Positions 1-64,000 of a stretch of DNA of 64,000 nucleotides are shown here, piece after piece. Under the pieces are notes generated by a model. That model ran no database searches and was not told the origin of the DNA. It worked only from the letters and a program-made list of their open reading frames with translations. The position numbers and the translations under genes are program-made. Positions within the stretch are counted from its first letter, which is position 1, and the number at the start of each line of letters is the position of its first letter. Source of the DNA: Bacillota bacterium (GTDB lineage: Bacteria > Bacillota > Clostridia > Peptostreptococcales > Anaerovoracaceae); NCBI GenBank assembly GCA_021769295.1, contig JAETTD010000001.1, positions 62,001 through 126,000 of the forward strand, in the 5' to 3' direction.

Positions 1-767
1 TCTATTTTATCTATAGCGGCTACCTGCTTCATCGCCGCCTCCACCGTACGGTTAAGATTTGCGTCGTCGCAGTTGGTCATCCTGTTGGCGTCATTTTTAA
101 CTGATTTTTCGACCAGTATGTTCTCTATCATGAGGGAATGGGTATCTGCGCCCATGATTCCGAGGGTATCTCCTATATAATCGGCTTTTTTCATATAAAC
201 CACATAGGATTTCCGCCTTTTAAATTCCTTGGCCTGCAAATCCGTAAAGGAATTTATGAGACGCCTTAAATCTTTTGCAAGGGTCTCGGTTCGGCACACG
301 AATTCGAGATGATAAGATTTCTCGGGGTCGCTCATGGTTCCGGCTCCCAAGAATACGCCTCTCAAATATGCTTTTTTGCAGCATTTACTCTTTACTATGC
401 CGTCATATATGCCGTCGGAGATATAGTTGTTGCCTTCCCTAACGAGAAGTATCCCTGTTTCTCTCAGAATCTGCTCACTGCGGTTTTCTGAATCTATGGT
501 TATATTGTAGGCTCTTTTTTTGCCTACTGAATTGCTCTCGCCCACTTCGAGGGTCGTTTCTATATCGAAATAATCGTGCAGGAGCTTTTTGTAGTGGCGG
601 ATTATAGCCGGATTTTCGGATGTGACTATAATTTTAAACCTGCCTCCTCCTGCAAGGCCTATGCTTCCGGAAACCCGCAGAAACCCTGCTATCTCGGCAA
701 GCTGGCAGCACTTTTTTTCAGGTTCTATTCTTGATAATTCATTTTTAACTTCTGCTGCAAAAGACAT
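1..767 (-). CDS. whiA: DNA-binding protein WhiA (3' end truncated by window edge)
   Basis: Reverse-strand reading from ATG at 767 gives MSFAAEVKNELSRIEPEKKCCQLAEIAGFLRVSGSIGLAGGGRFKIIVTSENPAIIRHYKKLL..., typical WhiA N-terminus; open to position 1 (absent from ORF track because it has no stop in the window). Confidence 0.9.
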   Translation of the reverse strand, partial: MSFAAEVKNELSRIEPEKKCCQLAEIAGFLRVSGSIGLAGGGRFKIIVTSENPAIIRHYKKLLHDYFDIETTLEVGESNSVGKKRAYNITIDSENRSEQILRETGILLVREGNNYISDGIYDGIVKSKCCKKAYLRGVFLGAGTMSDPEKSYHLEFVCRTETLAKDLRRLINSFTDLQAKEFKRRKSYVVYMKKADYIGDTLGIMGADTHSLMIENILVEKSVKNDANRMTNCDDANLNRTVEAAMKQVAAIDKI

Positions 768-972
768 ATCCCTAATTCCTCCGTTAAGAAGATTATACTA
801 TGTTTTTGATTTGTGCGCCACCGAAACCGTATTAAACCGCCTGCTTTTATGCTTTGCGTCACATTCTATAGTGTTTCAATGTTTATTCATATATACATAT
901 AATCCAAAATGTCTGAAAATTGAACATATTAAAGTTTTTGTACTAAGAGATTATCTTAGACTTATCCCGGTA

Positions 973-1201
973 TGAATGCCGTAAATTTTGAAAAAATGCT
1001 CAGATGCGGCATTATGGGGTGCATAATGATGACCAAACTGCCGTATTTTTAGAAAAATTCTTTATATACGGCATTTTTTGGCCTCCAACAGCTAAAAAAA
1101 TGCCGCATTCTTGAAAAAATTTCTCGAATGCGGCATTATCGCTACTCAGTACGCTGTTAAACTGCCGTAAATCATAAAATTTTATTGAATTGCGGCATTT
1201 C
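973..1201. repeat. 62-bp-period palindrome array 1 (4 units, TGCCG..CGGCA arms)
   Basis: TGCC at 977, 1039, 1101, 1163 (62-bp steps); each unit spans 35 nt from TGCC to GGCA. Confidence 0.9.
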
Positions 1202-1244
1202 GGCAATCCGGCCTAAACAATCCGCCTTGCTACACTACACATGA

Positions 1245-2531
1245 CTACGCCTTGCTTGTCTCCTTTATCGTCTCCGACAGCAGTTCCACGGCTGCCTCCA
1301 TGCAGTCTTCATCAAAATCGAATTTGGGATTGTGAAGGGGCTCCGTAATATCGGTGCCTATTCCTATATACACCGCCAGCCCGCCTTGCTCCTGAACACG
1401 GTTCATCATGGCCGCCGCATCATCAGTACCGCCTAAGTTGCCCTCAAAATAAACCTTTTCAAACCAAGGAACTCTTGTAGCCGCCTTTTCCACAAAGGAC
1501 ATCATTTTTTCGTCACTTCTGCCTGCCGGAACTTCTCCGTGGTCCACATATGTGTATGTCAAATCATAGGTCCTTGCCGTTCCGTCAAGGATGTCAAAAA
1601 CACGTTTTCCCATGTACTCGGTCACTTCTCTGTATTCTCCCCTGTACTCAAGCCTTATGGTGCACTCGGGAGCTATGGTGTTGGTGCAGACGCCGCCTTC
1701 TATCTGTCCTACGTTTACCCTGCAAAGGCCCTTTTCGTGGGGCGCTATACAGTGAAGATTCAAAGCTGCGCTGCATGCCGCAAGGAGCGCATTTCTGCCT
1801 TCCTGCGCCGCTCCGCAAGGGTGAGCGGCCCTGCCGTGAAATGTCACATCAAGTTGGCGGCAGCTCATAAAATCCCGAACTCCGCAAGCGAGAGCATGGG
1901 AAGGAAGAGGCTGATTTTCGGCAGAGAGGGCAAGGTGCACGGCCATAAAATAATCCACCTTGTCGAGGTGACCCTTATCTACCATGGAACGGGCGCCAAG
2001 CGTAATTTCCTCGGCAGGCTGAAACAAAAATCTGTATGTTCCGCAATAATCCCCTTCATTTTCTTTTATCTTTTTAGCAAGGGCCAGACCTATGGCAACA
2101 TGAGCATCGTGGCCGCAGGCATGGACGCAGGACTCGTTTACCGAAATATATCCTTCATCGCAAGGTCTGAAGCCTTCTTCCCTTACCTCTTCGTAAGGCA
2201 GGCAATCCATGTCAAACCTGAAAGCATAAGTGGGTCCGGGTTTTCCGGTATCAACTATCCCAACAACTCCGGGATAGCCTTCTGTTGCTCTGACCCATTT
2301 TTCCGACGCTCCTTGGGCAACTGCCCTTTTCATATTGTTTCTTCTTCTTTCTTCAGTAAGCTCTATCGGATATTTGAGCGTCTCAATGTTTACCGCCTCA
2401 GGGCCCGTCAGTATTACGTCTGCGCCTATTCGGCTAAGTATTTCAGCTACTCTTGCGCTGGTTCTTATCTCATTCCAGCCCGTCTCTGCATATTTGTGAA
2501 ATTCTCTCCTGTTCTTTACTATTTCTTTCAT
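1245..2531 (-). CDS. M20-family metallopeptidase / amidohydrolase (AbgA-like)
   Basis: FRFDMDCLPYEE, CVHACGHDAHVAIGL, QPAEE, GGTDDAAAM motifs. Confidence 0.85.
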   Translation of the reverse strand: MKEIVKNRREFHKYAETGWNEIRTSARVAEILSRIGADVILTGPEAVNIETLKYPIELTEERRRNNMKRAVAQGASEKWVRATEGYPGVVGIVDTGKPGPTYAFRFDMDCLPYEEVREEGFRPCDEGYISVNESCVHACGHDAHVAIGLALAKKIKENEGDYCGTYRFLFQPAEEITLGARSMVDKGHLDKVDYFMAVHLALSAENQPLPSHALACGVRDFMSCRQLDVTFHGRAAHPCGAAQEGRNALLAACSAALNLHCIAPHEKGLCRVNVGQIEGGVCTNTIAPECTIRLEYRGEYREVTEYMGKRVFDILDGTARTYDLTYTYVDHGEVPAGRSDEKMMSFVEKAATRVPWFEKVYFEGNLGGTDDAAAMMNRVQEQGGLAVYIGIGTDITEPLHNPKFDFDEDCMEAAVELLSETIKETSKA

Positions 2532-2544
2532 CTATATACGGAGC

Positions 2545-3999
2545 TTATTTCCAAGCTCCGGGTACCTGCCTTTCAAAATTACTTCTGCTAAGCTCAATGG
2601 CCTCAGCCAAAATTTTTATTCCTCTATCCATATCTTCTTCACTTGCATTGGAAAAACACAGCCTTATATATCCGCTTCCGCTGTACCCGTAAGGAAAAAA
2701 CACGCTCCCAGGCATGTATAACAAGCCTTTTTCCTTAGATATGGCAAACAGTTTTTTCTCGTTCACATCTCTTGGAAGTTTGCACCAAAAGAACAAGCCT
2801 CCCTGAGGCACTTCAAATTCAAGCCCCTTATCCTTTAAAGCTTCAAGCTTATTCGCAAAACAATCACGTTTTTGCCTGTAATATTCTTTAAGGAAACTTA
2901 CCCGCCGCTCAAAATTGCCGTTTTCTATGGCTTCGTTAAGCATGGCGTGTCCGACTTTGTAAACGTTTACCTCGCTGGAAGCTATCAGCCGTCCCATCAT
3001 CTCTATGGTCTCAGAAGGCCCTACAGCAAAAGCGGTGCTTATTCCCGGCAAAAATGTCAGAGAAAAGGTATCGAGATATATTACCAGCTTGTTCTTATCC
3101 ATGGAATAAAGAGTCGGAAACTCGGTCCCCTCGTATCTGAAATCTCTGAGAGAATTATCTTCAATTATAGGGATTCCGAACCTCGCCGATATATCAAGGA
3201 GTCTCAGCCTTTTTTCTACCGGCATGACATAGCCTGTGGGATTGTGAAAATTGGGCATCGTATGGATAAACTTGGGCTCATATATGGCGATAAGCTTTTC
3301 AAGCTCATCAAGGTCCATTCCGTCCCTGTTCATCCTTACACACACCACGTGGATTCCGTGATTTCTGAACACATTTACAGTGTCTGCGATTACCGGTTCT
3401 TCCACTATGACGCTGTCTCCCTCTCTGAGGTACAGCCTTATTATATAATCTATCGCCTGATTTGTCTCGGACACCAGCTGTATGTTTCTTTCATTTACAA
3501 ATATGTCCTGCTTAGCCAAAAGCCTGCATATGTTTCCTTTGAGTTTTGCTGTCTGGCTGCCGTCAAACCTGTAAAAATCCTTATAGCTGTATCTGACGTT
3601 TTCTTCATCGGCAACATTGACGCTTATTCCCGCAAAGGACACGACTCCCGGCTTTTCGGAACGCAGATATAAATCCTGGAACATGTTTTCCTTTTCCGTG
3701 TAATTATATCTTATCATCTTTGCAAGAGGATGAAATGTCCTGACAGGCACCTGCTTGGCAGGTTCCTTCACAAAGTATCCCTTGGGCTTGCTGGACACGA
3801 CTATCAGATTTTCCGACATCAATTCCTGATAAGCCCTGACAACGGTGTTCCTTGACACTCCAAGCTCTGATGCTACAGCCCGCTCGGTGGGCAGCTTAAA
3901 ACCGGAAGGCAGCTCGTCGCCGATTATTTTCTCTTTAATCTCATTTTTTATCTGCAAATATATGGGCGTATCATTGTTCCTGTTTATAACGATTTCCAT
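2545..3999 (-). CDS. MocR-type GntR/aminotransferase fusion regulator
   Basis: N-terminal GntR wHTH (IYLQIKNEIKEKI...LPTERAVASELGVSRNTVVRAY) fused to fold-type I PLP aminotransferase domain. Confidence 0.88.
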   Translation of the reverse strand: MEIVINRNNDTPIYLQIKNEIKEKIIGDELPSGFKLPTERAVASELGVSRNTVVRAYQELMSENLIVVSSKPKGYFVKEPAKQVPVRTFHPLAKMIRYNYTEKENMFQDLYLRSEKPGVVSFAGISVNVADEENVRYSYKDFYRFDGSQTAKLKGNICRLLAKQDIFVNERNIQLVSETNQAIDYIIRLYLREGDSVIVEEPVIADTVNVFRNHGIHVVCVRMNRDGMDLDELEKLIAIYEPKFIHTMPNFHNPTGYVMPVEKRLRLLDISARFGIPIIEDNSLRDFRYEGTEFPTLYSMDKNKLVIYLDTFSLTFLPGISTAFAVGPSETIEMMGRLIASSEVNVYKVGHAMLNEAIENGNFERRVSFLKEYYRQKRDCFANKLEALKDKGLEFEVPQGGLFFWCKLPRDVNEKKLFAISKEKGLLYMPGSVFFPYGYSGSGYIRLCFSNASEEDMDRGIKILAEAIELSRSNFERQVPGAWK

Positions 4000-5271
4000 T
4001 TATTCAGCTTCTCCTGCCCCTTTATTTGACTCTTTGCTCTGAGCCTTGCGGTAAGTGGTCGCCAGCAGCAATCCCATTATTATCATAAGCACGGCTCCTC
4101 CTGCCTGCATAATCCAGATATACCTGTATCCGGCGTTTCCGTATGAATCAAGCCATGCTCCGCAAACGTTGTAAAGCCAAATATCGGACGAATATCCGAT
4201 TGCAGAGGCAACGCCCAGCACCGTTCCAACATACTTAAACGGCACTCTCGCCTCAGTTACAGGCGTGTACAGGGCAGTTGAGTTTACATAAGAAAACAGA
4301 AGCAAAATTATGCACACTGCGATGAGCAATGTTACCATGCCCTTTTCCTGCGGTATCATCATCATGACAACAGTCAAAATCAAGGTGCCTATTCCGCCTA
4401 CCATGACCACCTTTGTGGAACTTTTCAACCTGTCTATAAAGAATCCTCCTATAGGTCCCGCTACCAGATTCATTCCGCTCCTCAGCGTGTTGGTAATCAG
4501 CGCAGCCACACCCACGGAAACCGCAAAAGCGTCCGTCATATATGGGTTCAGATACGGTACCGTCGAGCGGATGATAAAATATCCAAGGGTGAAAAGACCC
4601 AAATACCACGTTATCGGCATTTTCAGCACTTTGCCCATGAGCTTGAGGTCAATCTTGTCGTCCGCTGCTTCACGGGCTTTGGCCTTTTCCTTGTCATAAG
4701 GGACAAAGAGCCATGTGAGAATTCCGAATACGATTGAGATTACGCAGTATATCATCATGCCGCCTCTGAATTCGTATTTTGCCAAAGCTGTCTCCATCAT
4801 GCCAAGTATGATATATGTACATGCTATTCCGAAAGCTCCATAGGCGAAGTTGTAAAAGCCGAAAAGTCTTCCCTGTTCATCATCTTCGCCTATGTTTTTG
4901 ATGAGCTTCAGGAAGGCGCTCCAGTGCATACAGGTACTGGTTATTCCAAAGATAAAGTACATTATTTTCAGCACCGTGAAGGAAGATGAAAAAGCCACAA
5001 CCGTTCCGGCAAGCCCCGTCAATATGGCTGACCATACCACCAGCATCTTGGGATTGAACTTGTCTGCTATCCAGCCTCCGATAAAGTATCCTATGACGGC
5101 AGTTATGCCGAAGAAGGTCAGCAGGTCACCTGCCTGACCGTAGGTTATGTTATATGTCTGTATAAAATGATTATAAAAATCGTTGCACGCATAAGGTATA
5201 AAATATACCACCGTCGTACATGTAGCGATGAATATCATCGCATACTTGTAAGCCATGCTGTCTTTTTTCAT
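4000..5271 (-). CDS. MFS transporter
   Basis: 12-TM-like hydrophobic protein, MFS signature GGWIADKFNPK. Confidence 0.85.
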   Translation of the reverse strand: MKKDSMAYKYAMIFIATCTTVVYFIPYACNDFYNHFIQTYNITYGQAGDLLTFFGITAVIGYFIGGWIADKFNPKMLVVWSAILTGLAGTVVAFSSSFTVLKIMYFIFGITSTCMHWSAFLKLIKNIGEDDEQGRLFGFYNFAYGAFGIACTYIILGMMETALAKYEFRGGMMIYCVISIVFGILTWLFVPYDKEKAKAREAADDKIDLKLMGKVLKMPITWYLGLFTLGYFIIRSTVPYLNPYMTDAFAVSVGVAALITNTLRSGMNLVAGPIGGFFIDRLKSSTKVVMVGGIGTLILTVVMMMIPQEKGMVTLLIAVCIILLLFSYVNSTALYTPVTEARVPFKYVGTVLGVASAIGYSSDIWLYNVCGAWLDSYGNAGYRYIWIMQAGGAVLMIIMGLLLATTYRKAQSKESNKGAGEAE

Positions 5272-5283
5272 GTCATGTCTCCT

Positions 5284-7290
5284 TTAAAGATATTTCTTAA
5301 ACCATTTGAGCATTTCTGCAATACGGCGCTGCCTGTTGACAGGGGAGCCGCTGCGGCAAAGCTCGTGGGTCTCGCCCTTTACCGCAAAGACTTTGGATGT
5401 TCCGCCAAAATAAGTTATGGCGCTGTGCAGCTGAAGGGCATGGTCATAAGGGCATCTGTAATCGTCCACGCCATGTATGAACAGAACCGGCGTCTTTATA
5501 TTCGGTGCATATTTAAGACCTGAGTGCTCCCACAGATATTCAGGGTTTTCCCAAGGGGTGGTTCCGTAAGTGTCCTTGTTGCATGGGAATCCTATATCCG
5601 ACATGCCGTAGTCGCTGAGCAAGTTGGATACGCATCTGTCGGAAATGGCTGCCTTATATCTGTTGGTATGTCCTATTATCCAGTTTATTATTATTCCTCC
5701 ATAAGAGCCTCCCGTTATGCCTATCCTCTGTTCATCAACCCACGGATTTCGCTCAATGACAGTATCGGTGAATTCCATAAAGTCTCTGTAGTCTACCGTT
5801 CCCCACTTGGTCCTTATGTCAGCAAATTCTCCGCCTTTTCCTTCGGAGCCTCTCGGATTGCAGAAAAATACGCCGTAGCCTTCTGCGCACATAGCAAACA
5901 TCTCATGGGTTGCCACAGGTCCGTATGCCGAGCCCGGGCCTCCGTGTATGAACAGTATTGCAGGGTATTTCTTTTCCTCATCAAAGTCCGTAGGTTTCAT
6001 TACCCAGCCTTCTATTTCGATTCCGTCTGAATTGGTGAAACTGCATTCTTCTATCTCCGGAAAATCGAACTCTTTTTCAAGGCGTGTATTGAAATCGCTT
6101 ATTTGCGTTTCACGTCCCGTCTTTATATCCAATACGTAAAATTCGCCGCCTGACAGTCCTCTCATGGCTGACATGTATATCTTGTCTCCCTCTACAAAAT
6201 AGTCGAGAATCTTTCCTTCATTTTCGGTGAGGGTTTTCATAGTGTCGTCTCCGTATTTGCAGAAAAACAGTTTGGAGCTGCCGCCCTGTGTACAGATGAA
6301 GATTATTCCTTCTTCGGTGGTCGTAATCTTGTTGAGCCAGCCGCTGAGATAAGTCACATCCGTAAGCACGTTATCATAGAAGTGTATATCAGCATTCTTG
6401 TTGTTTCTCGTAAATTCGCCCGTCTCCATATCCAAAACGTCTATATACTCGTTCTGATATTCTCCGTGGAAAGCCCTGTCGTTTCTGCCGAGAAGGATTC
6501 GTCTTGAGTCCACAGGCTGAATTTTGGTGTATATGTAAGAGTTGGAATCGTCTATTGCCGATATTTCCATGGTTCTGTAATCTATCTTATATACCTTGCC
6601 TTCGGTCTTCTGCATGCCGCCCGAATCAACGCCGTAAAAGAGGCCGTATTCGTCTTTGTAGGATTTGATGTCCCAAACGCTCAAATCATCCGACGTAAGC
6701 TGCTTCAACTCGCCGTCGTCGTAAAAGTATACTCTTCCTCTCTCCTTGTTGCTGTAACCCCCGTCATTGGTCCAAAACGGAACTTCATCAGCTACAAAAT
6801 ATTTGCTTTCTCTCTCCGAAATTTTAAGATACTGTTCCCAGTCGCCCCCGGCTTCTTCAAACCATGCGTCTCTCATTGGGTTTTCGCTTGCCAGCATGAG
6901 AAATCTCTTATCATCTATATATTCAAACTTGTATACCCCTTTATTTATCTTAAAGAGCTTGGTGTATTCCTTGGTATTTACGTTAAACTTATAGAAAACC
7001 GCAAGGGGTATACCTTTTTCTTTTGCTTCCTTATCTTCCTCATCCCTTGCCGTTTCTATTATCATGTTTTCTTCATCTATCCAGCAGTGCATTCCCACGG
7101 AATCGTCAAAGGTGAGCTGTTCTTTTATCTCATTTTTTTCCATATCGAACAGATAAAGGTTGGACACATATTTGTCTTCCTCCAACACCGTATCGTACTT
7201 GACAAATGAAAACAATCCTGCGCCGTTTGGTTTCATATCCGTTATATTCACATATTCCTTAAAGAAATCATCGGTTATTTTCTTCTTCAT
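5284..7290 (-). CDS. S9-family (prolyl oligopeptidase/acylaminoacyl) peptidase
   Basis: C-terminal alpha/beta hydrolase HGGPGSAYGP, GGSYGG nucleophile elbow; likely start MKKKITDDFF at 7290 rather than the ORF-track start. Confidence 0.87.
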   Translation of the reverse strand: MKKKITDDFFKEYVNITDMKPNGAGLFSFVKYDTVLEEDKYVSNLYLFDMEKNEIKEQLTFDDSVGMHCWIDEENMIIETARDEEDKEAKEKGIPLAVFYKFNVNTKEYTKLFKINKGVYKFEYIDDKRFLMLASENPMRDAWFEEAGGDWEQYLKISERESKYFVADEVPFWTNDGGYSNKERGRVYFYDDGELKQLTSDDLSVWDIKSYKDEYGLFYGVDSGGMQKTEGKVYKIDYRTMEISAIDDSNSYIYTKIQPVDSRRILLGRNDRAFHGEYQNEYIDVLDMETGEFTRNNKNADIHFYDNVLTDVTYLSGWLNKITTTEEGIIFICTQGGSSKLFFCKYGDDTMKTLTENEGKILDYFVEGDKIYMSAMRGLSGGEFYVLDIKTGRETQISDFNTRLEKEFDFPEIEECSFTNSDGIEIEGWVMKPTDFDEEKKYPAILFIHGGPGSAYGPVATHEMFAMCAEGYGVFFCNPRGSEGKGGEFADIRTKWGTVDYRDFMEFTDTVIERNPWVDEQRIGITGGSYGGIIINWIIGHTNRYKAAISDRCVSNLLSDYGMSDIGFPCNKDTYGTTPWENPEYLWEHSGLKYAPNIKTPVLFIHGVDDYRCPYDHALQLHSAITYFGGTSKVFAVKGETHELCRSGSPVNRQRRIAEMLKWFKKYL

Positions 7291-7454
7291 GGTTTGGACC
7301 TCCCGATATTTGATTTTATAAATATATTGTATAACAAAGTCCAAAATATGAAAAGTGCCAATTTGGACTGTTCCAAAAAAAATTTTTGGCTCTTTGTAAA
7401 AACCCCCGTTTAATATATACTTAATATGTATATTTGACTTTTGGAGCACTCGAC

Positions 7455-8375
7455 ATGAAAGACCTTAAACCGCAGAGGAAATCTCTTTTAAGCAAAACCG
7501 GCATCAGGCGTGAACAGATAATGTACATGCTTATAGCTGACATAAGCTATGCTCTTGCCCTAAACCTTTTTTACGTAGGAAATAACATTGCGGCCGGCGG
7601 ACTTGCAGGTATAGGCACCGTGCTCAATTACTTTTTCAGTCTGCCCATAGGTATGACTGTATTGGTCATGACAATTCCTATCGTAATACTTGGCGCAAGG
7701 ATAAAGGGTAAAGTCTATGTAATAACTTCCCTTGTTGCTACCGTGGTCTATTCTGCCATAGTGGACTTGCTTGCATTCTTGCCTTGCATCACCGACGATA
7801 AGATTGTGGCTGTGGTCTTCGGTGGAATCCTATACGGCTTCGGCTCTTCCATGACTATCAAGGCTCATCTGTCTTCGGGCGGCACCGACTTGATTGCCAA
7901 GCTTTTAATCACCAAGATAAGGAGCGCAAGCCTCGGTACGCTGTACATGTTCATAGACGGCACCATAGTGGTCATAGCTATGGTTTCCTACGGCAACATA
8001 GAGTCGGGCATCTATGCTCTTCTTGCCATTGCTGTATGTTCAATCGTCACCGACAAGATGACCAGCGGCTTTAACAGGGCTCAGATGTTTTACATATTCG
8101 TAAATCAAAACACAGACAGGATAACCGACGCCATATTAAATGATATGCAGCGCGGCGTCACTTCAATAGACGGAACGGGAAAGTATTCCGGCGCTCACAA
8201 GGAAATTCTCCTTGTGGTGGTCAAGCCTCATGAAACTCCAAGACTGAAGGAAATCGTTATGAGCTTTGACCCTTCGGCTTTCATCGTTCTGGTTTCGGCT
8301 AACGAAATAATCGGCTACGGTTTTGAAAGCACCAACCTTACGGAAACGGTCAATGATACGTCAGCTATTGTTTAA
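7455..8375 (+). CDS. YitT family membrane protein (DUF2179 C-terminal domain)
   Basis: NNIAAGGLAGIGTVLNYFFSLPIG; SSGGTDLIAKLL; GVTSIDGTGKYSGAHKEILLVVV. Confidence 0.85.
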   Translation: MKDLKPQRKSLLSKTGIRREQIMYMLIADISYALALNLFYVGNNIAAGGLAGIGTVLNYFFSLPIGMTVLVMTIPIVILGARIKGKVYVITSLVATVVYSAIVDLLAFLPCITDDKIVAVVFGGILYGFGSSMTIKAHLSSGGTDLIAKLLITKIRSASLGTLYMFIDGTIVVIAMVSYGNIESGIYALLAIAVCSIVTDKMTSGFNRAQMFYIFVNQNTDRITDAILNDMQRGVTSIDGTGKYSGAHKEILLVVVKPHETPRLKEIVMSFDPSAFIVLVSANEIIGYGFESTNLTETVNDTSAIV

Positions 8376-8405
8376 CAGTTTATATATTTTTAAGGAGAGA
8401 TTGAT

Positions 8406-9689
8406 ATGAAGAAAGGGAAATTGAACTTTAACACGCTTCTTGCGGTTATATCTTTCTCGATTGCAGGCAGTGTAATTTACGAATTGCCGTATATTAAATA
8501 CGTATATTACGATAAATTGCTGCCCGCTTTTGATATGACCAACGCTGAAGCAGGCTTCCTGCTCTCGGCTTATGCTATAGGATGTCTAATCCTGTACATA
8601 CCGGGCGGAATCCTGGCAGATAAGTTTTCTGCCAAAAAAATGTTGGTATTGTCTTTATTCGGCACAGGTATACTTGGCTTTATAATGGCCTTCTCGATGA
8701 ATTACACGACTGCACTTATCGTATTCTTCCTGTTTGCCGTTACCACCAGTTTTGTGTTCTGGACCGCCCTCAACAAAGGTCTGAGGCTATTGGGTGGAAA
8801 AGATAATTCCGGCTCGACTTACGGCTGGTACTATGCCCTTGGTTCGGTTATCAGCTTGGTATGCGGCATCGTCTTCTGGGCTCTTTATTCTTCCAGCGAA
8901 GACAATCACACCGCAATGTTCAGAACCATAATGGCTATGTCTATCGCAGTTATCGTTGCAGGCATATTTGTTCAGATTACCTTCAAGGAAGATAGAACTG
9001 CCATGGGCGAACTTGCTGAGGAAGATAAGTTTAAACTGAGCGATATAGGCAAGGCTATCAGAAACCCTTATCTGTGGTGGGCTTCAATCATAATGTTTTT
9101 GATTTATACCATTTATAGTAACGTAACTTATTTCACACCTTATCTGACATCTCAGGTAGGCATGGACGTATCCGATTCCGCTTTTCTCGGAATCATCAGA
9201 GGATATGTACTTTACTTCCTGTCGCCTCTGGGCGGCTATATTGCCGATAAAATTCTCAAATCCACTTTGAAGCTTTACGGATACGGCTTTATAATCCTCG
9301 GCGTGCTGTTCTTCGGAGCAACTCAGATTCCTGCCGGAGAAGGAAGCGTAGGCATTGCGATAGCAATGTCCCTGCTGGCCTCCGCATTCGCCATGATGCT
9401 CTACGGCGTAATGTGGTCAATCCTCAATGAAATTGACATTCCTGTTTCCTATGCTGCTACTGCAATAGGTCTGGCTTCCATGGTAATTTACCTGCCTGAC
9501 CTGTTCGTTCCTGCAATGATAGGCGGCTGGCTCGACAACTTAGGTGAAGAAGCCGGTTACTTCAGAATGTTCATCTTCTTCGGTCTCTGCTGCGTAGCTG
9601 CTGTAGTCCTTTCGCTGACACTGGCAAAGAAAGTCAAATCAATGAATGCTGCAAAAGCTTCTCAGTCGGACGCACCGGCCGAAAGCTGA
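8406..9689 (+). CDS. MFS transporter
   Basis: MFS signature PGGILADKFSAKKML; 12-TM-like. Confidence 0.85.
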   Translation: MKKGKLNFNTLLAVISFSIAGSVIYELPYIKYVYYDKLLPAFDMTNAEAGFLLSAYAIGCLILYIPGGILADKFSAKKMLVLSLFGTGILGFIMAFSMNYTTALIVFFLFAVTTSFVFWTALNKGLRLLGGKDNSGSTYGWYYALGSVISLVCGIVFWALYSSSEDNHTAMFRTIMAMSIAVIVAGIFVQITFKEDRTAMGELAEEDKFKLSDIGKAIRNPYLWWASIIMFLIYTIYSNVTYFTPYLTSQVGMDVSDSAFLGIIRGYVLYFLSPLGGYIADKILKSTLKLYGYGFIILGVLFFGATQIPAGEGSVGIAIAMSLLASAFAMMLYGVMWSILNEIDIPVSYAATAIGLASMVIYLPDLFVPAMIGGWLDNLGEEAGYFRMFIFFGLCCVAAVVLSLTLAKKVKSMNAAKASQSDAPAES

Positions 9690-9780
9690 TTGTAGGCTGT
9701 TGAAAGCTTGCCGCTTGGAGGCTGATTGGAAGCCGGCTGAAGGCCTTCGCCTTTGGCTCATGGCTTAAATTGTAACCAAA

Positions 9781-9815
9781 GCCCCGTCCTCTTGTGTTGG
9801 AGGACGGGGCTTTTT
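9781..9815 (+). terminator. intrinsic terminator after MFS gene
   Basis: GCCCCGTCCT-cttgtgttgg-AGGACGGGGC-TTTTT. Confidence 0.9.
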
Positions 9816-9872
9816 GTGTGGCTCAGCAGCGACTTTACGTGCATACAACGAGAGGCCGCCACCTCCCTTTGC

Positions 9873-10101
9873 AAACTGCCGCAACCGGAGATTTTTTTGA
9901 AGTTTGCGGCAGTTTTACCGTCATTGAAGCTCCTAAAATGCCGTAACTGAGTGAATTTTTGACATTTACGGCATTTTATCTGTCATTATGCCTTATAAAC
10001 TGCCGTAAATAAAAGAAATTTTGTAAATTCCGGCAATTTGGACGCTCTCACCGCAATAAAAATGCCGCATTTAAGGATTTTTTTGACTTTTGCGGCAGTC
10101 A
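9873..10101. repeat. 62-bp-period palindrome array 2 (4 units, TGCCG..CGGCA arms)
   Basis: TGCC at 9877, 9939, 10001, 10063; each 35 nt to GGCA; between two terminators of convergent genes. Confidence 0.92.
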
Positions 10102-10123
10102 GGCTCCTTGCCCGTTTACAAGG

Positions 10124-10152
10124 AAAACGCCGTGCATGATGCACGGCGTTTT
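10124..10152 (-). terminator. intrinsic terminator of the M14 peptidase gene
   Basis: AAAACGCCGTGC-atgat-GCACGGCGTTTT perfect palindrome just 3' of the minus-strand gene. Confidence 0.8.
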
Positions 10153-10184
10153 CTTTTTTATTAAACCAGCCAATAACCTTACAA

Positions 10185-13100
10185 TTATTCAAATTTTCTG
10201 TTTCTTCTTACAACTACAACTGTGCCTGCTGCTGCTCCGCCAAATACGACAGCCAGCATAATCCACATGAAGATGTTGGAAGTATCACCTGTCTTGTTAA
10301 CGTCTGCAGGAGTTGTTGTTCCCGGTTTTTCAGGATTTTCCGGATCAACTACAGGTGGATTTTCAGGAGCTTCAACGCCTGCGTAAGCAGTATCGCCGAG
10401 AACTCTTGAGAACAGGAAGTTTGCGATGTATTTGAACTCATCCTGTGGGTGTCCTTTGTGGTCTAAGGAGTTAGCAAATGCTACGATATCCTTGCCGTCA
10501 GCTTTGTATTCGAAAGCTACCACGGAAGTGTTATATACGTCGAAAGCAGCCTGGTCATCATCGCTGAAGATACCTACGCATCCAACCATAGGAGTCTTAC
10601 CTGCGTTTTTAACCAGCGGAGTAGCTCCCTCAGGAATAGCTGAGAAGTAAGCAGTACCGTACTGGTAATTCTGGTCGTCTCCGTCCAGAGCATAGTTAGC
10701 ATTGAGAAGGTTAACTGTAGGATATTCTACATTTACCAATGCGTCAGTGCCGTTAGGTGCGCTCTTCTTGGTAACTCCGTCAAGAATTCCGCTCAATCTT
10801 CCGGAACCGCTGCCCCAGATCATCAGAGGAGTTCCTTCGGTAACTGCCTGTTTTGCAGTATTGTCAACACCTGAGAAGCTTGCGCCTACAATGGCATCAG
10901 CCTTGGTTGCCTTGTCTGTCAAAGTGAATCCCATCTGCTTTAATGCATACAGGTCGAAGCAGTAAGCATTTCCGCCAGGAAGTTCAATGTTACCTGCGGT
11001 TGCAGGAGCGCTTGCGCCTATAATATAAGCTTCCGGAGCCTTAGCGATTACGCTGGCAACGATGCCTGCTCCGTATACGCCTTCAGCGCTCAGTATATAC
11101 TTATCTGCAACGGTTAAGAAGTCTTCATATGAGCAGATGAAGTCGCCCATGTGCTCGCCTTCTGTAATCATAGCTACAGTCTTGCCTGCTCTCAGCAAAT
11201 CGTTAACTGCACATGCAGTATCTTCAGAAGCGTTGGAGATGATAACGTCAGCATCTGTAACGCCGGTAAACTGAGTAGCGAAATCTGCCAGATAAGTCAA
11301 TGTTCCGGCATAGTCATAACCGTCCTTGCAAACCTTATCGATTGCTTTGTATGCTTCAGGTTCTGCAACTGTGATTATGTCAAATCCACGAGCATAAGGA
11401 TGCTGTGAGAATGCTTCGGAATACAGTCCCTTCCAAACGGTTACGAATGTTCCAGGTCCGAAGTTTGCATGCAGCAGGGATCTCTTAGCCTGGTACATTG
11501 AAGCGATAACCGTACCTGCCGGATATTCTACTCCGTCATATGTGAATGCCTTGTCGGCAATCTTGTACTTCATACCGTTTCTTGCAATCCATTTAACTGC
11601 TTCTGCAGCGTCCTGAAGGTTCTTCTGATTTTCTTTATCCATAGGGATGATCAGGCATTCAGGATAGAAGTTGCCGTTTTCGCCTTCGCCGTCGTATACA
11701 GGTCTCATGATGTCAGCCTGTGCGCCTTGCTCGTCGTATTGGCTTACATAGTATTTTGCAACCTTATCATTGGAGTTTTCGTTGTTCAGTCCTCTTTTGA
11801 AGAGTTCTGCCTGACTTGTCAACAAGTCAATCTTGTTTTCCTGGATAAATCTTCCCTGACCGAGCAGTCCGTTAGGAATTACCTGTTCTGCAGCGATGTC
11901 ATCGTATGCAGGCATTTCCCATGTGATACCGCAAGTACCGTAGAATACAGGGAACTGTGAACCGAAGTTGGTTGACAGGTCATCCCAAGGTGCTCCCCAC
12001 TGTACGCCTGTACGGGGATTAGGATCAAGTTCGATATAGTCACGGGCAGGGAGTTCATAGCTGTTGAATTTTTCGTTGTTTGCAACAGCTGCAATACCTA
12101 CCGCCTCACCCAGCTTCAGGAATTTTTCACCTATTAAGTCATATTCGATGTTAGGATTGTGCGGTGCGCCGCATGGTTCTATAAGCATACCTTCAACTCT
12201 TCCGTGAATTTCGGTATAAACCATAGGGTTCCACTTAGTCATGAAGGCCATAGCGTTTATGTCTTCATTCATGGTCTGGTTAGCATAGTCTCTGTTAGGG
12301 TCAAAGCCTACGCCTGTAGCTCTGGTCTGCTGCATGTAACCTTCCATATTCATGGTAGGAACGCATACGAAGAATACATCGTCCAACAGCTCGTCGATAG
12401 TAAATTCATCAACGCCGGTATTGTAGTACTTGTCAAAGTCAACTACGGAAGAATATCCGTAAGTTGCGGATCTATCAGAAGTATCTCCGTTTTCGCCTCT
12501 GAGTCTTCCCAGCTCTGTAGCCCATTCGCCGTAAATTTCAGATAAGCCTGTTCCGAAAACGTTCTTCTTTTCGTCTTCCAGTTTAGCTCTGCCGGCATCG
12601 GTGTAGCTTTCGAGAGTTCTCAGTGAAATTTCATCTTCGTTTACCAGATTCTGAATGGTATTCATGATACCGTTTACTGCTGAGTTTTCATTTGTGTGGC
12701 AGTTGCTGACATAGATAGGAACCTTTAAGTTGTCATACTTTCCTGCCTTGATGTCTTTAAGAACCTGTGTAGGGTTTGTTTCGGACAGTTCAGTGTATTC
12801 CAGCCATTCCTGAACAGCCTTCTTGTCGCTTGCAACGATAACATAAGGGGTATCGTACTGGTCTATGGAAGAATGTCCGATAGAGCCAACTTCAACGTAT
12901 CTGTCGCCCTTATAGGATTTCAGAGCTTCGATTTCATCGAACAGCTCATAAGGTGTACGATATGAATCATAAGGAACTACCTTTGCGTGTACGGAACCTG
13001 CAGCCTTGTCATCTACAGTTGCAGAAAGGTTAAAGTATCCGCACTTATCAAGCCATGAACCGCCGTTGGTATGGTTAATGGAGTAAACTTTCTTTACTTC

Positions 13101-13571
13101 AGCGCTTGCAGTTGCATCGCCGGTATAGTAGAATTCGGTGCCCTGTGTCTTAAAAGTAACAACCAGGTCCTTGCCTTCAGCTTTAAGTTCTTCTACTTTA
13201 ATAACTTCTGTTCCTTCTTTGTCCTTCCATTCGGAGATTGCTCCGCCCTTGTTAGGGAAAGGATATAATGCAGGATCAAGATAATGTCTGTTCTCATCTC
13301 TTGTCAGGGAGAAAGAAATCTTGTTGTCTGCTACAGCCTGCTGGAGGTCTGCATCAGCAAGATTCGTCGGAATGGTTACCTTATGGGTAGCCTCTTCTGT
13401 CAACGAATACTGGAAGTCGATATCGTCATATGCAGGATATTTGCCGGCTAATGAGATACCGGGTGTCGTTGTGTCCATGGTCAGCTCTTCTACCGAAGCA
13501 AAAGCTGCCATCGGCATTATCAGCGAAAGGATCAATGCCGTCACAACCAGTTTAACTAATCTTTTTTTCAT
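10185..13571 (-). CDS. secreted, putatively cell-wall anchored M14-family zinc carboxypeptidase
   Basis: Signal peptide MKKRLVKLVVTALILSLIMPMAAFA; EIHGRVEGMLIEPCG; C-terminal NKTGDTS + TM + RRNRKFE tail. Confidence 0.75.
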   Translation of the reverse strand: MKKRLVKLVVTALILSLIMPMAAFASVEELTMDTTTPGISLAGKYPAYDDIDFQYSLTEEATHKVTIPTNLADADLQQAVADNKISFSLTRDENRHYLDPALYPFPNKGGAISEWKDKEGTEVIKVEELKAEGKDLVVTFKTQGTEFYYTGDATASAEVKKVYSINHTNGGSWLDKCGYFNLSATVDDKAAGSVHAKVVPYDSYRTPYELFDEIEALKSYKGDRYVEVGSIGHSSIDQYDTPYVIVASDKKAVQEWLEYTELSETNPTQVLKDIKAGKYDNLKVPIYVSNCHTNENSAVNGIMNTIQNLVNEDEISLRTLESYTDAGRAKLEDEKKNVFGTGLSEIYGEWATELGRLRGENGDTSDRSATYGYSSVVDFDKYYNTGVDEFTIDELLDDVFFVCVPTMNMEGYMQQTRATGVGFDPNRDYANQTMNEDINAMAFMTKWNPMVYTEIHGRVEGMLIEPCGAPHNPNIEYDLIGEKFLKLGEAVGIAAVANNEKFNSYELPARDYIELDPNPRTGVQWGAPWDDLSTNFGSQFPVFYGTCGITWEMPAYDDIAAEQVIPNGLLGQGRFIQENKIDLLTSQAELFKRGLNNENSNDKVAKYYVSQYDEQGAQADIMRPVYDGEGENGNFYPECLIIPMDKENQKNLQDAAEAVKWIARNGMKYKIADKAFTYDGVEYPAGTVIASMYQAKRSLLHANFGPGTFVTVWKGLYSEAFSQHPYARGFDIITVAEPEAYKAIDKVCKDGYDYAGTLTYLADFATQFTGVTDADVIISNASEDTACAVNDLLRAGKTVAMITEGEHMGDFICSYEDFLTVADKYILSAEGVYGAGIVASVIAKAPEAYIIGASAPATAGNIELPGGNAYCFDLYALKQMGFTLTDKATKADAIVGASFSGVDNTAKQAVTEGTPLMIWGSGSGRLSGILDGVTKKSAPNGTDALVNVEYPTVNLLNANYALDGDDQNYQYGTAYFSAIPEGATPLVKNAGKTPMVGCVGIFSDDDQAAFDVYNTSVVAFEYKADGKDIVAFANSLDHKGHPQDEFKYIANFLFSRVLGDTAYAGVEAPENPPVVDPENPEKPGTTTPADVNKTGDTSNIFMWIMLAVVFGGAAAGTVVVVRRNRKFE

Positions 13572-13800
13572 CTTTTTCTCCTTTTAACTTCTAAAAGAAT
13601 CTCGTTTAGTTAAGCTATAACTGATGGTAATATAAGTTCTGCCATCTTTAATCATTGTGTCAACACCCTTTTAAAACTCTCTCCGTCAGCTTCATGGCTG
13701 GCTCTTTATTCACTGCGGTAAAAATTTCTCAGGATTCTTCTTCTGAGCCGTATCGTTAATGTGAATAAAATGACAAATCATATATTGTATGTCCATAATA

Positions 13801-13810
13801 CCCCCCCCCC
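13801..13810. repeat. homopolymeric C10 tract in intergenic region
   Basis: Run of ten C after ...ccataata, about 230 bp upstream of the 10185..13571 start. Confidence 0.95.
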
Positions 13811-13870
13811 GCATATTCTTGTCAACTATTTATCACCTAAGCAACACAAAGTATACATAATACTTACATA

Positions 13871-13900
13871 GAAAAAAGGAAGCCGAGTGGCTCCCTTTTC
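13871..13900 (-). terminator. intrinsic terminator after PLP lyase gene
   Basis: Minus strand GGGAGCCactcGGCTTCC followed by TTTTTT. Confidence 0.8.
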
Positions 13901-13915
13901 AGCCTGATATATGTT

Positions 13916-15070
13916 CTATATCACTTCAAATGCTTTTTTAAGGTCATCGATTATATCTTCCGCATCTTCAAGCCCTATGCTGAATCTGAAGAATCCTTCT
14001 CTGAAAATTTCAGGATAATGAGGCAGCTTGTCGCTGCTCTTATCAAAGTATATGATTAGGCTCTCCACACTTCCCAAAGACACCGCATGAGTTATAAGTT
14101 TCAGCTCCTTTAAAAATCTCTGATGTGCGGCCTCATCACCCTTTATGTCAAAGGCAATCATTCCGGAATACTGGCCTTTCATCAGCTTTTCGGCTCTTTC
14201 GTGCTGTGGATGATTTTCAAGTCCCGGGTACCATACGAATCTCACCTTTTCGCTGGCATTTAAGAATTCAGCTACCTTCTTTGCGGTTTTGGAATGTTGC
14301 TCCATTCTGATTGGCAGCGTTTTAAGACCTCTTTCAATAAGCCATGCGTTAAACGGGCTTAAGACTCCTCCGTAGTTTACCATTGCCAGCTGTTTTATCT
14401 CTTTTATCAGTTCTTTACTGCCTAAAACACATCCGCCGAGAGAATCGCCGTGACCGTTTATGTACTTTGTCATGCTGTGTATTTCCAAATCGGCGCTGTG
14501 GCTCAATGGGTATATGCAAATCGGGCCTGCAAAAGTTGTGTCAACGCAAAGAATCGCTCCTGCTTCATGAGCCAGTTTTGCTATGGCTTCTATATCGCTG
14601 ATTTCGGTGGTCGGGTTTCCCGGCGTTTCCACATGAATAAGCTTTGTATTAGGTTTAATAGCTTTTTTAACCGCTTCTGTATCTGTCGTATCTACAAAAG
14701 TGGTATCAATTTTGAATTTTTCAGGAATGTACTTTCTCATGAGCAAATTGGTGGCGCTGTAGCAAACTTCTGACACTACAGCGTGGTCTCCCGAATTTAA
14801 GAAAGTCATAAATACGCCTGCAAGAGCAGCAACTCCGCTGGCAAGCACCACGCAGTCCTCAGCACCGGTCAGGTCGCACAGTTTTTTCTGCAAAACATCC
14901 TGATTTACATTCAGGTTTCTCGCATAACTGAAGATTTCCGTTCCGCTCCAGTCAAGAGGCTCATCTGTAGGTATCCTGTAGTTTGTAGTCATGTATATAG
15001 GCTGAATTACGGCTCCATATGCATCTTTTTTTGTATTTCCGCCGTGAACGGCCAAAGTGTTTTTCTTCAT
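13916..15070 (-). CDS. trans-sulfuration-family PLP enzyme (cystathionine gamma-synthase / methionine gamma-lyase-like)
   Basis: VHVETPGNPT-like motif, SMTKYINGHGDSLGG lysine motif. Confidence 0.85.
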   Translation of the reverse strand: MKKNTLAVHGGNTKKDAYGAVIQPIYMTTNYRIPTDEPLDWSGTEIFSYARNLNVNQDVLQKKLCDLTGAEDCVVLASGVAALAGVFMTFLNSGDHAVVSEVCYSATNLLMRKYIPEKFKIDTTFVDTTDTEAVKKAIKPNTKLIHVETPGNPTTEISDIEAIAKLAHEAGAILCVDTTFAGPICIYPLSHSADLEIHSMTKYINGHGDSLGGCVLGSKELIKEIKQLAMVNYGGVLSPFNAWLIERGLKTLPIRMEQHSKTAKKVAEFLNASEKVRFVWYPGLENHPQHERAEKLMKGQYSGMIAFDIKGDEAAHQRFLKELKLITHAVSLGSVESLIIYFDKSSDKLPHYPEIFREGFFRFSIGLEDAEDIIDDLKKAFEVI

Positions 15071-15190
15071 TTTCTGTCATTCCTCCGTCAGTTCTTTTTT
15101 GTACCAATAACAATTTATTGTAACACTTGTACTATGTATGGTTCAAGTGCATGGCCTGCCTTATTTCATATTCCAAAGCCTTAATAACGC

Positions 15191-15220
15191 AAAACGGACA
15201 GAACCCGTAAGTTCTGTCCG
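15191..15220 (-). terminator. intrinsic terminator after BKACE-family gene
   Basis: CGGACAGAAC-ccgtaa-GTTCTGTCCG with A4 (U4 on minus transcript). Confidence 0.85.
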
Positions 15221-15241
15221 CTATATGTATTTGCTGTTTTC

Positions 15242-16072
15242 CTATTTAAGTGGAGCTAATCCTAAGATTTCTCTTGCTTCTGCAGGAGTTGCAACTTCTC
15301 TTCCGAGGAGTTTTGCCAGTTCTACGACCTTAGCAACCATCTGTCCGTTGGATTCAGCCAAAACGCCTTTTTCCATATACAGATTGTCTTCAAATCCTAC
15401 TCTTACATGTCCTCCCAGACAAATAGTAGCAGCAGCTATATGCCATGCATTCTTTCCAAGACCTGTAGCTGTCCAAGTAGAACCTTCAGGAATGGATTCA
15501 ACCATGTATACCAGGTCTCTGATAGTAGCTGTCATCTGAACGCCGAGAACGAAGTCCCAGTGGATAGGTTTAGTAAGATAACCCTTCTTATAAGCTGTCT
15601 TCATAGCCGTATCAATCATACCCTTATCGAATACTTCGCACTCAGGCTTGATGCCTCTTTCCTGCATTATCTTTGCAAAGTTGATAATTGTGTTATCAGT
15701 ATTTACAAAGATTTCATCTCCTCCGAAGTTGCAGGTACCGCAGTCCAAAGTAGCCATTTCAGGAGTAGGAACTACTTCTGTTGACTGTAATCTCTCTAAG
15801 TCAGTCATTCCTACTGCTCCGCCTGTTGACGGCTGGATGATTGCATCAGGACATTCTTTTCTGATTGCATCGATACATTCCTGGAATCTTCCTTTATCTT
15901 GAGTAGGAGTACCGTCATCCCATCTTACGTGAAGGTGAATCAATGATGCTCCTGCATCATAAGCAGACTTTGCTTCTCTTACAACTTCTTCTACTGTGTA
16001 AGGAACGTTTGGATTCTGTTCTTTGGTTACTTCTGCACCGCAGATACAAGCGCTGATAATTAATTTTTCCAT
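15242..16072 (-). CDS. 3-keto-5-aminohexanoate cleavage enzyme family (BKACE/DUF849)
   Basis: IISACICGAEVTKEQNPNVPYTVEEVVREAKSAYDAGASLIHLHVR; QPSTGG; GGHVRVGFEDN. Confidence 0.88.
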   Translation of the reverse strand: MEKLIISACICGAEVTKEQNPNVPYTVEEVVREAKSAYDAGASLIHLHVRWDDGTPTQDKGRFQECIDAIRKECPDAIIQPSTGGAVGMTDLERLQSTEVVPTPEMATLDCGTCNFGGDEIFVNTDNTIINFAKIMQERGIKPECEVFDKGMIDTAMKTAYKKGYLTKPIHWDFVLGVQMTATIRDLVYMVESIPEGSTWTATGLGKNAWHIAAATICLGGHVRVGFEDNLYMEKGVLAESNGQMVAKVVELAKLLGREVATPAEAREILGLAPLK

Positions 16073-16282
16073 TTCTATCTCCTTTATTCACAATGAATTG
16101 ATCAACTTTTGTTATTATAACACTAATATAAAAGATGTTCAAGTAGCCCGGCATACGGCATAATGTATACTTGATAAATTATTGCATGATTGCTGCCGCC
16201 CGAAAGTCTCTTTGGCCGCCTCAGATAGCGTAACGTCAACGAGCCTTGACAGCATCGCCGGTCGCTGTTCCTATGGACTGCC

Positions 16283-16511
16283 GGACTGCCGTAAAATCTG
16301 AATATTCTTTTAAATGCGGCATTTCTGCCGGTCAACAGACGGCCGGATTGCCGCAAATTTTTAAAATTCTTCCATTTACGGCATTTTTACCGCCTAATAG
16401 CCATAAAAACTGCCGCAAACCTCATAGAATTCATAAAATGCGGCAGTATTGACCCTTTGAAAGCCTTCAAACTGCCGCAAATGGCATAAAATTTATAAAA
16501 TACGGCAGTCT
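16283..16511. repeat. 62-bp-period palindrome array 3 (4 units, TGCCG..CGGCA arms)
   Basis: TGCC at 16287, 16349, 16411, 16473; each 35 nt to GGCA; lies 25 bp past the dnaJ stop. Confidence 0.92.
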
Positions 16512-16535
16512 GAACCTCGCGGACCGCCGTACTCG

Positions 16536-17681
16536 TTACTTAAACAGTTCTTTCAATTTCTCTGCAAATCCGCCCTTCTTCTGATAGCAGTCTTCTGTAA
16601 CAACCTTGCCCATTTCGGTGATTGCCTTCTTCTGCTTGTTGTTAAGCTTTGTAGGGACTTCCAGATTCACCTTTACATAAAGATCGCCCTTGGACTCACG
16701 CCTCAGATGCTTGATACCTTTGTCTTTCAGGCGGAACACGGTTCCCGGCTGAGTTCCCGCAGGAATCTTATAGGAAACCTTGCCGTCCAGCGTAGGAACT
16801 ACAAGCTCTGCGCCAAGAGCCGCCTGGTCAAAGCTTATAGGCATTTCAAGATACAAATCGTCGCCCTGGCGTTTAAACAGCTTGTGAGGCTTTACGGATA
16901 TAACTATATACAAATCTCCCGTAGGACCGCCGTTTACGCCCGGCTCGCCCTGTCCTCTGATAGGGATAACGCTTTCGTTGTCAACGCCGGCAGGTATATC
17001 TATAGAAATTTTGACGTTCTTTCTGACTTTGCCGGTTCCCTTGCAGTCAGGGCAAGGCTCTTCTATTATCTTGCCGCTGCCGCCGCACTGGTCGCAGGTG
17101 GTAACGCTCTGGAACTGTCCGAAAGGAGTTCTCTGAGTCTGGCTCACCTGACCGCTGCCGCCGCACTTAGGACATGTTTTCTTTGAAGTCCCCGGTTTTG
17201 TTCCCTCGCCCTTGCAGGTCTTACACTGAACATATTTGCTGATTTCCAGTTCTTTCTTGGTTCCGAAAGCCGCCTCCTCAAAGGTTATGGTTATAGCCTT
17301 CTGGAGGTCTCTGCCTTTCTTTGGCTGGTTGGCTCTCTGCTGCTGTCTGCCTCCGCCGAAGCCGCCTCCGAACATGCCTCCGAACATATCGAAGATATCT
17401 TCAAAGCCGCCGAAACCGCCGCTAAAGCCTCCTCCTCCAAAACCGGCATTAGGGTCTACGCCCGCATGACCAAATCTATCGTACTTGCTCTTCTTGTCGG
17501 GGTCTGAAAGAACGCTGTAAGCCTCATTCACTTCTTTAAATTTTTCTTCTGCGGTCTTGTCTCCGGGATTCCTGTCGGGATGATATTTCATAGCCATTTT
17601 TCTGAAAGCTTTTTTAATCTCATCCTCACTTGCACCCTTTTTCAAGCCAAGCACTTCATAATAATCACGTTTTTCTGCCAT
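16536..17681 (-). CDS. dnaJ: chaperone DnaJ
   Basis: J-domain with HPD, G/F region, four CxxCxGxG zinc repeats. Confidence 0.97.
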
Positions 17682-17715
17682 TTTTAAACCTCTGAACTAT
17701 AATTTATACGCCGCA

Positions 17716-17752
17716 AAATCGCCGGCGGCGGATTTGCGCCACAGGCGATTTT
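17716..17752. other. hairpin in dnaK-dnaJ intergenic region
   Basis: AAAATCGCC ... GGCGATTTT inverted repeat between the two genes. Confidence 0.6.
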
Positions 17753-17778
17753 AACGAATATATGATAACACCGATATT

Positions 17779-19662
<1,884 letters not shown>

Positions 19663-20271
19663 CTAATTGGCGACCTTTACCATTGAAGGTCTGATTACTC
19701 TATTGTTTAAAATGTACCCCTTTTGGAGAACTTCCGTTACCTTTCCGCTTTCGTACTCGGTCGAATCCTCCATCATTACAGCGTTATGGAAGTTAGGGTC
19801 AAAATCTTCTCCAAGCGCTGCGATTTCACTTGCTCCTGCTTTTTCAAGCACCCCAAGGAGCTGTTTTAAAATCATTTCCATGCCCTGATAGAAGCTGTCG
19901 CCGTCGTTTCCGGCAGCCAAAGCTCTCTCAAAGTTATCTATCACATTAAGCAGTTCGCTGATGATTTTTTCATTGGCAAATGCATAAATGTCACTTTTTT
20001 CTTTCTCTGTCCTGCGTTTGAAGTTCTGGAAGTCCGCCATAAGCCTCATGTATCTGATGTTCAGGGCTTCTTCCTCAGGGTCTTTTGCCTTGGGCTCTTC
20101 TGTGTTTGGCTCCTCTGCGGCCTCTTCTCCCTGAGTTTCCTGAGCCTCTTCCTTAGCTTCTTCTTTGGCTTTCTCCCCGGTCTCTTCGCAGCCGCAGGTC
20201 TCTTCCTGACAGTCTTTTTCTGCTGTTTCTTCTTCAATAACGTCTTCTGTTTTCTTGTTCTCGTCACTCAT
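19663..20271 (-). CDS. grpE: nucleotide exchange factor GrpE
   Basis: RYMRLMADFQNFKRRTEKEK..., LGEDFDPNFHNAVM; start placed at MSDENKK (20271) to limit overlap with hrcA. Confidence 0.93.
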   Translation of the reverse strand: MSDENKKTEDVIEEETAEKDCQEETCGCEETGEKAKEEAKEEAQETQGEEAAEEPNTEEPKAKDPEEEALNIRYMRLMADFQNFKRRTEKEKSDIYAFANEKIISELLNVIDNFERALAAGNDGDSFYQGMEMILKQLLGVLEKAGASEIAALGEDFDPNFHNAVMMEDSTEYESGKVTEVLQKGYILNNRVIRPSMVKVAN

Positions 20272-21313
20272 CTTCCTCATTACCTCCGCTTTCAAGTTTG
20301 AATGTGTTGCTCAAATTATCGGTCAGATACTCGACAATCGAAGTGACTTCGCTGTACTTCATCCTCGTCGGCCCGATTACACCGATTTTTCCCACCAGCT
20401 TGCCGTCCACATGATAGCTTGCCGTTATCAAAGCACAATCATTCATGATGTCGTCTGCGTTTTCTTCACCGATGGTGACGATTACGCCGTCTTCTCTTTC
20501 TATAAGTTTCTTTGTGAAATCCTCTTTCTGGCTGAGCATTTCTATAAAGCTCTTGGCTTTCTGCAAATCGTTGTATTCAGGAATGTCGAAGATATTGGTC
20601 AGACCTTCCATGTAAAGATTTACGTTGAGCATATCTTCAAGAGTTTTCATAAAGTTTGGCATTACATCCTTTGCCAGACCGCTCATAGCCGCAATATCGG
20701 TTTCAAAATTTTCTATTATATTATTGGTTAAAACTTCGCTTATGCTCTTGCCTTTGTAATTGTAAGTCATGGTTTTGGCAAGAAGCTGAAGATTTTCTTC
20801 TGTATAAGGAACTTTTATGTTCAGCGCCGTATTGGAAATCTTGCCGCTTTCTGAAACTATCATCATCACCACGGTATGCTCGTCAACGGGCAGAAGATTT
20901 ATAAACTTGAGTGCATCTTCATCCTGCGTCGGAGTCAAAGCGAACGAAGTGAGGTTTGTAATCTCTGAAAGGACGGTAGCCGCATGTTCAATGGTCTTTT
21001 CAAACTCGTTGACATTGGATTTGAGTCTTTCGGCTATTATGTTCTTTTCTTCCCTGCTCAGTTCTTTCTTTTCCATAAGGGCGTTGACATAGAGCCTGTA
21101 TGCAGAATCTGAAGGTACTCTGCCTGCTGACGTGTGAGGGTGGGTCAGATATCCCATTTCTTCAAGGTCTGCCATTTCGTTCCTTATGGTCGCAGGGCTT
21201 ATGCCCAAATCATATTTTTTAGAAAGTGTTCTGGAGCCAACCGGTTCAGCGGTCTTAACGTAATCGCTGATTATAGCCTGTAAAATTTTAAGTTTACGTT
21301 CTGTAAGTTCCAT
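20264..21313 (-). CDS. hrcA: heat-inducible transcription repressor HrcA
   Basis: LTERKLKILQAIISDYVKTAEPVGSRTLSKKYDLGISPATIRNEMADLEEMGYL. Confidence 0.97.
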   Translation of the reverse strand: MELTERKLKILQAIISDYVKTAEPVGSRTLSKKYDLGISPATIRNEMADLEEMGYLTHPHTSAGRVPSDSAYRLYVNALMEKKELSREEKNIIAERLKSNVNEFEKTIEHAATVLSEITNLTSFALTPTQDEDALKFINLLPVDEHTVVMMIVSESGKISNTALNIKVPYTEENLQLLAKTMTYNYKGKSISEVLTNNIIENFETDIAAMSGLAKDVMPNFMKTLEDMLNVNLYMEGLTNIFDIPEYNDLQKAKSFIEMLSQKEDFTKKLIEREDGVIVTIGEENADDIMNDCALITASYHVDGKLVGKIGVIGPTRMKYSEVTSIVEYLTDNLSNTFKLESGGNEEDE

Positions 21314-21328
21314 CGCTTTTCTCCTTTG

Positions 21329-21355
21329 TTAGCACTCACCAATTTGGAGTGCTAA
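21329..21355. promoter_or_regulatory. CIRCE operator (HrcA binding site)
   Basis: TTAGCACTC-N9-GAGTGCTAA exact match, upstream of hrcA. Confidence 0.98.
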
Positions 21356-21413
21356 TCACTACTTATAAGATACTACTCACCGCACCGATTGTCAACAATA
21401 TTTGCGAAGTTTT

Positions 21414-22145
21414 TTATGTATTTTTTGTGAAAATTATCCTTTTATTTATGAGCAGCCTGATTGCTATTGCTGCAAATATCAACGAGATCCACTGGGAGAC
21501 GGAAAGGAATCCTATAAAGCCTCTTTCCGGGTCTCCTCTGAAAAATTCCAGCACAAATCTCATGCCTCCGTACAGCAGCAAGTACAACGGAAATGTCTTT
21601 GAAAAACCGGAGCGTTTATTTTGGATATACATTATAAGCGCAAAAATCATCAGATTTCCCGAAGCTTCCACCAGTTGGAGCGGAAACCCTCCTATACCTC
21701 CGCAGCAGCCTGCCGTATAACAGCCGAGCCTGCCGAAAAAGTGAAACAGAGGGACAGCCGGCGCTGCAAGTTCCATGGTCTTCCCGAAAGGCAGCTTAAA
21801 CTGCCTGCAATAAATGTAAAATGCGGCGATAACGCCTATGAGTCCTCCGTAAAACACGAAGCCCTGCCCCATTATTTTTTCCAGGAAACCGCTGTTCCAC
21901 TCTATCCGGTGCCAATACTCGATGAACTGAGGAATCATGCATAAGAGAGCCATGAGCTTTGAGCCTGCTATGATTCCTATTATGGAATATGCCCCAAGAT
22001 TGATAATGTCGTCTTGCTCTATTCCGTATTTCTTTCTCCTTTTAAGACACAAAAATAAGGCTGCCATAAATCCTATGGAGCCTATAATAGAATAGAACGA
22101 AATTGCCTTTCCGAAAATCAGAATGTAATCGATTCCTATAGTCAT
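21414..22145 (-). CDS. lgt: prolipoprotein diacylglyceryl transferase
   Basis: GGLIGVIAAFYIYCRQ, FFGRLGCYTAGCCGG, RFVLEFFRGDPER. Confidence 0.92.
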   Translation of the reverse strand: MTIGIDYILIFGKAISFYSIIGSIGFMAALFLCLKRRKKYGIEQDDIINLGAYSIIGIIAGSKLMALLCMIPQFIEYWHRIEWNSGFLEKIMGQGFVFYGGLIGVIAAFYIYCRQFKLPFGKTMELAAPAVPLFHFFGRLGCYTAGCCGGIGGFPLQLVEASGNLMIFALIMYIQNKRSGFSKTFPLYLLLYGGMRFVLEFFRGDPERGFIGFLSVSQWISLIFAAIAIRLLINKRIIFTKNT

Positions 22146-22146
22146 G

Positions 22147-22416
22147 TTACATGCCTGCCGCTATTCCGAAAATAGCGCCTATGGCGCATATTGCGCAGAG
22201 ATACATGGCCCCGCCTAAGGCAACTCCCACTATGGAGCATACCAATCCGGCAGTGGACATTCCGCTTATGCCTTCCTTTTTTCTCGCCTGAACGGCAATT
22301 ACTATGCCTATTATTCCGAGAATTATTCCCGCTATGGTATATACAAAGTCCAATACTATGGCCGCTATGCCCAGCACGAGAGACGCAATGGTCAGAGTCG
22401 TGTTATTTCCTTCCAT
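22147..22416 (-). CDS. small DUF4190-like membrane protein
   Basis: Two TM segments; SLVLGIAAIVL...GIILGIIGIVIAVQARKKEG...STAGLVCSIVG. Confidence 0.6.
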   Translation of the reverse strand: MEGNNTTLTIASLVLGIAAIVLDFVYTIAGIILGIIGIVIAVQARKKEGISGMSTAGLVCSIVGVALGGAMYLCAICAIGAIFGIAAGM

Positions 22417-22493
22417 ATCAAATTCCTTTCTTCTTATATTTGCCTACAGTCTATACTATTTCGACAAATTTTTCAACATATATTTACTTTTAT

Positions 22494-25188
<2,695 letters not shown>

Positions 25189-25206
25189 AACAATCTCCGT
25201 TATATG

Positions 25207-27024
25207 CTATTTGTTTTCGTCATATTTGAGAACCGCCGTAAATGCTTCCTGCGGCACTTCAACGGTACCGAACTGGCGCATCCTCTTCTTGCCTTCTTTT
25301 TGCTTTTCAAGAAGCTTTTTCTTTCTTGAAATATCTCCTCCGTAGCATTTTGCTATTACGTCTTTTCTGTAGGCTTTGACGGTTTCACGTGCTATAACCT
25401 TTTGACCTATTGCTGCCTGAATAGGCACTTCAAACTGATGCATAGGTATGATTTCTTTAAGTTTTTCACACACAAATCGTCCCCGCGCATATGCTTTGGA
25501 CTCGTGCACTATCATGGAAAATGCGTCCACAAGGTCCTTGTTGAGCAATATATCCATTTTAACCACGTTTGAACGTTCGTAACGTATAAATTCGTAATCC
25601 AGTGAGCCGTATCCCCTTGTCTTGGATTTGAGCGCATCGAAGAAATCGTATATAACCTCGTTGAGCGGCATTTCATAATGAAGCTGCACCCTCGTCTCGG
25701 TAATATATTCCATATGAATCATCTTTCCTCTGCGTTCCTGACAAAGTTCCATTATGCTTCCCACGTAATCCTTGGGAATCATTATGTCAGCCTTGACCAT
25801 AGGTTCTTCTATATAGCTTATCTCCTGCTGCGGAGGCAGGTTTGTCGGATTCTGTATCATTTCCACGGTGCCGTCGCTCTTCACAACTCTGTAAATTACG
25901 CTCGGGGAAGTGGTTATAACTCCCAGATTGAATTCTCTTTCGAGCCTTTCGACTATGATTTCCATATGCAAAAGGCCTAAAAATCCACACCTGAATCCGA
26001 ATCCCAAGGCCGTAGAAGTCTCGGGTTCAAAATTAAAGGCCGCGTCGTTTACCTGCAGCTTTTCCAGCGCATCCTTGACATTTTCGTATTTTTCGCCTTC
26101 AGCGGGATAAATTCCGCAGTACACCATGGATTGAGCCTTCTTATAGCCGGGCAGCATCTCCTCGGTAGGTGCGGAGTCCAAAGTTATGGTGTCTCCCACA
26201 CGGGCGTCGGAAACCTGCTTGATGCTTCCGCATATGTAGCCTACTTCTCCCGCTTTCAGCACATCTGCGGGCACCGGTCCGGGAGCGCACACGCCTACTT
26301 CGGTTACTTCATACTTTTTGCCGGTGTTCATGAGGCGTATAATATCACCCTTTGATACCCGGCCGTCAAAAATTCTCGTATATATTATTACGCCTTTGTA
26401 ATTGTCGTATTTTGAATCAAATATGAGGGCTTTGAGCTTCCCGTCCGGGTCTCCTGTCGGCGCAGGAATTTTTTTAACTACTTCTTCAAGCAAATCTTCG
26501 ATTCCTATGCCTTCCTTTGCGGACACCAAAGGGGCTTCCGATGCGTCAAGGCCTATCACTTCTTCTATTTCTTCCTTCGTCTCATCGGGTCTTGCTGATG
26601 CAAGGTCTATTTTATTGAGTACAGGCAGAATTTCCAGGTCTTCGTCCAGAGCCAAGTATACGTTGGCAAGGGTCTGCGCTTCTACTCCCTGAGTTGCGTC
26701 CACAACAAGAACGGCGCCCTCACATGCCGCCAAGCTCCTCGATACTTCATAGTTAAAATCCACATGGCCCGGGGTATCTATGAGGTTAAAAGTGTAATCA
26801 TGGCCATCTCTGCTGTGATAGAGCAATCTCGTGGTCTGAAGCTTAATGGTTATGCCTCTTTCTCTCTCCAGCTCCATGTTATCGAGAAATTGCTCTTTCA
26901 TATCCCTCTGGTCTACCAACCCCGTCTTTTCTATTATTCTGTCTGCCAAGGTGGATTTTCCGTGGTCAATATGCGCTATAATGCTGAAATTTCTTATATA
27001 CTGCTGATATTCTTTATTTGACAT
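25207..27024 (-). CDS. lepA: elongation factor 4
   Basis: [46 protein letters not shown]. Confidence 0.98.
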
Positions 27025-27062
27025 TATTTCCTCACTTAAAACAAACTTTCTAATTCTATATT

Positions 27063-27224
27063 TTAATGTAAATCAAGCATGTTTTCAATGAAAAGTTGTA
27101 ATCTGTTACTGATTGTGTCTTCTTTTTGGTACAAAATGCCGCATTGCCTGTCCACCCTTAGAAGGGAAAGCGTTGTTACGAAGAACAACGCTGCTATTAC
27201 AAAATATATTTTAATATTTTTCAT
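27063..27224 (-). CDS. small predicted single-TM protein (53 aa), uncharacterised
   Basis: Reverse-strand [56 protein letters not shown], fills the spoIIP-lepA gap; below the length cutoff of the ORF track. Confidence 0.5.
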
Positions 27225-27226
27225 CT

Positions 27227-28141
27227 TTAGCCTTTCTTTAAAGTTTCTGCCAAAATGTTTCCGAACACCTCCGCAGTATTTCTACAATCTTCTATTTGGT
27301 TCTGGTTATATCCTATTTCGAGCAGCAGGTACTTTGACGATAAATCCTGATTGTATTTATAGCCTCTTTCGAGGACTTTTCCCGTAAATCCGCTGTAATT
27401 TGCGCTTGCCACCGCATTAAGGTCTTTTACAAATGCCAAGTTTGACTGATATGTAGAAGCGGCTGTTCCTATCACATATGAATACTTGGCGCAGGTCTTG
27501 CCGTTTATGGATACCGTTGCCGCAGGGGAATCGGATGATATGGCGTCTCTGTGCAAATCTATCACGCATTTTACCGTCGGGTATTTTTGAAGCAGCTGCC
27601 GTGCTGTTTCATAAGATCTGCTGTATGAACTGTTATAAGAAGGATAATCGTGCAGGGTCGTGTCGTGAACTACAGGTATGCCCTGTTTTTCAAGAGTCGC
27701 CGCCAGAGTGTTTCCCACATCTCTTACGGTGTTGGCTTCCTCTTTGGAATGGAAATTGCTTCCCGACGCCGGCAGATATGACTCCGTCGCATGAGTATGA
27801 AGTATCAGAACAAGAGGCTCATCGCCTGTTACAACCGGTTCGCCGCCCTGCTCGCCGTCATTGGATTCAGCCTTTTCATCCGAAGTCTGTTCTTCGGGTG
27901 ACTGCATGGCTTCATTATCCCTTGAATCGGCCAGTTCAATTCCCATGGAAGGGTAAACCGTGCTTATACACATGACCCCCAAATCCGTTGCCGAAACTTT
28001 CCGTCCTTCTTCTGTCTGATTTTCTTCACCGACTTCTGCGTTGGTGGGCACAGCCGCCTTCTGCACATACATATTATTGTAAAAGAAAACAGTGCTGATG
28101 ACATAAAGCATGACTGCAGCCCTGGCAAAAAATTTTTTCAT
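27227..28141 (-). CDS. spoIIP: stage II sporulation protein P
   Basis: LILHTHATESYLP; VIDLHRDAI; LLEIGYNQNQIEDCRNTAEVF. Confidence 0.92.
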   Translation of the reverse strand: MKKFFARAAVMLYVISTVFFYNNMYVQKAAVPTNAEVGEENQTEEGRKVSATDLGVMCISTVYPSMGIELADSRDNEAMQSPEEQTSDEKAESNDGEQGGEPVVTGDEPLVLILHTHATESYLPASGSNFHSKEEANTVRDVGNTLAATLEKQGIPVVHDTTLHDYPSYNSSYSRSYETARQLLQKYPTVKCVIDLHRDAISSDSPAATVSINGKTCAKYSYVIGTAASTYQSNLAFVKDLNAVASANYSGFTGKVLERGYKYNQDLSSKYLLLEIGYNQNQIEDCRNTAEVFGNILAETLKKG

Positions 28142-28170
28142 TTTCTATATCCTCCGGCATAAATCTCACC

Positions 28171-29052
28171 TTAAGAATATATGCCGGGATGAAGTGTTAT
28201 ATTTATGGCATTTGCGATAATGTCCGAAAAATCTTTTATTATTTCGTCTATATCCGTTGACGTTACAATCATGTCCAGCTCTTTTCGCTCCATATATTTT
28301 TCTGCGGCAGCTTCGTCCCATGAGTCGATATTTTCGGCTGCTTCCATTATCAGAGTTCTTGAGTCTATCACCGTAGGCACACCTACAGACACCACCTTGC
28401 ATCCCAGCGTGGCCTCTGAAATAGGCTTTCGCCTGTTACCCATACCTGCTCCGGGCTCAATTCCCGTATCGCAGAGCTGAATGGTTGTGCTCATTCTTTC
28501 CATATTGCGTGCAGCCAAAGAGTCCACTATAATGACAACGTCGGGCTTTGTTAAGGATACAATCTTTTCTATCAGGTCAGCGGTTTCCATTCCGGTAACT
28601 CCCGTCACGGAAGGGTTAAATCCGCTGACATTGGCCATTTCCCAGTCTCCGTCAGCTCCGAACATATCAAAGAGATGAGCGGTTATCTTAACTTTATCTA
28701 TGGTATGAGGCCCAAGGCTGTCAGGCGTTACTTTTTCGTTGCCAAGTCCCACCACCAAGGCTTTAAGATAATAGTTGAAGGGAATCATCTTTTTAAGTTC
28801 ATGGGCTAAAGCGTGGGCAGCTCTCTCCTTTATATTGTCCTTTTGCTCCAAAATTCCTTCCACTTCTATGGTTATATAGTTCCCCTGGGCTTTGTTAAAT
28901 GCTCTTGCCCCCTCTTCGCTGTTAATTATTATTTCGGTCACGCAAATATCTTCATCTATCTGCTTTTGCTTCTTGATGTATCCCACGGCTCTCTGCCTTG
29001 CCTCATCAAGCAATTCCTGATTTTCTATGGCTAAATCGGTCCTGTACTGCAT
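28171..29052 (-). CDS. gpr: germination protease GPR
   Basis: MQYRTDLAIENQELLDEARQRAVG; VVGLGNEKVTPDSLGPHTIDK; likely start 29052. Confidence 0.94.
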   Translation of the reverse strand: MQYRTDLAIENQELLDEARQRAVGYIKKQKQIDEDICVTEIIINSEEGARAFNKAQGNYITIEVEGILEQKDNIKERAAHALAHELKKMIPFNYYLKALVVGLGNEKVTPDSLGPHTIDKVKITAHLFDMFGADGDWEMANVSGFNPSVTGVTGMETADLIEKIVSLTKPDVVIIVDSLAARNMERMSTTIQLCDTGIEPGAGMGNRRKPISEATLGCKVVSVGVPTVIDSRTLIMEAAENIDSWDEAAAEKYMERKELDMIVTSTDIDEIIKDFSDIIANAINITLHPGIYS

Positions 29053-29195
29053 TATCTTTGCTCCTGTCAAAAATGTTCTTAGCAATGTAAGTTTCTTCAA
29101 TATGTAAGTTTCCCCAAATTGGCTTTTTATTATGCGTACGGCCGGCCGTGTCTCGCTGATAAATTCAAATCGGACAAAGGGCGTTAACACCCTCG

Positions 29196-29385
29196 GCTGC
29201 ACGTTTTTGTGATTTTGTGCAATAATGTTAGCAAAAATGCAAAACGTCGCAGCAGAGCTACAACGTTTCTGTAGTTTCACGCAATTATGTTAAGGTTTTC
29301 TGAAATCGTGTTGCCGGAGCTACAACATTCCTGCAATTTCATGCAATTATGTTATGGATTTTGCAGATTGTGGTTATCCGGTCGA
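29196..29385. repeat. palindrome array, AACAT..ATGTT family, left copy (3 units)
   Basis: ATGTTA at 29225, 29287, 29349 (62-bp steps); gctac starts 29196/29257/29319. Confidence 0.88.
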
Positions 29386-29845
29386 AGTCAGCTTCTATTA
29401 GAGAACACAACAGATAATCCCTTTACAAATAACTGAATATAGTTCTTTGAAGCACCTGCTACTGACCGAGAGAAAAATCGGTTAAACGGCGGGTGCTTTT
29501 ACTTTTTCAAAAAATCAGAATACGAGGTCTAAATTACACTTCCCTTACGGGCTATTGGGTGAGAGGTCAAATCCTTTCGCCCTTTTTTGTTGCGCTTCTT
29601 GAAAATTGAATAGCAGCCGCCAGAGGGATACCTGCCGCAGCGGACAGCAGAGCGATGATATGAGCCTGCCCGCTGCTTAATCCGTGCATAGCACCGGCAG
29701 AGAAAACGCCGCTTAAAGGAAGCGTGGAACTGTATGGGAGGGCTGTGCTTACATATCCCTGATTCACTTGACAGGGATAAATCTATTTTCAAGGAGGAAA
29801 CGCCTATGTGCAACAACAGGAAACCAAAGCGGAAGGAGGGATTGT

Positions 29846-30898
29846 ATGCAGAAGTTGCAAACGGTCAACGCCGACACGCTCCTTTATGAGCCGCTTGAGA
29901 AGCCGTCCTTTGTGGTGGACGGTCTGATACCCACAGGCTTGACCCTGTTATGCGGCTCGCAGAAAATCGGCAAGAGCTGGCTCATGCTCAAGCTCTGCCT
30001 ATGCGTGTCACAGGGCTTGCCCCTATGGGATATGCCGACATTAGAGAGCGATGTGCTGTACCTCTGCCTTGAGGACACCTTCTGCCGCATACAGGACAGG
30101 CTCTTTAAGCTGACAGACGAGGCAAGCGGGCGGCTTCATTTTGCCGTGGCAAGCTGCAAGCTGCCAGACGGTCTTATCGTGCAGCTTGAGGACTATCTGA
30201 AGGAGTACCCAGACAGCAGGCTCATTGTCATTGACACCTTGCAGAAGGTACGCACCGCTTCTAAGGACAACGCCTACGCCAACGATTATGGGGACATCTC
30301 CCTTATCAAAGACTTTGCTGACAGGCATTCCCTGTCGGTAGTGGTCGTACACCATATCCGCAAGCAGAATGACAGTGATGTGTTCAACAAAGTATCTGGA
30401 ACGACAGGCTTGACGGGAAGTGCGGACGCTACCTTTGTACTGGAAAAAGAAAGCAGGGCTTCCGATACCGCAAGGCTCTATGTGACGGGCAGGGACACGC
30501 CCTATCAGGAGTTTACGCTCCGCTTCCATGATTGCAGTTGGGAGCTTGTGGAGCGCAGGACGCAGGAACAGGCAGCGGCGGCGGAAATCCCGCCCGTCCT
30601 CTTTCGGCTTGTGGAATTTATGCAGGACAAAACCGAGTGGTCGGGTACGGCAACAGAGCTTGCCGCCGCAATGGGGGAAACCAGAGCCGCACCCAACGCC
30701 CTCACCAAGTGGATGAATGAGTACCGCATGGGTTTTCTGGCGGAAAACCATATCCGCTATGATTACCACCGAAAAAACAGCGGCAGGCTGATTCTGCTTG
30801 CAAGGCAGGACAAGGGCGGCGGTGACGATGGTGACGGTAGTGACGGTGTTTTTGGGATACCCCCTGCCGTTGTCACTGTCACCGATAGCGTGTGCTGA
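29846..30898 (+). CDS. RepA-like AAA ATPase (RecA-fold helicase)
   Basis: Walker A GSQKIGKSWLMLKL; LIVIDTLQKVR; VVVHHIRKQ; GTTGLTGSADATFVLEK. Confidence 0.8.
   Translation: MQKLQTVNADTLLYEPLEKPSFVVDGLIPTGLTLLCGSQKIGKSWLMLKLCLCVSQGLPLWDMPTLESDVLYLCLEDTFCRIQDRLFKLTDEASGRLHFAVASCKLPDGLIVQLEDYLKEYPDSRLIVIDTLQKVRTASKDNAYANDYGDISLIKDFADRHSLSVVVVHHIRKQNDSDVFNKVSGTTGLTGSADATFVLEKESRASDTARLYVTGRDTPYQEFTLRFHDCSWELVERRTQEQAAAAEIPPVLFRLVEFMQDKTEWSGTATELAAAMGETRAAPNALTKWMNEYRMGFLAENHIRYDYHRKNSGRLILLARQDKGGGDDGDGSDGVFGIPPAVVTVTDSVC
30821..30864. repeat. left arm of 44-bp imperfect inverted repeat containing 9-bp iteron-like GGTGACGRT x3
   Basis: GGTGACGATGGTGACGGTAGTGACGGTGTTTTTGGGATACCCCC; partner at 31237-31280. 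Confidence 0.85.
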
Positions 30899-31108
30899 AA
30901 CGGCAGTCTTGCCCTGCGGGTGACAGCTATGTGTGTGGTGACGGTGATTTCGGGACGCCCCGCCGCTGCCACCCTTCGGGAGAACACCCCGTAAACGCAA
31001 AATGCAGGCGTGGGGATTACTCGCCCTCTCTCGGCTCGTAAACCCACCCCTGCGTCAGAAAAATCGTGCCGATTTTTCCGACAGCGTTTACAGGGTGTAA
31101 CACACTAC

Positions 31109-31124
31109 ACCTTGCAAGCAAGGT
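31109..31124. other. candidate oriT/nic-region palindrome upstream of mob
   Basis: ACCTTGC-AA-GCAAGGT perfect inverted repeat in the noncoding gap before the relaxase. Confidence 0.4.
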
Positions 31125-31236
31125 CGTGTGCCAGCCGTTCCCTCTGGACTCCCTTATGGCAGGGCTTACGCCCTGCTTTATCCTCCGCCTTGCTTCGGAT
31201 AAAAGGACGGCGGCGTGACGGTGGCGGCTCCCGTGA

Positions 31237-31280
31237 GGGGGTATCCCAAAACCACCGTCACTACCGTCACCACCGTCACG
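31237..31280. repeat. right arm of 44-bp imperfect inverted repeat
   Basis: GGGGGTATCCCAAAACCACCGTCACTACCGTCACCACCGTCACG, near reverse complement of 30821-30864. Confidence 0.85.
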
Positions 31281-31324
31281 CAAGGGAGGAATACCCGCCG
31301 AAAAAAGAAAGGAGAATGTCGCCT

Positions 31325-32290
31325 ATGCCTTATGCAATCCTGCGCTTTAAAAAGCGCAAGGCAGGCTCTGTCGCTTCCTGCGAACGCCACAACGAGCGGA
31401 AGAAAGAAGCCTACAAGAGCAACCCAGATATAGATATGGAACGCTCTAAAAACAATTACCACCTTGTTAATCCACCCCGCTACACCTACAAGAAAGAGAT
31501 TAACCGAAAGGTTGCGGAAGCGGGCTGCAAGGTGCGCCGTGACAGCGTGATGATGGTGGAAACGCTCATCACCGCTTCGCCAGAATTTATGAACAGTTTA
31601 CCACCCGCCGAGCAGAAAGCGTATTTTACAGAGGCTTTAGACTTTATTGCGGAGCGTGTCGGGAAGCAGAATATCCTCTCCGCCGTGGTGCATATGGACG
31701 AGAAAACGCCCCATATGCACCTCTGCTTTGTGCCGATTACGCCAGATAACAAGTTGTCGGCGAAAGCCATTTTAGGCAACCAGAAATCCTTATCCGAGTG
31801 GCAGACCGCCTACCATGAGCGTATATCGGCAAGGTGGAATGAGCTTGAAAGAGGACAGTCCTCTATGATTACAAAGCGGAAGCATATTCCCACTTGGCTC
31901 TTTAAGACGGCTTCCAGACTGGATAAGCAGTATGATGAAATCGTGTCTGCCCTCTCCGATATTAACGCCTTTAACGCAGGGAAAAAGCGTGACAAGGCTC
32001 TGGAACTGATTGCGGCATGGCTGCCCGAAGTGGAGAAATTCTCTAAGGAAATCGGGAAACAGAGCGCCTATATCGAGAGCCTGAAGGCACAAATCGGGCA
32101 GGAAGCCGACTATGCCGAGCGTATGCGTGATGGGAAATATGCGGAGGAACTGAAGGTGCGGGAAGCAAACAAAAAGATATTTGAATTGCAGAGAACCAAC
32201 GAGCAGATGGGACGGCTGCTGAAAAAGATACCGCCCGAAGTGTTGGAGGAAATCCAAAAACCGAACAGAAACCAGACCAGAGAAAGGTAG
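31325..32290 (+). CDS. MobV-type relaxase (Pre/Mob family)
   Basis: MPYAILRFKKRKAGSVASCERHNERKKEAYKSNPDID; VVHMDEKTPHMHLCFVPI (HxDExxPHxH). Confidence 0.88.
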   Translation: MPYAILRFKKRKAGSVASCERHNERKKEAYKSNPDIDMERSKNNYHLVNPPRYTYKKEINRKVAEAGCKVRRDSVMMVETLITASPEFMNSLPPAEQKAYFTEALDFIAERVGKQNILSAVVHMDEKTPHMHLCFVPITPDNKLSAKAILGNQKSLSEWQTAYHERISARWNELERGQSSMITKRKHIPTWLFKTASRLDKQYDEIVSALSDINAFNAGKKRDKALELIAAWLPEVEKFSKEIGKQSAYIESLKAQIGQEADYAERMRDGKYAEELKVREANKKIFELQRTNEQMGRLLKKIPPEVLEEIQKPNRNQTRER

Positions 32291-32297
32291 GAATTGA

Positions 32298-33152
32298 ATG
32301 AAGAAACAGGATTTTACCGTGTTGAAGATTAAGGATTTACACCCTTTCCCCGACAACCCGTTCCGTGTCGTGGAGGACGAACTGCTGATGGAAATGTCGG
32401 AAAGCATTAAGGAATTTGGAATTGTCACGCCGATTATCGCCCGCCCGAAGGAGGACGGGGACGGTTACGAGGTCATTGCAGGACAGCGGCGTGTGAGGGC
32501 TTCACAGCTTGCAGGGATAGATACCGTCCCTGCTTTTGTTTTGCCCTTAGACCGTGACAGGGCGATTATTACCCTTGTGGACAGCAACATGCAGCGTGAA
32601 AATATCCTGCCGAGCGAGCGTACCTTTGCCTACAAGATGAAATTAGAAGCGATGAAGCGGCAGGGCTTCCGCACGGATTTAACTTCTGCCCAAGTTGGGG
32701 AGAAGTTGACTTCGGTGGAGCAGCTTGCGAAGCAGAGCGCAAACAGCCGCACCCAGATACAGCGTTTTATCCGACTGACCGAACTGATACCGCCGATTTT
32801 GCAGATGGTGGACGAGGGGAAAATCGCCCTCACGCCTGCGGTGGAGTTATCGTTTTTGAAGAAGGACGAGCAGGAAAACCTGTTCACCACAATGGAGAGC
32901 GAGGAAGCAACGCCCTCTTTATCGCAGGCGCAGCGTATGAAGCAGCTAAGCCAGACGGGGCGGCTTGACATGGATACCATCTTTGCGGTTATGACCGAGG
33001 AAAAGGCAAACCAGAAAGAAACGCTGAAAATCAAGACCGACAAGCTAAGGAAATACTTCCCGAAAGGCACAACGCCGAAGCAGATGGAGGACTTCATTAT
33101 CCGCCTGTTGGAGCGTGAATTGCAGCGGAAACGAAGCCGTGACAGCCGATAA
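32298..33152 (+). CDS. ParB/RepB/Spo0J-family partition protein
   Basis: LHPFPDNPFRVVEDELLMEMSESIKEFGIVTPIIARP...GYEVIAGQRRVRASQLAG. Confidence 0.88.
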   Translation: MKKQDFTVLKIKDLHPFPDNPFRVVEDELLMEMSESIKEFGIVTPIIARPKEDGDGYEVIAGQRRVRASQLAGIDTVPAFVLPLDRDRAIITLVDSNMQRENILPSERTFAYKMKLEAMKRQGFRTDLTSAQVGEKLTSVEQLAKQSANSRTQIQRFIRLTELIPPILQMVDEGKIALTPAVELSFLKKDEQENLFTTMESEEATPSLSQAQRMKQLSQTGRLDMDTIFAVMTEEKANQKETLKIKTDKLRKYFPKGTTPKQMEDFIIRLLERELQRKRSRDSR

Positions 33153-33197
33153 TGTCCTTTTTTCGGATAGTAAACACAGAAAGTTGAGGTTTAGAAA

Positions 33198-33422
33198 ATG
33201 AAAGATATTCAATATGAGATTGTAAAGGAAATCGCTGTTTTATCCAAAAGCGACAGCGGCTACACGAAGGAAATCAACCTGATTTCTTGGAACGGGAAAG
33301 AGCCGAAGTACGATATACGCAGCTTCTCCCCCGACCGTGAGAAGTGCGGCAAGGGCATTACGCTGACCGAAGCGGAAGCAAAATCGCTTCTGGAAGCATT
33401 AAGAAAACAACTGAATGACTGA
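33198..33422 (+). CDS. YdbC/PC4-like ssDNA-binding family protein
   Basis: KEINLISWNGKEPKYDIRSFSPDREKCGKGITLTEAEAKSLLEAL. Confidence 0.75.
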   Translation: MKDIQYEIVKEIAVLSKSDSGYTKEINLISWNGKEPKYDIRSFSPDREKCGKGITLTEAEAKSLLEALRKQLND

Positions 33423-33488
33423 TATGATTTGCGGATTAGGGGCGTTTTCGGACGCCCTTTTCCCATTTTGAAGGGAGGGTATCTGCCG

Positions 33489-33680
33489 ATGGCAAGAACG
33501 GCTACACGCCCGAAGATTACCGTGCAGGCGGTCTATTCTGGTGAAAAGGATATGCAGGAGATGTTTGTTTCCCTGCTTGTCAATGCGGTGCGGAAAGGGA
33601 AATCCTCTGTCCGCACCTTTGAGATTGTGAAAGATACAGACTACAATTTACCCATAACCGATGAAAAGGAGGCGAGCTGA
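33489..33680 (+). CDS. small conserved mobile-element protein
   Basis: MARTATRPKITVQAVYSGEKDMQEMFVSLLVNAVRKGKSSVRTFEI; directly upstream of recombinase. Confidence 0.6.
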   Translation: MARTATRPKITVQAVYSGEKDMQEMFVSLLVNAVRKGKSSVRTFEIVKDTDYNLPITDEKEAS

Positions 33681-35373
33681 ATGAGCATTTTAAGGACAGC
33701 TCTCTACTGCCGTTTATCCAAAGACGACGATATGGCACAGGGCGACAGCGAGAGCATTAAGACACAGAAAGCAATGCTGACACAGTACGCAAAGGAACAC
33801 GGCTTTATGGTGGTGGAAATCTATGTGGACGATGGTTGGAGCGGCTTAAATTTCGACAGACCAGATTTTAACCGTATGCTCGATGACATCGAAGCGGGCA
33901 GGATTGATGTGGTCATCACAAAGGATTTATCCCGTCTGGGGCGTGACCATCTGAAGGTCGGGCACTTCACGGAGATATATTTCCCGATGAAAAATGTGCG
34001 GTACATCGCCGTCAATGACTGCGTGGACACCGCCAACCGAAACAACGATATAGCGGCTCTGAAAAATGTGATGAACGAATTTTACTCAAGGGACAATTCA
34101 AGGAAAATCCGTTCGTCCATACGGGCAAGGGCAAAGGCGGGGCTTTACCGCTGTTCCTATGCCCCGTTCGGCTATCGGAAAACGCCCGATAACCATAACA
34201 GACTGATAATTGACGAGGAAACAGCCCCGATTGTGAAGCGGATTTTTGCGCTTGCGGGCGCAGGAATGGGGGGCGCACAAAATCGCAAAGCAGCTTCGGG
34301 AGGAACAGGCAGCCGCCCCCTCTTGGTGGCAGCACACCCGTGGGGAGAAGGACTATTCCCAACGCTTTTCCAATCCAGAGAACAAATATGAGTGGTCGCA
34401 TACCGTTATCCGCAATATTATCAAAAACCCCGTCTATCTCGGTCACACTATCATGTGCAAGAAGGAGATTATCTTCAAGGTCGGGAAATACAGGGATATA
34501 CCAGAGGAAGAACAGATACGGGTGGACAACACCCACGAGCCGCTTGTCACGCAGGAGGATTTTGACAATGCAAACGCTAAGATTTTAAGCCGCAGGCGGG
34601 ATACAACCGATAATTTTGTATCGCCCTTTTCAGGGCTTGTGAAGTGCGGCACTTGCGGGAAAGCGTTGGGCTTGCGGTATTGGGGGAAAGACAGACATCA
34701 CATTTTTGTCTGTACCACTTATGCCCGCAATACAAAATCCTGTACCGACCACCGCATTTTCTACGATGATTTATACAATGCGGTGCTTGCCGATATTCAG
34801 TACCATGCCCGAATTGCCTATGAGGACAGGGAGAAGGCGGTGGCTCTGGCGGTCAGAATGAATGAGAAAGCGGACGGAAGCCGTGGGAAATCCAACGAAG
34901 CGAAGCTGAAACAGGCGAGGAAACGCTACGATGAAGTGACAAGGCTGTTTGACAGGCTCTATGAGGATTCCCTTTCGGGGCGTATCTCCAATGACAACTT
35001 CTCCCGCCTGATAGACAAATACCAGACGGAGCAGGAGCAGCTTTTGGGGCAGATACAGGCGATAGAGAACGCCTTGCAGGAGGTAAGGGACAACCAGCAG
35101 AACGCCGTGAAATGGGCGGACTTGATGGCACAGTATGTGGGAATACAGGAACTGACCGCCGAAAACCTCAACCTTCTCATTGAGCGGATTGAAGTGTTTG
35201 ACCGAACGGAAACAGACGGGGAAACCGAGCAGGTAATCCGTATCTGTTACCGCTTCGGCGGTTACATAGGGGAACACCGCTTTAAGGCAAAGGTTTTAAG
35301 GAATACGGGCGGTTGGGAGCAACGCCGCAAAAAAGAAAGGAAAGACAATGGAAAAGTATCATTTGTATCTTGA
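33681..35373 (+). pseudogene. large serine recombinase (TnpX/TndX-like), split in two frames by a +1 shift
   Basis: ORF 33681-34391 has the N-terminal resolvase domain (TALYCRLSKDD...GDSESIKTQK, KDLSRLGRDHLKVG); ORF 34246-35373 continues with the recombinase/zinc-ribbon part. Frame changes at G6 run 34268-34273 (GAGMG|AHKIAKQLREEQ). Confidence 0.82.
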
Positions 35374-35518
35374 CGAAGCGGAACGGCGGCTGATCATCCT
35401 CTGCCTAAATGAGCTTAGAAACAGGCTCATAGCCGAGGGCAGATATACCGACTGCGTAGACGAACTGCTGATAAAGGCGGCAGGGGCAAAGAAAGTGAAA
35501 TTAAAAATACGGAGGTAA
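35348..35518 (+). CDS. small conserved element protein (56 aa)
   Basis: MEKYHLYLDEAERRLIILCLNELRNRLIAEGRYTDCVDELLIKAAGAKKVKLKIRR; below ORF-track cutoff. Confidence 0.65.
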   Translation: MEKYHLYLDEAERRLIILCLNELRNRLIAEGRYTDCVDELLIKAAGAKKVKLKIRR

Positions 35519-35524
35519 CGGACA

Positions 35525-35899
35525 ATGGCAAAATCAATCTTTGAGGAAATGGGCGGCAGATACGAAAGACAGGGCGATTACATTCTCCCCTGCCTTACCG
35601 TACCGCCCGAAGAAGAAAAGCCAATAGGCGTTTTCGGACAGCGGCACTTGCGGTATCTGCGGGAGTACCGCAAAGTTACATACACCAATCTTCTAACAAG
35701 CGGCAGGCTCAACACCTACCTTGCCGACATCGATAAACAGGCACAGGAACGCTTTGAAAGGCTCATAGAGGGCATGAAGCAGGCACAGGGTATCACGGAA
35801 CAGCTAAAGGCAGAAAACGCGTTAGAATGGACAGGAAGAATGAATAACATAAGGGCTTGTGCGATGGAGATTGTGAATGAAGAAATCATTTTCGCATAG
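35525..35899 (+). CDS. TnpV-family transposon protein
   Basis: FEEMGGRYERQGDYILPCL...FGQRHLRYLREYRKVTYTNLLTSGRLNTYLADIDKQAQERFE. Confidence 0.8.
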   Translation: MAKSIFEEMGGRYERQGDYILPCLTVPPEEEKPIGVFGQRHLRYLREYRKVTYTNLLTSGRLNTYLADIDKQAQERFERLIEGMKQAQGITEQLKAENALEWTGRMNNIRACAMEIVNEEIIFA

Positions 35900-36033
35900 C
35901 AGACAAGCGGCAGGGAGAAATCTCTGCCGCTTTTGGGAAATGTTAGAAAAGATAACGGAATGGTCTTCTCAAAAACGGTCAATGGATTTATAATATCTCT
36001 GTATTAACCGATACGGTTAACGAGGAGGACGCT

Positions 36034-36648
36034 ATGAATGATAAGTTTTTCAATCTACCGTTAGAGAAGCAACAGCGGATTATCAACGCTGCATATAAAG
36101 TGTTTTCACAGAGCAGCTACAAGAAAGCACCTATGTCAGAGATTGCCGATGAGAGCGGCATATCCAAAGCGTTGCTGTTCCATTACTTTACAAATAAAAA
36201 AGAGCTGTATTTGTATCTATGGATAAATGCTATAGAAATGACAAGAAAGGCAGTCCGAGAGTATAAGACCTTGGAAACAAATGATTTTTTTGAAATGCTG
36301 AAAAGAAGCCTGCTTTCAAAATGCTCCCTTATGCGGGATTATCCGCATATGTACGCCTTTTCATTGCGGGCGTATTATGAAACAGCTTCCGAAATCAAAA
36401 GTGCCATTCAAGAGAATTTTTCTGATGTCAGTAAGACAAGTGAAATGATTGTATTTGAAAAAATGGATACATCAAGACTTCGGAAAGATATTGACCTTAA
36501 AACAATGTATGATGAGATTTTCTATGCTATTGACGGATATATGCTAAAAAAATACCGTTCTAATCGTATCATTCCAGATGAAATCGAACTGGAGATTATT
36601 TCCTTAATTGACTTTTGGAAGAAGGTTTACACACAGAAGGAGGCGTGA
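36034..36648 (+). CDS. TetR/AcrR-family regulator
   Basis: RIINAAYKVFSQSSYKKAPMSEIADESGISKALLFHYFTNKKELYLYL. Confidence 0.88.
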   Translation: MNDKFFNLPLEKQQRIINAAYKVFSQSSYKKAPMSEIADESGISKALLFHYFTNKKELYLYLWINAIEMTRKAVREYKTLETNDFFEMLKRSLLSKCSLMRDYPHMYAFSLRAYYETASEIKSAIQENFSDVSKTSEMIVFEKMDTSRLRKDIDLKTMYDEIFYAIDGYMLKKYRSNRIIPDEIELEIISLIDFWKKVYTQKEA

Positions 36649-36652
36649 AAAA

Positions 36653-37465
36653 ATGCAGCATAAGACGATTGCGGCACAAGGCGGAATTGTACATTATTGG
36701 ATTGACAGAAAAGAAAACACCGCTGACTGTATTGTTTTCACACATGGCGTAACGGCAGACCATACAATGTTTGAAAAGCAGGTATCCTATTTTTCTGATA
36801 ACTACACAATAATTCTTTGGGATGTTCCCATGCACGGTCTGTCAAGACCTTATCATGGATTTTCTTATCATGATACGGCTGAAATATTACATAGCATTTT
36901 GCAAAAAGAAAATATTAAAAAAGTATTTTTGATTGGAATGTCGATGGGAGGTTATCCAAGCCAACATTTTGCGAGTATTTATCCCGATATGGTAAAAGGA
37001 TTTATAGCTTTGGACACAACGCCGTTAGGCTGCGGCTATTACTCAAAATCAGACTTATGGTGGCTCAGGCAGGTTGCTCCAATGGCAAAATGTTTTCCCA
37101 CAAATATTCTAAGGATAAGTATGGCTCGGTCAGTGTCAAAGCGTAAATACTCGTATCAAAAGATGATGGCTATGCTAAAATCAGTTTCAAAGGCAGAAAT
37201 CATTGAGCAAATGCGAGTGGCATATGAGTATTTCCCAATGGAAAACAAAGATGTTGATTTTCGGTTTCCTGTGTTGATACTTGTAGGTGAAAAGGATAGT
37301 ACAGGTAAGGTGAAATCGTATTGCAGGGAATGGGCAAAGCAAACTGGGTATCCCCTCCACTTCATAAAAGGAGCAAAGCATTTTTCAAATGGGGATAATC
37401 CAGAGCAGGTAAACAAAGAAATAGAGGATTTTATCCACACGGTTGTTCAGCAAGAAAGGAAATGA
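36653..37465 (+). CDS. alpha/beta hydrolase 1
   Basis: VFTHGVTADHTMF; nucleophile elbow GMSMGG; C-terminal GAKHFSN. Confidence 0.85.
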   Translation: MQHKTIAAQGGIVHYWIDRKENTADCIVFTHGVTADHTMFEKQVSYFSDNYTIILWDVPMHGLSRPYHGFSYHDTAEILHSILQKENIKKVFLIGMSMGGYPSQHFASIYPDMVKGFIALDTTPLGCGYYSKSDLWWLRQVAPMAKCFPTNILRISMARSVSKRKYSYQKMMAMLKSVSKAEIIEQMRVAYEYFPMENKDVDFRFPVLILVGEKDSTGKVKSYCREWAKQTGYPLHFIKGAKHFSNGDNPEQVNKEIEDFIHTVVQQERK

Positions 37466-38217
37466 CTATGCTATATTTTGATGAATATGGAAACAAAGAT
37501 AATCCAACTATCCTATTGTTGCATGTTGCAGGTGCGCTTGACACATTTTGCAATCAATACTGCTTTTCCGAGCAATACCATTTAATCGTACCCCATTTGT
37601 ACGGAGCAGGAAAATCAGCAGATAAAGTTTACGACCCCGATAGGATGAAGCGGGAACTTTGGGAACTGATTGACAGCTTGCACAAGGAGAAAATCGGCGT
37701 AATCGGACATTCCCTCGGCGGGCAGCTTGCAATCATGCTTGTTTGTGAGCGACCAAGCCAATTTCGTTTTACAGTCTTTTTAAGTGCATGGGTAAATCCA
37801 AATCCAAAAACTGTTAAAATGTATTGCTCACTTGCGGGAATGGCAGCGAAAATGCTCCACATAAAATGGCTTGTCTGTTTTCAAGGGAAGTATTGGAACT
37901 ATACCAAAAAGCAGGCGGAGTATATGGCAGATTATTCAAGGCTTATTACTCCGCAGATTTACAGGTCATTTTTTGCAAACACATTAGATTTACGGAATGT
38001 CCCTATATATTTTTCTGTCAAAGTCCCGATGTTGGCAATATGTGGCAGCGGCGAAGTAAAGGATATGAAGCTATCTCTTGATATGCTCGGTAAAAATTCC
38101 TGTTGCAAAACGATGATACTTCCAAGAGCAGGTCATGATTTCCCTATGAGGAATAGAGGTCAGCTTAGTACGGTGCTAAATGATTTCTTCTTAGGTAAGG
38201 TAAAAGAGAATGAATAA
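37462..38217 (+). CDS. alpha/beta hydrolase 2
   Basis: LLLHVAGALDTF; GHSLGGQLA; PRAGHDFPM; overlaps hydrolase 1 stop. Confidence 0.85.
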   Translation: MTMLYFDEYGNKDNPTILLLHVAGALDTFCNQYCFSEQYHLIVPHLYGAGKSADKVYDPDRMKRELWELIDSLHKEKIGVIGHSLGGQLAIMLVCERPSQFRFTVFLSAWVNPNPKTVKMYCSLAGMAAKMLHIKWLVCFQGKYWNYTKKQAEYMADYSRLITPQIYRSFFANTLDLRNVPIYFSVKVPMLAICGSGEVKDMKLSLDMLGKNSCCKTMILPRAGHDFPMRNRGQLSTVLNDFFLGKVKENE

Positions 38218-38398
38218 AACAGAGTGGATACGCTGCCCTATCTGCGGAAACAAAACCCGTAACAGAATTAGAGAAGATACTGTTTTGAAAAACTTTCCCC
38301 TCTACTGCCCGAAGTGCAAGCAGGAAAATTTGATTGAAGCAAAAGATTTACAAGTAAAAGTCATCAAAGAGCCAGACGCACAGACGCAGAGCCGATGA
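38210..38398 (+). CDS. cysteine-rich KTR domain protein
   Basis: WIRCPICGNKTRNRIREDTVLKNFPLYCPKCKQENLIEA. Confidence 0.8.
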   Translation: MNKTEWIRCPICGNKTRNRIREDTVLKNFPLYCPKCKQENLIEAKDLQVKVIKEPDAQTQSR

Positions 38399-38738
38399 AC
38401 TTGTGAGAAATCACAGTTTGTCGGCTCTGCTCTTTATACCCATAGGCAGGACAAGCCCACCGAATAAAAAAACGGAGTTTTGGTGGGCTATATTGTCACG
38501 CCCGAATAAGCGGCAGACACACCTCTCCAGACCCCGTTTTGAGTTTGGAGGGGTGTTTTTATGTGTTGGTCTGAAATGACCGCATCGCTGCTCATACGAA
38601 GCAGCAGCTTTCTACATAACCTCATGGCTTAGTGAGGACAATCAATTAAAAAAATTATGGCTTCTGCGTGGGGGCTTTCTACCCCAAATGTAGAAGTCAA
38701 ATCTCTACATAAAAGAAGTATTATTGCTATGAACCGCA

Positions 38739-38768
38739 AAGGTATGACAACCTCTGCGGTTTTTCTTT
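38739..38768 (+). terminator. attenuator/terminator-like hairpin upstream of sigma-like gene
   Basis: aACCGCA-aaggtatgacaacctc-TGCGGTTTTTCTTTT. Confidence 0.6.
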
Positions 38769-38880
38769 TGTCGTTTTTTATCAGAACACGCCGCAGGGCT
38801 GTTTCTGATGTGCGCTGCCGTTCTCCGCCTTTCAATCTGGATTTCAACGATTTTCAAAATTCAGATTGGAGGAAATTAAA

Positions 38881-39309
38881 ATGGCATATAACCACGGACG
38901 GGAAGAACGCAAATGGCGTATCTGGAAAGAAGCCGAGGAAGCAGTTTTACGCAAGTGCGGCGTTGACGAAAACACCATTGAGAAAATCCGTACTTATGAC
39001 CGAGCAGAGTTTAATTCCAACAGGCGGTTTTACCGTTGGACAAGTGATTTCGGCGAATACCTTGAGGGGATGGCGGAGGTCGAGCCATTTGTAGATGTAA
39101 AGACCGTTGCGGATTTACTGGACGAGATTGAAAACGAAAATCTGCATCGGGCATTACTTATGGTGGACAAGCGTACCCTTCAAATCGTCCTGCTGAAAAT
39201 GCAGGGCTATTCCATAAAGGAGATTGCCCCCATCGTCCATTTGACAACAGGGGCGATTTACGCAAGGTTAGAACACCTTCGGAAAAAGCTGCGGCAATTC
39301 AAGAAGTAA
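38881..39309 (+). CDS. sigma-70-like HTH protein of mobile elements
   Basis: Region-4-like LQIVLLKMQGYSIKEIAPIVHLTTGAIYARLEHLRKKLRQFKK. Confidence 0.65.
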   Translation: MAYNHGREERKWRIWKEAEEAVLRKCGVDENTIEKIRTYDRAEFNSNRRFYRWTSDFGEYLEGMAEVEPFVDVKTVADLLDEIENENLHRALLMVDKRTLQIVLLKMQGYSIKEIAPIVHLTTGAIYARLEHLRKKLRQFKK

Positions 39310-39392
39310 ATCTAAAACCACACTTTCCTATGGGCTATTGGGTGAGAGGTCAAAAACCTCTCGCCCAATTTTTATAGCAGGAGGAAAGACAG

Positions 39393-39866
39393 TTGACTTT
39401 CTTAGACAAAGCCTACACGCTCCGAGAGGAAAGCGTTCAAAGCATTACCCATTATTACATCAGCTTTACGGACAGCACAGGAGAATTTCAGGATTTAGAA
39501 GTATCGGAAACATTGTATATTGAGTTTCGACAGTTGGAACGGAAAAACCGCAACTTACAGCAATCCGACCAAAGGCATAAAGAGCATAACGAGGTCTATG
39601 AGGAAACGCTGAACAGGCGGGCGGTATTCAAGCCGAAAGGCGTTGAAGAACTTATCATGGAAGCGGAACTCTCCGAGCTATTGCATAAGACGATAGACAG
39701 CCTGCCAGAAATCCAACGGCGGCGTTTCCTGCTCTATTATGAGTACGATTATAACTATCACCAAATCGGGGCAATGGAACATTGTACTGCTTCTTCGGTG
39801 GGTAAATCTATTTCTATAGCAAAAGAAAAGGTCAAGGCGCAGATGAAGAAATATCTCTGCGCTTGA
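39393..39866 (+). CDS. sigma-70-like protein of mobile elements
   Basis: TIDSLPEIQRRRFLLYYEYDYNYHQIGAMEHCTASSVGKSISIAKEKVKAQMKKYL; TTG start. Confidence 0.7.
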   Translation: MTFLDKAYTLREESVQSITHYYISFTDSTGEFQDLEVSETLYIEFRQLERKNRNLQQSDQRHKEHNEVYEETLNRRAVFKPKGVEELIMEAELSELLHKTIDSLPEIQRRRFLLYYEYDYNYHQIGAMEHCTASSVGKSISIAKEKVKAQMKKYLCA

Positions 39867-39971
39867 CCGCTAATGAATATTGCCCTTGTATCTTCGGGTA
39901 TGAGGGCGTTTTTCTTATATGTTCTCTAATGGAATTTCACAGAGGGCAAATCACCTGAGGAGAGGTTGTGC

Positions 39972-40093
39972 GGTATACATATTTTAGGTTTTTGTATACT
40001 TTGTATACGGTTTTGGCTCATATGTATACCCGAGGTATACCTTTTCCGAATTTTCGTATACTTTGTATACCGGTTTGCCGGTTTTTGTATACC
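39972..40093. repeat. 62-bp-period GTATAC palindrome array (2 units)
   Basis: GTATAC at 39973, 39994, 40003, 40024 and again at 40035, 40056, 40065, 40087 (shifts 62, 62, 62, 63). Confidence 0.88.
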
Positions 40094-40107
40094 GCCGGCA
40101 GCTCCCC

Positions 40108-40298
40108 AGCAACACGTTTTTATGGTTTCACGCAATAACGTTAAGGTTTTCCGAAATCGTGTTGCCGGAGCTACAACATTCCTGCAATTTCACGCAATTA
40201 TGTTAAGGTTTTCCGAAACGGTGGTGCCGACGCTACAATGCTTCTGTGAATTCATGCAATTATGTTATGGATTTTGCAGATTGTGGTTATCCGGTCGA
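40108..40298. repeat. palindrome array, AACAT..ATGTT family, right copy (3 units)
   Basis: ACGTTA/ATGTTA at 40138, 40200, 40262 (62-bp steps); last 48 bp identical to left copy. Confidence 0.88.
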
Positions 40299-40568
40299 GG
40301 GTCGAGCAACTCGGGGTCAAACCGGCCGAGGTCAACTTCCAAGCCAATCGCCGATCGAGCCAGCCGAGCCGGCCCTGCGGCCGGCCCGGTGCAGCGGCTC
40401 GCCAGGGCATACGCAGCCCATAAATCAAAAAGAGCGCCCTGAAGCGCTCATTTGCAGCTTCAAGGCACTCTTATATAAACTTTTAAATAACAGCCGAGGC
40501 GCCGATATTATTATTTATAAAACAACTGTCTTTTCTGTAACCTCGCCAAAATACCCTCTTTTTAAAGG

Positions 40569-42188
40569 TTAAACCGCTTCATGCGACTTGGTTACCTTTT
40601 TCATAACTACGAGAGCAACAACAATGCATGCAAGCGTTACAGGCAGTGCAACCGCAGGAGCTATAAAGCCGGCGGCAAGGAATCCTATCAGCGATGAGGC
40701 TCCTACCGTTATAGCATAAGGCAGCTGAGTCTTTACATGCTGCAAGTGGTCGCAGCACGCACTTGTCGAAGACTGAATGGTAGTATCCGAAATAGGTGAG
40801 CAGTGGTCTCCGAACAAGCCTCCGCTTACTACTGCTCCGATTGCAAGAGGAATGGATAATCCCATAGCGTGGGCCATAGGAACCGCAATCGGCATACCGA
40901 GCGCCCATACGCCCCAGCTTGAACCTGTTGCGAAAGATACCACAACGCCTATGATGAACATGATTGCCGGTATCAGGCTCGGAGTTATGGAATCCTGAAC
41001 CACTCCGGTCAGGTAAACACCTATGTTCATGGACTTGGTCAAAGTACTTATGCTCCATGCGCATACCAGTATCATGATTACCTGCATCATGCTTGCGGCA
41101 CCCTTTGTCCATCTGTCAATGGCCTGATGCAAATTCAGGAGTTTTGTCTTTATTCCGACTATTCCCGCTGCTATTGAGCCTGTCAGGAAGCACATTGCTA
41201 TGGACATCTGAATGTTGGCATTGCCGAACACTCCGGATATTCCGTTTTCCCAGATTCTTCCTGTGTAGAACACACATGCAAATATGGTAACTATAAGAGT
41301 TCCCATAGGAATCAGGAAGTTCTTTAAAGTAAGATTGTATTCGTCAGGAACTTCGCCTTCAGGCGGCTCTGCGATTAAGTTGTCATTTTCCCCGTAAGTC
41401 ATTCCCGTTTCTCTCGCTCTCTTTTCAGCGGCATACATAGGACCTACGTCCAAGCCGAACAGGATTACAAGAAGAACGGTTATTACCGAGAATACTCCGT
41501 ACAAGTTAAACTGGAACATTCCGAAGTACAAATCATAAGCTCCTACTCCCGTAAGTCCCAGGGCAGCTATTTCAGCGGCCAACAGACCTACCAGATATAC
41601 TCCGTTATCACTTATAGGCGACATGGAAACCAGAGGTGCACCCATGGCGTCAGTGATGTATGCAAGCTTAACTCTGGAAATCTTCATCTTGTCGGTAACA
41701 GGTCTCATTATAACGCCTACCAGCAGGCAGCCCTGATTGAAGATGAATACAAACGGTGCAAACCATGCCAAAAGCTGACCCTTTTTCTGACTGTTGGCAA
41801 CTTTCTGCGCCCACCTTCCGAAGGCTTCCGCACCTCCGCAGGCGCTGAGCATGTACATAAATCCTCCTATAAGCGCCATGATGACCAGCATACCTGCATT
41901 CCAGCTATCTGCAACAGAAGGAATTATGTAACCTGTAAAACTTCCTATAAGTCCGTCTATCGGATTCCATCCGTTGATTATTGTTGCTCCAAGCCAAATA
42001 CCGATAAACATAGATATTATGGTTTGCTTGGTAACAAAAGCAAGGACGATTGTTACAAGAGGAGGAATCAGGCAAAGAGCGCCGTAATTCACAACCTCTT
42101 CTCCCTCTTCGGCAGCAAATGCGATTACTGTAAATGCACAAACGATTATGCAGACAGCAATCAATATTCTTTTCATATTCTTTTTCAT
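40569..42188 (-). CDS. NhaC-family Na+/H+ antiporter
   Basis: Multi-TM; SMSPISDNGVYLVGLL; GLFGDHCSPISDTTIQSSTSACCDHLQHVKTQLPYA. Confidence 0.88.
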   Translation of the reverse strand: MKKNMKRILIAVCIIVCAFTVIAFAAEEGEEVVNYGALCLIPPLVTIVLAFVTKQTIISMFIGIWLGATIINGWNPIDGLIGSFTGYIIPSVADSWNAGMLVIMALIGGFMYMLSACGGAEAFGRWAQKVANSQKKGQLLAWFAPFVFIFNQGCLLVGVIMRPVTDKMKISRVKLAYITDAMGAPLVSMSPISDNGVYLVGLLAAEIAALGLTGVGAYDLYFGMFQFNLYGVFSVITVLLVILFGLDVGPMYAAEKRARETGMTYGENDNLIAEPPEGEVPDEYNLTLKNFLIPMGTLIVTIFACVFYTGRIWENGISGVFGNANIQMSIAMCFLTGSIAAGIVGIKTKLLNLHQAIDRWTKGAASMMQVIMILVCAWSISTLTKSMNIGVYLTGVVQDSITPSLIPAIMFIIGVVVSFATGSSWGVWALGMPIAVPMAHAMGLSIPLAIGAVVSGGLFGDHCSPISDTTIQSSTSACCDHLQHVKTQLPYAITVGASSLIGFLAAGFIAPAVALPVTLACIVVALVVMKKVTKSHEAV

Positions 42189-42267
42189 ATTAACTGCTCC
42201 TTTTTCTTTTGTAATAATACCTCTGCCTCTTAATATTTTTTAATGCAAGTTACATGTGATTACGCTT

Positions 42268-43860
42268 TTAGATTGCGTAAACCTGTTCCCCGCCTAAAAA
42301 AGTCTTTTCTACTTTTGTGTCAAGAATTTTTACGTCATCATCGAAAATATCCTGTGACAATACCACAAAGTCTGCCAGGTATCCCTCAGTTAGCTTTCCT
42401 TTATATTCTTCTTCAAAGGAAGTATATGCGGAACCTGTCGTATACAGTGCCACAGCCTCCTGAACCGTCAATCTCTGGTCAGGCATCCAGCCCTCTTTCG
42501 GCTCACCGTCAAGGTTCTGAGAAGTAACGGCGCAGTGAATTGCCAACATAGGGTCGAAGGACTCTACCGGAGCATCGGAGCTTCCGGAAACTCTTATTCC
42601 TTTATCAAGCATGGTCTTCCAGTTATATGAAGTGCTCAGTCTTTCCTTTCCGAGAAGTTCTTCGGCAATCTCCATATCCGCACGAATGAACAGCGGCTGA
42701 ATATCTGCCAATACATTATTCTTTGCAAATCTGTCCAAAATATCTTCGCTTGTAATCTGGCAATGTATGATTCTGAACCTCGGGTCTGCCTTAGGGAATT
42801 TCTCGCCTATCTTTTCATAGCAGTTCAATATTATGTCCATGGTTCTGTCGCCTATGGCATGCATAGCCAGCTGCAAGCCGCCTTTGTGAGCTTTTTCGAG
42901 AAGATTGTAAAATTCCTCTTCATCATATACGAAGATTCCTCTGTTTTCGCTGTCTCCTTCATAAGGCTCTATCAACGCTGCGGTCTTTCCTCCTAATGAG
43001 CCGTCAGGAAGAAGCTTAAATGCTCCTATCTTAAAGAAATCGCTTCCGCATCCGGTTATTTCTCCAGAAGTTAGATAATCGCTCAGTTCTTTATCATTTA
43101 TAAGTCTGAGCTGCTGGATGAATCTCACCTTCAGCTTTCCTTCGCTGTCCAGCTCTTTGTAAGCTTCCAGTATATCCTCTATAGTTGCATCCCAAAGTTT
43201 AAAATCATCTGTCTGAACCGTGGTAAGACCTACTTTAAGCAAGTCTTCCTGATAGTCGAGAATGAATTTTTTGAGTTCATCTTTGGTATACTTGGTGAGA
43301 ATGTCATATATCAGAAATCTTGCTCTTTCGTGGAGCATTCCGGTCGGTACGCCTTCTTCATCAACAACGATAAGTCCGTCGTCCATTACAGGAGGATTCT
43401 CAAATATTCCGGCTTCTTTCAGTGCCAGAGTATTGGCAACCGCCACGCTGCAGCATGCTCTCGTGAAAATTGCAGGGTTGTCCGGACAGAATTTATCCAA
43501 GTCCTGCCTTGTAGGCAAGGTGTGGTTGTCAAAATTGTTCTCGTTCCAGCCTCCGCCCTGAATCCACTGGCCTTTTTTTACATGCTTCTCAGCCATGTAT
43601 TCCTCTGTCAGCTTCTTCATGTCCTCCAGCGATTTGGCCTCAAAGAAATTTATCTTTTCTTTATCCGTCGCATAACAGAGGAAATGCTGGTGGCTGTCGT
43701 GAAAAGCGGGCACAACGGTTTTTCCTTCTAAGTCAACCACCCGGCAATCGTCTTTGCAACATTGGCCATTGACTATTTTTCCGTTTTCCACTACAATTGA
43801 ATCCACTACTTCAGCGCCGTTCATTGTGTGAATTTTGCCGTTTTTAAAAATTGTTTTCAT
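42268..43860 (-). CDS. YtcJ-like metal-dependent amidohydrolase
   Basis: VVPAFHDSHQHFLCY; MHAIGDRTMD; VSGSSDAPVESFDP. Confidence 0.85.
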   Translation of the reverse strand: MKTIFKNGKIHTMNGAEVVDSIVVENGKIVNGQCCKDDCRVVDLEGKTVVPAFHDSHQHFLCYATDKEKINFFEAKSLEDMKKLTEEYMAEKHVKKGQWIQGGGWNENNFDNHTLPTRQDLDKFCPDNPAIFTRACCSVAVANTLALKEAGIFENPPVMDDGLIVVDEEGVPTGMLHERARFLIYDILTKYTKDELKKFILDYQEDLLKVGLTTVQTDDFKLWDATIEDILEAYKELDSEGKLKVRFIQQLRLINDKELSDYLTSGEITGCGSDFFKIGAFKLLPDGSLGGKTAALIEPYEGDSENRGIFVYDEEEFYNLLEKAHKGGLQLAMHAIGDRTMDIILNCYEKIGEKFPKADPRFRIIHCQITSEDILDRFAKNNVLADIQPLFIRADMEIAEELLGKERLSTSYNWKTMLDKGIRVSGSSDAPVESFDPMLAIHCAVTSQNLDGEPKEGWMPDQRLTVQEAVALYTTGSAYTSFEEEYKGKLTEGYLADFVVLSQDIFDDDVKILDTKVEKTFLGGEQVYAI

Positions 43861-43878
43861 CGTTAAAGATGCTCCTTT

Positions 43879-45480
43879 CTATATAATCAATCTGCAGATT
43901 ATTCCGATAACAAGCGTCAGCACCGCTGCAACAGGCAGCAATATTTTAAGTATTGCACCCTCTTCGCCCGGTGATTCGGCTGACGTGGTTCCGAGGACAA
44001 TTTTGCTCGGAGAAATTATGCTTCCGACAGCGGCCCCCGAAGTCTGGGAAGCCAGCAAAGCGCTGCTTTTTACTCCCAAATTTGACGCCGCATTTACTTG
44101 TACATCCGTAAACAAGATGTTCGATGACATATTGCTTCCCGTGATAAAAGAGCCGATGAGCCCTATAAATCCCGAAAAGATTGCATACTTGCTTCCCAGA
44201 GCCATGGTTATGCCCTGCGCTATCAGCAAAGTCTGCCCTGTTCCGCTCATAAGTTTTGAAATAATCAGCAGCAGAGCTATCGAACATGCGGACGGCTTGG
44301 TCTTTTCAAGGGTTCTCTTTAAAATTCTTTTCACCGCTCCGCTTTTAAAAAGCTTATTCTTTTTAAGGATAAAATAGCTGATTATACATGTAACCAAAAG
44401 CACCGTTCCGGAATCCGTGAAAGGATAAAATGGCGAATATTTATCTACGGCGCCGTTGACATACCCCTGACCCGTTTGAGTCTGCGGGAAAGCAAAGCCT
44501 ATGCTCCATTGACCTAAGAAGCTGTTTATCGGTTCTACCGCCAAAAGCAGCACAGTTACGATGATAAGAACGATATACGGCGAAAATGCTACGATGCTTT
44601 TTATGTTGCTTTCGCCTGATGCCACTGCTGTCGCCTCCGGCTGCCTTCTCATGATACTGCTCTGTACTGATTTTGCTTCCGCCTTATACATCTTCAGTTT
44701 GGATAGAGCAAAGACGAAAACCATGGCAAGAGTCGACGGTATAAAAGCTGCAATGGATTGATTGAACTGAGAGACTATCAGTTCGCCTCCCCCATGTATA
44801 AATGAAATTACGAGGACAAACACTAAACCTTGCCTGATGCCCTCTGCTCTGCCATACAGCCAGCATATCAGGAGCCCTACTGTTGCATTTAATATCCAAA
44901 GAAAAGCAGAAGCATACAATGCGGTCGTCGTAACGTCACTGCCGCTTATTCCTGATATGTCAACCAGCACGTCCCAAGCTACGGCCAGAGTTCCGAAGGT
45001 GTTTCCCCAGGATTGACCGAGAAGAGCGATTACCACCGCAGGTATGGGTTTGACTCCGATTCCCATGAGTATGGGAACACATATGGCAACGGGAACGCCA
45101 AAGCCTGTAATACCTTGTAAAAATCCTGCAAATACCCACCCTATGGTAAGTATTTTAAAAAGTTCGTTGGGGCTTATCTTTTCTATTCCGGCATTGATTG
45201 CCCCTATGCATCCCGCCTCCGCTATCACTTCGTACAGCAATATGGCAGGAAATATGATAAAAAGTATGGCCGCAGTATTCCAAAGTCCTTTAAGCGCCTC
45301 AAACATCATCAGTTTGGCGCCCGCTTTGAAAAAGATTGACGAAGTAACGGCCGTAATCAGCAGAGTCAGTGCTGCCGCCTTCGTAGTCGTCCAATGAAAT
45401 GCGGTTAAAAGTACTATTAAAAGGATTATCGGAATAATTCCGATGAACCAATCTAAATAAAACATCGGTATATATTTCAT
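43879..45480 (-). CDS. LctP-family (L-lactate permease-like) transporter
   Basis: GFLQGITGFGVPVAICVPILMGIGV; SWGNTFGTLAVAWDVL; GSNMSSNILFTDVQ. Confidence 0.87.
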   Translation of the reverse strand: MKYIPMFYLDWFIGIIPIILLIVLLTAFHWTTTKAAALTLLITAVTSSIFFKAGAKLMMFEALKGLWNTAAILFIIFPAILLYEVIAEAGCIGAINAGIEKISPNELFKILTIGWVFAGFLQGITGFGVPVAICVPILMGIGVKPIPAVVIALLGQSWGNTFGTLAVAWDVLVDISGISGSDVTTTALYASAFLWILNATVGLLICWLYGRAEGIRQGLVFVLVISFIHGGGELIVSQFNQSIAAFIPSTLAMVFVFALSKLKMYKAEAKSVQSSIMRRQPEATAVASGESNIKSIVAFSPYIVLIIVTVLLLAVEPINSFLGQWSIGFAFPQTQTGQGYVNGAVDKYSPFYPFTDSGTVLLVTCIISYFILKKNKLFKSGAVKRILKRTLEKTKPSACSIALLLIISKLMSGTGQTLLIAQGITMALGSKYAIFSGFIGLIGSFITGSNMSSNILFTDVQVNAASNLGVKSSALLASQTSGAAVGSIISPSKIVLGTTSAESPGEEGAILKILLPVAAVLTLVIGIICRLII

Positions 45481-45651
45481 CTCCTTATTTTCGTTGACAT
45501 AATATTAACAGAATGTTTTTTTACTGCTATGAACATTTGGCATAAATATGAGCGCTTCGTTTTGTGCACTCGCCCAAATACTTTTTTTGCGTTAAACCTT
45601 ATTATATTGATAATAAAATGCAGCTTTTTTGCGAAAGGAGGAAACCGCAAT

Positions 45652-47295
45652 ATGACTTTATCAGAATTACTCAGTATAGATAAATTGAAATCAATAGAAG
45701 TAGTTGCCGGATTTGAAGGCGTGAATCGGGAAGCCACGGGCGCCGTCATGCTTGATAATCCCGAAATGGTTAATTGGATGCGAGAAGGAGAAATCCTGCT
45801 TACGACGGGATACGTTCTAAAAGACAATCCCCGCAAGCAAATCGAAATATTAGATGAACTCATCAAAAACAAAGCCGGAGGTCTGGCAATCAAAGTCAGA
45901 CGGTATTTTGATGAAATCCCTGCTGAAATGATTGAAAAAGCCAACAGCAGCGGCTTCCCGATTTTACAGCTTCCTTATTACATGTCTCTGTCTGAAATCA
46001 GCGAAATAATAAACAAACATATTTACCTTGCTCAGCAGGGGATCACCTTTCAGAACACAATTTCTCAGTCGCTGTTTGACTTAATTCAGAGAAACGGCAA
46101 CATAAAATCCATCATCGACCAAAGCGAACAGTTTATTAAATGTGGCTTGGCTTTCCTCGACTTGCGGATGAAAATAAAGTACAAATCCATAAGTTTTGAC
46201 CGATATACCTCCGACAGGTTCAGCGACAAAGACGCCATTTTCCCTGATGAAAAAGCGCAGAATTATATAAAGCTTATCAATCGTCAAGGCACCATAACCG
46301 TAAGTGACACAAACCTTTTAGGCGCTGAAGGAGATGCCCTAATCTACCCTATAAAATCAGCGGGAGAACTGCTTGGGTACCTTCTTTGTGTGCTTCCTCA
46401 GGATTCTCACAATTCGGGCGAAACAGAGCTCATCTGCCAGAAAACATGCCTTGCAATCTCACTGACCATTTTGCGTGAAAAAACTTTCATTTCTTTTAAA
46501 AACAGAGAGACGGAAAAATTTCTCGATTCTCTCGTAACGGAAGGTGAACTGACCTACAGTGAGATAGTCAAATCAGCCAATTATTGCAATATGGCCTTAG
46601 ATGCGCCTTATATATGCTGCGTAATATCCTTTTTCAGCCAACATGACCTTAACGAAACCAGCGACTGGGTAGGTATAAAATCTCTCAGCCGCAGAAAACT
46701 TACGGCATCATGGGAAAGTCTTTCTGAAAACCCCTGCAAGATTCTCGTCAAGCATAACAACATAGTTCTGATTCTCTCTCAGGACAGACATCTGTTTCCT
46801 CATGAGCAGGTTGCCATGGTCACCGAATATTGCACTGAAATCAAATCCAATCTGATAGACCCATACTGCCAAGACCCCGTATTCTTCGGCATAGGAGAAC
46901 CGGTAGAGTCCCTGGCGCAAGTTTACAGAAGCTACTCTCAGGCTCTTCGTTCTGTCGACCTCATGTCCAAGAAAAAAGAGGAATTTATAGGATGCTACCG
47001 CAGATATATATTATATGAACTTATATATGACTCTCCTTCGGCCAAGCTCGCCCTTGTAGAGCGGCTAAAACCTCTTATAGACTACGACTCTGCCCACAAC
47101 ACAAACTTAATCGAAACCTTGGACGTGTACTTCAAGAATTGCCAGAATTCGGTCAATACTTCAAAGGATTTATTCATACACAGGAACACCTTGCTTTACC
47201 GGCTGGAAAGGATTTCGGAGGTTCTGAACCTAAATTTTGACGACAGTGAGCAGATTTTAATCATGCAGCTGGCATTAAAGGCTTTAATAATGTAA
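45652..47295 (+). CDS. PucR-family transcriptional regulator
   Basis: N-terminal MTLSELLSIDKLKSIEVVAG...; C-terminal HTH YFKNCQNSVNTSKDLFIHRNTLLYRLERISEVLNL. Confidence 0.9.
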   Translation: MTLSELLSIDKLKSIEVVAGFEGVNREATGAVMLDNPEMVNWMREGEILLTTGYVLKDNPRKQIEILDELIKNKAGGLAIKVRRYFDEIPAEMIEKANSSGFPILQLPYYMSLSEISEIINKHIYLAQQGITFQNTISQSLFDLIQRNGNIKSIIDQSEQFIKCGLAFLDLRMKIKYKSISFDRYTSDRFSDKDAIFPDEKAQNYIKLINRQGTITVSDTNLLGAEGDALIYPIKSAGELLGYLLCVLPQDSHNSGETELICQKTCLAISLTILREKTFISFKNRETEKFLDSLVTEGELTYSEIVKSANYCNMALDAPYICCVISFFSQHDLNETSDWVGIKSLSRRKLTASWESLSENPCKILVKHNNIVLILSQDRHLFPHEQVAMVTEYCTEIKSNLIDPYCQDPVFFGIGEPVESLAQVYRSYSQALRSVDLMSKKKEEFIGCYRRYILYELIYDSPSAKLALVERLKPLIDYDSAHNTNLIETLDVYFKNCQNSVNTSKDLFIHRNTLLYRLERISEVLNLNFDDSEQILIMQLALKALIM

Positions 47296-47310
47296 AAATC
47301 GAAAATATCC

Positions 47311-47339
47311 TTGCATTTTCAAGCGTATTCGTATATAAT
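47311..47339 (+). promoter_or_regulatory. sigma-A-type promoter of rpsT
   Basis: TTGCAT-N17-TATAAT upstream of rpsT. Confidence 0.7.
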
Positions 47340-47388
47340 GCAAGTTGCGAATTTATAGCTAAAATTAAGAAAAGTGGGGTAAAAATTT

Positions 47389-47661
47389 ATGGCAAACATC
47401 AAATCCGCAAAGAAAAGAATCAGAGTTATCGACAAGAAAACCGCAAGAAACAGAAGAATTAAGAATCATCTTAAAGCTGTTTTAAAGAACTTTGACAAAG
47501 CTATGGAAGAAGGCAACTTAGAAGTAGCTCAGGAAAAGTTAAGACTTGCGGAAAAGAAACTTATGCAGGCAGCAGCAAAGAATACTATTTCAAAGAATGC
47601 AGCTTCAAGAAAAGTTTCAAGATTAACCAAAAGATTCAACGCTGCCAAAGCAGCAAAATAA
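47389..47661 (+). CDS. rpsT: 30S ribosomal protein S20
   Basis: MANIKSAKKRIRVIDKKTARNRRIKNHLKAVLKNFDKA. Confidence 0.97.
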   Translation: MANIKSAKKRIRVIDKKTARNRRIKNHLKAVLKNFDKAMEEGNLEVAQEKLRLAEKKLMQAAAKNTISKNAASRKVSRLTKRFNAAKAAK

Positions 47662-47714
47662 GTCTCACCCGTCCCCACCCGTGCATAAGTTAAATGCACA
47701 GTATGAGCAATACG

Positions 47715-47747
47715 AAAACCATGGATGTGTCTCCCATGGTTTTTTCT
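47715..47747 (+). terminator. intrinsic terminator after rpsT
   Basis: AAAACCATGG-atgtgtctc-CCATGGTTTTTTC. Confidence 0.85.
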
Positions 47748-47851
47748 TTTAAACCTTTGATTTTAAAGGGGTTTTTCCCTTGCTTATCGCTCATTGCGGT
47801 GTTAAAATATGAATATATTTATATCTTAACAATCGACGGAGAGGAAGAGAA

Positions 47852-49615
47852 ATGATCGAGATTAAGAATACCCGGGTATTAAATTGGGTAAACGAATGTG
47901 CAGAGCTGACAAATCCAAAGGAGATAGTATGGATTGACGGCTCAGAAGAACAACTTGAAGCAATACGTCAGGAAGCATGCGACACAGGCGAAATGATACG
48001 CCTCAATGAAGAAAAACTGCCGGGATGTTACTATTACAGAACAGACCCCAAAGACGTGGCAAGAGACGAAAAAAGAACGGTAATCTGCACCACTTATCAG
48101 AAGGATGCAGGTCCTACCAACAACTGGGTTCAAAAAGACGAAATGTATGCAAAAATGCGTCCTCTTTTCAAGGATTCCATGAAAGGCCGTACCATGTATG
48201 CAATACCTTTTTCCATGGGAGTTCCCGGTACTGAATTTTCAAAGATAGGAATCGAACTCACCGATTCAATTTACGTTGTGCTTTCCATGCATATAATGAC
48301 TCATGTAGGAGACATAGTGATAGAACAGCTCAACAAGGGAGCTGATTTTGTAAAATGTCTGCATTCCAAAGCAGAAGTCAACGCAGAGAAAAAATATATA
48401 GCTCACTTCCCTGAAGACAACACCATCTGGAGCATCAACTCCGCATACGGCGGCAACGTTCTTCTCGGAAAGAAGTGCCTTGCGCTGCGTATCGGTTCAT
48501 GGCTCGGAAAGCAGGAAGGCTGGATGGCTGAACACATGCTCATCCTGTGCATAGAAAATCCTCAAGGCGAAAAGAAATACATATGCGCCGCTTTTCCAAG
48601 CGCCTGCGGCAAGACAAACCTTGCCATGCTGATTCCGCCTGAACATTTGAAGAAGAAGGGTTACAAAGCTTACACCATAGGTGACGATATTGCTTGGCTC
48701 CGTATAGGTGATGACGGCAGACTTTATGCCGTAAATCCTGAAAACGGATTCTTCGGAGTTGCTCCGGGCACCAACAGCAAGTCCAACAATAACGCTCTTA
48801 TGACAACCAAGAAAAATACAATTTACACTAACGTGTGCAGAAATCTGGACGACAATACGGTATGGTGGGAAGGTCTCGACCAGCCTGCTCCTACCAACGG
48901 CGAAGACTGGCAGGGCCGCCCTTGGAATGCAGAGACAGCAACGGAAAAAGGTGCTCATCCCAACTCAAGGTTTACAGCACCTGCAGAGAACTGTCCTTCC
49001 ATTGCTCCTGAATTCTTCACAGGCGAAGGCGTTCCTATCAGCGCAATAATCTTCGGCGGACGCCGCGCAAAAGCAGAACCGCTGATTTGTCAGTCCTTTG
49101 ACTGGAACCATGGCGTATTTATGGGTTCCAAAATGTCTTCGGAAACTACCGCTGCTGCCAACGGCGCTGTCGGCGTTGTAAGACATGACCCTATGGCAAT
49201 GCTTCCTTTCTGCGGATACCATATGGGCGACTATTTCCAGCACTGGATTGATATGGGCAAAAAAATGACCAATCCGCCTAAGATCTTCAATGTAAACTGG
49301 TTCCGCAAGGATGATGAAGGCAAGTTCATATGGCCGGGATTCGGAGATAACCTCCGCGCTCTCTTATGGGCTCTCGAGCGTTGTGAAGATAATGCGGACG
49401 CAAGTGAGACTCCTATCGGATATGTCCCTACCGCCGAATCGCTGGATACAGAAGGTATAGATATTACTGACGAGCAGCTTTCCGAAATTCTCACTATTGA
49501 TAAGGATGTATGGAAAGGCGAACTTGAGGGTATTAAAGAATGGTATGCCAAGTTTGACCATATGCCTGAAGAGCTTACGTCAGCGCTCCAAAAACTTGAG
49601 GAAGACTTGAAATAG
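47852..49615 (+). CDS. pckG: phosphoenolpyruvate carboxykinase (GTP)
   Basis: AAFPSACGKTNLAML, ENGFFGVAPGTNSKSNNNAL, FGGRRAKAEPLICQSFDWNHGVFMGS. Confidence 0.95.
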   Translation: MIEIKNTRVLNWVNECAELTNPKEIVWIDGSEEQLEAIRQEACDTGEMIRLNEEKLPGCYYYRTDPKDVARDEKRTVICTTYQKDAGPTNNWVQKDEMYAKMRPLFKDSMKGRTMYAIPFSMGVPGTEFSKIGIELTDSIYVVLSMHIMTHVGDIVIEQLNKGADFVKCLHSKAEVNAEKKYIAHFPEDNTIWSINSAYGGNVLLGKKCLALRIGSWLGKQEGWMAEHMLILCIENPQGEKKYICAAFPSACGKTNLAMLIPPEHLKKKGYKAYTIGDDIAWLRIGDDGRLYAVNPENGFFGVAPGTNSKSNNNALMTTKKNTIYTNVCRNLDDNTVWWEGLDQPAPTNGEDWQGRPWNAETATEKGAHPNSRFTAPAENCPSIAPEFFTGEGVPISAIIFGGRRAKAEPLICQSFDWNHGVFMGSKMSSETTAAANGAVGVVRHDPMAMLPFCGYHMGDYFQHWIDMGKKMTNPPKIFNVNWFRKDDEGKFIWPGFGDNLRALLWALERCEDNADASETPIGYVPTAESLDTEGIDITDEQLSEILTIDKDVWKGELEGIKEWYAKFDHMPEELTSALQKLEEDLK

Positions 49616-49627
49616 AAAAGTTGTACG

Positions 49628-49654
49628 CCGGCAGGTGAACCCTGCCGGTGGTTT
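49628..49654 (+). terminator. terminator-like hairpin after pckG
   Basis: CCGGCAGG-tgaac-CCTGCCGG-tggtttt. Confidence 0.8.
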
Positions 49655-49696
49655 TATTTGCCTTTCGAGGGGCGTGACCGGAAACAAACTGCCGCC

Positions 49697-49925
49697 CTGC
49701 TGCCGCAAATCTTTGATTTTGTTTTAAATGCGGCATTTTGCGAGCTATTCTGAGGGTCGGACTGCCGCAAATTCCGAAATTTATTTTGATTGCGGCATTT
49801 TTAGGGTGTCCGGACGGGCAAAACTGCCGTAAACACAAAAAAATTCTTTAAATGCGGCATTTTCGCCGGTCGATAAAGGGCAAAACTGCTGTAAATGCCC
49901 CAATTTAATATGATTGCGGCATTCT
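49697..49925. repeat. 62-bp-period palindrome array 4 (4 units, TGCCG..CGGCA arms)
   Basis: TGCC at 49701, 49763, 49825 and TGCT at 49887; each 35 nt to GGCA. Confidence 0.92.
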
Positions 49926-49999
49926 GCCTCTACAGCGCCGCAACGCCGAACTACTTGCAGCTGTCTACGTTATTTTCTTTTAAATATTTCCGCAGCGGC

Positions 50000-50818
50000 T
50001 CATACTTGCTCATTCTCAAACACCTCCAAATCGGCAGCAGCCAATATGTTTTCATCGCAGCTTTCAAGAACATCATCGCTCCTTGCCATTACATAAAAGA
50101 AAATGCTGCATTCTGCTTCTTCAAAATACCTGGCGTAGATTCTTCCCCTCATTTGCACAGGCGCAAAATTTTCCTCTGTATCGTAATTAGGCGAACCGTA
50201 TTGAATATAGTTTCTCAGTTTTTCACATCTCTCATGAAGAACCCCGTTTACAGTCATCTCCGCATCAAGGCAGACCCAGTCGTCATAACCTGCAAGGCTG
50301 ACTCCCTTGGTAACGCCGTCAACCTCCCAAGAAAACACCTCATCCTTCTTCGGCATTCCCAAATCGCCTAACACCAATCTGGTAAAATCGTACCTCGGAA
50401 CCCGGGAAATCTTATCCAAATCAACATTTCCCTTTTCATCTATGCCGTATCTTTCGTTCACCGCATATGCGCCGTAAAAAGAATTGTAATATTCGCAAGT
50501 ATCATCGTATATCCGGCTGCATCCTCTCTTTACATCAAATTCCGGGAAATTATATAAAATGGTCAGGCGTATGTCCTTGTCTCCCGTAAATGCCCTGAAT
50601 CCTTCGTCTGCATTAAATGTCATAACAAACGGGTACCAGCCCTCATCCGTTCCCAGCTCGATTCCTATTCCCTTTTCCGCCAAAAGGCTTTCTCTTTCAT
50701 TCGTGAAGCTGTATATCTTCATCACTGCCAGGCTCTTGGCATATGCGGCAAGCGGCGATGTCAGAAACAGCGCAAGAATCAATGTAAGAAGCCCGATTGC
50801 AATCCACTTCTTTTTCAT
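50000..50818 (-). CDS. exported protein of unknown function
   Basis: Signal peptide/TM MKKKWIAIGLLTLILALFLTSPLAAYA; no recognised domain. Confidence 0.6.
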   Translation of the reverse strand: MKKKWIAIGLLTLILALFLTSPLAAYAKSLAVMKIYSFTNERESLLAEKGIGIELGTDEGWYPFVMTFNADEGFRAFTGDKDIRLTILYNFPEFDVKRGCSRIYDDTCEYYNSFYGAYAVNERYGIDEKGNVDLDKISRVPRYDFTRLVLGDLGMPKKDEVFSWEVDGVTKGVSLAGYDDWVCLDAEMTVNGVLHERCEKLRNYIQYGSPNYDTEENFAPVQMRGRIYARYFEEAECSIFFYVMARSDDVLESCDENILAAADLEVFENEQV

Positions 50819-50835
50819 AACTTTATTTTATCACA

Positions 50836-50865
50836 TTGACAGTTTTAACTCTATACCGATATAAT
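50836..50865 (+). promoter_or_regulatory. sigma-A-type promoter of LOG-family gene
   Basis: TTGACA-N18-TATAAT upstream of 50886 ORF. Confidence 0.7.
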
Positions 50866-50885
50866 ATCATTATCGGAGGGAAGAG

Positions 50886-51458
50886 ATGAATATATGCATT
50901 TACGGTGCCAGCAGCAATGATATTGATAATAAATATATGGAAGCGGTGGAAAAATTGGGCAGAGAAATGGCCGTCCGCAATCACAGCCTTGTCTTCGGAG
51001 GCGGCGCTCAAGGTCTCATGGGAGCTGCGGTAAAAGGGCTTTCCGAGGCCGAAGGATTCAGCCTTGGCGTAGCCCCTATATTTTTTGATAAGCCGGGCAT
51101 ACTATACGATAAATGCTCGGAATTTATATTTACCAAGACCATGAGGGAGCGCAAGCAGATAATGGAAGACCGCTCCGACGCTTTCGTTATGGTGCCGGGA
51201 GGTATAGGAACTTTTGAAGAATTTTTTGAAATCCTTACCCTCAGACAGCTCGGACAACACAACAAACCCATTGCAATCTACAACGTATGCGGCTACTACG
51301 ACGATTTGATTGTTATGATGAAAAGAACGGCAAACGAAGGCTTTATGAAGCCGCAGTCAATGTCCCTTTACGGCATATTCGACCAACCTGAGGCTTTGCT
51401 TAATTACATAGAAACGGAAGGTGACAATTATGATAATAGCTATTGCAGGCAGGCTTGA
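50886..51458 (+). CDS. LOG-family (TIGR00730-type) protein
   Basis: ICIYGASSND; VFGGGAQGLMGA; VMVPGGIGTFEEFFEILTLRQLG (PGGxGTxxE). Confidence 0.92.
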   Translation: MNICIYGASSNDIDNKYMEAVEKLGREMAVRNHSLVFGGGAQGLMGAAVKGLSEAEGFSLGVAPIFFDKPGILYDKCSEFIFTKTMRERKQIMEDRSDAFVMVPGGIGTFEEFFEILTLRQLGQHNKPIAIYNVCGYYDDLIVMMKRTANEGFMKPQSMSLYGIFDQPEALLNYIETEGDNYDNSYCRQA

Positions 51459-52089
51459 GAACATAGCTTCCGAAAAGCCCTTTGACAATCGATATTATTT
51501 TACCGCATATTTTAAAGAAATGATGGACAGACTTAATGTGCTGCCGCTGCCCATAATGTCGGAGAGAAATCTTGATAAAATTGCAGACATGGCCGACGCA
51601 CTGATACTGCCGGGAAGCTACACCGATATACCTCCTTCATACTACGGCGAAAAGCCCTTGGACGGAAGAAATTACGATGTAGACGAATTTAAGACAGACG
51701 CCGCCGCAATCAGCTTTTTTGTGCAAAAAAACAAGCCCATTCTGGGCATTTGCGGAGGCTTGCAAGCTATAAACGTGCACTTCGGAGGAAGCCTTTACCA
51801 GAGCATAGATAACCATAAGGGAACAGAGCTTACTCATAAAGTAAAAATCAAAAAAGGTTCATTTCTCGATCAGATTTACGGTTCCTCTGAGATTGTTGTC
51901 AATTCACTTCACTGTCAGTCCATCAAAGCCGTCGCGCCCGGCTTTGATGTGACAGCCGAAAGCCCGGACGGTATAATCGAAGCAATCCAAAAAGATAATA
52001 TAATAGGCGTCCAGTGGCATCCGGAAGTTCTCGGCGATTCGGAGTTTTTCAAGTCTTTTATCAAAACTTATATCGGCGGCGCTCTGTAG
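51431..52089 (+). CDS. class I glutamine amidotransferase-like / gamma-glutamyl-GABA hydrolase family
   Basis: ALILPGSYTDIPPSYYGE; PILGICGGLQAINVHFGGSLYQ; GVQWHPE. Confidence 0.87.
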
Positions 52090-52092
52090 CCC

Positions 52093-52800
52093 TTACCTTT
52101 GAAGGTCAATCAAATCGTCTATCACCGTTTTGGCTATCAAGAGTCCTGCCGCCGCAGGAACAAAGCTGATGCTTGCCGGGGTTTTCGCTCCGTCTTGGGT
52201 TGTTTGGGCCGGCCGGATTGGCTCCTCCTCTGAATACACTGCCTTAACATCCTTTATTCCTCTTTTTCGCAGTTCTTTTCTGATTACCTTAGCCAGAGGA
52301 CAAATCTTGGTGTCTTCGATATAGGCCACTTTAAAGGCTGACGAATCCAGCTTGTTGCCTGTTCCCATAGAAGAGATTACGGGAACTCCCGCCGCCTTTG
52401 CCTGCGAGATTATATCAATTTTGGCCGTCACATTGTCAACGGCATCCACAATATAATCACAGGAGGCAAAATCAAAATCGCCGGCCTTTTCAGGCAGGTA
52501 AAAACACTCCCTTGCCACGATTTTTATGCCGGGATTTATATCCTTCAATCTTTTTTCAGTGACCTCTGCTTTTGGCATTCCTATGGTGCTGTGAAGCGCT
52601 ATAAGCTGCCTGTTTATATTGGTAATATCCACAGTGTCCTTATCGACTATCTCCATGGTTCCTATTCCGGCTCTTGCCAAGGCTTCGCAAACATAGCTGC
52701 CCACGCCTCCCAGACCGAAAACCATGACCTTGCTCGAATTAAGCTTTGCCACCGCTTCATCACCTATAAGCATACGGGTTCTCTGAAATATGTCATTCAT
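52093..52800 (-). CDS. tcdA: tRNA threonylcarbamoyladenosine dehydratase (ThiF/TcdA family)
   Basis: RTRMLIGDEAVAKLNSSKVMVFGLGGVGSYVCEALARAGIG; DYIVDAVDNV. Confidence 0.9.
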   Translation of the reverse strand: MNDIFQRTRMLIGDEAVAKLNSSKVMVFGLGGVGSYVCEALARAGIGTMEIVDKDTVDITNINRQLIALHSTIGMPKAEVTEKRLKDINPGIKIVARECFYLPEKAGDFDFASCDYIVDAVDNVTAKIDIISQAKAAGVPVISSMGTGNKLDSSAFKVAYIEDTKICPLAKVIRKELRKRGIKDVKAVYSEEEPIRPAQTTQDGAKTPASISFVPAAAGLLIAKTVIDDLIDLQR

Positions 52801-53317
52801 AGTCTTCTTGCTCTCTTTCCTTCATAAGCCGCCCTATAACATAATATACGACGCTGCTTTCATATCCGAGACTTGCCAGGCGTCTGCCTACCTTAGCCAT
52901 AAAATTTTTATCCGCATCTTTGCCTGAAGCCCGCTGAATCCGGAGCATCTTCTTTCCCACATTCAGGGCTCTTTCCTTTTCTGTCAGAATTTCATCCGCT
53001 ATGGATTGATAATCGGGATTTTCATCGGATAAAAATGCATCCAAGGTGTCCCTTATAACGCTGCGCTCCACTTTTTTGCCGGAAAGATCCTGCTCTATTC
53101 TTCTCCGGCCCTTCCCCTTGCGGCAGGCTTCCTTATAATAAATTATGCAATACTGCTCATCGTCTACGTATCTGTATTCCCTCAAAAATTCAATGGCCGC
53201 AGTTATTTCGTCCCGCTCAAATCCCTTGCGGGTCAGGTAATCCGCCACCTGGCCTTCCGTTTTCATTTGAACGGCCACATATTTTAAGGCAGTCGACTTG
53301 CATTTTTCAACACTCAT
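52793..53317 (-). CDS. recX: regulatory protein RecX
   Basis: ALKYVAVQMKTEGQVADYLTRKGFERDEITAAIEFLREYRYVDDEQYC. Confidence 0.85.
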   Translation of the reverse strand: MSVEKCKSTALKYVAVQMKTEGQVADYLTRKGFERDEITAAIEFLREYRYVDDEQYCIIYYKEACRKGKGRRRIEQDLSGKKVERSVIRDTLDAFLSDENPDYQSIADEILTEKERALNVGKKMLRIQRASGKDADKNFMAKVGRRLASLGYESSVVYYVIGRLMKEREQEDYE

Positions 53318-54143
53318 AGGTCTCTCCGGCAGATGCAATTACGCATCCGTCTCCCAGCCTTTCTTTAAACATCAGTATAGCTTCCATACCGGTACAGTGA
53401 ACCGGAAATATCTTCTCAATTCCGAGGTTGCAGATGCTGTCCACCACTTTACGCTTTTCTTCCTTGGAAAGAGGGTACAGATGCATGCCTGCAATCAGAG
53501 CTACGATTTTTTCATCCGGAAACATCTCACTCACCCGGTTTATAACTGCCATCATCCCAACATGACTGCAGCCGGAAAACACGTAAAGTCCTTTCGGCTC
53601 TTTAACCACCAGAAATTGCTCGTGGTCCATAGGGTCTTCAAGAAATTTATCCTCGCGGTTTTTGGCAGGCCTGTAAAATTTATCCGTCATGGGATATTCC
53701 TCGAGAGGCTTTGTGTTTCCCACAATAGTCATCCGGTCATTTATCTTTACCACGTCTTCGGTAAAATTTATTCTCGGCATTATGCTTTCCGTAAACTGCT
53801 CACTCCAGCGTATTCCGCAGTTTTCATCTTCTATGCCGCCTGATTGGTCGATTCCGTAGGCTTCGGAAATGGCTTTTTTATGTATGTATATGGGCGCTTT
53901 GCCGTTTATTCCGCAAAAGGCCTCCATTCCTTCGGTATGGTCGTAATGTCCATGGCTTATGACAACAGCTTCAGCTTCTTTCAAATCCACTCCCAAGTTT
54001 CGAGCGTTCTCGGCAAAAATAGGAGACGCTCCCACGTCGAACAGTACCTTATGTCCACAGCTTTCTATAAAAACCGAAAGCCCCCATTCTGCAGTGCATG
54101 CCGAGTTTTCCGTCTTATTGTCAGATAAAAATGTAATCTTCAT
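53307..54143 (-). CDS. MBL-fold metallohydrolase
   Basis: VVISHGHYDHTEGMEAF; GCSHVGMMAVI. Confidence 0.88.
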   Translation of the reverse strand: MKITFLSDNKTENSACTAEWGLSVFIESCGHKVLFDVGASPIFAENARNLGVDLKEAEAVVISHGHYDHTEGMEAFCGINGKAPIYIHKKAISEAYGIDQSGGIEDENCGIRWSEQFTESIMPRINFTEDVVKINDRMTIVGNTKPLEEYPMTDKFYRPAKNREDKFLEDPMDHEQFLVVKEPKGLYVFSGCSHVGMMAVINRVSEMFPDEKIVALIAGMHLYPLSKEEKRKVVDSICNLGIEKIFPVHCTGMEAILMFKERLGDGCVIASAGETYEC

Positions 54144-54735
54144 AATCCCAATCCTTCCTTATTTTTATATTTTTTTCTTCCGCATCGATGCATGCGACGC
54201 ATTTTATGTCCTTCCCCATGTAGATTTCATTAAAACAGACGTCTTTTCCTTCAAGGCCCCTTATCTTTTCCACAGGTTTTCCGTCCTCAGATACCAGCTG
54301 GGGACACTCTCCGAAAAAGCCTTTCCCCGTATACTTGCCATAAGCCTCCTTGCGAACCCATATTTCAAAGAATCCTTCGATTCCTCTGTTTTTAACGTAT
54401 GCAAGTTCTCTTTCCGAAAAAAAACGCCCGGCAATTTTTTCAAAATTGCAAGGCCTTACATACTGCACATCAAGTCCACAGCAAGAAGGTCCCACCAAAC
54501 ACATCCAGGTGTTTTCGCTGTGACTTACGTTAAAGTGTATATCGATTTCTTTAAAATAAGGTTTGCCTGTCGGCGTACGAAGAATAAGAGCCTTTTTAAG
54601 TTCTTCCCGCTCTGCTCCGCTACATGCACCATAATCAAGAGAAGCTCTTCTTATTAAAGCTTCTCCGTTCACCCGGGAGCTGCCCGCACTTATACCGGGA
54701 ATATGACAAACAAAGAGTTCAAAATTATTCTTCAT
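54121..54735 (-). CDS. 4'-phosphopantetheinyl transferase (Sfp-type)
   Basis: GKPYFKEIDIHFNVSHSENTWMCLVGPSCCGLDVQYVRPCNFEKIAGRFFSERELAYVK...WVRKEAYGKYTGKGF. Confidence 0.88.
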   Translation of the reverse strand: MKNNFELFVCHIPGISAGSSRVNGEALIRRASLDYGACSGAEREELKKALILRTPTGKPYFKEIDIHFNVSHSENTWMCLVGPSCCGLDVQYVRPCNFEKIAGRFFSERELAYVKNRGIEGFFEIWVRKEAYGKYTGKGFFGECPQLVSEDGKPVEKIRGLEGKDVCFNEIYMGKDIKCVACIDAEEKNIKIRKDWDYEDYIFI

Positions 54736-55030
54736 TTTTTTCTTGCAGTCTTTCCAGAACACGCTTGTATCCGTCGGCGCCATATACCAAGCACTTGTTT
54801 ATCCTGCTTATTGTGGCAGTTGAAGCCTTTGTTATGGCTTCTATTTCGGTATATGTTTTTTTCTCGGAAAGCAGTTTTGCTACCTGCAAACGCTGCGCTA
54901 TAGCATGAATTTCATTGATAGTGCAAATATCCTCGAAGAATCTGTAGCAGTCCTCTCTGTCCTTCAAAGTCAGTACAGCATCAAACAACTCATCTATATC
55001 GTCTTTTTTAAATTTTGATTCGTATGACAT
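54725..55030 (-). CDS. YerC/YecD family TrpR-related protein
   Basis: LTLKDREDCYRFFEDICTINEIHAIAQRLQVAKLLSEKKTYTEIEAITKASTATISRINKCL. Confidence 0.9.
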   Translation of the reverse strand: MSYESKFKKDDIDELFDAVLTLKDREDCYRFFEDICTINEIHAIAQRLQVAKLLSEKKTYTEIEAITKASTATISRINKCLVYGADGYKRVLERLQEKNEE

Positions 55031-55061
55031 ATACAAGCACTCCTTTCTATATGAAATTATA

Positions 55062-56732
55062 TCATTGGCTTTCCTCTCCGTCAAATTGTATTTCATCGGT
55101 TATAAACTGTAATCGCTTATTCCCCTGCCAGTATTGACGTTCCAACCTGCCAATGATGTCCGTTTTTTTGGAGCGCATTTCGTCAAAATCATAATCGCCC
55201 GCCCTTCCAAAGAGCACGCACTGAATTCGGCCTCCCGTCGCACTTGCAGCATTAAACCGCACGTGCTGCAACATGTTTCCCATATACCTTTCATCGCTGA
55301 TTTTTACATCACTGCAAAGTATGAGAGGCCTTTGGTTCCTGTTTCCGAAAGGCGCCAGAAGTTCAAACTGCTCCGCAAGGTCAATGGTAAGGTCAGAAGT
55401 TTTCAGGTTTAAGTCCACAAGATGCTTTTTCTTAAAAATATCCGGATTCTTCTTTCGGATTTCTTTCATCTGCGCCAAAAGATTTTCCCTCAGCTGAGGC
55501 AGATTTTCCTTCTTCATGGAAAATCCGCAGGCGCCGGCATGGCCCCCGAATTTTTCAAACAGATGCTCGTTGGACTTCAGGAGTTCATATAGGTTTACGC
55601 CCTCAATACTTCTGCCGGTTCCCTTTAGCTCGCTGCCTTCATCCCCGGTAGGAGTTACTATGACAGCAGGCCTGTAATAGGTTTCCTTTATCTTTCCTGC
55701 CACAATGCCTGCGATGCCTTCGTGGGCGCCGTCTGATTTCAGCAAAATAAAATCATCCGGGCTGTCTTTCTTAATCTCGGATGCACAGACCTCAAAGAGC
55801 TCCGACTGCATTTTTTTGCGTATTATATTCTTTTGAAGTATGTCCTCAACTATCTCCGACATTCTTCTTTCCGAACAGTTTCCCACAAGAAGTTCGACCG
55901 CCTGGGAAGCGTCCTCTATTCTTCCGGAAGCATTCAGATGCGGTACTATCACAAAGCTTATATTTTCGGAAGTTATAAGACCCCGCTTGAGGGACGCTCC
56001 TTCCATAAGCATCCTCAATCCCGGTCTCATACCCAAGTTGATAAGCTTTATTCCGTACTTTGTTATGGTCCTGTTTTCGTCTACCAACGGCATTATGTCG
56101 CCTACCGTTCCTATGGCTGCCAAATCCAGAACTTCCGTCAGAATATTCTTCGGAAGCCCTGTTTTCTGCTGAATCCCCTGAGCAACTTTAAATGCCACGC
56201 CGCAGCCGGAAAGTTCTTTAAAAGGATATTGGGATTCGGGATGCTTAGGGTTAATCAATATGCAGTCTGCCATAACATCGGTAATGTTGTGGTGATCCGT
56301 CACCATGATCTTCATGCCCAGTTCTTTTGCATATTCCACTTCCTCATAGGAAACGCTGCCGCAGTCCACCGTTATGATAAAGTCACATCCCCTTGCGGCG
56401 ATATGCTCTATGGCTTCTTTATTAAGTCCGTAGCCTTCCTCAAACCTGGAAGGTATGTAAAACTCCAGATTCTCCTTGTCGGTCAGGTGACTGAGCACTC
56501 CGAGCATCAGAGCGGTGGAAGTTATTCCGTCTGCGTCGTAATCTCCGTATACACATATGCGGGATTTGTTTTTGATTTCAGACAAAATCAAATCCACTCC
56601 TGCCTCCATATCGTGAAGCAGGAATGGATCGTATGTTCTCTGCGGTTTGTCGGAGAGGAATTCTGCCACATCCTCTTGGGAAGTGATTCCTCTCTGTTTT
56701 AAAAGTTCCGTTATAATAGGGTTTATTTCCAT
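55062..56732 (-). CDS. recJ: single-stranded-DNA-specific exonuclease RecJ
   Basis: ICVYGDYDADGITSTALM; VTDHHN; GGHAGACGFSM. Confidence 0.93.
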   Translation of the reverse strand: MEINPIITELLKQRGITSQEDVAEFLSDKPQRTYDPFLLHDMEAGVDLILSEIKNKSRICVYGDYDADGITSTALMLGVLSHLTDKENLEFYIPSRFEEGYGLNKEAIEHIAARGCDFIITVDCGSVSYEEVEYAKELGMKIMVTDHHNITDVMADCILINPKHPESQYPFKELSGCGVAFKVAQGIQQKTGLPKNILTEVLDLAAIGTVGDIMPLVDENRTITKYGIKLINLGMRPGLRMLMEGASLKRGLITSENISFVIVPHLNASGRIEDASQAVELLVGNCSERRMSEIVEDILQKNIIRKKMQSELFEVCASEIKKDSPDDFILLKSDGAHEGIAGIVAGKIKETYYRPAVIVTPTGDEGSELKGTGRSIEGVNLYELLKSNEHLFEKFGGHAGACGFSMKKENLPQLRENLLAQMKEIRKKNPDIFKKKHLVDLNLKTSDLTIDLAEQFELLAPFGNRNQRPLILCSDVKISDERYMGNMLQHVRFNAASATGGRIQCVLFGRAGDYDFDEMRSKKTDIIGRLERQYWQGNKRLQFITDEIQFDGEESQ

Positions 56733-56736
56733 AATT

Positions 56737-57801
56737 TTAACTTACATATCCCAAAGGGTCTACCAACTGTCCGTTATTACGAACCTCAAAATGCAGATGA
56801 GGTCCCGTCGAAACTCCCGTGCTGCCTACAAGGCCTATCACCTGTCCTGCGCTGACCTTGTCGCCCACCGATACACGTCTTGAGCCTCTTGTCATATGAC
56901 CATATAATGTACTGATTCCGCCGCCGTGGTCGATTACTATACATTCTCCGTAGCTGGCATTGCCATAGTTGACGGACAGAATTACCGTTCCCGATGCCGC
57001 TGCCAGCACATTGGTGCCCTGTCCTGCGGCTATATCTATGCCGCTGTGGTATTTCCAAACGTTATAAACCGGATGCATTCTCCAGCCAAAAGGAGATATT
57101 ATGTAGCGGCTTGCAGGCGCAGGCCATACAAAGGCTCCTCCTTCATAACTTGTGTCCGGCTTTGAAAGAGCCGCAATCTTATCGTTTAAAGCCTGCGCTT
57201 CTTCAAGGAGCTGGTCTTCCTGTGCCTCCAGTTCGGATTTTAAGGAATTGAGTTCTTTCAGGTTTGTATCAAGCTCGGCCTTTTTGGTATCAAGCTCCGC
57301 CTTCTCATCTTTAAGTCTTTCCTTTATTTCTTCAAGTTCTTTTTGCTCCTGCTTTAAGGTTTCAAGAACTTCCATATCGTTCTTATAAATCTTCTGAATC
57401 ATTTCCAGATTGGATATGAATTCGGAAATGCTGTTTGAGCCTAAAAGCACGTCGATAAAGCCCACCGAACCGTTTTTATACATTACACGCAGTCTTTCGT
57501 TTAAACCGTCCTCACGGTTTTTCATCTCCTCCTGCTTGTCAGCTATTTCTTTTTCGGTCTGAGCAATCTGTTTGTTTGCGGCAGCCACTTCTGCATTGAG
57601 GCTGTCAACCTTGGGCTGCATCTCGTCTATCTGCTTCTTTACGTCTGCAAGCCTTGAACTTACCTCATTTTTTTCAGCCTGAACGCCGCTAAGCTGGTCC
57701 TTTAAATTATCGCTTTCAGTAGCCGCATATGTAGCGCCTGCCATTACGAATGTAAAAGTCAGCATTGCTATTAAAAAAATACATGTACTCTTTTTTTTCA
57801 T
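56737..57801 (-). CDS. murein hydrolase activator, coiled coil + M23 peptidase
   Basis: Signal peptide, long coiled coil, HSGIDIAAGQGTNVLAAASGTV; GPHLHFEVRNNGQLVDPLGY. Confidence 0.92.
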   Translation of the reverse strand: MKKKSTCIFLIAMLTFTFVMAGATYAATESDNLKDQLSGVQAEKNEVSSRLADVKKQIDEMQPKVDSLNAEVAAANKQIAQTEKEIADKQEEMKNREDGLNERLRVMYKNGSVGFIDVLLGSNSISEFISNLEMIQKIYKNDMEVLETLKQEQKELEEIKERLKDEKAELDTKKAELDTNLKELNSLKSELEAQEDQLLEEAQALNDKIAALSKPDTSYEGGAFVWPAPASRYIISPFGWRMHPVYNVWKYHSGIDIAAGQGTNVLAAASGTVILSVNYGNASYGECIVIDHGGGISTLYGHMTRGSRRVSVGDKVSAGQVIGLVGSTGVSTGPHLHFEVRNNGQLVDPLGYVS

Positions 57802-57817
57802 CTTTTACCTCCGAAAA

Positions 57818-58708
57818 TCAAGCATCAAGGAATTTTCTCATGGAAATAATGCTGCCCCATGCGCCTATGCTGACTCCGAGAGCCAGGAATATTATCAGCA
57901 TGTTCCATGCCATGTATCCCGTAGGAATAAGCGGGCTTGAAACTATAGCCAGAACCTGAGTTCCGATTCCTCCTACCACTCTGCTATAAAGAAGGGTCAT
58001 CAGCCCTGTGGACACAAGTGCTGCAATTATGCCTATTATTATGCCTTCCGCCATAAAAGGCCCTCTTATAAACCAATTGGTGGCGCCGACATATTTCATT
58101 ATTCTTATTTCGCGCGCACGCGCAAATACGGTAAGCTTGATAGTGTTTGAAACCACAACTACAGATACAACTATCAAAAATCCCATGACAACCAGGGCCC
58201 CTATCTGAAGAAATCTTGTAACCTTGGTCAGCTTTTCAACCGTTTCCCTGTAATACTGGACATCTTCGATTCCCTCAATAGAGCCTGCGTATTCCGAAAC
58301 CATTCCGGCATCGTCTATTGAATCCACGCCTATCAGTATGGAAGCAGGCAGGGGGTTTTCTCCGAGGGAATTAAGCAAATATCCGCTCTCTCCCCACCTT
58401 TCTTTCATAATCTCCAGCGCTTCTTCCTTGCTTCTGTAAGAAACGTCCGAAACGCCTTCGTAGGCTCTGATTTTGTTCATTATCTCTTCGGTCTGTTCCT
58501 GGGTGACTTCGTCTTCAAGATATACTTCCACCTGGTCGTAATCCTGCTTAACCACTTCGGTAAACAGATTTATATTCATCATTATCGAAAAGAATATTCC
58601 CAATATGAAGAGCATGGCCAATATGGAAAATACTGATGCCAAACTCATTCCTCTGTTTCTGAAGATTTGTATGAAACCCTGTTTTATATTATATATTAAA
58701 CTATTCAA
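57818..58708 (-). CDS. ftsX: permease-like cell division protein FtsX
   Basis: FTE VVKQDYDQVEVYLEDEVTQEQ; FLQIGALVVMGFLIVVSVVVVSNTIKL; next to ftsE. Confidence 0.93.
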   Translation of the reverse strand: MNSLIYNIKQGFIQIFRNRGMSLASVFSILAMLFILGIFFSIMMNINLFTEVVKQDYDQVEVYLEDEVTQEQTEEIMNKIRAYEGVSDVSYRSKEEALEIMKERWGESGYLLNSLGENPLPASILIGVDSIDDAGMVSEYAGSIEGIEDVQYYRETVEKLTKVTRFLQIGALVVMGFLIVVSVVVVSNTIKLTVFARAREIRIMKYVGATNWFIRGPFMAEGIIIGIIAALVSTGLMTLLYSRVVGGIGTQVLAIVSSPLIPTGYMAWNMLIIFLALGVSIGAWGSIISMRKFLDA

Positions 58709-59399
58709 GTTCCGCTACCTCCCCTTTAAAATCGTAAATTCCTTCTCTGTCGCTTACGATTTTTCCTTTTTCTATGGAAATTACTCTCTTTTTCATCCTG
58801 TCCACGATGTCTTTGGCATGAGTAACCATTACTATGGTAGTTCCTCTCATGTTAATCTGCTCGAGTAAATCCATAATCCCGGCTGCAGTATCCGGGTCGA
58901 GGTTTCCCGTAGGCTCATCGGCTATAAGAACTATAGGGTTATTTATAATGGCTCTCGCTATGGCCACCCTCTGCTGTTCGCCTGCCGACAGCTCATCGGG
59001 ATATTTGTGCGCTTTATCGGTTATTCCGACAAGGCTTAAAATCTGCGGCACCTGTTTTCTTATCTGTTTTTTGCTCTTGTGCAACACTTCCATTGCAAAG
59101 GCTATATTTTCAAACACCGTCTTTTTAGGAAGCAATCTGAAATCCTGGAAGACGGTTCCCACCTTTCTTCTGAGCTCGGGAACCTCTCTGTTGCTCATGG
59201 AAGTAACTTCTTTTCCGTCTACAACAATGCTTCCCTCATCTGCATCTATTTCTTTTAATATCAGCTTGATAAAAGTAGATTTTCCTGCGCCGCTGGGGCC
59301 TATCAGAAAGACAAAATCTCCTTTTTCAATGTTTACGCTTACATCATCCAGTCCGACATTTGTACGGTAGGTCTTGGTCACATGCTCAAACTTAATCAT
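58701..59399 (-). CDS. ftsE: cell division ATP-binding protein FtsE
   Basis: MIKFEHVTKTY; GPSGAGKSTFIKLI; LSAGEQQRVAIARAIINNPIVLIADEPTGNLDP. Confidence 0.95.
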   Translation of the reverse strand: MIKFEHVTKTYRTNVGLDDVSVNIEKGDFVFLIGPSGAGKSTFIKLILKEIDADEGSIVVDGKEVTSMSNREVPELRRKVGTVFQDFRLLPKKTVFENIAFAMEVLHKSKKQIRKQVPQILSLVGITDKAHKYPDELSAGEQQRVAIARAIINNPIVLIADEPTGNLDPDTAAGIMDLLEQINMRGTTIVMVTHAKDIVDRMKKRVISIEKGKIVSDREGIYDFKGEVAELE

Positions 59400-59520
59400 G
59401 TTTTCCCCCTTCTTGTACCTTTTTCAACAAATATATAATAATTATACTACATTTTGACATCAAATGAAATAGCAAATCATGGCAATAAATGTGTAGTTCC
59501 TGTGATAAATTTTTTGCAAC

Positions 59521-60201
59521 TCAGTACAAAGTCAGAATATATTGGGCCAGTTCTTCCATTACGGCCTTCAATTTAGGCAAGGGTTTCGGCGCCAAAATAT
59601 TGTTTTGAGTTCCCGAATCCATGATAGAAGTGAATAGATTTTGCGCTTTGCGAAAATCTTCCCACGGCTGGGCCGGCACATAAAAGTCTCCCTTTACTTT
59701 AAGAAATTTTTCGGCATCCTTTGCTTCCCTTTGCGTGTCGGTTCTGTTAAACAGCCACAGTGTTTTATCTGCATAATTTTCACGGCATATATCTACAATC
59801 TTTTTTCCTGCAATAACTCTGCAGGGCAACGAATCCACCACGCATATTATCAGGTCTGAATTTCTAAGTTCAGACGGCTTGTCCCAAATGATATACTCCC
59901 CTGCAACCTCTCCGGGAGTTATGATAGCCGTGGAATTTGTAATTCTGACTACCCAGTTGACGTTCCTGTAGAGATTGACCCTGTTGTTTGTCAGCCTTCC
60001 TTCTTCTTTTTCTTTAAAGAAATCCACAAACCGTCTCGGCGATATGTGCTTGTCCAGCGAAAGTTCATAGAAAGGGAGGGAATGTTCCCCGTCATGCCCG
60101 CCTCCTTCAAGATAGGTGATTCCTTCTCTGTACTGCCCTGCCACAAAAGCAAGAGAAGTCGCTATAAAAGTACTGCCCGAGCCGCTGCAGCTCCCCACCA
60201 C
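59521..60201 (-). CDS. putative ParA/CpaE-like protein with degenerate P-loop
   Basis: N-terminus VVGSCSGSGSTFIATSLAFVAG (P-loop-like, lacks canonical Lys); no clear ATG start (GTG or upstream ATT). Confidence 0.5.
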   Translation of the reverse strand: MVGSCSGSGSTFIATSLAFVAGQYREGITYLEGGGHDGEHSLPFYELSLDKHISPRRFVDFFKEKEEGRLTNNRVNLYRNVNWVVRITNSTAIITPGEVAGEYIIWDKPSELRNSDLIICVVDSLPCRVIAGKKIVDICRENYADKTLWLFNRTDTQREAKDAEKFLKVKGDFYVPAQPWEDFRKAQNLFTSIMDSGTQNNILAPKPLPKLKAVMEELAQYILTLY

Positions 60202-60334
60202 GCTTATCGTTTTTTTAATATGGCTTCACCTCTTTTTACATTTTCTGTAAATTTTAAAGGATTTGCTTCGGCTTGTCAAGGGTTAAAAAGAAATTATGTG
60301 GTTCCGGATTTTTCTCGTTAAGGCTCCGGCTATG

Positions 60335-60830
60335 GCGTTGGCTTTTTGCAATGCGGCGGCTCAAAAAGCCAACGTTTATTCCAATATATGTAAATTTTCG
60401 TGGTCTTTTGCCGGTTTCGTTGGCTTTTTGAGCTCATTGCCTGATTTTGGCCTACAAAAAACCTAAAAACTGTAGGCCAATTTTGTTCCTCATCGAAAAA
60501 AAGCCAACGCCTGCACATTTCGGCGCAGGGTTGGCAGGTATTATGTAAACCTATGTTGGCTGATTTCTATTTTTTTTAAGATTGTGGCAACATTATTTAC
60601 AATAATTGTAAATTTCTCACCGGGCATTCTTCCACTTTTTCCCATATGTTGTCGCAGGCAGCCGAAATCCGGAAACCTGCCAACAGTTTTTGGGAAAAAC
60701 TGTTGGCAGGTTCTGCTTATTTTAAAAAAGTGACAACATCGACATTTTTCGACACGGAAAATCCATGCGATTCACCGGATTTTGTTGGCAACTTCTGCCT
60801 TATTCGAAATTCTGCCAACATTTGATGCGG
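60335..60830. repeat. cluster of GTTGGC/GCCAAC-armed inverted repeats in ~0.7 kb intergenic region
   Basis: GTTGGCTTTTTG..CAAAAAGCCAAC (60337-60373), TTGGCCTACA..TGTAGGCCAA (60447-60480), ATTTACAATaATTGTAAAT, TGTTGGCA..TGCCAACA (60783-60821). Confidence 0.85.
60675..60711. other. near-perfect 37-nt palindrome (17-bp stem, ggg loop)
   Basis: ACCTGCCAACAGTTTTT-ggg-AAAAACTGTTGGCAGGT. Confidence 0.95.
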
Positions 60831-60936
60831 GATCCGTTTTCATCCACAGGGGTTTACACGGAGTCCGGTTTTCTTCCGCCGGTGTTTTGCTCAGAGCCCG
60901 TTTTTTGCCAGCTTCAACATTGGGCATCGAGCCTTT

Positions 60937-61428
60937 TCACTCAGCATATTTTACAATAAGCTCAATGGTGTCCGGCAGTGATGTCAGGTCTGTGGACGCC
61001 ACCGCATAAGGATATGTAACCACCTGTGATACCGCCACTCCTTCCTGTGGCTCCGTAAAGGTGGCATGAACTTTCATATTGGTTCCGGCCTTGGTCTTTT
61101 CCAGTGTCATCTTATCTATGGCGACTTCATACCCTGCCGTCGGTTTTTCTCCTCTTGTCACTATAACATATACCTTGCCGTCTATAAGACAGCCCAGCGC
61201 CCTCTCAAGTTCCCTGTATTCGGGAATTACGTCCGTTTCTATGGATTTTGGCACTTCATCTGCTGCAAGCTGCTTAAATTCAACCTTTTTGCCTCCGCCC
61301 ACTCCTCCAAGCAGGCCTTGGCCAAAAACAAACCATGCTACCGCCGCCGCTGCCACTACAGCTACCGTTATAATTACGGTCTTTCGCGATGGCTTTTTAA
61401 AAAACTTTTTCTTTGTATCACCGCTCAT
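60937..61428 (-). CDS. membrane-anchored PrcB C-terminal domain-like protein
   Basis: Single TM then YVIVTRGEKPTAGYEVAIDKMTLEKTKAGTNMKVHATFTEPQEG...VVTYPYAVAS. Confidence 0.6.
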   Translation of the reverse strand: MSGDTKKKFFKKPSRKTVIITVAVVAAAAVAWFVFGQGLLGGVGGGKKVEFKQLAADEVPKSIETDVIPEYRELERALGCLIDGKVYVIVTRGEKPTAGYEVAIDKMTLEKTKAGTNMKVHATFTEPQEGVAVSQVVTYPYAVASTDLTSLPDTIELIVKYAE

Positions 61429-61498
61429 ATAAAAAACTCCCTTCGCTCATAAACTTTCATAACATCTTATGAAAACGCAGGGAGTCTTATTCTTCTTT

Positions 61499-62428
61499 TT
61501 ATCTTACCAGGCCTTTCACTGCTTTTACTATATCGGCGGCTGTCATACCGTATTTTGCTTTAAGTTCCTCAGGCTTGCCCGATTCTCCGAAAGTATCCTG
61601 TTGTCCCACCATGGCCATTCTTACAGGAGATTTGCGGCTCAAAACTTCCGCAACCGCACTGCCCAGACCGCCTATGACGGAATGTTCCTCCGCCGTAATC
61701 ACGGCGCCTGCCTTGGCTGCTTCAACAAGTATATCTTCATCTATAGGCTTTATGGTGTGCATATCGATGACGCCGACTTCAATTCCGCTTTGTGACAGTT
61801 CGTCTGCCGCTGCCATAGCTTCGCTGACCATGATGCCTGTAGCCACTATTGAAGCGTCATTACCTCGGCGGAGCCAGTTGCCTTTTCCGAGGCGAATTTC
61901 GGCCCCTTCTTTATAAAACGTAGGAACTGCCGCTCTGCCCAGTCTGACATAACATGGTCCTTGCATGTCAATCACTTGTTTCATTAAAGTTCTCGTGGAA
62001 ACATCATCGCAAGGGTTTACGACGGTCATACCCGGAATGGTTCGCATCAGAGCCAAGTCTTCAAAAGTCTGGTGGCTTGCACCGTCTTCGCCCACCGTGA
62101 TTCCCGCATGGGTTGCGCATACCTTTACGTTGGCGTGGGTATATCCTATGGAATTTCTTATTATCTCAAAAGCCCTGCCTGCCGCAAACATGGCGAAAGT
62201 GCTGGCGCATACCGTCTTGCCCGAAAGAGCCAGTCCGCAGGCTGCGGCATAAAGGTTCTGCTCAGCTATTCCCATGTTAAAGAATCTTTCGGGAAAAGTT
62301 TTTGCAAATTCAGCCGTCATGGTGGACTTTGAAAGGTCCGCATCCATTACCACCAAATCGGGATTTTCCTTGCCTATTTCTACGAGGACCTTGCCGTAGG
62401 CTTGTCTTGTTGCTGTCTTATCTGCCAT
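61499..62428 (-). CDS. transketolase, C-terminal subunit
   Basis: DLVVMDADLSKSTMTAEFAKTFPERFFNMGIAEQNLYAAACGLA; GGLGSAVAEVL. Confidence 0.93.
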   Translation of the reverse strand: MADKTATRQAYGKVLVEIGKENPDLVVMDADLSKSTMTAEFAKTFPERFFNMGIAEQNLYAAACGLALSGKTVCASTFAMFAAGRAFEIIRNSIGYTHANVKVCATHAGITVGEDGASHQTFEDLALMRTIPGMTVVNPCDDVSTRTLMKQVIDMQGPCYVRLGRAAVPTFYKEGAEIRLGKGNWLRRGNDASIVATGIMVSEAMAAADELSQSGIEVGVIDMHTIKPIDEDILVEAAKAGAVITAEEHSVIGGLGSAVAEVLSRKSPVRMAMVGQQDTFGESGKPEELKAKYGMTAADIVKAVKGLVR

Positions 62429-63246
62429 TACAGTTCACCTCCCAGTTCTTCGATTGCTTGCTTGGTCTGTTCTTCATCAGGCGCTTTGCCGTGCCAGCCT
62501 GCCTGGTCGGTCATAAAGGAAACGCCTTGTCCCTTATGGGTTTTGGCTATGATAGCGGTAGGCCTGCCTTTGCAAGCTCTCGCCTTATCAAAGGCTTCAA
62601 ATATTTCTTCAAAATTATGTCCGTCTATCACAAGGACATTGAAGCCGAAGGCCTTAAACTTTTCATCTATCGGCTTTACTGTCATAACATCATCGTTGTT
62701 TCCGTCTATCTGAAGGCCGTTCCAGTCCACTATTACGCACAGATTGTCCAGCTTATAATGGGAGGACGCCATGGCTGCTTCCCAGATAAGTCCTTCCTGA
62801 AGTTCCCCGTCGCCGAGCAAAGTGTATATTCTTCCGGCGTCGTTATTCAGTTTATTTGCAAGAGCCATTCCGACGCACACTGCAAACCCTTGGCTGAGGG
62901 AGCCTGTGGACATCTCGATTCCGGGAACTTTATCCCTGTTTGGATGACCTTGAAGGCGGCTTCCAAGCTTCCTCAAAGTGAGCAATTCTTCTTTCGGAAA
63001 ATATCCTTTTTCTGCAAGAGCCGCATACTGGACGGGAGCCGCATGGCCTTTTGACAGTACGAACTTATCTCTGCCTTTCATTTGCGGATTTTTGGGGTCC
63101 ACGTTCATTTCTTTAAAATACAAAGCCGTGACTATGTCCGCAGCGGAAAGCGAGCCGCCCGGATGTCCCGACCCTGCACTATGTATTTCTTTGATAACGT
63201 CCACTCTGATTTGAGAAGCTATCTTCTCATACTCTTTGTAATCCAT
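62428..63246 (-). CDS. transketolase, N-terminal subunit (TPP-binding)
   Basis: SGHPGGSLSAADIVTALYF; LGDGELQEGLIWEAAM; ATG of downstream gene overlaps its stop. Confidence 0.93.
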   Translation of the reverse strand: MDYKEYEKIASQIRVDVIKEIHSAGSGHPGGSLSAADIVTALYFKEMNVDPKNPQMKGRDKFVLSKGHAAPVQYAALAEKGYFPKEELLTLRKLGSRLQGHPNRDKVPGIEMSTGSLSQGFAVCVGMALANKLNNDAGRIYTLLGDGELQEGLIWEAAMASSHYKLDNLCVIVDWNGLQIDGNNDDVMTVKPIDEKFKAFGFNVLVIDGHNFEEIFEAFDKARACKGRPTAIIAKTHKGQGVSFMTDQAGWHGKAPDEEQTKQAIEELGGEL

Positions 63247-63338
63247 TATGTTCCTCCAGTGTCTTATGTGATATTTATATTGTGAAGGGGAGCCTCTTTA
63301 TAATCCAGAGGGCTCCCCTCTGATTCGTTACTATTATT

Positions 63339-63725
63339 TTAACGGTTTTCAGGCAAATTGGCAATTCCTAAACTTACACTTAATGCTTTTTCTACGTCAG
63401 GCAGCTGATTTTCGCTGAGGGTGCCTATTCTTTCCTTAAGCCGCTGTTTGTCTATAGTTCTGAGTTGCTCCAAAAGAACCACAGAATCCTTGCTGAGTCC
63501 GCCCTGTGTGGCCTCAAGCTGTACATGGGTAGGAAGCTTTGCCTTCCCGGTCTGTGATGTTACGGCAGCCACGATGATTGTCGGGCTATATTTATTTCCT
63601 ACATCGTTCTGTACGACAAGTACAGGCCTTACTCCCCCTTGTTCTGAGCCTACCACGGGACTTAAATCAGCAAAAAACAAATCCCCTTTTTTTACTATCA
63701 AGTCCAACACTCCTTTTAATCTCAA
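63339..63725 (-). CDS. ndoA: MazF/PemK-family endoribonuclease (EndoA/NdoA)
   Basis: IVKKGDLFFADLSPVVGSEQGGVRPVLVVQNDVGNKYSPTIIVAAVTSQTGKAKLPTHVQL; probable TTG start near 63698. Confidence 0.9.
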   Translation of the reverse strand: MRLKGVLDLIVKKGDLFFADLSPVVGSEQGGVRPVLVVQNDVGNKYSPTIIVAAVTSQTGKAKLPTHVQLEATQGGLSKDSVVLLEQLRTIDKQRLKERIGTLSENQLPDVEKALSVSLGIANLPENR

Positions 63726-63747
63726 ATTTTTCTTTTAGTGTGGATGT

Positions 63748-64000
63748 TCAGCCTGAAATTTTCTGTAATGCTATAGCCGTGTAGTAGGCTATATCTCCGG
63801 CAATGAGGCCGTATTCCCCTAAAGCCTCTGCCGCCAGGTCTCCCGCCATTCCGTGTATAAATACGCCGCAGATTGCAGCTTCTTCTGCCGAAATCCGCTT
63901 TCCGGAAGGTTTCTTCTGCCCCATAAGTCCTGCAATAATGCCTGTAAGCACATCGCCCGAACCTGCTGTTGCCATTCCCGGGTTTCCTGTAGTATTAGTA
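63748..64000 (-). CDS. nnrD: ADP-dependent NAD(P)H-hydrate dehydratase, C-terminal part (truncated by window edge)
   Basis: [24 protein letters not shown]...[27 protein letters not shown], reading open to the edge. Confidence 0.85.

Follow-up and report, generated by a model that had tools for sequence, protein, structure and literature searches.

The palindromic repeat at 9873-10101 of the window (the whole stretch of DNA analysed, 64,000 nucleotides long) belongs to a family of intergenic arrays, called type I, which are usually made of four units set exactly 62 bp apart. The arrays share one architecture, with fixed copy number and spacing, a defined polarity, a distinct end signature and half-sites maintained by selection; they are found at gene 3' ends and are absent from the relatives searched. 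Each array is best explained as an element acting at the DNA level and not as an RNA. That they may work as phased docking sites for a dimeric DNA-binding protein, on curved DNA and in the manner of enterobacterial BIMEs, is given an even chance. Palindromic repeats were recognised at gene ends decades ago, and their role is still debated; here, spacing, unit number, polarity, end signature and half-site selection are all legible from the sequence alone.

The four-unit arrays and their position

The arrays hosted by the window, and the hairpins on the two sides of array 2, are the following.

969-1206, minus strand: type I array 1, four units, TGCCG at 977, 1039, 1101 and 1163
9778-9813, plus strand: terminator-like intrinsic hairpin of the MFS gene, an inverted repeat upstream of array 2
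9873-10101, plus strand: type I array 2 (the feature studied), four 62-bp units, TGCCG at 9877, 9939, 10001 and 10063
10120-10156, no strand assigned: hairpin on the other side of array 2, 18-bp arms, 94% complementary, with A/T runs
16283-16511, minus strand: type I array 3, four units, TGCCG at 16287, 16349, 16411 and 16473, adjoining the dnaJ 3' end
29211-29396, minus strand: type II array, three 62-bp units, with a dyad motif different from type I (GTGAATTCAC-like/GCTACAAC)
39969-40092, minus strand: type III array, two 62-bp units of GTATACnnnGTATAC
40124-40309, minus strand: type II array, three units
49697-49925, minus strand: type I array 4, four units, TGCCG at 49701, 49763, 49825 and 49887

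Array 2 is flanked by convergent genes, encoding an MFS transporter (8406-9689, plus strand) and the product of a gene at 10185-13571 (minus strand). The hairpin at 10120-10156 is terminator-like in either direction. Array 4, in which the half-site of unit 4 is mutated to TGCTG, is similarly placed between convergent genes, the PEPCK gene and a gene at 50000-50818. The genes flanking the window arrays are ordinary (MFS transporter, dnaJ, PEPCK, beta-keto acid cleavage enzyme, peptidase M20).

The census of type I arrays was made with a 47-bp weight matrix over 745 kb of the own genome (contigs C31, C5, C48 and C20), plus loci found by search. The 745 kb sampled host 36 arrays, which extrapolates to about 110 genome-wide. 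Four units are found in 31 of the 36, three units in 3, and two and five units in one array each. Over all the loci examined, 189 of 198 intervals between units measure exactly 62 bp, and the remainder 61-64 bp. A direct pattern search of the whole genome retrieved 221 adjacent unit pairs. In the array at C48:142-362 units 1 and 3 are identical, spacer included, as the result of a recent 124-bp duplication which turned two units into four.

Type I units fit the short consensus TGCCGYAA..AAAWWTTT..TTRCGGCA. In its extended form this reads AAAM TGCCG Y AA WT, a variable tract, AAAWWTTT, a second variable tract, and WTT R CGGCA K TTT. Half-site columns are almost invariant, and the consensus is symmetric at the variable sites, where Y on one side corresponds to R on the other. 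Units are directional and follow each other head-to-tail, all four in the same direction in most arrays; one unit of the dispersed subfamily described below is nearly symmetric, and is an exception to the shared direction. The outer end of unit 4 is distinct, and corresponds to CGGCAGTC. At position 37, C is found at a frequency of 0.76, vs 0.06-0.12 in units 1-2. The same end mark is present even in arrays lacking close spacer homology.

Arrays are unevenly distributed among gene gaps. According to gene positions obtained with a home-made gene caller, an array is present in 17 of the 57 gaps between convergent genes, in 17 of the 545 tandem ones and in none of the 57 divergent ones (p 3e-10 for convergent vs tandem, p 4e-6 for convergent vs divergent). 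The median distance to the nearest stop codon is 70 bp, and some arrays lie within 10-25 bp of a stop. No clear preference in array orientation relative to the nearest gene was found (19 same, 12 opposite). Several type I arrays (window 977 and 16287; C31 128350 and 200115) lie at points where synteny with the relatives G003 and G004 breaks. Arrays located at contig ends (L017; C5:61-130 in the own genome) adjoin a common sequence, AATGTGGACCCCATTT, which is perhaps an insertion sequence targeting the arrays, as IS elements target REPs.

Relation to known repeats, dispersal and selection

REP/BIME elements are high-copy extragenic palindromes, tagged by GTAG or CGTC, which have a species-specific consensus and are found near gene 3' ends (PMC3733652, PMC2817692). 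Type I arrays are also high-copy, intergenic, palindromic, apparently species-specific and clustered at regular spacing, and both kinds of repeats lie near gene 3' ends, between genes that converge or run in the same direction. In contrast with REPs, the foot of the type I stem is AAAM/KTTT in a 73-unit profile, with neither a GTAG nor a CGTC tag as defined in PMC3733652. Type I units are organized head-to-tail, whereas REP units form head-head or tail-tail dimers. Additional differences are the usual presence of exactly four units at exactly 62 bp, the large 19-nt centre with a conserved A/T block of its own, and the occurrence of two unrelated motif families on the same lattice. RAYT genes (PF01797) were not found in the own genome, which is 97% complete, while control genomes gave matches. 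Lacking the tag, the RAYT and the inverted arrangement, the arrays are not filed as REP/BIME elements.

Type I arrays share with CRISPRs the regular organization, the partly palindromic repeats, the variable spacers and a period of ~60-70 bp. Type I repeats are however non-identical, usually four in number and dispersed at roughly a hundred places, and the divergence among repeats, together with the fixed number of units, led to the rejection of a CRISPR-like reading. At C20:64200-66800 the own genome has a CRISPR-like array, with a period of ~67 bp and the repeat GTCGCGCCCCGCGAGGGGCGCGTGAGTAGAAAT.

The exact type I pattern is absent from 40 relatives, five of the same genus among them, and types II and III were not found in the 24 relatives searched. 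No array occurs in the orthologous gaps of one relative (G003), and about 640 kb from relatives contain repeats at other periods but no 62-bp periodic array. The array system thus looks species-specific, as judged from the relatives searched. Eight exact-pattern matches were found among the 84,980 species genomes of GTDB, a collection which may omit records of the window's own species. Having neither the A/T pattern nor a four-unit array, they look like chance or unrelated repeats, and were rejected as true arrays. A phage origin was also rejected, as none of the three types has an exact-pattern match in IMG/VR. No bacterial 62-bp repeat of this kind was found described in the literature searched.

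Among 55 complete four-unit arrays, one dispersed subfamily accounts for 38, and its flanks are conserved to a variable extent; the other 17 can be aligned over the array itself only. In the latter, spacer identity is 0.38, vs 0.26 for shuffled spacers, and unit identity is equal in and out of register. The 38-copy subfamily has been dispersed whole, and its copy number is therefore partly due to descent. Divergence between nearest subfamily copies amounts to 0.006 in half-sites, 0.019 in the flanking AAA/TTT and 0.163 in spacers. Half-sites of recent copies hence diverge 27 times less than spacers, which argues that the DNA motif is under selection in settled copies, or that survival of the copies is very biased.

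The docking-site interpretation has as its main rival a family of mobile elements, in which use itself keeps the copies intact. The arrays would be non-autonomous, MITE- or REPIN-like elements, of which only copies with intact transposase sites move, and gaps at gene 3' ends would simply tolerate their insertion. Spacers and flanks common to the 38-copy subfamily, array-free orthologous gaps in G003 and the coincidence of several arrays with synteny breakpoints all fit such a history. Yet no Y1/RAYT transposase was found in the own genome, and homology edges are ragged (about -10 to -120 and +220 to +335), with no sharp insertion boundary. When examined by MITE criteria, the ragged ends are accompanied by array-free orthologous gaps too diverged to reveal target-site duplication. 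Also against mobility are the half-sites, kept in settled copies 27-fold better than spacers, the seventeen arrays that have no close homology outside the motifs and still feature four units at 62 bp, and a lattice common to two further motif families. A mobile family is thus regarded as a rather unlikely origin.

Pairing of the palindrome arms

The unit sequences quoted in the first-pass annotation were all recovered where it had placed them, and the palindromes and their regular spacing are well beyond chance. The annotation had also proposed that base changes in the arms are compensatory, pairing being upheld across units as in a structured RNA or a dyad protein site. Two arm positions do differ between units 1 and 2 of array 2, and pairing is retained. 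Unit 3 (10001) is however mismatched at both positions (C.A and T.C), and the outer position of unit 4 (10063) is A.G. Numbered from the T of TGCCG, the two changed positions correspond to -1/35 (A or C vs K) and 5/29 (Y vs R). At the inner pair, 5/29, the 48 non-redundant units feature TA 16, CG 8, TG 8 and CA 7 times; Watson-Crick pairs make 0.50 of the total vs 0.45 expected (p=0.24), and no arm pair is significant in this set.

A larger set of 54 non-redundant genomic units gave the same picture. Over 14 pairs, 78.6% of the cells are paired, vs 80.4% after shuffling, and the covariation score (0.126 vs 0.129 shuffled) was matched or exceeded in 293 of 500 shuffles. Pairing is thus no better than in shuffled units, and the claim falls by the comparison that had been proposed along with it. 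Departures of the G.T and A.C kinds, counted in oriented units to monitor a strand bias in wobble, are balanced (34 vs 46, p=0.22). Double changes in the dispersed subfamily are 10 vs 6.3 expected, and 6 of the 10 are paired, at most a trace of covariation. As three separate tests were made and none was positive, covariation was discarded as an argument for RNA. The supposedly compensatory changes are fortuitous: the DNA motif is symmetric, and of its two changed positions one takes C or T and the other A or G, freely and independently of each other. The symmetry of the units is that of a degenerate dyad DNA motif. Of the two alternatives initially offered, the dyad DNA site is supported by near-invariant half-sites, independent variation within a symmetric consensus, exact 62-bp helical phasing and strong half-site selection. 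The structured RNA is supported neither by covariation nor by wobble bias, nor by the mixed orientation of arrays relative to the nearest gene, and an Rfam scan of the window gave zero matches at the gathering threshold.

Palindromes could nonetheless be transcribed into RNA hairpins, serving as bidirectional terminators or as mRNA 3'-end stabilisers of the flanking genes. A recognisable terminator precedes the array at ~30% of the facing 3' ends, a figure similar to background, and some arrays may therefore be transcribed. The location just past stop codons (median about 70 bp), the lack of room for another terminator where arrays are 10-25 bp from the stop, the T-rich 3' flank, and units which fold better on either strand than their shuffles do (z about -3.5), are all in line with this role. 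On the other hand covariation is missing, several stem positions are mismatched in about half of the units, the loop is of ~19 nt and the T-run is weak. Four copies at exactly 62 bp are not required by an RNA, and the window array is already flanked by terminator-like hairpins. The RNA alternative is weak, and is considered improbable.

A common 62-bp lattice and predicted curvature

Type II arrays (GTGAATTCAC / GCTACAAC) have mostly three units, with a maximum of nine, and type III arrays (GTATACAAAGTATAC) have two units in 17 of 21 cases. Nearly all arrays of both types have a 62-bp period, and their motifs have no sequence relation to type I. Two unrelated motif families at the type I spacing point to a physical constraint on a protein-DNA complex. 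Where arrays of different type adjoin, 7 of 13 neighbour pairs have their dyad centres at a distance of 62-64.5 bp. The dyad centre of the type II array at 40124-40309 is 63.5 bp from that of the neighbouring type III array, and the lattice thus runs on across types. At C20:107089-107270 of the own genome one type I unit is followed by two type III units, and the dyad centres succeed each other at exactly 62 bp. Between two type II arrays, at 29.5-40.1 kb of the window, lies an island of mobile appearance (AAA, Mob_Pre relaxase, ParB, serine recombinase), which is missing from the syntenic stretches of G003 and G004.

A/T tracts are found around the dyad centre every ~10 bp. Curvature was predicted by wedge-type dinucleotide models, and is taken as supporting, not decisive. 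The predicted contour/end ratio is 2.06, vs 1.16 in dinucleotide shuffles (mean z 8.9, all arrays positive), and in a spacing series varied in silico from 54 to 70 bp predicted curvature peaks at 62-63 bp. Of the 60 places with the strongest curvature in the 745 kb, about half are arrays; several unrelated intergenic regions are equally curved. Predicted curvature is also higher in types II and III than in other intergenic DNA. According to these models, the arrays would lie on intrinsically curved DNA.

A copying mechanism always duplicating 62 bp could have generated a lattice devoid of function, as suggested by the period common to three motif families and by the recent exact 124-bp duplication in array C48:142, but is highly improbable in view of the post-copying selection on half-sites, of unit numbers which are characteristic of each family (4, mostly 3, mostly 2) and not freely variable, and of a predicted curvature peaking at exactly the 62-bp period.

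In the preferred docking-site interpretation, each array would provide a tetrad of dyad-symmetric sites for a putative, probably species-specific dimeric DNA-binding protein. As 62 bp correspond to six helical turns, all four dimers would be located on one face of the DNA, and would compact some 248 bp of it into a nucleoprotein structure. The array, which lies just past stop codons and chiefly at convergent genes, would most likely work as a topological or transcription-boundary site, in the manner of BIMEs. Both the binding protein and the boundary or topological role of the array are what we infer. A broader proposal, advanced only tentatively, is that of a species-specific chromosome-architecture system. 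Three unrelated dyad motifs, each typified by its own number of units (four, mostly three, mostly two), would be set on one curved lattice of 62 bp, or six turns, and would mark the places, at gene ends and convergent junctions, where a dedicated nucleoprotein complex docks or wraps the DNA. Whether convergent genes carry architectural sites is directly testable by simple binding and spacing mutants.

An expansion of HU was rejected, as the genome has one HU gene only, like most relatives. Archaeal histones are positioned at 30 bp per dimer (PMC10516927). The type I lattice is comparable, being near 31/62 bp with A/T content phased at ~10 bp, but differs in that recognition involves specific palindromes. 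No histone-fold protein above cut-off was found in the own genome, and the one sub-threshold match is due to chance. A further intergenic repeat, CGTTGGCTTTTTG / CAAAAAGCCAACG, is found at 60330-60520 of the window and at 209.5 and 243.3 kb of contig C48, and sits in what the wedge model predicts to be the most curved stretch of the four sampled contigs.

Follow-up and report, generated by a model that had tools for sequence, protein, structure and literature searches.

In the genome of the gut bacterium analysed here, there are about a hundred or more short, non-coding arrays in which palindromes repeat every 62 bp, a distance of six DNA helix turns. Their features suggest mobile or architectural elements that bind a protein, and not chance repeats. 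The reading that we prefer, with a probability of roughly 0.55, is that they are dispersed and species-specific elements, mobile or once mobile, whose helically phased palindromes are bound by an oligomeric protein. In such a system, the six-turn spacing would place successive dyads on one face of the helix (four per TGCCG array and mostly three per AACAT array), and an oligomeric DNA-binding protein, which may be architectural or may be the mobilising enzyme itself, would assemble cooperatively on the array. In case of the TGCCG family, this protein could exploit a segment of about 220 bp that a model predicts to be pre-curved, and mobilisation would be achieved by an enzyme that acts on terminal inverted repeats.

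Arrays with a 62-bp period in the window and in the genome

The window, i.e. the whole stretch of 64,000 nucleotides that was analysed, corresponds to C31:62001-126000 of an assembly of 2.26 Mb (61 contigs, 97% complete). When lags from 20 to 199 were compared across it, 100-bp stretches with at least 55 matches occurred at lags 62 and 124 only. The periodic stretches and the arrays are the following:

953-1213, 9852-10122, 16249-16544, 29188-29397, 39947-40304 and 49678-49948: stretches with lag-62 periodicity by autocorrelation
977-1197, plus strand: TGCCG array, four 35-bp dyads at 977, 1039, 1101 and 1163
9877-10097, minus strand: TGCCG array, dyads at 9877, 9939, 10001 and 10063; between convergent genes, with a break of synteny with congener G004 nearby
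16287-16507, plus strand: TGCCG array, dyads at 16287, 16349, 16411 and 16473; just past the dnaJ 3' end
29195-29385, plus strand: AACAT array, units from 29195, 29257 and 29319, with the same tail as the right copy (GGTTATCCGG)
39971-40095, plus strand: GTATAC block, with two units of 62 bp that keep register with the AACAT array to their right
40108-40304, plus strand: AACAT array, units 40108-40169, 40170-40231 and 40232-40293, then the recurrent tail GGTTATCCGG
49701-49921, plus strand: TGCCG array, dyads at 49701, 49763, 49825 and 49887; flanked by the convergent PEPCK gene and a gene that ends at 50000

An earlier, sequence-only reading had described the two AACAT arrays, and the positions it gave for ACGTTA or ATGTTA in the right array (40138, 40200, 40262) and for ATGTTA in the left one (29225, 29287, 29349, the same 62-bp pitch) are all exact. 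The unit that it quoted is exact in the middle copy and inexact in the other two, and the palindrome that it named AACAT..ATGTT belongs to a real family, but the clean dyad in the genome-wide consensus is GTGAATTCAC. At lag 62, 55 of 70 bases match in the right array, compared with a mean of 30 and a maximum of 34 when 300 dinucleotide shuffles were scanned over all lags, and 51 of 70 match in the left array. The periodicity is genome-wide and not confined to the window: in a sample of 448 kb, which comprised the window, C5, C6 and part of C48 and was picked blind to the array positions within, lag 62 accounts for 3469 positions, lag 124 for 1355, and every other lag for at most 168. Coding repeats are ruled out, because 62 is not a multiple of three.

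The TGCCG family follows the pattern TGCCGYAA…TTRCGGCA, and 236 exact 35-bp dyads (TGCCGYA-N21-TRCGGCA) occur in the genome, whereas the reversed pattern, used as control, gives 0 matches in the same genome. Of the sampled dyads, 89 measure 35 bp, with 0-4 cases for any other length between 25 and 45 bp. Four units are present in 20 of 25 sampled arrays, three in 4 and five in 1, and a pitch of exactly 62 bp applies to 67 of 72 cases (counts that allow 1-bp slips); scaled from these 25 arrays, we infer about 125 TGCCG arrays genome-wide. The profile of 94 units reads AAAnTGCCGYAAA…AAAWTTT…AATTRCGGCAnTTT, and the half-site centres alternate at 30 and 32 bp, about three helical turns, so that the sites are helically phased as in an Lrp-like wrapping array. 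One TGCCG array (L060:117-362) has a 124-bp higher-order repeat, i.e. steps of two-unit expansion.

The AACAT family has the genome-wide consensus GCTACAACGTTTCTGTGAATTCACGCAATTATGTTAAGG..., and profile iteration gave 87 placements that represent 74 distinct units, as some loci overlap. Its units share a conserved 30-bp core centred on GTGAATTCAC, and arrays usually contain three of them, with a maximum of nine; the nine-unit array (L009, C11:136-690) again has a 124-bp higher-order repeat that indicates expansion by two-unit steps. The GTATAC sites of the window block lie at 39973, 39994, 40003, 40024, 40035, 40056, 40065 and 40087, also with 30/32-bp alternation. Blocks of this family usually have two units that continue in register into the AACAT family, and the composite recurs elsewhere in the genome. 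The families adjoin and mix also in other combinations, as a whole or partial AACAT unit precedes a TGCCG array at three loci (L131, L124, L127).

Constraint, DNA shape and the kinship of the families

Arms and spacers were compared in young TGCCG copies, 30 of which were gathered by BLAST with the arms not being a selection criterion; 26 of them are of equal length, at 82-95% pairwise identity. Non-consensus cells make up 0.67% in the arms versus 8.4% in the spacers (P=8e-8), which means that the arms are about 12-fold less variable. In the G/C columns, only 5 singletons were observed versus 24.6 expected (P=2e-6), and individual copies therefore seem to remain under part of the arm constraint once they are inserted. 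Arm conservation could also result in part from selection for mobility and not for host function. Indels inside the array were found in 2 of the 30 copies, and 2 more copies have an indel just before the array; the 26 copies without length change have accumulated 366 substitutions. Because of this scarcity of indels and of the near-constant spacing in the sampled arrays, the TGCCG pitch itself looks constrained.

The pitch also coincides with an optimum in the predicted DNA shape. We calculated a curvature index as end-to-end over contour length, and the resulting figures are predictions, because they come from a single dinucleotide wedge model. The index is 0.48 for 18 four-unit TGCCG arrays, whereas dinucleotide shuffles and other long intergenic stretches both reach 0.88, and only 0.56% of the windows outside arrays fall below 0.65. 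When the pitch was shifted in silico, the index was lowest at 62, with 63 near to it and 73 low again, while curvature was lost at 57 and 67, and the A/T content of the unit is periodic chiefly at 62/6 = 10.3 bp. TGCCG arrays are thus predicted to be strongly curved, with an optimum at their natural pitch. AACAT arrays have indices of 0.79-0.92 and no marked curvature, which rules out a curvature shared by every family. The sequence-only reading had proposed that spacing, and not arm sequence, is the common constraint. This is partly supported: it agrees with the TGCCG pitch, which looks constrained and lies at the predicted curvature optimum, but as the AACAT arrays are uncurved in the model, the pitch of the three families cannot in every case be put down to curvature; it is the six-turn spacing that the families have in common, and not the curvature.

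The families TGCCG, AACAT and GTATAC all have the 62-bp period, just as had been stated from the letters. When their arms were clustered by sequence with rotation-aligned profiles, TGCCG had no likeness beyond chance to the other two (P=0.21 and 0.82), and the similarity between AACAT and GTATAC was weak (P=0.026). A common ancestry is therefore not supported for TGCCG. Since the signal is genome-wide and the TGCCG family has no detectable kinship to the others, neither of the two outcomes that the sequence-only reading had set against itself was observed, i.e. a signal confined to the window or one ancestral sequence that diverged into all three families.

It is conceivable, though unlikely, that the arrays act at the RNA level, as transcribed hairpins at gene 3' ends that serve as terminators or stabilise mRNAs. 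Two arrays folded as RNA gave z values of -3.2 and -6.0, and the preference for 3' ends and convergent sites described below would suit such a role. However, arrays fold well because palindromes must, and in the two folded arrays the pairing is between units and does not generate four equal hairpins. The varying arm position 6/30 is paired in 46 of 94 units versus 40.3 expected (z=1.4), i.e. there is no covariation, and the dyad interior is unpaired, so compensatory base changes as in structured RNAs are not seen; some excess pairing at 0/36, just outside the arms (z 4.2), and at 8/28, inside (z 2.4), can stem from shared subfamily ancestry. No terminator was called inside two scanned arrays, Rfam gave no match on the window, and an exact helical pitch would be unnecessary for RNA. 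On balance, the lack of covariation and the unpaired interior argue for a recognition of the dyads as double-stranded DNA.

Mobility, placement and distribution

At least 40 copies match a young TGCCG element, mostly over a 237-bp core whose two boundaries are those of the array. In the sample, three copies are complete and have inverted TGTCGCACAGCCGA ends 360-389 bp apart, and the young element is thus a non-coding unit of about 360-390 bp with inverted-repeat ends, which is MITE-like for this young subfamily only. No target-site duplication was evident when the flanks of the complete copies were read by eye. Hairpins of the form GGCTGT-CGC-ACAGCC can arise at both ends of the young element (L103-L132 flanks), often next to runs of T or of A, in the manner of outward-facing terminators.

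With a simple ORF call, nearly all of the sampled arrays fall between genes. They favour gene 3' ends and convergent intergenic sites (convergent gene pairs: 9 of 23 versus 45 of 405, P=3e-4), and divergent gene pairs are rare as sites. The array at 49701-49921 is placed after the terminator-like hairpin of the PEPCK gene, and congeners with the conserved PEPCK neighbour have no array between the two genes. Judged by PEPCK (88% aa), the closest named record is the goat-rectum Bacillota MAG RGIG3148, which appears to be congener G001, since the DNA downstream is identical in both. Near 9.85 and 16.25 kb, the arrays coincide with breaks of synteny with congener G004, and arrays may, judging from this single case, be recombination points.

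The window has further features. The segment 9650-16536, which is bounded by two TGCCG arrays, is located elsewhere in congener G004; an ORF of 1128 aa at 10185-13571 on the minus strand has no Pfam match at E 0.001. Between both AACAT arrays lies an integrated element (29397-39934) with inverted TATTAGAGAACA / TGTTCTCTAAT ends, and with genes for AAA_25, a Mob_Pre relaxase, ParB-like and TetR proteins, two alpha/beta-hydrolases and sigma-70 region 4. At 33681-35373, a large serine recombinase extends over two overlapping frames, one with the resolvase domain and one with the recombinase and zinc-ribbon domains, and is probably frameshifted.

As far as sequence searches reach, the TGCCG and AACAT arrays are species-specific and absent from the relatives searched. 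In 80 relatives, 75 had no TGCCG dyad and 5 had one each, and the AACAT core has 25 exact matches in this genome and 0 in 199 other genomes of the family. Lag 62 is absent from the top lags of four congeners (284 kb of stretches), and a scan of 0.72 Mb of congener and related loci, those 284 kb included, gave one weak match. The two-unit TGCCG pattern was found in 0 of 85,462 species and 0 viral contigs, plasmids searched with the TGCCG array gave no match, and neither did phages searched with the GTATAC-AACAT block.

Much of this would also be expected if the arrays were debris of a non-autonomous transposon with internal tandem repeats, a MITE or satellite in neutral decay, with 62 bp as the size of an ancestral duplication. 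Inverted-repeat ends, truncated copies, a burst limited to one species and the 124-bp higher-order repeats, which reveal tandem duplication, fit this explanation, to which we give perhaps one chance in four. Neutral decay does not readily account for arms and pitch that are strongly kept while spacers vary, even in singleton changes, nor for a value of 62 that is common to three families, of which TGCCG has no detectable kinship to the others.

An expansion of matching transposase or DNA-binding genes, which the sequence-only reading had suggested to look for, was not found. The Y1 transposase domain of RAYTs (Y1_Tnp, PF01797) has 0 matches in this 97% complete genome, while five control genomes were positive, and neither Lrp/AsnC proteins nor tyrosine recombinases (PF00589) are expanded relative to congeners. 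There is one Lrp homologue, and two congeners in which TGCCG dyads are missing have it as well. A comparison of the sampled proteins, which had no positive control, reported no pair of paralogues above 50% identity and hence no transposase present in several copies among them; in the ORFs read beside the two largest AACAT arrays, neither a DNA-binding nor a transposase candidate was recognised. RAYT-driven REPIN or BIME elements as in gammaproteobacteria, which are likewise extragenic inverted repeats with hundreds of copies and regular spacing (PMC2817692, PMC3116915), are thus very improbable, given that Y1_Tnp was not found, units are diverged within the array and the unit number is nearly fixed.

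Relation to known repeat and protein-binding systems

The preferred reading of mobile, protein-bound arrays can be extended to a chromosome-organising system, in which a dedicated oligomeric protein would wrap the pre-curved four-dyad arrays of about 220 bp at gene 3' ends chromosome-wide. Such a bacterial counterpart of nucleosomes positioned by sequence would have been spread by transposition and then kept by selection, and paralogues with other specificities would recognise further arm families, again with a six-turn pitch. We regard this extension as speculative and rather improbable.

Architectural protein binding has also been suspected for BIMEs, as E. coli BIME-1 is associated with IHF and BIME-2 with gyrase (PMC2817692). 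Like these, our arrays are extragenic, have inverted half-sites at regular spacing and exceed 100 copies, but they differ by the lack of a detectable RAYT, by mostly four-unit 62-bp arrays with unrelated spacers, by a predicted curvature that is tuned to the pitch, and by several unrelated arm families with one pitch. For gut Clostridia, a search of the literature gave no account of a REP system. REPINs are single doublets whose movement is ascribed to a RAYT, and where they form ordered clusters, the tandem copies hardly differ from each other (PMC3116915). The replicating unit of inverted palindromes with conserved arms is similar, but here mostly four dyads form an array, not a doublet, spacers and units are diverged, and Y1_Tnp was not found. 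With MITEs, the young TGCCG copies share the length of about 360-390 bp, the non-coding nature and the terminal inverted repeat TGTCGCACAGCCGA, whereas many copies keep the array alone, it is the array that is conserved and not the ends, no target-site duplication is evident, and searches of the families PF01797 and PF00589 yielded no parent transposase. CRISPR arrays resemble the system in a pitch of roughly 62 bp and in dyad repeats, but here the repeats are diverged within arrays that are many, short and near-constant in unit number.

Lrp/AsnC proteins bind sites at two- or three-turn spacing and wrap the DNA round an oligomer (PMC2995911). By analogy, sites on one helix face and TGCCG half-sites with 30/32-bp alternation could be used in a similar way, although the single Lrp homologue is shared with the two congeners that have no TGCCG dyads. 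We read the arrays as a species-specific, BIME/MITE-like repeat system, in which the conserved property is the position of the dyads on one helix face. The system is a clear example of a bacterial interspersed repeat in which spacing and DNA shape, beyond sequence alone, appear to be conserved, and it bears on whether extragenic palindrome arrays persist as protein-wrapped architectural sites or as mobile DNA.
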